Source of the DNA: a candidate division WWE3 bacterium GW2011_GWB1_41_6
Lineage (GTDB): Bacteria; Patescibacteriota; WWE3; UBA101185; UBA10185
Direction of reading: 5' to 3'
DNA: 32,612 nt
Assembly (NCBI GenBank): GCA_000997355.1
Contig: LCBS01000013.1
Location: forward strand, 1-32,612
A program made the translations under genes and the position numbers. This document shows positions 1 through 32,612 of this stretch, piece after piece (within the stretch, counting starts at the first letter, position 1; every line of letters starts with the position of its first letter). The notes below the pieces were generated by a model, which saw only the letters and a program-made list of their open reading frames with translations, was not told the origin of the DNA and did no database searches.

Positions 1-1423
1 GCTCAACCTCTTCAAATGGAATCTCTATTCTCAACAAGTCGATTGCATTGATCATATCGTAAATATCAAGTTTATTTTCCAGTTTATATATCGCGTCTCT
101 CCAAAGTACCGCTTTCTCATATTCCCCTGTTTCGGCAGCTTTTTTCTCTAGTTTTTTCATCATTTCCATAAACGCGTAGTAAACTCCCTCCTCTGCACCA
201 CCTGCTCCGATGGTTCTATCTTTAAATGGAATACGTAACATCTCCGACTGTGACTTGGCCATTTGTCTTATTTTACCAGTCCTTTGCCAGTTAAAAGCTG
301 TTGATACTATATTTTGATACAAATTGTATGCTTGTCCTACTTTTTCGCTGTCCGCGTTTGGCACTAATTTGATGGTCTCAAGAAGCTGATGCGCGCCATC
401 CTCGATCATTTCAACACTCCACCATGGTTTAGCAGACGCCCACCAGAAGTGATCGCTCGCCACGGCTTTATCCATGCTGTGTCGCACAGTATCATATATA
501 TTACTGCTTTTGCCTACTTGATACACTTCGTTAAGCACTATATTGAGCAATTCCCATTGCCATTTGTGAATATCGTTGCTCGGGTCATACCATGACAAAA
601 ACTGAATACCTTTCTCAATGTCTTCTTTACTGCTTGCCCACGTTGATGCAACAGGTTCTACGTCAATAACCTCACTAAAATACTGCGGTATCTCTGATAT
701 TTTAATAAATTTAAAAGAAGTATCATTAAAAATCTTGAATAATAAGTTCTCCAGATCCGGCCTGTGATGCCCAAACGTTTCCCCATCCATACCGGTAACA
801 GCGTACCTGTTCTGCTCCAAATCACCTTTTAAAGCCTCTTTAAGACTCCCGGGTGTACGCACGACTGCACTCATGATTAAGTTACTTATTCTCCTATCCC
901 TAAAATAAACATTTAAATTAGAATCTTTTATCTTATATGTTTTACTATAGTCCACGGGCTCACTCCCCCCGGAATGCGCTATCTCATCCAGGATCACCCA
1001 ATTAAAGCCGAAATCCTCAAGTATAGGGATTAGTTTTGGATCGTACCCCATCTCCGGAGGAAAAAATCCTTTCGGCGCATAAGCATCGCCCAAAAAGTAA
1101 CTAGCGGTTTCGTTATTTATCTCAATTTGTCTATGTATTTCATTATCAGAAACCAGTGGCAAAAACGCGTGGTACTTTGCCGAACCTGTAAATTCCAGTG
1201 AACCGTTCTTGGCGGCCAAACGCAAATTATCTATCAAACTGTGGTAACCATATTTATCAAACAGCTCAAGCAGGGACCCGTTAATATTTAATGTAATTTT
1301 AATATGAGGATTGTCTACGATTCCCTGAATAAGCTTTTCGTAGCTTTGTTTTACTACAGCTTCCAAGATGTCCGGCTGCTGGTCGGCCGGTTGGTATAAA
1401 TGTAAAAAATTCGCCCAATACAT
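1..1423 (-). CDS. GH57 family glycoside hydrolase, 3' end cut by window edge
   Basis: The frame is open from an ATG at 1423 to the window edge, giving 474 codons without a stop. The protein starts MYWANFLHLYQP; HLYQP matches the HQP-type first conserved region of GH57. GFFPPEM (E124) and GMDGETFGHH (D213) match regions 3 and 4, which carry the nucleophile Glu and acid/base Asp in the family. GH57 enzymes act on alpha-glucans (amylase, branching enzyme or 4-alpha-glucanotransferase); I cannot say which. The start lies 14 nt after the stop of the paralogous upstream gene and has no promoter or clear Shine-Dalgarno, so it is probably co-transcribed. Residues about 421-453 resemble a UVR motif (EYEKAVLWRDAIYKLE), which is odd for this family. 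Confidence 0.88.
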   Translation of the reverse strand, partial: MYWANFLHLYQPADQQPDILEAVVKQSYEKLIQGIVDNPHIKITLNINGSLLELFDKYGYHSLIDNLRLAAKNGSLEFTGSAKYHAFLPLVSDNEIHRQIEINNETASYFLGDAYAPKGFFPPEMGYDPKLIPILEDFGFNWVILDEIAHSGGSEPVDYSKTYKIKDSNLNVYFRDRRISNLIMSAVVRTPGSLKEALKGDLEQNRYAVTGMDGETFGHHRPDLENLLFKIFNDTSFKFIKISEIPQYFSEVIDVEPVASTWASSKEDIEKGIQFLSWYDPSNDIHKWQWELLNIVLNEVYQVGKSSNIYDTVRHSMDKAVASDHFWWASAKPWWSVEMIEDGAHQLLETIKLVPNADSEKVGQAYNLYQNIVSTAFNWQRTGKIRQMAKSQSEMLRIPFKDRTIGAGGAEEGVYYAFMEMMKKLEKKAAETGEYEKAVLWRDAIYKLENKLDIYDMINAIDLLRIEIPFEEVE

Positions 1424-1437
1424 ATGATCACAAATAA

Positions 1438-2718
1438 CTAATAAATCCTGTTATCCATATCCCTTACTGCTGACAAAACCTTTTCCAGTTCCTGCCTTAT
1501 AGACTCAGTTTTCACGGTATCGTTTTCAAGATCCAACACCCTTTTATACGCCTCCATGCTTCTTTTGATCATACCTGCATCAAACAAGACCTTGCCGTCA
1601 GGCATTTCCTTGTTCGAAGCCCACCAGAACTGGTCACTGCTCAAAGCCTGACTGATATACATGTCCTTTTTAAGTGATTCCCGTAACGTAGGGTCGTCAA
1701 TAACAGAAAGTTTGTCCTCATTCCAGATAGGCAATGTTTCGTAATCATCTGTTGAGCCGGCAAACTCCCTGCCATCATATAAAGAAATAAAATCTTTATA
1801 TAAATCCCACATTTTTTTCTGTAATTCATTGTTTTTCCTATGCCACATCGGATAGGCATCCCCATTTTCAATACCCTCCTCTACGGCAGCCCATGTGGAT
1901 TCGTTTATATGCTCTATATCCGTGGGAGAAACATGTTCGATCAATTCCGATACCGTCACAAACTCCCTTCCTGCATTGTGCATCGCATCAACAAAGCTCT
2001 CCAGAAGATACATTCCATCTCTATTGTGATGGCCAAACGTTTCCCCGTCCAAAGCGACAATGTAGTTATCCCTGCTTAATAAAAGGTGCATAATGTCTTC
2101 CACGCTGCCGTTACGCTTAAAGGACAGAACATTACTGATCTCACGTTCACGGACGGCGAGCTTGATCATACTATCTCCAAGTTTATACAGACCGCCCTTC
2201 TTCACCAAGCCGCCCGGTATTGCACATTCATCCATCACGACCCATTTGTACCCAAGTTCATCAAGTAAACTCACCAGCTCCTCATTTACGGCCATCTCGG
2301 GAGGAAAGAAACCATTAAGGTTCTTTAGCATGACTGAAGGCTCCCCCTCAAAGCCCGCCCTTCTCCCTACATAGTAGCCAAGACCGTATTCGTTTAGAAT
2401 TATTTGTTTTTCTATGAAACTTAAGGGTAATTTTGTAAGCAAAGGGTGGTAGGCAGCGCTTCCCGTCAGCTCTACCCTACCGGCATCTACCAGCTCTCTC
2501 AACTGATCGACCCAGCTCAAATATCCGTACTTCTCCATTTGTTGAAGAAGGCTTAACGGAACGTTTAAAGTAACCTTAAAGTCTTTTCTGTTCTTTATGA
2601 ATTTTAATAGAGGAAGATAGCTTGCAGACGTGATGTCATGAAAAACCCCTGGGTCTTGTGTGAGTGGTTGATACAGATGTAACAACAAACCAATTTTCGG
2701 TGAAATCTCATTTTTCAC
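1438..2718 (-). CDS. GH57 family glycoside hydrolase
   Basis: A complete 426-aa GH57 protein and close paralogue of the downstream gene; motifs align in the same order. HLYQP is at residues 14-18, GFFPPEM places the predicted nucleophile at E141, and ALDGETFGHH places the acid/base Asp at D224. No signal peptide is visible, so it is probably cytoplasmic. The start is a GTG at 2718: a TATAAT box (2726-2731) lies 7 nt upstream, which suggests a leaderless mRNA. Its position between a second GH57 gene and a glycogen synthase points to a role in synthesis, branching or turnover of an alpha-glucan store. The exact activity cannot be read from sequence alone. Confidence 0.9.
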   Translation of the reverse strand: MKNEISPKIGLLLHLYQPLTQDPGVFHDITSASYLPLLKFIKNRKDFKVTLNVPLSLLQQMEKYGYLSWVDQLRELVDAGRVELTGSAAYHPLLTKLPLSFIEKQIILNEYGLGYYVGRRAGFEGEPSVMLKNLNGFFPPEMAVNEELVSLLDELGYKWVVMDECAIPGGLVKKGGLYKLGDSMIKLAVREREISNVLSFKRNGSVEDIMHLLLSRDNYIVALDGETFGHHNRDGMYLLESFVDAMHNAGREFVTVSELIEHVSPTDIEHINESTWAAVEEGIENGDAYPMWHRKNNELQKKMWDLYKDFISLYDGREFAGSTDDYETLPIWNEDKLSVIDDPTLRESLKKDMYISQALSSDQFWWASNKEMPDGKVLFDAGMIKRSMEAYKRVLDLENDTVKTESIRQELEKVLSAVRDMDNRIY

Positions 2719-2764
2719 AGTCGAAATTATATCATATTTTGTGCTTTACCACCTTAATTTTATC

Positions 2765-2862
2765 AACACAAAACAAAAACAACCCAATATAAGAGGAGCC
2801 TGTTTCATATTCTCCTGCCCACAGAATAAGAAAACAGAACCCCTCATACATTGGGTCGTTAT
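2765..2862 (-). ncRNA. candidate small hairpin RNA with its own promoter and U-rich end
   Basis: A minus-strand consensus promoter (2869-2897) points into a long imperfect inverted repeat. Arms at about 2825-2860 and 2778-2815 pair almost end to end around a roughly 9-nt loop (GUGGGCAGG). Several mismatches between the DNA arms become G-U pairs only in the minus-strand RNA, so that strand is the likely folded product. The hairpin is followed by a U-rich tail (GUUGUUUUUGUUUUG), as in an intrinsic terminator. The RNA would be about 100 nt. The downstream GH57 gene has its own -10 box, so this need not be its leader. Alternatives are a plain glgA terminator or an attenuator. No known RNA family is recognised. 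Confidence 0.5.
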
Positions 2863-2868
2863 GTGGAC

Positions 2869-2897
2869 AGTATAGCAATTTGTTATAGGTTTGTCAA
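2869..2897 (-). promoter_or_regulatory. consensus sigma70-type promoter for the hairpin RNA
   Basis: Read on the minus strand: TTGACA (2897-2892), a 17-nt spacer and TATACT (2874-2869). This is one of the best promoter matches in the window. Transcription would start near 2862, exactly at the foot of the hairpin. Confidence 0.65.
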
Positions 2898-2945
2898 ACG
2901 TACGTGTTGTTAAATTAGGGGATTTGAAGCGAGGTGAGTTAACAT

Positions 2946-4448
2946 CTAGCTCAACAACATAGCCATATGCTTAGGCACCTGATTCGCCTTGCTTTTAAAG
3001 GCAATTGAACGTTCATATAACTTTTCATATTCTTTCGCACTGAATTCCCAGCTAAAATCAGCTCTCATAGCATTGACCACCAACTGTCTCCAAAGTTTCT
3101 TATTGTTGTAAAGTTCGATAGCCCTTACGATTTGTCCAAACAACGAGAAAACATCAAAATCATTGAAAACGAACCCGGTTCCCTTACCTTTTATCGAATC
3201 AAAGTTCTCTACCGTGTCCGCCAATCCCCCTACTTTTCTTACGATTGGTATAGCACCATATCTCATCGACTCAATTTGTACGATACCGCAAGGTTCGAAC
3301 CTGGATGGATATAAGATACAGTCACATCCGGAAAATAACATGCGCGGTAATGTGAAATTTGGATAAGGATGAATTCCTACTTTTTCCGGGTATTTATTTC
3401 TCAGATCGGTCAGCATGGCTGCTAAACCCCCATCCCCGCCTCCCACCTGCACAAATTGCACGTCATAATCTTTCATAACTTGGTGAAGTGTGTTCACTAT
3501 TAAGTCCACACCTTTCATCGGATCAAGCCGCCCTACAAAGCCAAAAACCGGCACTTCTTCTCTTAAAGGCAAATCGTATTCTTTTTGCAATGCTGTTTTG
3601 TTTTCTTTTCTTAAGTGGACCGAAGAAACGGAATAGTTTTGTTCGATTAGATTGTCGGTAGCAGGATTGAACTCGTTGTAGTCAAGACCATTTACAATTC
3701 CAAACATTTTCCCCTTTACTTCAAGGAGTAATTTATCAAGATTCTCACCGAACTCAGGAGTCAGTATTTCCTTCGAATATTTTTTTGATACTGTATTTAC
3801 AGCATCGGAATAAAGTACTCCCCTTTTCATGAAATTCTGTTTGTTTAATCTTTCATCAAAAAAAGAAGCTACTGGTGATTTTCCATCATCAAAATCAAGT
3901 TCCGAAACATGCTTATGGTCGAACATGCCCTGGAACTGGAGGTTGTGTATAGTAAAGACCGTAGCCACCTGACTGATCAGAGGGTCTTTGTCATATACGG
4001 TTTTGATATAGTTGGAAACGATCCCGGTATGCCAATCGTTCGTATGCAGAACATCAGGAACAAATATACGGGTCTTTATGAACTCCAATACTCCGCGAGA
4101 CAAAAGCGCCCATCGTGTGGGGTCATCGCTGTAACCGTAAACGTTTGCACGTTTTTCATAATACTCCTGATTCTCTAAAAAGTAGGTTATTACTCCACTT
4201 GGATATTCGGTAGATTTGATGTTGCAGATAAGAAACGGGTTGTTCTCATCCCCTGTCGGAACCTGCAAGCCTTCATAAATAGTTTCGATCTTGTACTGTT
4301 CTTCGTTCAAGAAACCAAACTTTGGCATAAAAATGCGTACGTCATGACCCCTTTTTACTAAGGCTCTGGATAAGTAACCTACCACCGAGGCGAAACCGCC
4401 GATGGATGCATAGGGAGCAGCTTCTGTAGCCACTAACAGGACGTTCAT
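2946..4448 (-). CDS. glgA: glycogen/starch synthase, GT5 family
   Basis: Transfers glucose from a nucleotide sugar to the end of an alpha-1,4-glucan. At 500 aa it is close to the usual 480. Visible motifs in order: N-terminal MNVLLVATEAAP with IGGFASVVG, HTNDWHT (135-141), GIVNGLDYNEFNP (about 250), VGRLDPMKG (R307, K312) and PSRFEPCGIVQIE (E385) in the C-terminal GT-B domain. The family's KTGGL signature reads SIGGF here, so the sugar-nucleotide-contacting Lys at position 15 is Ser; the donor or its binding may differ from the E. coli enzyme. A TACAAT box (4455-4460) ends exactly 6 nt before the ATG, so the mRNA is probably leaderless. Two GH57 genes follow on the same strand. Confidence 0.93.
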   Translation of the reverse strand: MNVLLVATEAAPYASIGGFASVVGYLSRALVKRGHDVRIFMPKFGFLNEEQYKIETIYEGLQVPTGDENNPFLICNIKSTEYPSGVITYFLENQEYYEKRANVYGYSDDPTRWALLSRGVLEFIKTRIFVPDVLHTNDWHTGIVSNYIKTVYDKDPLISQVATVFTIHNLQFQGMFDHKHVSELDFDDGKSPVASFFDERLNKQNFMKRGVLYSDAVNTVSKKYSKEILTPEFGENLDKLLLEVKGKMFGIVNGLDYNEFNPATDNLIEQNYSVSSVHLRKENKTALQKEYDLPLREEVPVFGFVGRLDPMKGVDLIVNTLHQVMKDYDVQFVQVGGGDGGLAAMLTDLRNKYPEKVGIHPYPNFTLPRMLFSGCDCILYPSRFEPCGIVQIESMRYGAIPIVRKVGGLADTVENFDSIKGKGTGFVFNDFDVFSLFGQIVRAIELYNNKKLWRQLVVNAMRADFSWEFSAKEYEKLYERSIAFKSKANQVPKHMAMLLS

Positions 4449-4515
4449 ACGAATATTGTATCACAAGGAATTCTTTGCGTAATCAATATAAGAGATACGC
4501 TTTATATACTTTTTA

Positions 4516-5418
4516 CTATGCGTTTAGAGTTTCTTCAAGTTCCCTGGCCAGTTGTTCTTCACCAAGTTCCTGAAGATCTTGCTTTAATTGCATGTCCGCA
4601 ACCACACTAAGACTGTGCATTTCTTTTTTACTATCGAAAACATTGTTATTAGTTGTGGTTATGAGGCATAGTTGGGCTGTCTTTTCGTCAGCTGAAACAA
4701 GATTTAGCATTCTTTCGAAAAATTCCCTGTCTTCAGGTCTTACATATACATGTAATATTGAAAATGGTTTTATCGGTTTATGCAGTGAGAGACCTGCGTT
4801 CATTGTGAATGCATAATCTATCGATGCTTTTTTTGCACTTTTATCAATGTTCTGTGCAATGTCCTTTAATCCCCCGATGAGACTTCTATAGTAATTGAAT
4901 ACTTTTTCCGGTTGTCTTTTTTGCTCGTATACATCCGTCATACTACCAACCGTTTCGGCCGGTTTAGTGGTAGTTTCTTCTTGGAATGTCATATCTTCTT
5001 CTTTGTATTTACTTGCTGCAGCTCTAAACTTTGCTAACCAGTCTACAGGTTCTTCTTCAACAGTTGGCTGTTGAGTAACCGGATGAGGTTGTGGTTCCGG
5101 CTGTGGTTGTACAGGTTCTTCTTTTACCTGTACTGGTTCAGCAATGACTTCTTTTTCTTCCTTTGTCTCAACGGTAATTTCCTGTATAACCGGTTCTATT
5201 TTTTGTTTTTGGATTGGTTCTTTTTGTACTTTTTCACCTTGGGGATATAAAAATTCTAATATGTTCTGCTTTGTAAATCTATGTCTTCCGGTAGCAGTCT
5301 TTACCTCTGCTTTTAACTTATCTTCGTCTAAGTATCTGTAAACAGATCTTAAACTTACACCTAGTATCTCAGCAACTTCTGTAGACGTATAAAGTCTATC
5401 TTCTAAATTCATAATCAT
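4516..5418 (-). CDS. MerR/excisionase-type helix-turn-helix protein with Glu/Pro-rich linker
   Basis: A 300-aa protein. Residues about 9-57 form a MerR/excisionase-like winged HTH (YTSTEVAEILGVSLRSVYRYL, then GRHRF), so it probably binds DNA. Residues about 60-125 are low complexity, rich in Glu, Pro, Gln and Val. The C-terminal 130 residues look folded (helical start, then a strand-rich part around LHVYVRPEDREFFERML) but I do not recognise them. No membrane segment is seen. The start is uncertain: ATG at 5418 or a second in-frame ATG two codons on. It is followed 31 nt after its start by the end of no other gene on this side; the downstream neighbours are the glycogen genes, the upstream ones tagA and mreB. 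The regulated target is unknown. Confidence 0.7.
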   Translation of the reverse strand: MIMNLEDRLYTSTEVAEILGVSLRSVYRYLDEDKLKAEVKTATGRHRFTKQNILEFLYPQGEKVQKEPIQKQKIEPVIQEITVETKEEKEVIAEPVQVKEEPVQPQPEPQPHPVTQQPTVEEEPVDWLAKFRAAASKYKEEDMTFQEETTTKPAETVGSMTDVYEQKRQPEKVFNYYRSLIGGLKDIAQNIDKSAKKASIDYAFTMNAGLSLHKPIKPFSILHVYVRPEDREFFERMLNLVSADEKTAQLCLITTTNNNVFDSKKEMHSLSVVADMQLKQDLQELGEEQLARELEETLNA

Positions 5419-5449
5419 ATATAAAGCAAATCATATATGTTATGACCTG

Positions 5450-6334
5450 TCAAGAAGTTCTTATTGAGGTAATGAATACCTTTAACGGATACGCCGGAAA
5501 AGCCTTGTAAATGCGCTTAATACGCCACGGTTGAGTAATTAATTTATACAACCACTCTATATTCACCTTTATAAACACATTAGCACTCCTCTTCTTATTA
5601 CTACATACGTAGTCAAACGTCCCGCCTACCCCTACCGACACTTTGGCGGGTATTTTGTACCCGTTTCTATCTATCCATTTTTCCTGACGAACATGTCCAT
5701 ATGCTACTAATAAAAAGTCAATATAAGAAACACTATGTTCAACCATGCAACCTTTAATGTACCTTACCGTATCCGCATCATCTTCGTCTTCACAACTATA
5801 CGAGGATGTAGACCCAATAACTCTCAATCGCGGGTACAATATTTTTAGAGCGTCAGCAGTAAGTGTAGCTATATCATCACCGTCCTGAATGAACCTCCCG
5901 TAACTGTCTTTTTTTCTTCCTCCTAATAAGAATATGCTTTTATTATTCATCTCTGCGTACTCGCATATTTTATATACAAGATCAACTCCGGTTATCTTCG
6001 GTGGGAATTGTCTAACCACACGGGGGTCAAATCCGGTCTGTAATCCCAGCACAAAAGCCCTTAACGGCAACAGAGTGTCACGCTTAAGTCCGGCAGCTTT
6101 TTCAAGGTAATACTCCGCATACAACACGCCCGAACCATCCGGAACCGACAGGTCGGACTCATTTATAATACTCATAAATTCCCTATCCTTCTGGGCATCC
6201 ATAATAAATTCAGGATTAGTTGTTGAAATATAATGAAAACCGCCGTCACTTAACATCCCGTCTATATGGTTTATTACGCCACTCATTGTCAGCCCGGTAT
6301 TTACTTTTACACCCAAAATATATGTTTCTTTCAT
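5450..6334 (-). CDS. WecG/TagA/CpsF family glycosyltransferase (GT26)
   Basis: Membrane-associated enzymes of this family add N-acetylmannosamine or a related sugar to a lipid-linked sugar in wall-polymer or exopolysaccharide synthesis. Motifs: TTNPEF (38-43), PDGSGV (65-70, with D66 in the place of the catalytic Asp of TagA), KITGVDL (113-119), a nucleotide-binding IFLLGG stretch, and GVGGTFDYVCSNKKRS near the C-terminus. At 294 aa it is longer than the usual 240-250, mainly through extra residues between PDGSGV and KITGVDL. Its ATG overlaps the mreB stop by 4 nt (ATGA), so the two are translationally coupled. This links polymer synthesis to the shape-determining cytoskeleton. Confidence 0.88.
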   Translation of the reverse strand: MKETYILGVKVNTGLTMSGVINHIDGMLSDGGFHYISTTNPEFIMDAQKDREFMSIINESDLSVPDGSGVLYAEYYLEKAAGLKRDTLLPLRAFVLGLQTGFDPRVVRQFPPKITGVDLVYKICEYAEMNNKSIFLLGGRKKDSYGRFIQDGDDIATLTADALKILYPRLRVIGSTSSYSCEDEDDADTVRYIKGCMVEHSVSYIDFLLVAYGHVRQEKWIDRNGYKIPAKVSVGVGGTFDYVCSNKKRSANVFIKVNIEWLYKLITQPWRIKRIYKAFPAYPLKVFITSIRTS

Positions 6335-7335
6335 CTCTTTATCATACTTCGGCTAAATATATCAAAATTCTCCAGCGCCTTCCCCAACCCCTTAACCACA
6401 CACAGCAAAGGATCGTCCGAGATATGAACGGGAACTCCTGTGAATTGTGTGACATGTTTATCCAAATTCTGCAATAAGGCGGTTCCTCCGCTCAACACAA
6501 TCCCCTTGTCCACAATGTCTGACGATAACTCAGGCGGTGTGCGTTCCAAAACGTTCTTAATTGACATACCAATTTGCGACAAAGACTGTGAAAGACATGC
6601 AACAATCTCGCTCGAAGAAATGTTGATTGTCTTAGGAAACCCACTTACCGAATCCCTGCCCTTCACTTCCAATTGTTTCTCTTTGGACAACGGAAGAGCT
6701 GCCCCAACCTCAATTTTCACACGTTCGGCGGTATTGTCACCTATTATCAGATTGTATTTTCTCCTGATATATAAAGAAATTGCTTCATCCAAAGTATTAC
6801 CCCCTACCCTGACACTTCCATGAACAACCATGCCATACAGAGAAACTATGGCGATTTCTGTAGTTCCCCCACCAATATTAACGATCATATTCCCTGACGG
6901 TTCGGAAACAGGAAGTCCCGCACCAATCGCAGCGGCTAAAGGTTCGGGTATTAAATATGCATTCTTCGCTCCGGCGGAATAAGCAGCCTCCAGAACAGCT
7001 CGTGCCTCCACCGAAGTAGCTCCACCGGGAATTGAAATAATAACGTCAGGCTTTGTCAGCCTTGAATTACCGGTGACCTTATTAATAAAATATCTTAATA
7101 AAGCTTCCGTCGTGGCGTAGTCGGCGATAACACCGTTTTTCAACGGTCTGGTTGCGACGATATTTTCAGGAGTCTTTCCCAACATATCCCTTGCTTCGAT
7201 ACCTACAGACACTACCTTCTCATCATCAATCGAAACCGCAACTACTGTAGGCTCCCTAAGCACGATACCTTTTCCTGAAACGTATACGAGAGAGTTTGCT
7301 GTTCCAAGGTCTACGGCAATTTTCTTAGAAAACAT
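6331..7335 (-). CDS. mreB: rod shape-determining protein, actin-like ATPase
   Basis: Forms membrane-bound filaments that position cell-wall synthesis. The actin-fold motifs are visible: phosphate-1 loop DLGTANS (residues 9-15), IPGGATSVEARAV, phosphate-2 loop NIGGGTTEIAIVS (about 155) and the adenosine motif VLSGGTALL near residue 285. Its 334 aa match the family. I start it at the ATG at 7335, not at an upstream in-frame TTG, because that TTG lies against the -10 box: TATAAT (7342-7347) ends exactly 6 nt before the ATG. This gives an N-terminus MFSKKIAVDLG, as in other MreB proteins, and implies a leaderless mRNA. It overlaps the downstream glycosyltransferase by 4 nt. Confidence 0.93.
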   Translation of the reverse strand: MFSKKIAVDLGTANSLVYVSGKGIVLREPTVVAVSIDDEKVVSVGIEARDMLGKTPENIVATRPLKNGVIADYATTEALLRYFINKVTGNSRLTKPDVIISIPGGATSVEARAVLEAAYSAGAKNAYLIPEPLAAAIGAGLPVSEPSGNMIVNIGGGTTEIAIVSLYGMVVHGSVRVGGNTLDEAISLYIRRKYNLIIGDNTAERVKIEVGAALPLSKEKQLEVKGRDSVSGFPKTINISSSEIVACLSQSLSQIGMSIKNVLERTPPELSSDIVDKGIVLSGGTALLQNLDKHVTQFTGVPVHISDDPLLCVVKGLGKALENFDIFSRSMIKR

Positions 7336-7391
7336 AACTGGATTATACAATATATCGGTATTATAAAACGGTTTCTGGTATAATCAGATTT
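7336..7391. promoter_or_regulatory. divergent leaderless promoter pair between mreB and the PEGA-protein gene
   Basis: Only 56 bp separate the two divergent ATGs. On the minus strand TATAAT (7342-7347) lies 6 nt before the mreB ATG. On the plus strand an extended -10, TGGTATAAT, has its hexamer at 7379-7384, 7 nt before the ATG at 7392. The two -10 boxes are about 31 bp apart, so each -35 region overlaps the other promoter. Confidence 0.7.
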
Positions 7392-8546
7392 ATGATCAGG
7401 AAGAATTGGTATCAATCGCTTCTGAGCGGTGTTATCCTAATTGGTATCACTACTCTGCTTTATTTGTATAGTGCCGGTTACCGGCTTACCCAACAGCAAG
7501 ATAGAACTATTGACCTCTCCAAGACCGGTATGATAAGTGCCAAATCGATCCCGGAGGGTTCAAGTGTTTATTTGAACGGTATCCTCCTCACAGCAACGAA
7601 CGATACCATATCCGGTATCGAGCCCGGCACCCACAACTTAAAAATAATTAAAAAAGGTTTTGTCACATGGTCAAAAGATATTGAGGTTTTCCCCGAACTT
7701 GTGACCGACATCACCGCTGTTCTGGTATCCCAAGGCCCACGACTTGAACCGCTGACCAACTCAGGAGCCCGAAACCCCACCATATCGTCTTCGCTTACTA
7801 AGCTCGCATATTTCTCCAAAGACGGTGAAACTCCCGGTATCAGGATCATTCCGTTAGCAGGAGAGGGGTTGAGCCTTTTCCGTTCGACACCGTCATCTGT
7901 TATACAGGACACACCGCGTATTATTTACTCAAACGGTAAGAGCATAGAGTGGTCTCCCGATGAAAAAAACCTAATGGTAGAGTCTGAGAACGGAACTTTT
8001 TATCTGATCGATATAGCTGAGGGAGCCGCAGAAGTCAGCACTTCCCCGCAGGAAATAAAACAGATCTGGCAGGACAAACTAAACCAAACCAGACAGGACT
8101 TCATACAAAAACTCGACATACCCGATGAGATTAAAACTTTGGCAATGTCCACAAAGACCGTGTGGTCCCCTGACGAAAAGAAATTCCTATACACAAGACA
8201 GAACGGCGCTGAACTTGAATACCGCGTATACAACCTGGAAAAACCACTGCCTGTGGGGGAAAAAGTGGAGAATACCGTATTTACAACAGCCGCTGCCGAT
8301 CCCCAACCAAAGATCTCGTGGTACGCGGATAGTTTTCACCTGATCCTTACAGAAGGTGATGTTAATGCGGATAAAAGAGGTGTGGTTAGCCTGATAAGGA
8401 TCGATGGTACAAACAAAACCGAGCTTTACAACAATACACTAATGTATGATCAGGTTTACAGTTCCCCCGCGGGCGACAAGATCATAATCTTAACTTCATT
8501 TAAATCGGGTGAACAGACCGACCTATATACGGTAAGCATTAGATAA
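7392..8546 (+). CDS. membrane-anchored PEGA-domain protein with beta-propeller-like repeats
   Basis: A 384-aa protein with an N-terminal membrane anchor (residues about 10-27), then a PEGA domain (about 47-100: IPEGSSVYLNG, GTHNLKIIKKGF). The rest is strand-rich and TolB/WD40-like, with repeated units such as IEWSPDEKNLMV and TVWSPDEKKFLYT. It is probably exposed outside the membrane and attached to the envelope; a binding or scaffolding role is inferred and no enzyme motif is seen. The ATG at 7392 follows an extended -10 box by 7 nt, so translation is probably leaderless. It is divergent from mreB, and its end converges with the sortase gene after a 24-bp gap without an evident terminator. 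Confidence 0.75.
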   Translation: MIRKNWYQSLLSGVILIGITTLLYLYSAGYRLTQQQDRTIDLSKTGMISAKSIPEGSSVYLNGILLTATNDTISGIEPGTHNLKIIKKGFVTWSKDIEVFPELVTDITAVLVSQGPRLEPLTNSGARNPTISSSLTKLAYFSKDGETPGIRIIPLAGEGLSLFRSTPSSVIQDTPRIIYSNGKSIEWSPDEKNLMVESENGTFYLIDIAEGAAEVSTSPQEIKQIWQDKLNQTRQDFIQKLDIPDEIKTLAMSTKTVWSPDEKKFLYTRQNGAELEYRVYNLEKPLPVGEKVENTVFTTAAADPQPKISWYADSFHLILTEGDVNADKRGVVSLIRIDGTNKTELYNNTLMYDQVYSSPAGDKIIILTSFKSGEQTDLYTVSIR

Positions 8547-8570
8547 TCATTTGTTTGATAAGATCCCGGG

Positions 8571-9236
8571 TTACTTTATATCATCAACTCTTATAAGTTT
8601 CGCTGTGACAACCAGTCTGTTAAACGTAGTTCCCGGAGGATCACACGTTTGCAAAGTAAGTATGGGTTCGATGGTACTTCTTGTTAGCGGGAACGTATCA
8701 AATCCTTTAAGTACTTCTTTATTGATAACCTGATACACATAGTCGTCACCTTTATAAAAGACATGAACCTCATCCCCCGGCTCCACTTTCCTCAGCAAGT
8801 TGAAAACGGTCGCATACTTACCAAGGCGCCAGAAATCTATCGAAGCGTGTGCGAATAAATAAACATTTCCCGGACCTTCTGACGGGTACTCAGAAACAGC
8901 CGCGTGTGCCACACCCGCTTTTAGTGCCTTTAGATAAGCGTTTTTATCCGTAACGGGAACATCGGCTACTACGGGTGCGTTCACACCGATTTTTTCGATA
9001 ACAATGGAAAAGCTGGTATTTACCGGTCTTAATGATACGGTCTTGTTGCTAAGGTACCGGGCGAACGCACTGTCCTGCTCCCCTCCTGAAGCGTTCAGTT
9101 GATAATTTTGATCCTTGGCTTCCTTTAACATATACCAGAATTCGTCTTTTATTAAAGGTCCGTACGTCAAAATAAGAATAACGAAGCCGGCGATAATCAA
9201 AATATTAGAGAACATTAATCGGATACTTCCGGACAT
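8571..9236 (-). CDS. sortase family transpeptidase
   Basis: Sortases cut a C-terminal sorting signal and attach surface proteins to the envelope. The catalytic set is intact: His in LFAHAS (H130), Cys in TLQTC (C198) and Arg in FNRLVV (R207), counting from the chosen start. An N-terminal membrane anchor lies at about residues 5-26, with the catalytic domain outside the cell. I use the ATG at 9236, not an upstream TTG: TATACT (9243-9248) ends 6 nt before this ATG, which places the longer version inside the promoter. The subclass (D/E-like) is uncertain. A second sortase is encoded at 31109-31738; no sorting-signal protein lies next to this one, so its substrate may be elsewhere. Confidence 0.88.
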   Translation of the reverse strand: MSGSIRLMFSNILIIAGFVILILTYGPLIKDEFWYMLKEAKDQNYQLNASGGEQDSAFARYLSNKTVSLRPVNTSFSIVIEKIGVNAPVVADVPVTDKNAYLKALKAGVAHAAVSEYPSEGPGNVYLFAHASIDFWRLGKYATVFNLLRKVEPGDEVHVFYKGDDYVYQVINKEVLKGFDTFPLTRSTIEPILTLQTCDPPGTTFNRLVVTAKLIRVDDIK

Positions 9237-9301
9237 ATATAAAGTATACAATTAATTAACGCTTTATCTTACACCATGGATAGGTATATAATTTATACAA
9301 G

Positions 9302-10510
9302 ATGAACGACGATCTTAACAGTCAATCAAACATCGATGAGACAGAGTCGTTGGCAGAGCGAACACCTGAACAAACAACACCGCCCCCTCATGTACCCCTT
9401 AACCCACCGGCAACCTCTTCATACCCGGGTTTTAAGGATCTTCTTAAGCAATCGTTAGATATATACAAGAAACACTTTTTCAAGTTTATACGTATACTCG
9501 TATTGTTAGTATTGGTAGCATTAGCATTCCTATTACTCCCTTTTAATAGCATGGAAGGAAGCGGATCTACCCCTAATATATCTTTTCTTATTACCACCCA
9601 GCTAATCAGTAATCTTGTGGGGATCTTTGTGGCTTTGTGGCTGGTTTTCGCCATTAAACAAGCTTTGGATACCGGAGATGTCATTATAAAAGAAGCCTTC
9701 AGATCTACTTTGAGAAATTTATTCCCATATATTTGGGTTGGTTTACTGGTCTATTTCATAGCCTTGCCGGGTTTCTTCTTGCTAATTATACCCGGCGTTA
9801 TTTTGGCAGTTCATTTATCAATGTCACACCTTGTGTTAGTGGATGAAAATATTAAAGGTCTGAATGCCGTAATAAAAAGTATGGATTACGTTAAAGGCAA
9901 AGCATTCTGGGTCATAGGAAATTTTATAGTATTAACAATATTAGCATTAGTTACTTTTGTACCTATTATGTTACTTTTCGCAGGTTTCGGTGAGTTTTTT
10001 TACGGTATAGCAATTTCACTTATTAGCGTCCTTATTTCACCGATACCGTGGATATTCGCATTCTTAATGTTCAGAGCATTAAAAGCTGCTAAAGGTTCGT
10101 ATATACCCGCCCCCACCCGTAAAAGAAGGATTAAGTTTGCATTGCTTGCATTAATTGGATTTGTGGCGCTGCCGGTAATATTTGGAGGTCTGTTATTATC
10201 CACATTAAATCCTAATGAACAGCTTCAAAAAGCCAGAGATTCAAAGAGAGAAAGCGATATTTTAATGATGAGTAATGCGCTTAATACATATTTTACCGAT
10301 AACCAAGAATATCCGGCTAGCCTTAATGAATTAACTCCTAGGTATTTTTCCTATGTACCTGTGGATCCCCTTTCGGGTAAGTCATATACTTATTCGGCAA
10401 CTACAGGCACCGGAGAGAATTATAAATTATGCGCTAATGAGATGGAAGTTTCGGAAAAATTCTGTAAAGACAGCTTTATACCGTCCCGTATTTACGATAC
10501 CGTAAAATAA
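9302..10510 (+). CDS. multi-TM membrane protein fused to a pseudopilin-like C-terminal domain
   Basis: A 402-aa protein in three parts. Residues 1-45 are polar and Pro/Thr-rich. Residues about 58-262 hold about six hydrophobic segments and resemble the YciC/UPF0259-type integral membrane proteins. A further hydrophobic segment at about 277-300, preceded by RKRR, leads into ARDSKRESDILMMSNALN (311-328), then DNQEYPASL and YVPVDPLSGKSYTYS (351-365), with Cys377 and Cys388. This last part closely follows the globular start of GspG/type IV pilin-like proteins. No prepilin cleavage site is seen before the last hydrophobic segment, so it probably stays membrane-bound. TATAAT (9287-9292) lies 9 nt before the ATG. 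Function unknown; a role in pilus or secretion assembly is only an inference. Confidence 0.72.
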   Translation: MNDDLNSQSNIDETESLAERTPEQTTPPPHVPLNPPATSSYPGFKDLLKQSLDIYKKHFFKFIRILVLLVLVALAFLLLPFNSMEGSGSTPNISFLITTQLISNLVGIFVALWLVFAIKQALDTGDVIIKEAFRSTLRNLFPYIWVGLLVYFIALPGFFLLIIPGVILAVHLSMSHLVLVDENIKGLNAVIKSMDYVKGKAFWVIGNFIVLTILALVTFVPIMLLFAGFGEFFYGIAISLISVLISPIPWIFAFLMFRALKAAKGSYIPAPTRKRRIKFALLALIGFVALPVIFGGLLLSTLNPNEQLQKARDSKRESDILMMSNALNTYFTDNQEYPASLNELTPRYFSYVPVDPLSGKSYTYSATTGTGENYKLCANEMEVSEKFCKDSFIPSRIYDTVK

Positions 10511-10515
10511 CTTTT

Positions 10516-10591
10516 TGGTCAGGGACCCGAGACTCGAACTCGGAACCTCCGCAACCCGAATGCGGCGCGCTACCAATTGCGCCAGTCCCTG
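10516..10591 (-). tRNA. tRNA-Pro(CGG)
   Basis: A 76-nt cloverleaf with encoded CCA. Acceptor CAGGGAC pairs with GTCCCTG; the anticodon stem CCGCA/TGCGG encloses the loop TTCGGGT, giving anticodon CGG; the T loop is TTCGAGT. It lies 5 nt past the stop of the convergent plus-strand gene. Confidence 0.95.
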
Positions 10592-10628
10592 ACATTAACT
10601 GCAAACCCATTATATACCTTTAAGTTCA

Positions 10629-10704
10629 TGGCGCCCCCACCCAGAGTCGAACTGGGATCTAGGGTTTAGGAAACCCTTGCTCTATCCTCTTAAGCTATGG
10701 GAGC
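10629..10704 (-). tRNA. tRNA-Arg(CCT)
   Basis: A 76-nt cloverleaf with encoded CCA. Acceptor GCTCCCA pairs with TGGGGGC (one G-T pair); the anticodon stem AGGGT/ACCCT encloses TTCCTAA, giving anticodon CCT. It is 37 nt upstream of tRNA-Pro on the same strand, so the two are probably co-transcribed. A minus-strand TATAAT lies at 10720-10725, 15 nt upstream. Confidence 0.95.
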
Positions 10705-10774
10705 TTATGCGGCTACAGCATTATATAACAGTTACATATCAATAAAAAGGAAGGGTAGTAATTATATCCTATAG

Positions 10775-10802
10775 TTGACAAACCTTTAAAGAGGGTTATA
10801 AT
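10775..10802 (+). promoter_or_regulatory. consensus promoter for the lipoprotein gene
   Basis: TTGACA (10775-10780), a 16-nt spacer and TATAAT (10797-10802). This leaves a leader of about 37 nt before the ATG at 10846, unlike the leaderless genes nearby. The leader contains AGAAAGGA, but about 16 nt from the start codon, which is further than usual for a Shine-Dalgarno. Confidence 0.7.
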
Positions 10803-10845
10803 CCTAAGCAAAATCCAATACAGAAAGGAAAAAGACCTGAAGACT

Positions 10846-11142
10846 ATGAGATCGCTCACAACATTCAGCCTGTTAACCTTAATTATCCTCCTGCTTCTGG
10901 CTGGGTGTGCGGGTTTAGAAAAAGAACCTGCATACTTGGACGGCAACATGTTGTCTCCCCCGGTTGAAGTAACCGAAGGACTCATCGAAGAAAAATTCCA
11001 AAGCATTGAGGTTGTGGGATGGTGGGTCGCGCCCGGAACAGTAAGCTACACAGTTGAGGTTCCGGAAACAAAAGAGACATGTTTCAAGTCGTTCACAGCT
11101 CTTCCTGGTCAATCATACCCGGTAGAGTACTTTTGCCCCTAA
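10846..11142 (+). CDS. small predicted lipoprotein
   Basis: A 98-aa protein with a lipoprotein signal peptide: a charged start, a hydrophobic stretch (about 7-18) and a lipobox ending LLAGC at Cys21, the predicted lipidated residue. The mature part of about 78 residues has two Cys near the C-terminus (ETCFKSF and the final YFCP) that could form a disulfide. I recognise no family. It is a single-gene unit: a consensus promoter 44 bp upstream and a strong intrinsic terminator just after the stop. Confidence 0.75.
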   Translation: MRSLTTFSLLTLIILLLLAGCAGLEKEPAYLDGNMLSPPVEVTEGLIEEKFQSIEVVGWWVAPGTVSYTVEVPETKETCFKSFTALPGQSYPVEYFCP

Positions 11143-11151
11143 AGTTTTATC

Positions 11152-11187
11152 AATAGGACAGTATCCCCCACTACTGTCCTATTTTTG
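11152..11187 (+). terminator. intrinsic terminator after the lipoprotein gene
   Basis: A perfect 12-bp stem (AATAGGACAGTA / TACTGTCCTATT) with an 8-nt C-rich loop, running into TTTTT. It starts 9 nt after the stop codon. Confidence 0.88.
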
Positions 11188-11240
11188 TAGATATAAAAAA
11201 GTGATATTGATACTACAACGCTTTTGTGTACAATGGTGGA

Positions 11241-12041
11241 ATGGCAAGTCCGCTACAACACCAACCAAAATCCGTAATACTGGAACACGGTTATATAAAT
11301 GTCTACTCTGAACTTAACCCCAAAGAAAAACGCCAACTTTCATATAAGAGACGTTATAAAAAGGAAAATCCCTCCTGGGATGAGACAATGGTGTACTTGT
11401 CACATAGGTTTTCCGAACTTTGCGGGAACGACGCAGTTGTGCTTGATGCCGGGTGCGGAAACGGAAACTATATCATAGATGAAAACCGCGGTAATATCGC
11501 CTGGGCTGTAGGAGTGGATGTATCCGCCGATTACACGTCAAAAAACATATGTCTGGATGACATCAAAACAGCTGACCTGGGAAAACTTCCTTTTGAGTCG
11601 GATAAGTTTGACATGGTTACCAGCCTTTGGGTGTTAGAACACCTGGAAAACCCGTTGAGAGTATTTGGAGAAATCCATAGAGTGCTTAAACCGGGAGGAG
11701 TGTTCATGTTCGCTACCCCTAACAAGAGCTTTTTACCGTTGAAAATTGTTCACACTATCAAGTTGTCCAGGTTTAATCATTTGTTAAACAGAACACTGTT
11801 CGGCCGCGATAAACAGGATGTATTCCCCGCTTACTACAAAGCCAATACTATTAAGGATATAGCCGGCTTATCTCAGGGGTTGTTTGACATAGATGAACTA
11901 AAGTTGAACTCGGACGTCAGCTATACTTCTTTTAACGAACCTTCTTATTTGATTACCAAAGGACTATTAAAATTACCGGGAGGTTTTAGCCGGTTGATGC
12001 AGCCTCATATTATTGGGGTTTTGAGAAAGAGAAATGCTTAA
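11241..12041 (+). CDS. SAM-dependent methyltransferase (class I, type 11)
   Basis: A 266-aa protein. The SAM-binding motif I is VVLDAGCGNGNY (about residues 66-77), followed by the acidic motif GVDVS (91-95), LPFESDKFDMVTSLWVLEHL and VLKPGGVFMFATPNKS. These are typical of Methyltransf_11 enzymes; the substrate is not evident and could be a small molecule, lipid or sugar. I start at ATG 11241, not an in-frame GTG 15 nt upstream, because TACAAT (11229-11234) ends 6 nt before this ATG. It is preceded by the lipoprotein terminator and so stands as its own transcription unit. Confidence 0.85.
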   Translation: MASPLQHQPKSVILEHGYINVYSELNPKEKRQLSYKRRYKKENPSWDETMVYLSHRFSELCGNDAVVLDAGCGNGNYIIDENRGNIAWAVGVDVSADYTSKNICLDDIKTADLGKLPFESDKFDMVTSLWVLEHLENPLRVFGEIHRVLKPGGVFMFATPNKSFLPLKIVHTIKLSRFNHLLNRTLFGRDKQDVFPAYYKANTIKDIAGLSQGLFDIDELKLNSDVSYTSFNEPSYLITKGLLKLPGGFSRLMQPHIIGVLRKRNA

Positions 12042-12100
12042 GTTAAAGACCCGGCAGTTCAAATATTGACTAATTTAGCTAATATGTCTTATATACACAT

Positions 12101-12343
12101 ATGGCCAAAACAATATCAGCATCAAAAGCTAAAAATAACTTCGGATACCTTCTTGAGGAGGTGTATGTGAAGGGAAAATCTATAACAATTACCAAAAACA
12201 ATAAGCCCATTGCCAGAATATCCCCTATCTACAGCTACGAACAAACAGACCCCACCCCTTCCCTCTCGCTAACAGATAGTGAATATAAAAAAGTGATAGC
12301 CGGTGTTAAGGAGTTTCGAGAAACATTTAAGTTCTCATATTAA
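12101..12343 (+). CDS. Phd/YefM-family antitoxin
   Basis: An 80-aa protein with the Phd/YefM fold signature: MAKTISASKAKNNFGYLLEEV at the N-terminus, then ITITKNNKPIARISP. These antitoxins bind their own promoter and block the partner toxin through the disordered C-terminal part. A likely promoter is TTGACT (12066-12071), an 18-nt spacer and TATATA (12090-12095), leaving about 5 nt before the ATG. The next gene, a PIN-domain toxin, begins 3 nt after its stop, so this is a two-gene toxin-antitoxin operon of the VapBC-like type, but with a Phd-type antitoxin. Confidence 0.88.
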   Translation: MAKTISASKAKNNFGYLLEEVYVKGKSITITKNNKPIARISPIYSYEQTDPTPSLSLTDSEYKKVIAGVKEFRETFKFSY

Positions 12344-12346
12344 TAA

Positions 12347-12737
12347 ATGAACATTCCACTTGATTCGAACGTATTAATAGACCTGATCATAGGTAAGGTC
12401 AAATTGGATCCTATGCCAAAGGTATTATATAAACCCAGTCGTTTATTCAGAAGTTTTATATGGGTTACTATACGTTAAAAAGCCTGAAAAAGCTCTAGTA
12501 GCGTTCTTAGACGAATGTGGTATCGAAGTATTAGCAATTGGGAGAGACACTGCCAGCCTACATTCCCGACTTAAACTTGAACTTAATAAAAAAGGGCAAC
12601 CACTTCCTGACAATGACCTACTTGTAGCGGCCAGCTGCCTGGAACATAGCATCACTCTTTACACTTTTAATGCTAAACATTTTAATAGAGTTCCGGGTTT
12701 AGAGTTACTGAATACTAAAAACCATCCTGATTTGTGA
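12347..12737 (+). pseudogene. PIN-domain (VapC-like) toxin, disrupted by a single frameshift
   Basis: The intended product is a PIN ribonuclease toxin of about 129 aa. The first frame, from ATG 12347, reads MNIPLDSNVLIDLIIGKVK and stops at 12476-12478. The rest is in the next frame, readable from about 12429: INPVVYSEVLYGLLYVKKP through PLPDNDLLVAASCLEHS to a TGA at 12735-12737. Joining them needs one extra base removed near TTATATAAA (12425-12433). All expected acidic residues are present in the joined protein: Asp in LDSN, Glu in YSEVLYG and Asp in PDNDLL. The good preservation means the shift is recent, a sequencing error, or recoded. The antitoxin just upstream is intact. Confidence 0.8.
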
Positions 12738-12811
12738 GTATGTGGAATTTCTTTACATGTAAGTCTGTAGCTTACGGACGCCGATACCACTCCTTCTCCG
12801 AGCTTTCCTTC

Positions 12812-12873
12812 AAAAAAACAACCCCTCGCACGGTCAACTTTAATTACAGTTGTCAACCAAGGAGGGGTCTTTT
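12812..12873. terminator. bidirectional intrinsic terminator
   Basis: ACCCCTC (12821-12827) pairs with GAGGGGT (12862-12868), and an inner partial stem (CAACT/AGTTG) extends it. On the minus strand it ends in TTGTTTTTTTG and terminates the small gene at 12893-13099. On the plus strand it ends in CTTTT and can stop transcripts from the toxin-antitoxin operon. The strand from 12738 to 12811 holds nothing else I recognise. Confidence 0.82.
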
Positions 12874-12892
12874 GAGCTGGGTTGTAAGGTAT

Positions 12893-13099
12893 TTAAGCTT
12901 CGGTATAGTCTTCAAAAACAAGCACTAACCCAGAAGCAGTGTGGCGAATAGAGGAGATTTTGTGCCAAACGCCATTAACTTCTACCTCTTCACCAACATG
13001 CGGACGCTCGGCCAAAGTTACGGTGCCTTCGGTGACCTTGGGCGTATCTTCCATAAAAACTGGCCGAGTAAACACGGGCAACAAGTATTTATATTGCAT
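12893..13099 (-). CDS. small conserved-looking protein of unknown function
   Basis: I read a 68-aa protein starting MQYKYLLPVFTRP. The ATG at 13099 is chosen over an earlier in-frame ATG because AAAGGAG lies 6-7 nt upstream, a clear Shine-Dalgarno. The second half (HVGEEVEVNGVWHKISSIRH, then GLVLVFEDY) looks like a small beta barrel of the SH3/KOW type, but I cannot name a family. No membrane segment. It has its own promoter (TTGGCG, 17 nt, TAAAAT) and a strong terminator, so it is a single-gene unit. The 13140-13337 stretch upstream otherwise holds nothing I recognise. Confidence 0.6.
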   Translation of the reverse strand: MQYKYLLPVFTRPVFMEDTPKVTEGTVTLAERPHVGEEVEVNGVWHKISSIRHTASGLVLVFEDYTEA

Positions 13100-13123
13100 G
13101 GAAAACTCCTTTATTTTGGAATA

Positions 13124-13152
13124 TGCAGATTTTAACATACTATAGGTGCAGC
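13124..13152 (-). promoter_or_regulatory. promoter of the 68-aa protein gene
   Basis: On the minus strand TTGGCG, a 17-nt spacer, then TAAAAT, about 30 nt upstream of the ATG at 13099. A Shine-Dalgarno (AAAGGAG) sits between. Confidence 0.55.
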
Positions 13153-13337
13153 GCCAAATCTATCACACCACATAAAAGAAAAGCCTAGAACCACAACTTA
13201 AAACATTAGATACAAAGTTAGCAAACCTTTTGGATGTGTAAATTGAGGGAAATTTAGATAAAAGTTATATAACGATAAAAAACAATCTTCCCTTTGAATG
13301 GGTGCATTTAGCCTCTAAAAGTGGTGATTTTGATACA

Positions 13338-13429
13338 TGGCGGAGGGGGTGGGATTCGAACCCACGATGAGCTTGCACCCATGGAAGTTTTCAAGACTTC
13401 TGCACTAGACCGGACTATGCGACCCCTCC
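13338..13429 (-). tRNA. tRNA-Ser(TGA)
   Basis: A 92-nt cloverleaf with the long variable arm of tRNA-Ser and encoded CCA. Acceptor GGAGGGG pairs with CCCCTCC, discriminator G; the anticodon stem GAAGT/ACTTC encloses CTTGAAA, giving anticodon TGA; the T arm contains GGTTCGAATCC. Confidence 0.95.
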
Positions 13430-13497
13430 CTATAGGTCTTACTCTACCTAAACTGATCAAAGAGATTATATCAATAATATCAGGAAAATACTGTCTA

Positions 13498-14469
13498 CTA
13501 ACCCACCAAGATCTTATGTATCTGCGAAAACATACTCACCACATAAGTCGCGGCATAAATACTGTAAGAATCAACTCCTTCATCATCTTTAAAAATCCAC
13601 GGCTCCGTCATAACCTCAATGTTATCCCCCGTTCCTTTATACTTAAATACCGGCTGGATCTCGTAATCCTCAATATACTCCGATGCTTCATCAACCGGAT
13701 ACGAACTGCGGATCAATACTTTAGGCATGCCTTGCAAACCCATCGACATTTCCATCAGCTCGCCATCGGACTTGAGACGTTCGGCTATAGTGTCTTTCCC
13801 TGCGACGTCGCCTTCTTTGGAGTAATAACGAGCCTTCTCATACCCCGGACAAACCGCATTATCACAAACCAGATAATACTCCCCGGTTTCCGTATCATGC
13901 CTTACGAACTTGCCGGGGTTCGTGAGCATATTCTTGGAGGTTTTGCACACCGGACACACTACCCTGCCCCTGATGCGCATGTCGATAATTTCCTCGGCTA
14001 CATCAATAAAAATAAAAAAATCAGGATCATTACGGTAATTGATAAGATCCCTAAAATATAACGAGTACGAAATTTGATCAAGGCTTCGCGGCATCCCGTC
14101 AACAAATAATGCCTTTTTTCCTACCCTATCTATCTCCCTTTTTAATAGTGTCAGCATCAGTTCGGACGGAACGGAAACCCTGTCATTACTACGGTTTAAT
14201 AAGGCTTTTATAGCCTCTTCAGCCGATATATAACCTCTGTAATGCTTGTCAATATATGACAGAAGTTCCTTCCCCGCATAAGTTCCTTTACCTGCAATCT
14301 TTTTGGCCAACATATAACCCACAAAACTGTTGTGTTCCAAATACTCTTTAACCTCATCAATTTTTGAACCAAGTTTCGCGTGGAAATACTGCAGTCTTTC
14401 AGCGGGATCGGTCAGGTTATAGGTTCGGCCATCTGATAATTCTTTTGTGTTGAAGTAAGGAAAGTTCAT
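13498..14469 (-). CDS. divergent adenylate-kinase-like (nucleoside monophosphate kinase) protein
   Basis: A 323-aa protein, much longer than adenylate kinase (about 215). The recognisable core is AGKGTYAGKEL (59-69, the second half of the P-loop), DGMPRSLDQ (124-132, matching DGFPRTxxQ), RGRVVCPVC (168-175) with further Cys at 202 and 207 forming a zinc-type LID, and ERLKSDGE (230-237). The first P-loop glycines of GxxGxGK are not present (LAKKIAGKGT), so ATP binding may differ. It has about 50 extra residues before and 75 after the core. It lies 24 nt downstream of NDK, which fits nucleotide metabolism. TAGAAT lies 8 nt before the ATG. Likely a kinase family member, but activity is uncertain. 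Confidence 0.7.
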   Translation of the reverse strand: MNFPYFNTKELSDGRTYNLTDPAERLQYFHAKLGSKIDEVKEYLEHNSFVGYMLAKKIAGKGTYAGKELLSYIDKHYRGYISAEEAIKALLNRSNDRVSVPSELMLTLLKREIDRVGKKALFVDGMPRSLDQISYSLYFRDLINYRNDPDFFIFIDVAEEIIDMRIRGRVVCPVCKTSKNMLTNPGKFVRHDTETGEYYLVCDNAVCPGYEKARYYSKEGDVAGKDTIAERLKSDGELMEMSMGLQGMPKVLIRSSYPVDEASEYIEDYEIQPVFKYKGTGDNIEVMTEPWIFKDDEGVDSYSIYAATYVVSMFSQIHKILVG

Positions 14470-14493
14470 TCCGTAAAATTCTACAACAAAATT

Positions 14494-15075
14494 CTAGTAT
14501 AGATAGAGATCTTCGTGAACTCTTTTGTACGACATTATTTCATCTTCCTTGAACCAAAGTTTAATCTCATCTTCAGCTTCCTCAGAAGTGCCCGAAGCAT
14601 GTATTAAATTAAACACCGAACGGCTCCTCCTGTTCGCAGCTAAAGCAGAGTCCAGTGAAAAATCACCCCGGATAGTGCCTGCATTTGCTTTCAAGGGAAT
14701 AGTATTGCCAACCAAAGAGCGGACCCTCTCAACCGCATTCACACCTTCAAAAACTATCGCGAGGACCGGCCCGGATTTTAAGAATTCTTCGTTCCATTTC
14801 TTTACTATTTCCCCTACTTCCAATGGATCCATTGTTCCCATGTTCTCCATCAGGTCAATCCCGTTTTGAACACATTCATCTATTGTTCTCTGCCCGACGA
14901 TAACTTTCCATTTCTCAGTATTTGGGTAGTGTTTTCCGGCAAGTTCGTCATCGGCTTGCACTAATTTAACCGCAACGATCTTAAGACCGGCGCGTTCAAA
15001 CCTATGCATAATCTCCCCGACTATACCTCTTTTTACCGCATCCGGCTTCATTAAAACGAGTGATCTTTGCACCAT
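14494..15075 (-). CDS. ndk: nucleoside diphosphate kinase
   Basis: Transfers phosphate between nucleoside tri- and diphosphates through a phospho-histidine. The start MVQRSLVLMKPDAVKRG is the usual NDK N-terminus, and NLIHASGTSEEAEDEI holds the active-site His. At 193 aa it is longer than the typical 140-150, with an insert around residues 50-105 (NTEKWKVIVGQRTIDECV onward) seen in archaeal-type and some other long NDKs. I choose ATG 15075, not an upstream in-frame start, because GGAGGAA sits about 6 nt upstream. It follows the metallophosphoesterase by 39 nt on the same strand and precedes the adenylate-kinase-like gene. Confidence 0.92.
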   Translation of the reverse strand: MVQRSLVLMKPDAVKRGIVGEIMHRFERAGLKIVAVKLVQADDELAGKHYPNTEKWKVIVGQRTIDECVQNGIDLMENMGTMDPLEVGEIVKKWNEEFLKSGPVLAIVFEGVNAVERVRSLVGNTIPLKANAGTIRGDFSLDSALAANRRSRSVFNLIHASGTSEEAEDEIKLWFKEDEIMSYKRVHEDLYLY

Positions 15076-15114
15076 GGGAAGTTCCTCCAAACTAAATTTA
15101 GTCAAAATATCGTA

Positions 15115-16173
15115 TTATTCTAACATAACCTCTTCTACCGTAAAATCCCTGTTCTCATATATTTTTAGAACTGCGAATCTTGGTGTTTGTATGTTCCTGG
15201 TATCCGTAATTGCCCCCACAACATAGTGAGTTAAATTCGAGTTTACCGGATCCTCATACTCACTATACTGATGGTGATCGGCCGCGATAATAGCCTCAAC
15301 ACCGGAGTTCCTTATCATATCAAGGATCTTTCCCGCCTGCTCTTTAACTTTCATTACTTCTTCCCCATTAACAACGCCCATTACCCTATCGTTTACCGGA
15401 TGGTATAGCGGCTGTGATAGAACCACAAAATCAGCGTCCGTTAATTCGTTCTCAAACCAACTCATTTGAACATCGGATACCGTTGAATAATTAGCACTGT
15501 TATCGAATAAAACAAATTTATTATCACCAACTGTCACACTATGGTAGTTCTTATTAAATACGTTCAAAAAGTTTTCAGGACCTACACTTTTCCACAGGTC
15601 ATGGTCCCCCGAAATGGCATAATACTTAAGACCTGAGCTATCCAAAACGCCTTTTGCTTCCCTTAACGTTTCCAGTAGACCCAGATCCGTAAGGTCCCCA
15701 AGGTGGAATACATAATCCGGTTTTATTTCTTTGGCCATCTCCAGCGATTTTTTTAGTAATTCCGTCTTATCGTGGGAATCAGCCAAGAGGACGATACTTG
15801 CAAGAACTACGGACTCGGATTCATCGGCGGTCAGATTTTCCACACTGCTGCCGGCAACGGAACCGGTAGAACTATAATCCTGTTCAAGAACACCGCCTGA
15901 ACCGTTAACACCTGTAGTAAGCGTATTTCCTGCAGGGAATTTCGAGACAATCTTGCTAACCGCCTTCCCAAATTGCTCACTATCGATTCCTGCTAATTCC
16001 AGATAAGGTGCAAGTGTCTGAGTTAAAGTACGCGCATCAAGAGAGGACACTTCTTTAACAAAATATGATATGCCAAGAACAAACGCCGTCAATACAACTA
16101 TTGAGACCAGCATTCGCACACCGCGAAATAGAATGCCAGGTTCGTGTTTTTTATTTTTCTTGTACCTTGCCAT
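15115..16173 (-). CDS. membrane-anchored calcineurin-like metallophosphoesterase
   Basis: A 352-aa protein with a short basic N-terminus (MARYKKNKK), one membrane segment (about 20-43) and a Ser/Gly-rich linker, so the catalytic domain is probably outside the membrane. Metal-binding motifs of the family appear in order: LLADSHD (in place of DxH), HLGDLTD, SGDHD (in place of GNHD), QPLYHP and AADHHQY. The substrate is unknown; relatives hydrolyse phosphomonoesters, phosphodiesters or nucleotides. TATAAT lies 10 nt before the ATG, a slightly longer leader than most genes here. It sits between argS and ndk on the same strand. Confidence 0.82.
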   Translation of the reverse strand: MARYKKNKKHEPGILFRGVRMLVSIVVLTAFVLGISYFVKEVSSLDARTLTQTLAPYLELAGIDSEQFGKAVSKIVSKFPAGNTLTTGVNGSGGVLEQDYSSTGSVAGSSVENLTADESESVVLASIVLLADSHDKTELLKKSLEMAKEIKPDYVFHLGDLTDLGLLETLREAKGVLDSSGLKYYAISGDHDLWKSVGPENFLNVFNKNYHSVTVGDNKFVLFDNSANYSTVSDVQMSWFENELTDADFVVLSQPLYHPVNDRVMGVVNGEEVMKVKEQAGKILDMIRNSGVEAIIAADHHQYSEYEDPVNSNLTHYVVGAITDTRNIQTPRFAVLKIYENRDFTVEEVMLE

Positions 16174-16197
16174 ACGTATACCTATTATAAACTAAAT

Positions 16198-18078
16198 TTA
16201 CATCCGTTCTATTGTCGCTATACCTAATAAATGTAAACCTGTTTTTAATACCTGATTGACGCTTTTTGTTATATATAGGCGTTTTTTACGCAACGAGGTT
16301 TCTGCGGTGAGTATCGGGAGCTCTACATATAAAGTATTGTATGCCTGAGCAAGATGCAGTAGATAGTGGCAGATTACGTGAGGAGCCAGTTCCTCGGAAG
16401 CCGTTGCCACATCTTCCGGGAATACGTGCAGTTGTCTTAGAACAGCCTCTTCCAGGTGGTGCGGGGCATTCAATTTATCAATTTCAAGAACGAAGTGGTC
16501 AGGATTGAAAGAATAATCCGATTTCTCCAGGACCGAGCATGTCCGGGCATAAGTATATTGAAGGTAAGGCCCGGTATCCCCGCTCAATGAGATAGATTTC
16601 TCTTTATCGTAGATAATATCCCTGCCAAGATTTTGCTTCAGGATGCTGTATTTTAATGCCGCTATTGCTATTTTATCGGCAATTTCCTTAACATTTTCCT
16701 GAGGAACACGGTATTCCTGAGACTCCATCTTCTCCAACACAACATCCCTGACATTATTTAGCAGTAAGTCACCGGCTATAACATCTCCTGTCCGTGAAGA
16801 CATTTTGCCGCTGGTGAGCTTCATCATTCCGTGAGGAATGTGCAAAGTACGTGCCCCAAGATCAGGATCGATCAAAGATAAAGCTTTCAGAACAACTTTA
16901 AAATACTCGGCCACCTCTTCCGCTGTAATAATAATTGATATATCATAAGGAAAATCGCGGTTTTTAAGCAGTGCCAGTCCAAGATCTTTTGCCTCGTAGG
17001 TCGGCAGGTTCACGGAGTTAACGAACACCCTTGTGTGCAAACCATAGTTATCGCCTCTAAAAACTACTGCGTTATCACTTTTTTCGAACACACCTTTACC
17101 CAGCCATTCACTTACCAGTTCGTAACCGAATTCCCCTGCCATACTCTCAAAGTAATAGAGATCAAAGTGAGTTCCAAGACGTTTATAAACAGTCTCAAAG
17201 TATTCCAAGCTCCAACCCCGTCCGGTAGTATAAACTTCCTTTACCCGCGTATATAAAGCACCTGAGGCATCCACATCACCAAGTGACTTTTTATAGTCAA
17301 CTAAAGGCTTCCAACTCCCCGTTTCGGCCATATGTTCCTGGGCTACCACATAAACTATTGAGTTTATCTGCCTAATCTCTTGTTGAGCGGATTCATCGTC
17401 ATTGAAGAAAGCGGCACCTCTGGCGTAGCCGCGTCCTAAATAATCAATTCTTTCTGTCAGAGGTTTTCCAGCAAGGTTCCCTACTTCCAGGCCGTCTTCG
17501 TTCATTAAATGAATAAGACCCCAGATAGCCTTTGCAACATGAAGTCCAACGTCACCTTGGTAATTAGCGCGTTTTAAATTTGCTCCGTTAAACTCAACAA
17601 GCCGGCTGATCGACTCTCCTATACTATTACTCATCAAATGTCCAATGTGAAAAACCTTGAACGGGTTCGGGTCGGTGTACTCAACTATGACATTCTTACC
17701 TTTATAGGAACTCTTATCGTATACCCCATAATTATCGGCGGTTCCTAAAATCAGGTAGAGTACATAGTGTAACCACTCACTACTAAGTTCGAGGTTTATA
17801 AATCCTGGCGGAGCGGCTTCTATCCGTTCGAATATTTTATGTTCTTTACCGTGTTTTTCGAAAGTAAGGTTATATTGGGTTAACTTATAGGAGACATTTT
17901 TGGCAATCTCCAACGGCTTTTGCTTGACCTCACTTGCTAGTTCCAACGCCACGTTCGTTGAGTAGTCCCCGTGATTTTCGTTGGCAGGACGCTCTATGGT
18001 AAGCTTTTCCAGTTTGACATCATAAAGATCCAGAACCGCGGCTTTTATTTTTTCTTCAAGCAAGGACAATATATCCAT
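16198..18078 (-). CDS. argS: arginyl-tRNA synthetase
   Basis: Charges tRNA-Arg. A class I synthetase of 626 aa with HIGH at residues 144-147 (YTDPNPFKVFHIGH), the KMSS loop (MKLTSGKMSSRTGDVI, about 430), an N-terminal Arg-tRNA additional domain (1-100) and a C-terminal anticodon-binding DALR domain (GPYLQYTYAR to the end). TATTAT (18085-18090) lies 6 nt before the ATG at 18078, so the mRNA is probably leaderless even though the upstream comEC-MBL gene ends only 16 nt away. It reads on into the phosphoesterase gene after 24 nt. Confidence 0.95.
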   Translation of the reverse strand: MDILSLLEEKIKAAVLDLYDVKLEKLTIERPANENHGDYSTNVALELASEVKQKPLEIAKNVSYKLTQYNLTFEKHGKEHKIFERIEAAPPGFINLELSSEWLHYVLYLILGTADNYGVYDKSSYKGKNVIVEYTDPNPFKVFHIGHLMSNSIGESISRLVEFNGANLKRANYQGDVGLHVAKAIWGLIHLMNEDGLEVGNLAGKPLTERIDYLGRGYARGAAFFNDDESAQQEIRQINSIVYVVAQEHMAETGSWKPLVDYKKSLGDVDASGALYTRVKEVYTTGRGWSLEYFETVYKRLGTHFDLYYFESMAGEFGYELVSEWLGKGVFEKSDNAVVFRGDNYGLHTRVFVNSVNLPTYEAKDLGLALLKNRDFPYDISIIITAEEVAEYFKVVLKALSLIDPDLGARTLHIPHGMMKLTSGKMSSRTGDVIAGDLLLNNVRDVVLEKMESQEYRVPQENVKEIADKIAIAALKYSILKQNLGRDIIYDKEKSISLSGDTGPYLQYTYARTCSVLEKSDYSFNPDHFVLEIDKLNAPHHLEEAVLRQLHVFPEDVATASEELAPHVICHYLLHLAQAYNTLYVELPILTAETSLRKKRLYITKSVNQVLKTGLHLLGIATIERM

Positions 18079-18094
18079 GCATGGATAATAGCAC

Positions 18095-18850
18095 TTAAAA
18101 CGCTTTTATCTCAACAGTTCCCTGCATATCTGTCCTGTAAATTTCCGAACCTATTCCTCCCAAGAAATCTAAAACTTCTTCATCCGGTAGACCGAACTTG
18201 TTTCCCTCGCCCACCTGTATGACCGCATAGCGGGGTGTATACTTTCTTAGAAACGACTTATCCAACCCTGTCTTAGATCCGTGGTGCGAAACTTTAAGTA
18301 TATCGAGACCGTTTTGTATAAGATTGTCTAATTTACCCTTATCAAGCGAGCTTAGTACTGTGGAACCGGCATCACCTGTCAGTAATACCTCAAAAAATCC
18401 ATAATCTGCCAGAATAACAGTAGAGGTATCGTTTATATCAGATGGTGTATAGCTCTTTTCAGGAGGCCATAGTACATGCAGTTCCAGGCCGTCAATACGC
18501 AATAAATCCCCTTTATACAATTTCTTATACGTTCCTGCCGTACACCTTTTAAGTATCCTTTCCAGGCCGACTGAGTGGTCAGCGTGTTCATGGGTTAATA
18601 TGACAACATCCAAATGACATCCGCTAAGGAGGCGTTGGCGTTCGAACAGCAACCGATCCGCTGTATAATCCCCGCCCCCGTCAATTAAAATAAACTTCCC
18701 GGCGGTGGTAGTTATTAATATTGAATCCCCCTGCCCGACATCCAAAAACTCGAAAGTCATTCCTCTACTCTCACGGTTTGATAAAGTGTTCGACAATATG
18801 CTTACCAGGATATATAAAATATAAATTAGCGCGAGTGATCTGAAATGCAT
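18095..18850 (-). CDS. ComEC-type metallo-beta-lactamase domain protein
   Basis: A 251-aa protein: one N-terminal membrane segment (about 5-22), then MTFEFLDVGQGDSILI, ILIDGGG and LTHEHADHSVG (the HxHxDH metal site), a later GDAG and VSHHGSKTG. This is the C-terminal nuclease-like domain usually fused to ComEC; it may degrade or process the non-transforming DNA strand. Here it is a separate gene whose ATG lies inside the end of the ComEC channel gene (25-bp overlap, different frame). Both parts are well formed, so I read it as a natural split with translational coupling. Confidence 0.85.
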   Translation of the reverse strand: MHFRSLALIYILYILVSILSNTLSNRESRGMTFEFLDVGQGDSILITTTAGKFILIDGGGDYTADRLLFERQRLLSGCHLDVVILTHEHADHSVGLERILKRCTAGTYKKLYKGDLLRIDGLELHVLWPPEKSYTPSDINDTSTVILADYGFFEVLLTGDAGSTVLSSLDKGKLDNLIQNGLDILKVSHHGSKTGLDKSFLRKYTPRYAVIQVGEGNKFGLPDEEVLDFLGGIGSEIYRTDMQGTVEIKAF

Positions 18851-19974
18851 TCTTTTTCAAAAATTCTTTTATACAAAAACGGTATTACTAGGACTCCTGA
18901 ATAATATAAGAGCATCGCCTGACGGCCGATCTGGTACCCAAGATCAGCATCTTTAATCTTTGAAAATAGGTCTGTTACTCTGACAAATATGTCCAAAGGA
19001 ACAAATATTATATTCGCTGCCGGTTCAGCAACCCCTGGCACTACCAAAGATAACAAAATAAATAAGAAACCTAATGTTGTAGATAATGGAACGGTCCAAA
19101 GTACCAAAGCGTTAACAAAAGGACTAATAACGCTAATCCGGCCGAAATTGTATGATATTAATGGCCATACTAATACCTGAGCAGCCACTGTTGTACATAG
19201 GTTTTCAAAAACAATGTTTCTTATATGCCAAAACTTCTTAAATATTTTCTGTACTACATCACCGTAAACTATCAAACTAAAAGTAGCAGCTAAACTTAAC
19301 TGAAAACTTAATGACATAATTAATTTGGGATCAGTTATTAACATGAAATATGACGCAACTATAAGAATTTCTTTTACATCGATAATCCTCCCATAGTACT
19401 TGCCTGCCGAAGCAATAGTTCCCATTATCCACGCACGCACTACAGGTGGTTCGAACCCTGCAAGTCCAGTGTATATTAATGTAATAAATACCGCTAATAA
19501 AAAATTATGTAGTTTATATCTGGTTCCTAACATAGATATAACCATATTGGATACTAATGTTATGTTATAACCAGACACCACTACAACATGAACTGTACCA
19601 GTTCTTATAAGAATGTCATAATACTTCTCATTCCTTTTTATGTCATTCGAGCCCAGAACAAGTCCTAAAAGGAGCTCACTATGAGGACTTGGAAGGAATT
19701 TCTGGACGCTCTTTGTTACGTTATTAACTACCATGGCCCTATATGACATAATCAAATCGGTGTTTTCTTTTGACTCGATTTTACTTGCGTCATAGTATGC
19801 AAAATGTTCTTTTTTACTTTCTTCATGTAACATAATACGACATGAAGAGGTGTACGATAGTGTGTTATTAAAAGCCTTTTGCAGGCTGAGTAAGTTCCAC
19901 AGATTATATCCCAAAGTCCCACACGCCCGTACAGCTAACAATATGATAAAAATAAGAACGCCAGCTGTCCGCAT
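18826..19974 (-). CDS. comEC: ComEC DNA-uptake channel domain
   Basis: The membrane channel that carries single-stranded DNA into the cell during transformation. The 382-aa protein has an N-terminal segment and an extracellular loop, then the Competence domain: LLGLVLGSNDIK, TGTVHVVVVSGYNITL, GLAGFEPPVVRAWIMG and about seven further membrane segments, ending after LLYYSGVLVIPFLYKR. It lacks the metallo-beta-lactamase domain, which is encoded by the next gene with a 25-bp overlap. The start lies 3 nt after the stop of comEA, so it is co-transcribed and probably coupled to it. Confidence 0.9.
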   Translation of the reverse strand: MRTAGVLIFIILLAVRACGTLGYNLWNLLSLQKAFNNTLSYTSSCRIMLHEESKKEHFAYYDASKIESKENTDLIMSYRAMVVNNVTKSVQKFLPSPHSELLLGLVLGSNDIKRNEKYYDILIRTGTVHVVVVSGYNITLVSNMVISMLGTRYKLHNFLLAVFITLIYTGLAGFEPPVVRAWIMGTIASAGKYYGRIIDVKEILIVASYFMLITDPKLIMSLSFQLSLAATFSLIVYGDVVQKIFKKFWHIRNIVFENLCTTVAAQVLVWPLISYNFGRISVISPFVNALVLWTVPLSTTLGFLFILLSLVVPGVAEPAANIIFVPLDIFVRVTDLFSKIKDADLGYQIGRQAMLLYYSGVLVIPFLYKRIFEKECISDHSR

Positions 19975-19977
19975 TAT

Positions 19978-20727
19978 CTAAAAAGTTATTAAATCCTTAA
20001 TTTTTTCGACAGCACTTTTCGGAAGTTTGATTCTTTCATTCAGGTCGTTTAAGTTAGCTACAGGTCTTTGGTCAATAATCTTCTGGGAATATACTTCCCC
20101 TATTCCCGGAAGATCCATCAGTTCGTTCTTACTAGCTGTATTGATATTAAGTAACTGGGTGTTAGAACTTCCGTTCGAAGTTAATGAGGAGTTACTGTCA
20201 CTAGTATTTACACTAGCCGCATTTTTAGCAGAACTCAGGGCTGCGTTGGTACCGGGGTTGTCCGGTCCTGCGCTACCCAAGCTATAACTTTGTATAACAT
20301 TACTACTACTCTCTTCAACATCCCAATCAAAAGGAATGTAAACCTTATCGGCATCACTGATCACCTTTGACAGGTTCATGTTCATGGACACCCACTTCAC
20401 AGACACGTCATTACTAAACCCGCCGGCTTCGCCAAGCAAATCCACGAACCTACTCCCTGCCGGAAGTTGATATACTCCCGGTGATACCACAGCTCCTGCA
20501 ATATCAGCGTAAATTGTTCCTTCAGTAGACCCACCCGAAGATACGTCAGATTCAATAGTTATATCGGAAGATGTTTTATCTTTTATATTTTCAACATATG
20601 ACAAATTCCCAAGAAAGAAATAAGCCGCTCCTCCCCCCAAAGCAAACGCAAAAAATAAACTTAATGTAATATTATTCCTGATAATGCCTAATATTGTTAT
20701 TAAACGTTCTCTCACATTATCCCCCAT
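19978..20727 (-). CDS. comEA: ComEA-like DNA receptor with SLBB and helix-hairpin-helix domains
   Basis: Binds incoming double-stranded DNA at the outer face and hands it to ComEC. The 249-aa protein has a membrane anchor (about residues 17-40), an SLBB domain (IYADIAGAVVSPGVYQLPAG, about 72-125), a low-complexity Ser/Asn/Ala linker and a C-terminal HhH pair (LLNINTASKNELMDLPGIG). This is the standard ComEA order. I choose the ATG at 20727 over one 18 nt upstream because TATTGT (20734-20739) ends 6 nt before it, matching the leaderless pattern of this window. ComEC starts 3 nt after the stop. Confidence 0.88.
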   Translation of the reverse strand: MGDNVRERLITILGIIRNNITLSLFFAFALGGGAAYFFLGNLSYVENIKDKTSSDITIESDVSSGGSTEGTIYADIAGAVVSPGVYQLPAGSRFVDLLGEAGGFSNDVSVKWVSMNMNLSKVISDADKVYIPFDWDVEESSSNVIQSYSLGSAGPDNPGTNAALSSAKNAASVNTSDSNSSLTSNGSSNTQLLNINTASKNELMDLPGIGEVYSQKIIDQRPVANLNDLNERIKLPKSAVEKIKDLITF

Positions 20728-20762
20728 ACTTGGACAATAACCCATTGCGTATGGTGAAAAAA

Positions 20763-20885
20763 GAGTATCTATTCCATTAAGAACAGAGTTTTATTAAATA
20801 TAATTCCCGTACATTTACCGCGTTTCTGTAGAGTGTATCTCCCAATACTGCAATATTGAGTTATTATTTCCCGTACATTTACCGC
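20763..20885. repeat. degenerate tandem repeat (about 64-bp unit) upstream of comEA
   Basis: An exact 18-bp sequence, TTCCCGTACATTTACCGC, occurs at 20804-20821 and 20868-20885, 64 bp apart. The sequence before each copy is also alike (GAGT..TATCT and TTATTA), so it looks like a decayed duplication. The core GTACATTTAC is nearly palindromic, and the second copy runs into CCGCATTGCGG, an 11-bp palindrome. The site lies between the arsR regulator and comEA, so binding sites for a regulator are a fair inference. The rest of 20886-21023 holds nothing I recognise. Confidence 0.6.
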
Positions 20886-21023
20886 ATTGCGGATTGAGAC
20901 TTGCATAATATTTCATATATTAAAACAATTTTTTAGACAAAGTATTAATAAAAGGAGAAAACACTCTTTACAACGGGAATATTGTTCAGTAGATAAAGTC
21001 AGGCAGTTCTATTTTAAAGAGAG

Positions 21024-21323
21024 TTACTCTTCTTCCAAAGCCCTCATTAATATTTCTTTAAAGGCTGAGTTTTTCTTAAGATCTCTAATAAGATTAACGA
21101 ATCTTGTATCGTTAATCTTGTAGAAGACCTCTCGGCCTTTCTTATCGTTCTTCAGAAAACCTAATCCGGCCAAAACTCTAAGATGATGAGAGGCCAGGTT
21201 CTCTTCAACGTTTAACTTGTCAGCTATCTCGCTGACATTTCTCTGTCCTGCGGACAGGTAATCTATTATTTTGATTCTGTTTTTATCGGAGAAAGCTTTG
21301 GAGAACTTTTCAACGTTAATCAT
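21024..21323 (-). CDS. ArsR-family transcriptional regulator
   Basis: A 99-aa winged helix-turn-helix protein: INVEKFSKAFSDKNRIKIIDYL, then NVSEIADKLNVEENLASHHLRVLAGLGFL (recognition helix) and the wing DKKGREVFYKI. ArsR proteins are dimeric repressors that often sense metals or redox. No paired-Cys metal site is visible. I start at ATG 21323 because TATAAT (21330-21335) ends 6 nt before it; an upstream TTG frame would include the promoter. It precedes the repeat region and the comEA-comEC genes on the same strand, so it may control them; this is inferred from position only. Confidence 0.87.
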   Translation of the reverse strand: MINVEKFSKAFSDKNRIKIIDYLSAGQRNVSEIADKLNVEENLASHHLRVLAGLGFLKNDKKGREVFYKINDTRFVNLIRDLKKNSAFKEILMRALEEE

Positions 21324-21429
21324 ATTTGGATTATACAACAGGAATAAGTATATTTCAAGTTACCACTTGAAAAACTCACATAAATGATATAATTATTTAA
21401 ATTCCGTTATCTGCCCGCAAGTATTTCAT

Positions 21430-22092
21430 ATGTCTGAACTAATTAGCGTAGAAAAGTTAATCGAATCCTCAAGTGAAAAGGGTGTGGATTTCGGAAAAGG
21501 AGATCCATACAACCGGTTGAGGTATTACACCAAAATGGGGTGGCTGCCTCATATGGTAAGAAAAAAAGAGGATGAGAACAGCGATGTAAAAGGGCACTAC
21601 CCTGCCTGGGCGTTAAAGAGACTACTCCGCATAGAAAAACTAAAGGATCAGGGTTATACGAACGATGAGATTACTAAGCAACTTTCCTCAACTAACATAC
21701 TAGAAAGCATTGTATCCCAACTTTCATCAAACGATGTACGTACCAAAGTAGTGATTTACATATCATTTGTAGTTCTAATTGTGATACTTGCTGCCGAAAT
21801 GGGAATATTGAATATCGGCCGCAGCCAAGGCAATAACACCTCCTCAATCAATAGTGAAGTTAAAGTGCTAATAGATAGCGGTGCATCTTATGTTCCTTAT
21901 AATCAAAGGAAGGTGATGGTAAAGAATGACAATGTGCAAACCGGATCTAAAGTATACGTAGCATTTAATGATAATTACTCACCCGCCGAGAGGTTTTGGG
22001 TTTCCGAGATTATTCCCCAACAGGGTTTTATAGTCGAGCTGGATGCGCCAACCTCACAGGACGCGGATTTCACCTGGTGGGTATCAAACTAA
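21430..22092 (+). CDS. membrane-spanning MerR-like HTH protein with extracytoplasmic beta domain
   Basis: A 220-aa protein in three parts. Residues 1-90 look like a MerR-type DNA-binding module (GDPYNRLRYYTKMGWLPHMVRKK, then LKRLLRIEKLKDQGYTNDEI). One membrane segment follows at about 106-127. Residues 145-220 form an outer domain (KVLIDSGASYVPYNQRKVMV, then GSKVYVAFNDN, ending ADFTWWVSN), which resembles beta domains seen at the ends of many Patescibacteria surface proteins. It looks like a one-component regulator that could sense an outside signal. TATAAT (about 21386) leaves a leader of around 40 nt. It overlaps the convergent comM gene by 4 bp at the stops. Confidence 0.7.
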   Translation: MSELISVEKLIESSSEKGVDFGKGDPYNRLRYYTKMGWLPHMVRKKEDENSDVKGHYPAWALKRLLRIEKLKDQGYTNDEITKQLSSTNILESIVSQLSSNDVRTKVVIYISFVVLIVILAAEMGILNIGRSQGNNTSSINSEVKVLIDSGASYVPYNQRKVMVKNDNVQTGSKVYVAFNDNYSPAERFWVSEIIPQQGFIVELDAPTSQDADFTWWVSN

Positions 22093-23627
22093 AGCGTGGA
22101 TGTTTTATACTGCAAGGCCTCAGCGATGTGCGGAGGTTCTATATCTCCCGCACCCCCAAGATCAGCTATAGTCCGTGCTACTTTTACGATCTTAAAGTAT
22201 GATCTGGCAGACAAACCATAACTTTCTACCGCCCGGTTCAATAACACTTTAGCTTCTACTGAAAGATTGGCATGCAGACCAACCTGCATGTTCGTCATCT
22301 CCGAGTTCAACACAGTTCCTACCCCATCGAACCGTTTTTCCTGTATTTTATGAGCCGCGTAAATACGGTCAATTACCATTTTAATTTCGCTGTTATTCCC
22401 GTGCGAATCATGTGAACTTAGAACATTCTGGTCGGGAGACTTTAGTTCAAAATCTCTCATCCGGCACACAATATCAATCCTGTCCAAGATAGGACCGGAC
22501 AGCTTCTTGCGGTACCTCTCTACGTCAGGGACTGAACACTTGCATTTGTTCTTATGGTGCCAGAGGTATCCGCATGGGCAGGGGTTACACGCAGCCAGCA
22601 ATAAGAATCTGCATGGGAGCTCAACAGACATACTGCTTCTTGTTATCGTCACTTTTCCCTCTTCCATTGGCTGTCTCAAAGCCTCAATTATGTCCTTATG
22701 GAACTCGGTAAACTCATCCATGAACAGCACACCCCTGTGAGCAAGACTTATTTCTCCGGGCCTTATAGGATTTCCCCCGCCTATGAAACCTGCATATGAC
22801 ACAGTATGATGAGGCGCTCTAAAAGGTCTTGCAGTAATAAGTGAGCCTCCCGGCGGTATCTTACCGGTCACGGAATATATCTTCGTAACTTCGTGAGATT
22901 CCTGTTGGGTTAACGGAGCAAGCATCCCTGAAAACATCCTGGATAACATTGTCTTACCTACACCGGGTGAACCTATCAAAAGTACGTTATGTCCCCCCGC
23001 AGCAGCGATCTCCAGTGCTCTTTTTGCGTATTCCTGGCCGACCACTTCACTATCCTGTGTGCTAACATGCTTGCTTCTTGTATCAATAGCGGCATTTTTA
23101 TAAGGAGCTAGCTGCATTTTTCCTGTTATATGGGAGACAAGTTCCCCCATCGTAGAAAGACCGTATACATTTATTCCGGTAAAGACGGCCGCCTCATTTG
23201 CTGAATTAAGAGGTAGAAAAATACTTCTTAAGCCTATATCTTCCAAATACAACGCTGCTAAGAACGCCCCTTTCGTGTGCCTAAGACTTCCATCAAGTGA
23301 CAATTCTCCAAAGAACATGCTGTCTTCGGGAGGCTTTATACCTTTGGACGCGCATACAATACCCGTTGCGATCGCAAGGTCATAAAATGTTCCCTCCTTC
23401 GGCATACCGGCAGGGGCAAGGTTGACAGTGATCTTTTTTGAAGAAGGGAATTCTATACCGGAGTTTTGAATTGCTGTTTTGATACGCTCCTTACTTTCCG
23501 CGATCGACTTGTTCGGCAACCCCACGATATCAAACGAAGGGAAACCTCTCGAAGCGATGTTCACTTCCACTGTCACTCTCACCACGTCTACACCTAACAC
23601 AGCAATGGAGTTGATCTTAACTAACAT
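22089..23627 (-). CDS. comM: ComM-family AAA+ ATPase (Mg-chelatase-like)
   Basis: ComM is a hexameric helicase that promotes branch migration when transformed DNA integrates. The 512-aa protein shows the N-terminal ComM domain (NIASRGFPSFDIVGLPNKSI), Walker A (GSPGVGKT), Walker B (VLFMDEFTEF), a Cys-rich zinc-like insert (CNPCPCGY and CKCS) and the C-terminal Mg_chelatase_C region (GLSARSYFKIVKVARTIADL). I choose ATG 23627, which gives the usual MLVKINSIAVLG start. It lies inside the end of dprA (11-bp overlap) with AAGGGA just upstream, so the two are coupled. The stop overlaps the convergent gene's stop by 4 bp. Confidence 0.93.
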   Translation of the reverse strand: MLVKINSIAVLGVDVVRVTVEVNIASRGFPSFDIVGLPNKSIAESKERIKTAIQNSGIEFPSSKKITVNLAPAGMPKEGTFYDLAIATGIVCASKGIKPPEDSMFFGELSLDGSLRHTKGAFLAALYLEDIGLRSIFLPLNSANEAAVFTGINVYGLSTMGELVSHITGKMQLAPYKNAAIDTRSKHVSTQDSEVVGQEYAKRALEIAAAGGHNVLLIGSPGVGKTMLSRMFSGMLAPLTQQESHEVTKIYSVTGKIPPGGSLITARPFRAPHHTVSYAGFIGGGNPIRPGEISLAHRGVLFMDEFTEFHKDIIEALRQPMEEGKVTITRSSMSVELPCRFLLLAACNPCPCGYLWHHKNKCKCSVPDVERYRKKLSGPILDRIDIVCRMRDFELKSPDQNVLSSHDSHGNNSEIKMVIDRIYAAHKIQEKRFDGVGTVLNSEMTNMQVGLHANLSVEAKVLLNRAVESYGLSARSYFKIVKVARTIADLGGAGDIEPPHIAEALQYKTSTL

Positions 23628-24486
23628 AATACATCCCTTCCCTCTCGCAGATAACACCTGCTAGTGATAAGTTGGTCATTTCAACGCTTAATAACGGGAT
23701 ATCTATTTCCAGTATCTTTGACAACATGCTTATATCTAAAGGCTCTTTTCCAAGAACAGAAATTATTTTTGTACTCAATTTGTTGAGGTTGTTTTCTATC
23801 GTTTCTACAAAATGTTCGCCAATGACCTGACCCTTACCGTGCCCTAATAGCCTCATCAGATCCTCAGCCGAACAAACCATATCCGCACCTTCTTTTATAA
23901 GCTTCAGAGTTCCTGCTGATACCAAAGAGGTAACCGGGCCCGGTACAGCCATTACCCTCCTTCCATACTTCCGCGCAAACCCGGCAGTAATAAGAGAACC
24001 GCTATCCTCTCCGGCTTCAACTACCAGGACGGCTTTGCACAACCCGGCGACTATCCTGTTCCGACGTGGGTAGGTCCAGACACAGGGCGGGAACTCCTCG
24101 TCATACTCCGAAAGCACTAATCCCCCGTTCTGTAAAATATCCATGTATAAGTCTTTTTGACGGGGAGGGTGGATCATTTCTATCCCACAGGGCATAACAG
24201 CAACCGTTTTTCCTCCAAACTCTACACAAGAGGCGTGGGCTGTAGCATCGATCCCATACATAAAACCGGAAACAACCGTGATGCCCCCTGCACACAAAGC
24301 AGATACCAAATTTCGCGTCACAGTCCTGCCATACATTGTCATATTTCTGCTGCCAACCACCGCTACGCAGTTATCAAAAAGACCTGTCACAATGTCACCT
24401 TTGTAAAATAAGACTTTAGGAAAACTGTTAATGCCACGCAGTATTTCCGGATAAAGAGATTCCGGAAAACTATCTCCTGGCTCCAT
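23617..24486 (-). CDS. dprA: DNA-processing protein A
   Basis: Protects incoming single-stranded DNA and loads RecA during transformation. The Rossmann-fold signature is clear: VAVVGSRNMTMYG, VSGFMYGIDATAHA, KTVAVMPCGIEMIHPPRQ, LVLSEYDEE, FPRRNRIVAGL-type (YPRRNRIVAGLC) and SLITAGFARKYGR. A C-terminal winged-helix part follows (NNLNKLSTKIISVLG). The start is uncertain. ATG 24486 has AGGA 4-5 nt upstream and keeps the whole conserved part. An earlier in-frame ATG at 24534 would add 16 residues but sits in the loop of a perfect 10-bp hairpin. I prefer 24486. It overlaps comM by 11 bp. Confidence 0.9.
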   Translation of the reverse strand: MEPGDSFPESLYPEILRGINSFPKVLFYKGDIVTGLFDNCVAVVGSRNMTMYGRTVTRNLVSALCAGGITVVSGFMYGIDATAHASCVEFGGKTVAVMPCGIEMIHPPRQKDLYMDILQNGGLVLSEYDEEFPPCVWTYPRRNRIVAGLCKAVLVVEAGEDSGSLITAGFARKYGRRVMAVPGPVTSLVSAGTLKLIKEGADMVCSAEDLMRLLGHGKGQVIGEHFVETIENNLNKLSTKIISVLGKEPLDISMLSKILEIDIPLLSVEMTNLSLAGVICEREGMYYVS

Positions 24487-24522
24487 TTTCCTAGTTTTAT
24501 ATTTTACTGTATCAAACAAAGC

Positions 24523-24547
24523 AGCCTCACTCATTTAGAGTGAGGCT
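24523..24547 (-). terminator. perfect hairpin before dprA, probable terminator
   Basis: A 10-bp perfect stem (AGCCTCACTC / GAGTGAGGCT) with a 5-nt loop, followed on the minus strand by GCTTTGTTTGAT. It lies 72 nt after the stop of the O-antigen-ligase/TPR gene, so it probably ends that transcript. Its loop contains the alternative dprA ATG (24534); if that start were used the hairpin would instead hide it. Confidence 0.65.
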
Positions 24548-24618
24548 AACATTATCCTCTGTTCAGGTTAAGTACGAACTCTCTAGTCCCCCAAGAGATC
24601 TGCAAAACCCATCCCGGC

Positions 24619-26877
24619 TTACCTTCTGGGGGCACTCGGTGTAGTTGTGCTTGTAGAATTCACCGGCAACGACTCAATTCTTTCCTCTTCGCCCGGTTTT
24701 ATCAGGCTTTCCTGAGTCTGTTTCTGGGCATCGCTCTGGCCGTTCACGGGTATCGCGCTGCCTTCAAGCTGTTCTACAGTAGGCTGAGCCTTTGAACCTG
24801 CCTGTACTGCCATGGTTTTAGCTGTTTCAAGATCGGCGCTGGCCTTAGTGTAATCAGCTGTATCTGCGGGAACCATTCTCAGTACAAGTTCGAACTCCCT
24901 TTGTGCGTCCGCATATGCGTTCAGCTTCATCAGAGCATGCCCAAAGTTGTAGTGAGCGTTAGCATAGTCGGGCTTTAACGAAGTAGCCTGCCTAAAGAAA
25001 CTGGCTGCCGACAAGTAATCCTCTTTTGCGTAGTAAAGTCCCCCAAGGTCCAGTCTAAGTCTCGGATTGGAAGGATCCAACTGAATTGCAGAGTTATAAG
25101 CGTTGATTGCCCACTGATCGGCATCCTTCGCTACGCCAACCAAAGCTCTATATACAAACGCCCTGGTCTCCCAGTTGGCGACGTTTGTAGGATTGAGCGT
25201 CTCGGTTGTAACCCTTGAGCTTCTTATAGCCTGAGCGATCAAAGTCTGGATGGTCACTTTTTCCTGGTCGGTTAGGTCCGGCTTTGAAGCAAGCGTGTTC
25301 GCTAACGCCATATTGGTTTGAGCATAGGCATTGTGGTAAGCATCCCTTCTCGGATTGATGTTTATTGCTTTTACCTGCATTTGATATGTCAAAGAACCAT
25401 TGTTTTGAGCTGCCGCGGCTATAGCCTGCCTGATGTAATACTCACCGGAATACATCCTGAACAACTGGAACATGCCAAGAGCTACCAAACCTACAACCGG
25501 GGCAGACACTATATAAGGGAAGATCTCTTTTCTTTCACCAAGGTCATTAAGGATAGACATGGACGAGTCACTGCTGAAAGACGATATACCAAGAGATACA
25601 TCCTCCCCTACTCTTTTTTCCTTGAACACAGATGCAAGGGCAACCGACGTAGCAAGGAAAAGCATAAATAGGAACGCGGTCAGCACGTTCGCATAAGCAA
25701 GAAGGAAATACGCCGACATAACAATAAGACCTGTACCTGCTGCAGCAAGTAGCCCGGAGTTATCCTCCGATTTCTTAGCAAAAGCCACTACCTTAAGTAA
25801 CCTCACGGCGAACAACGCGGTCATCAGGATCCCGATCAAACCCAACGAGCTTAATATGTTAAACGCCTCGCTAAATGGTTTGTCAAACCTTACATTCCAA
25901 TATGTGGTGGCGTTCATAGCCAAACTCTTGTAATTGGGGTAGTTCAGGTAGAACGTTGACGGACCTGAGCCCAGCAACGGGTAATCTCTTAGCACCGAGA
26001 AAGCAACAACCTGTGATTCTTTAGCAGGAAGCGTGATCTCGCGTGGATAGTTCGAATTTACCAATACTTCTCTTGTTGTAGGCATAGCGAAGATCAATAC
26101 GAAAGCGGTAAATATTCCTCCAAGGGCAAGTAAAAGTGTTTTATTGGAACGGATGGTGTCTCCGGGCAGGAAATAGAAAGCTGCTAGAAGTCCAACCGCA
26201 AAAACCGTCCAGATCTGCCAAGTGCCAAGAAGCGCAACTCCAAGCATATTAAGTGCTACTGCCTGAAGAAGGAACATTTTAATTGCCTGAGTGTTCGTGC
26301 GGATCATAAGTATCATGGCCAGCAAAGCACCTACTACAGCGACAAGAGCTGCCGTAGTACTTGATCCTGTTAAGTTAAAATTGACTGATTGAAAGTAAAC
26401 CGCGCTTCCCAGCTTGATCCCGAAGTAGCTAAGCAAGGCAACCAAGGTTGATAATGTAGAACCTGCGATCAATGCATAATAAACCGTTCGAAGACTGCTT
26501 CGAAGATTTGCGGAAACTACATAATAGAAAGCAAGCAATATTGCGAACGAGAAAAGGCTTGGAAACCATCGCCCGTAGCTCCCAAAAATGCTCGAAACTT
26601 TATGCACCGAGAATACGGAACTTAATACAAATGAAACCAGCACCAACACCAATCCTACATCAAGGACTGAGCGGGTCACGTATACTCTTTTATTCTGGAT
26701 CATTGATAAAACCCAAAGTATAAGCAACACCGATGTGGTCACCGCCAGCAAGGCGAACTTGTTAAACTCGAAGAATTCCGATGTAATCGGTAAGAAAAAT
26801 ACCGGCATCAGGAACGCTAAGAGCACGGGAACTAAATTTAAAAGGGTATCTATAAGGTTTAATTTTTTCTCAGTCAT
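24619..26877 (-). CDS. O-antigen-ligase-like multi-TM protein with TPR domain
   Basis: A 752-aa protein. The N-terminal two thirds contain about a dozen membrane segments with a large loop; SVLRDYPLLGSGPSTFYLNYPNY resembles the O-antigen ligase/polymerase (Wzy_C) family, which joins glycans to lipid or protein. The His of the family's HN motif is not seen at the expected place (FSEAFNILSSLG). After a last segment (about 470) come TPR repeats (AINAYNSAIQLDPSNPRLRLDLG, then YANAHYNFGHALMKLN) and a Pro/Gln/Thr-rich tail. Start ATG 26877 is chosen because TATCCT (26884-26889) ends 6 nt before it and TTGACT lies 18 nt further up. The role may be surface glycosylation. Confidence 0.8.
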   Translation of the reverse strand: MTEKKLNLIDTLLNLVPVLLAFLMPVFFLPITSEFFEFNKFALLAVTTSVLLILWVLSMIQNKRVYVTRSVLDVGLVLVLVSFVLSSVFSVHKVSSIFGSYGRWFPSLFSFAILLAFYYVVSANLRSSLRTVYYALIAGSTLSTLVALLSYFGIKLGSAVYFQSVNFNLTGSSTTAALVAVVGALLAMILMIRTNTQAIKMFLLQAVALNMLGVALLGTWQIWTVFAVGLLAAFYFLPGDTIRSNKTLLLALGGIFTAFVLIFAMPTTREVLVNSNYPREITLPAKESQVVAFSVLRDYPLLGSGPSTFYLNYPNYKSLAMNATTYWNVRFDKPFSEAFNILSSLGLIGILMTALFAVRLLKVVAFAKKSEDNSGLLAAAGTGLIVMSAYFLLAYANVLTAFLFMLFLATSVALASVFKEKRVGEDVSLGISSFSSDSSMSILNDLGERKEIFPYIVSAPVVGLVALGMFQLFRMYSGEYYIRQAIAAAAQNNGSLTYQMQVKAININPRRDAYHNAYAQTNMALANTLASKPDLTDQEKVTIQTLIAQAIRSSRVTTETLNPTNVANWETRAFVYRALVGVAKDADQWAINAYNSAIQLDPSNPRLRLDLGGLYYAKEDYLSAASFFRQATSLKPDYANAHYNFGHALMKLNAYADAQREFELVLRMVPADTADYTKASADLETAKTMAVQAGSKAQPTVEQLEGSAIPVNGQSDAQKQTQESLIKPGEEERIESLPVNSTSTTTPSAPRR

Positions 26878-26956
26878 GTAATAAGGATACCCATACCTTA
26901 ATCTGTAAGTCAAGTATTAATTTCTCGTAACGGGAAACGTTGTGGTTATGGGGTTT

Positions 26957-27190
26957 CTAGTTATTCATTATTATCCAGAGCACAAGAGGGAAGGTCACTA
27001 TGCCAACTAGCAATGAAATTAAAAGTCTGAATATGGGTTTTACCCGGACAAACTTTTTTTTGATTATGAAATAAGTCACAGTAGCAGTGATGACGGAAGA
27101 TGTTAACAAGACTGCCATAAGTACTCTAAAAACCGCCCAAAGTACCGGAGCCATTTGCTCGCCTATTTGACCTAAATCAATATCGCTCAT
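26957..27190 (-). CDS. small membrane protein, unknown
   Basis: A 77-aa protein with two membrane segments (about 16-40 and 54-74) joined by a basic loop (IIKKKFVRVKPIFR). It has the size and shape of TrbC/VirB2-type pilin-like or holin-like proteins, but no signature decides this and no secretion genes are adjacent. TACACT (27197-27202) ends 6 nt before the ATG, immediately after the tRNA-Ala 3' end, so it is probably transcribed as a leaderless mRNA. Confidence 0.6.
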   Translation of the reverse strand: MSDIDLGQIGEQMAPVLWAVFRVLMAVLLTSSVITATVTYFIIKKKFVRVKPIFRLLISLLVGIVTFPLVLWIIMNN

Positions 27191-27212
27191 GTATTAAGTG
27201 TATCAAAACAAT

Positions 27213-28458
<1,246 letters not shown>

Positions 28459-28463
28459 TTAAT

Positions 28464-29673
28464 TTACTGAATATACTTGAGCGGATTTGTAGGAACGCCG
28501 TTGTACTTAATAATGAAGTGAACGTGCGGACCTGTAGAACGCCCGGTGTTACCCATCAACCCCATTGCACTGCCTTTACCTACCTCCTGGCCATAGCTTA
28601 CGTCAATTCTGCTCATGTGCCCGTAGGTGGTTTCAAAACCATTCCCATGATCAACCGTAATACGCAAACCAAGACCCCAAGGATCCCAGCCCGCTCTGGT
28701 AACAACACCTCCGGAACATGCATATATCGGAGGCATTCCTCTCCCCCAGGGAGTAGCTATATCCAAACCGTTATGATACACCGAAAAGTATTGCGAAATG
28801 ATACGGACCGTAGTCACGGACCGTAGTCGGCCACATACACCAGCCGCTTCCGCCTGAAGGCGCATCGGGTATTCTGGGTGTAATATATGCCGGTACTGCA
28901 GGTACAATAACCTGCTGAGGTATCTTTGCGTCAGGAATGACAAGTTCCGTTCCTACAGCTAAGCTTGATACATCCAAAATGTAATTAAAGTCAGCAACCG
29001 CCTGAGCGGGAACGTCATATTTATTAGCAATTGACTGTAGCGAGTCCCCCTTCTCCACCTTGTGTATCAGACCTGCGACCGGAGGAATGACTATTTCCTG
29101 TCCGGGTTTCAATACCGAAGAATCAGTCAGATTATTAACATACTTAATAGCATCGGTAGAGATCTTGAACTTGTTGCCAATGTCATATAAAGTGTCCCCT
29201 CCCTCTACGACATACGCGACTGCTTCAGTTCTGCGGCTTTCGGGAATTGTAGTCATAGCCGTATTCTTTGAAGGTATAATGTCCGTGACATTTCGAAGAT
29301 AATCCCTGTTAATTTCCTGGCTGACCACATATTTTGAACTATTAAGTACCTCGCCAAGCATAAAAACTATCAACGCCGAGGCCATTACGACAAAAGTAGC
29401 GAGCGGGCGTCCAAGCTTACCCCTCGACCAGATAAGTTTACGTACAAGAAAACTCTTTCCATTCCGGGATAAAGTCCCTAATAACAGTACAAACTTACCT
29501 GTATACAAAATCGATAATGTGATCTTTTTACGGAAATACTTAATTAAAGCTTTAATGAAATCCAGATAGGCGTGCAGTGTTTGTTCTATTTTGTTACGCC
29601 CTTTAGGTCTGAACCCGTTAAAACTTAATTGGAAAAATCTTTCAGACTTAGGACGCTTTATTGTAAAAAGCAT
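28464..29673 (-). pseudogene. LysM/M23 peptidoglycan hydrolase, frameshifted by a 13-bp tandem duplication
   Basis: The intact protein would be about 400 aa: an N-terminal basic region with one membrane segment (about 90-110), two LysM domains (AYVVEGGDTLYDIGNKFKIS and HKVEKGDSLQSIANKYDVP) and a C-terminal M23 peptidase (HNGLDIATPWG, YGHM, TGPHVHF), all metal ligands present. LysM binds peptidoglycan and M23 cuts its peptides. The frame breaks at 28803-28828, where ACGGACCGTAGTC occurs twice in a row. Removing one copy restores WPTTVRIISQYFSVYHNGLD exactly. As it stands the first frame ends at 28771 without the peptidase. TATAAT with a CTGAAC -35 lies about 80 nt before the ATG. Confidence 0.85.
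28803..28828. repeat. 13-bp tandem duplication inside the LysM/M23 gene
   Basis: ACGGACCGTAGTC at 28803-28815 is repeated exactly at 28816-28828. A 13-bp insertion shifts the reading frame by one and separates the LysM from the M23 part. It is either a recent slippage or recombination event, or an assembly error. Confidence 0.9.
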
Positions 29674-29811
29674 AACTTAAAAACTGCATCTTAGCACCCA
29701 CAGTTCCTAACTGCGAACCCGGAGCAAAGGCGACAGTAAACAACGGTTATTATATCATTATTATGCGTATGGTTCAGGTATGTTGCAGAGGTTAATGTTG
29801 GAATTAGGAAA

Positions 29812-30984
29812 TTAAGCCTTGTGTAAACTCTTAAGGAACTCGTCGTTGCTCTTTGTCTTTTTTAGTCTTTCAACAACCAATTCCGTAGCTTCACGGTCAT
29901 CAAGCAGATCCACCATTCTTCTTAGTTTATAGATGGCATCAAGCACCTTAGGTTCGTACAAGTGTTCTTCATGCCTTGTACTGCTTGCTTTAATGTCAAT
30001 CGTAGGAAAGATCCTTCTTTCTGCCAAACTCCTATCAAGCCTCAGTTCCATATTACCCGTTCCCTTAAACTCTTCAAAGATAACGTCATCCATTCTGGAG
30101 CCGGTATCCACTAAAGCCGTAGCCACTATAGTCAACGAACCTTTTTCCTCAAAATTCCTCGCGGCACCAAAGAAGTGTTTTGCCGGGTATAAAGCTGAGG
30201 GGTCAAAACCTCCGGTCAGTGTTCTTCCTGAAGGAGGAACTACCATGTTATACGCTCTTGCCAGTCTTGTTAAGGAGTCCATCAGAATAACTACATCGTC
30301 ACCCTTCTCGGCCAATCTCTTGGCTCTTTCAAGTGTGATCTCAGCGATACGGGTCTGATCTTCTGCTTTTTCATCAAAGTTGCTTGCGAACACCTCGCCC
30401 TGGACACTTCTTTTCATATCCGTTACTTCTTCAGGACGTTCACCGATCAAAGCTACCAAAAGTATGGTCTTCGGATAGTTCGTTGTAATGCCTTTGGCAA
30501 TATCCTTCAAAAGCCATGTTTTACCGGCTTTGGGAGGAGCAACGATCATCGCTCTTTGGCCTTTTCCTATCGGGGATACAAGATCTATAAGACGCGTGGA
30601 TATAACATTGGGGTCAGTTTCCAGCTTCATCCATTCATTCGGAAATATCGGGGTAAGCTTTGAGAACAAAGGCCTTTTTCTAGCCTCTTCAGGATCCAAA
30701 CCATCAACTTTCTCTACTTTTAACAGAGACAGATACCTTTCCCCTTCTTTCGGGGGTCTGGCATAACCGGTGATCAGATCACCCATTCTCAAACTAAATC
30801 TTTTAATCTGGGATTGACTGATATAAACGTCTTTAGGAAGGTTTTCCTCGATCCTTTCCTCCTGCCTTAGAATACCGTAATCGGGCAATATCTCAAGAAC
30901 CCCACTAACGGGCACTGTATCGCCATTAAAATATTCGGTACTTGCAGAACCGGTGTTATTATGATTTTCTTTTGGAGATGCCAT
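29812..30984 (-). CDS. rho: transcription termination factor Rho
   Basis: A hexameric RNA helicase that ends transcription. The 390-aa protein has the cold-shock-like RNA-binding domain (VSGVLEILPDYGILR, then VYISQSQIKRFSLRMGD, about 25-90), Walker A APPKAGKT (149-156), the R/Q-loop region (GERPEEVTDMKRS, then LTRLARAYN) and GSRMDDVIFEEFKGTGN. It is slightly short at the N-terminus: the helical domain before the RNA-binding domain is missing. The gene seems to have a leader of about 90 nt containing a strong hairpin. TAGAAT also lies 8 nt before the ATG, so a second, leaderless start is possible. Confidence 0.95.
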   Translation of the reverse strand: MASPKENHNNTGSASTEYFNGDTVPVSGVLEILPDYGILRQEERIEENLPKDVYISQSQIKRFSLRMGDLITGYARPPKEGERYLSLLKVEKVDGLDPEEARKRPLFSKLTPIFPNEWMKLETDPNVISTRLIDLVSPIGKGQRAMIVAPPKAGKTWLLKDIAKGITTNYPKTILLVALIGERPEEVTDMKRSVQGEVFASNFDEKAEDQTRIAEITLERAKRLAEKGDDVVILMDSLTRLARAYNMVVPPSGRTLTGGFDPSALYPAKHFFGAARNFEEKGSLTIVATALVDTGSRMDDVIFEEFKGTGNMELRLDRSLAERRIFPTIDIKASSTRHEEHLYEPKVLDAIYKLRRMVDLLDDREATELVVERLKKTKSNDEFLKSLHKA

Positions 30985-31012
30985 ATTATCTTATTCTACT
31001 TCTACCCAACAC

Positions 31013-31071
31013 TCTCTGCTAAAGAAGGGAGATAGCCACTGCCCCGAGCTACCTCCCCACCTCAGCAGAGA
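31013..31071 (-). promoter_or_regulatory. structured 5' leader hairpin of rho
   Basis: A two-part inverted repeat: outer stem TCTCTGCT (31013-31020) with AGCAGAGA (31064-31071), inner stem GGGAGaTAGC (27-36) with GCTAcCTCCC (48-57), loop of 11 nt. A minus-strand -10 TAGAAT (31077-31082), with GCTTGA 17 nt further up, would start the transcript just before the hairpin. No U tract follows on either strand, so it is not a standard terminator for the sortase. It could be a regulatory or stabilising 5' element of rho mRNA. Confidence 0.55.
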
Positions 31072-31108
31072 CGTTCATTCTACAAAACTCTAGTACAACT
31101 CAAGCATT

Positions 31109-31738
31109 TTAGCTTATTAACTCACCTTTTACAACTAGTCTTTTGCTGTACGTTAAATCACCCGAAAGCCACACGCCGCTGCATGTGATAAGGGTTATCG
31201 AAGATTTATCTTTATTGCTCTCAAAAATCTTTAATTTGTTGGGATCGTTGATATCAATGTAGATAATATCGGTAACACGATAAGTGTAGCTTCGGTCTAA
31301 CTTATCAAACACCACAACAGTATCATCTTTTTTTATACTTTTCAACTGCCAAAAAGCCGCGGGGCTTCCAGAACTTGTGTCGTAATGGCCGGCTATAACC
31401 ATGTTCCCCGGTTCGCCGGCGTGAGCGCTGTTTCTGTACCATCCGGCGTCGAACCAGTCCTTGGGAGCTTCCATTGTCCCATCCTCTTCTACACCAACCT
31501 CTATGACCGGCACGTCCATGCCAAGCGACTCAATCATCATACGGACCGGGCGTTCGTATAAAGGCACATTTTTGTCTTTAAATACAGATATCTTAGCCGC
31601 CCCCAAAACAGAAGCGCCTTCCGTGCCTAGGGATACCGCGTCTTTGACATGACCTTGTTTTAAAAAATAATCATAACCAATAGCTGTAATTATTACTGAT
31701 GATATGAGAATGTAGGTATAGATCAGAAACCTCTTCAT
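31109..31738 (-). CDS. sortase family transpeptidase, next to an LPETG protein
   Basis: A 209-aa sortase with an N-terminal membrane anchor (about 4-22) and the full catalytic set: His in VIAGHYDTS (H118), Cys in TLITCSGVW (C186), Arg in YSKRLVV (R200). The TLxTC motif and lengths suit class D/E/F sortases. The gene just upstream encodes a protein with a C-terminal LPETG sorting signal, so this enzyme probably attaches it to the envelope. TATAAT (31746-31751) lies 7 nt before the ATG, so it has its own leaderless start. It differs from the sortase at 8571-9236, which has a longer, less conserved N-terminal part. Confidence 0.9.
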   Translation of the reverse strand: MKRFLIYTYILISSVIITAIGYDYFLKQGHVKDAVSLGTEGASVLGAAKISVFKDKNVPLYERPVRMMIESLGMDVPVIEVGVEEDGTMEAPKDWFDAGWYRNSAHAGEPGNMVIAGHYDTSSGSPAAFWQLKSIKKDDTVVVFDKLDRSYTYRVTDIIYIDINDPNKLKIFESNKDKSSITLITCSGVWLSGDLTYSKRLVVKGELIS

Positions 31739-31785
31739 TTGTTGTAATTATACTGTTGTTTAGTACGGGACTGAAAAAGTGATTC

Positions 31786-31842
31786 AGGCCGAGAATAGTA
31801 GGGTCGCGTAAGTCAAGCAAACCCAACCCTACTAACCCCGGC
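31786..31842 (-). terminator. hairpin terminator after the LPETG-protein gene
   Basis: GGCCG (31786-31790) with CGGCC (31838-31842) and TAGTAGGGT (31795-31803) with ACCCTACTA (31825-31833) form a 14-bp, interrupted stem. On the minus strand it is followed by TGAATCACTTTTTCAG. It lies 24 nt after the LPETG-gene stop and upstream of the sortase promoter. Confidence 0.7.
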
Positions 31843-31865
31843 CCAAACCTTAAACTATATACTTA

Positions 31866-32477
31866 TTAGCTAATTTTTCTCTTACTTAAAGTACCGGCTA
31901 CAGCTAAACCAAGACCAAGCAAGGTTACTGCTACGGTAGAACCGGCCCCGGTTTCGGGAAGATCGGTTACTTCCGAATAACATACAGTAGCTGTGTCAGA
32001 TCCTTCAAAGTCATCTTTGTAGGTAAGTTCAACCTTGTTGACAATACATTTGTCAAAATTCTTACGGTCAAACTCGCTTTCCTTGATCTTAGCCTTAATG
32101 ATGAACTCTACCCTCTCGTCGGGTTCAAAGTCATTCCATTCCTCGGTAAGACCATTTCCTCCGACTCTTTCCATTTCTTCAGGAAGAAAGTCTTCGTACT
32201 TCATCTCATCGACTTCGATGTCCCCAACATTCTTTATTCTAATTCTGAATTGAACAGTGTCATCCTCTTCGACCCCGGTTACCTTATCTTTAAAGTCCCC
32301 GCTGTCTCCGATTCTGGCCTCTTTTTCAATTTCAAAAGATTTGTTGAAAACACACTTTTCGCCACCACCATAGGTAGGTTCACAATCACCTTCCGCATAA
32401 GCGGTACCGGAAACTAATACTCCGACTATAAGAGCGGACATAGCTATTATTATTTTGTTTTTTACCAATAATTTCAT
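31866..32477 (-). CDS. LPETG-type sortase-anchored surface protein
   Basis: A 203-aa secreted protein. It has a Sec signal peptide with a likely cut after AYA (about residue 28), then an acidic beta-rich domain of the DUF11/Cna-like type (DDTVQFRIRIKNVGDIEVDEM, followed by FLPEEMERVGG), and a complete sorting signal: LPETG (173-177), a hydrophobic segment and the tail SKRKIS. Four Cys in the mature part may form disulfides. Start ATG 32477 has AAAGGA about 5 nt upstream; an in-frame TTG 15 nt earlier is rejected. The adjacent sortase at 31109-31738 is the likely anchoring enzyme. Confidence 0.88.
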   Translation of the reverse strand: MKLLVKNKIIIAMSALIVGVLVSGTAYAEGDCEPTYGGGEKCVFNKSFEIEKEARIGDSGDFKDKVTGVEEDDTVQFRIRIKNVGDIEVDEMKYEDFLPEEMERVGGNGLTEEWNDFEPDERVEFIIKAKIKESEFDRKNFDKCIVNKVELTYKDDFEGSDTATVCYSEVTDLPETGAGSTVAVTLLGLGLAVAGTLSKRKIS

Positions 32478-32592
32478 GTTTTCCTTTACCAATTTATATG
32501 CACCCAGATAAAGCCTAGGCAGTACATACGTATTGGAGTTTTGGCAGGGAAATTAAATACAATCAGAACCTATCCGGTCCTGAGTTGTGAGG

Positions 32593-32607
32593 ATTATAGC
32601 CTATAAT
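32593..32607. promoter_or_regulatory. palindromic pair of -10 boxes upstream of the LPETG-protein gene
   Basis: ATTATAG-C-CTATAAT is a perfect 7-bp inverted repeat around one base. It presents a TATAAT on each strand: 32598-32593 on the minus strand and 32602-32607 on the plus strand. The minus box would give the LPETG gene a leader of about 110 nt; the plus box points out of the window. The -35 regions are at or beyond the edge. Confidence 0.5.
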
Positions 32608-32612
32608 GTGCG

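Follow-up and report, generated by a model that had tools for sequence, protein, structure and literature searches.

A predicted small RNA family of WWE3 bacteria whose invariant apical loop may pair with the translation starts of surface-protein mRNAs

INTRODUCTION

In kissing RNAs of the OxyS-fhlA and CopA/CopT type, contact with the mRNA begins at an apical loop, and we propose the same for a predicted small RNA of WWE3 bacteria that is described here. CopA is a cis-antisense RNA to one target, whereas the WWE3 RNA is unlinked to the several targets proposed for it.

Two other described systems come close to the WWE3 RNA. Trans-encoded small RNAs acting on the ‘five-codon window’ have, like the WWE3 RNA, their own promoter, a terminator-like end, several mRNA targets and sites that coincide with the start codon or follow it directly; initiation is usually blocked when pairing falls in the start region or within codons 1–5 (PMC9486967). 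The seed of these RNAs is an unpaired stretch, whereas the seed proposed here is the apical loop of a long hairpin; furthermore, we recognised no Hfq-type site in the WWE3 RNA, which has no Rfam match and comes from a lineage of the Candidate Phyla Radiation (CPR).

The second system is RNAIII of Staphylococcus aureus, which represses surface and secreted proteins by loop pairing near the start of their mRNAs (PMC2837412). A hairpin loop of RNAIII contacts the coa mRNA near its start, with a loop–loop contact in the coding region. However, RNAIII is long, multi-hairpin and peptide-encoding, and its C-rich loops bind Shine-Dalgarno sequences, while the WWE3 RNA has a G-rich loop and its sites are not Shine-Dalgarno sequences. 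We claim no sequence relation between the two RNAs.

RESULTS

A covarying hairpin with an invariant apical loop

The window analysed here is the whole 32,612-nt contig LCBS01000013.1 of candidate division WWE3 bacterium GW2011_GWB1_41_6. The predicted RNA gene (2772..2862, minus strand), both ends of which we infer from promoter distance, fold and model matches, is located between a glycogen synthase gene, glgA (2946..4448, minus strand; TIGR02095), and a gene for a GH57 family glycoside hydrolase (1438..2718, minus strand; PF03065). Gene coordinates and both family matches thus agree with the placement given in the initial annotation.

The long hairpin (2778..2860, minus strand), which is conserved in homologues, has 35 pairs in its minimum-energy fold, in keeping with the near-continuous pairing of ∼36 pairs described initially. 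Its folding energy is −43.4 kcal/mol versus −20.0 ± 2.8 kcal/mol for shuffled sequences (z = −8.3; none of 200 shuffles as good). The plus-strand RNA folds far less well (−25.8 kcal/mol, z = −6.5), which bears out the earlier remark that several arm differences form G–U pairs in the minus-strand RNA only. Directly after the hairpin comes the U-rich, terminator-like tract that had been noted at its end (2768..2777, minus strand). By a crude count, at least five Ts in 8 nt are present at the stem end in 15 of 24 homologues; G004, G007 and G011 are among the genomes with a weak tract.

Many members carry an asymmetric 5′ bulge, (A)CA[CT]TAAAG (e.g. L037), one helical turn below the loop. A possible pairing of the conserved ACUAAA bulge with UUUAGU, seen by eye in the leaders of some targets, was rejected because it was inconsistent across genomes.

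A DNA search of relatives returned homologues in 16 genomes, with the apical sequence CUGUGGGCAGGAG in common and with differing stem sequences. The covariance-model search detected a single locus in 24 of the 27 genomes of the family and no locus in 18 genomes of sister families from the same class. As to the three family genomes with no match, the contig of G018 stops within the upstream gene of the RNA locus, and in G013 and G025 this upstream gene was likewise not found; since the neighbourhood is cut off or not found in all three, the absence of the RNA there is uninformative. The RNA is probably present in all WWE3. A scan of ∼85,000 genomes yielded at least 13 WWE3 matches, and the organism names in this public collection identify the family as WWE3/Katanobacteria. 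Thirteen non-WWE3 loci were rejected as homologues, having scores of at most 20.7 bits and a match confined to the loop stretch. A scan of IMG/VR for the RNA gave no matches.

Compensatory changes in relatives, the check proposed in the initial annotation, are abundant. Changes on both sides occur in 35 of the 37 pairs among 24 sequences, and 91.6% of alignment cells are paired, which characterizes the hairpin as a conserved RNA structure. The covariation score is 0.628 versus 0.268 in shuffled alignments, with none of 500 shuffles scoring as high; controls with slid positions reached 17–20 pairs at most and a score not above 0.207. An unfitted alignment of 17 sequences still has 29 of 37 covarying pairs.

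The apical loop GUGGGCAGG (2814..2822, minus strand) is invariant and contains the predicted seed UGGGCAGG at 2814–2821. The 9-nt loop consists of G or U followed by UGGGCAGG, and it is identical in 24 genomes save that three of them have U instead of G as the first loop nucleotide. The loop-closing pairs covary too (CU/AG, CC/GG and AU/AU). No Rfam family was matched at gathering score, and nothing but sub-threshold eukaryotic microRNA hairpins came up, consistent with no family having been recognised at first reading. By these comparisons, the hairpin is a new predicted RNA family confined to WWE3/Katanobacteria. Shine-Dalgarno mimicry by AGGAG was rejected, as this motif is not present in every loop (CAGGAU, CAGGGG).

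The promoter and the predicted transcription unit

The RNA promoter has a −35 box TTGACA (2892..2897, minus strand) and, after a 17-nt spacer, a −10 box TATACT with an extended TG (2869..2874, minus strand), identified by promoter scan and in homologues. With 11 of 12 consensus matches it is the top site in positions 1–8000 of the window. The consensus promoter that had been described as aimed into the hairpin is therefore present, on the minus strand at 2869–2897 with TG preceding the −10 box, and the hairpin begins ∼7 nt beyond the −10 box. TTGACA is exact in all 24 homologues, where it is located downstream of the preceding gene and ahead of the hairpin, and the spacing of 17 nt is kept in nearly all of them.

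The spacer contains an element, CCTATA (2884..2889, minus strand), located 2 nt past the −35 box, which is a possible regulator site. Eighteen of the 24 RNA promoters contain the exact sequence TTGACANNCCTATA, which is found in just five other, unrelated places in 27 genomes; being almost confined to RNA promoters, it is not a general feature of WWE3 promoters. Conservation of the CCTATA element suggests a dedicated regulator for the RNA. The second gene upstream codes for a MerR-like protein.

The transcript is predicted to start at ∼2862, at the base of the stem, and to end within the U tract. The predicted length of 85–95 nt is slightly less than the ∼100 nt proposed initially, while the reading as a separate RNA stands: judged from sequence, the unit has its own promoter and its own terminator. 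Covariation, the invariant loop and the promoter all support the small-RNA reading, with transcription itself predicted.

Complements of the loop at start codons

The loop sequence UGGGCAGG is complementary to CCUGCCCA. We listed all CCTGCCCA sites in six genomes and examined 95 of them besides the RNA itself. Sites located within −12..+20 of a start codon are in excess on the sense strand, with 10 of 23 sense sites versus 2 of 56 antisense sites (Fisher 3.6e-5), in a sample where the choice of motif and the discovery of targets came from the same genomes and where orthologues are not independent. The value becomes 1.0e-4 when a doubtful start of a UDP-glucose dehydrogenase gene is removed; with this start kept and each gene family counted once, 7 of 20 sense sites remain (p = 9e-4). 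The reading frames of the start sites differ, and three sites precede the ATG.

A second set comprised 40 sites from four genomes and was counted by a rule written beforehand. Two of 8 sense sites versus 1 of 31 antisense sites were close to starts (p = 0.10), the two genes concerned being mutually related; addition of the giant gene of G025 (see below), which had been known before this set was selected, gave p = 0.03. The second set agrees with the first in direction. Taken with the first set, it leaves a conserved loop with complements near the starts of unlinked mRNAs, the small second set being weak by itself.

Some of the sites are located in untranslated leaders: ttcctgccATG (five genomes), cctgcccaATG and cctgcccATG. 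Duplexes of the loop with start regions have energies from −10.5 to −18.9 kcal/mol, and 16 of 17 are at p ≤ 0.013 against shuffles; pairing in G002 is weak (p = 0.13 against shuffles).

Pfam searches assigned the targets to a secreted CBM96 protein, a Cache-domain sensor, a histidine kinase and unassigned membrane proteins. Another recurring start-site target is present in G003:C21, G024:C26 and G025:C93; its product has the N-terminus MKxxPAQRK and a membrane helix, and one of these proteins has a weak LytR-CpsA-Psr match. Judged by such assignments, the common theme of the predicted targets is cell surface and sensing. An apparent 23S rRNA, L206 (G011:C26:876-883), also has CCTGCCCA; a universal 8-mer of this kind can match by chance, although the match may also point to a contact with the ribosome.

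A giant membrane protein as the clearest predicted target

The sole orthologous sense target recurring in at least three of the six genomes has its site at codons 3–6 of a gene with a MerR-like helix-turn-helix. A search detected this giant protein in 18 of the 27 genomes; its longest open frame has 8,840 codons (G008). No orthologue was found at E 1e-3 in seven RNA-bearing genomes, perhaps due to assembly gaps. The products (G000:C21 with L270 and L258; L271, L272, L280) have 1,765 aa in the source genome, where the frame is still open, and otherwise 1,799, 3,964 and 5,758 aa. Two of the three giant proteins scanned, both of them complete, carry a Peptidase_S74 chaperone domain close to their C-terminal end.

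The sequence CTGCC after the ATG is invariant in all 15 aligned orthologue starts, the source genome included, and extends to CTGCCC in 14 of them. Over 105 aligned nucleotides of the 15 orthologues, the only invariant positions are CTGCC, the ATG and two single A columns. The residues encoded over CTGCC vary (PAQ, SAQ, AAQ, PAR and SAE), and the alanine codon at the site is always GCC, a codon that makes up 14–29% of alanine codons in four such genes. Part of the CTGCCC signal could be due to a protein motif, [PSA]AQ. In five genomes a further CCTGCC is present in non-coding sequence right before the ATG. On this conservation, the clearest predicted target of the RNA is this giant membrane protein, which has its MerR-like helix-turn-helix at the N-terminus.

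It is unusual for a surface fibre to carry a cytoplasmic DNA-binding head, here the N-terminal MerR-like helix-turn-helix. Just before the start codons of the giant genes (e.g. L245:1456-1500, L258) there is a conserved inverted repeat, TTTACTAAATGTTGT...AACAACATTTAGTAA, which may be a leader hairpin or an operator.

The sites at start codons bear on an alternative in which the small RNA is real and its loop binds a protein, for sequestration or as a scaffold, rather than pairing with mRNAs. An invariant loop on a variable stem would fit a protein-binding hairpin too. We consider such a role unlikely, given that it leaves the occurrence of sense-strand CCTGCCCA at start codons unexplained and that the GGA of CsrA-type sites is not conserved, two genomes having CAGGGG.

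Neighbouring genes and cis-acting or housekeeping roles

GH57 is the next gene downstream of the RNA, on the same strand, in 24 of 24 genomes, and a promoter followed by a hairpin and a U tract could make up a regulated 5′ leader of GH57, with attenuation at the U tract conceivable. However, a separate −10 box, TATAAT (2726..2731, minus strand), is located 7 nt ahead of the GTG start codon of the GH57 gene, with a leaderless mRNA predicted. Such a −10 box is present 4–9 nt ahead of ATG or GTG in the region upstream of GH57 in all 24 genomes, partnered by TTGACA at 16–18 nt in 12 of them, so the GH57 gene appears to have its own promoter and a leaderless mRNA; there may also be read-through from the RNA promoter into GH57.

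Further evidence comes from loci that have changed. The upstream gene is glgA in 19 of 24 genomes; in the other five (G001, G010, G015, G021 and G024) glgA is missing at the locus, and the helix-turn-helix gene that normally precedes glgA adjoins the RNA. The HxYQP motif of GH57 is kept in none of these five loci and in all 19 others, while the RNA is highly conserved throughout. As far as gene content and motifs tell, this is decay of a glycogen cluster in which the RNA persists. Since the RNA is unchanged despite these losses, its function is independent of glgA and of GH57 enzyme activity; that the RNA and GH57 are found together may be no more than an ancestral arrangement. With the loop also matching start sites elsewhere, a role as a cis-acting leader or attenuator of GH57 is improbable, slightly more so than that of a protein-binding loop.

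Three other observations on these genes were not used. Loss of the GH57 nucleophile was dropped as a signal because the simple pattern missed the nucleophile in many glgA-bearing genomes too. Co-loss of the RNA and GH57 in G013, G018 and G025 was dropped as a sign of a cis link, the absences in these genomes being uninformative. GH57 and glgA were rejected as targets, and no loop complement is present near the GH57 start.

It is very improbable that the RNA has taken the place of SRP RNA or 6S RNA, both housekeeping RNAs, specifically in this lineage. The bacterial small SRP RNA (RF00169) is similarly a single hairpin of ∼90–100 nt present in single copy, and the WWE3 RNA is near universal in its family; the RF00169 model matched in none of 28 genomes (control, 11 of 14), and the 6S RNA model RF00013 gave no match in the source genome, which is 85.7% complete and was the one genome scanned. 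The loop differs from that of SRP RNA, and the hairpin is without a symmetric loop, a GNRA-type tetraloop or a central bubble. The Ffh M domain (PF02978) is missing as well (0 of 57 genomes of the phylum; control, 14 of 14), hence there is no SRP protein partner; absence of SRP subunits has been reported for many CPR bacteria (PMC8080830). Moreover, the RNA is restricted to one family. Identity with SRP RNA was thus rejected and so, on the scan of the source genome, was identity with a recognisable 6S RNA.

Equally hard to credit is an ordinary intrinsic terminator of glgA, for although a hairpin and a U tract lie downstream of glgA in 19 of 24 genomes, the promoter stands between upstream gene and hairpin in all 24, ∼35 pairs go far beyond the needs of a terminator, the 9-nt loop is invariant where terminators need no loop sequence, and the RNA persists at the five loci that have no glgA; the element is therefore not a stem and U tract that end the upstream unit with a loop free to vary.

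DISCUSSION

The reading that we prefer is that the WWE3 RNA probably acts in trans, repressing translation of surface genes via pairing of its loop. A strong sigma-70-type promoter would start the transcript at the base of the ∼35-pair hairpin, and the transcript would end at the U tract. The stem would need pairing only, leaving its sequence to drift freely, and the 9-nt apical loop would be the working part. Presented on a rigid rod, the G-rich loop would pair with 7–9 nt where translation of surface-protein mRNAs starts: UGGGCAGG with CCUGCCCA (or U/GCUGCCCA, CCUGCCCG), from about −10 to +20 of the start codon. Targets would be mRNAs of surface and membrane proteins, chiefly that of the giant membrane protein with the MerR-like helix-turn-helix, and pairing of the loop at the start region would hinder ribosome loading.

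From sequence we infer that the RNA is transcribed and stable, that it pairs with mRNAs and that it represses rather than activates. Repression is the default reading because pairing in the start region typically blocks initiation and because RNAIII provides a precedent; activation instead of repression is possible.

MerR-type regulators bind promoter spacers. It is conceivable, if unlikely, that a contact-dependent switch is built around the RNA, in which the MerR-like heads of the giant proteins would act on CCTATA and the RNA would repress the same giant-protein genes; such a feedback loop would choose the surface fibre displayed by a WWE3 cell. What is seen is the helix-turn-helix head on the targets and the unique spacer element; the link between them is speculation.

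Post-transcriptional regulation is almost unexplored in the CPR. Open-access full texts contained nothing on WWE3 together with noncoding RNA, and the combination of Patescibacteria and sRNA led to unrelated papers only. With the RNA described here, a network of regulation by a small RNA would be predicted for the first time in WWE3, which are uncultured and probably symbiotic bacteria. The outcome is an RNA family defined precisely enough to be tested, with its promoter, its seed and targets that can be named. The main targets are giant surface proteins that have a DNA-binding head and, at the C-terminal end, an S74 domain; an episymbiont might hold its partner with proteins of this kind, and the RNA may thus open a way into the control of attachment in uncultured WWE3 cells.
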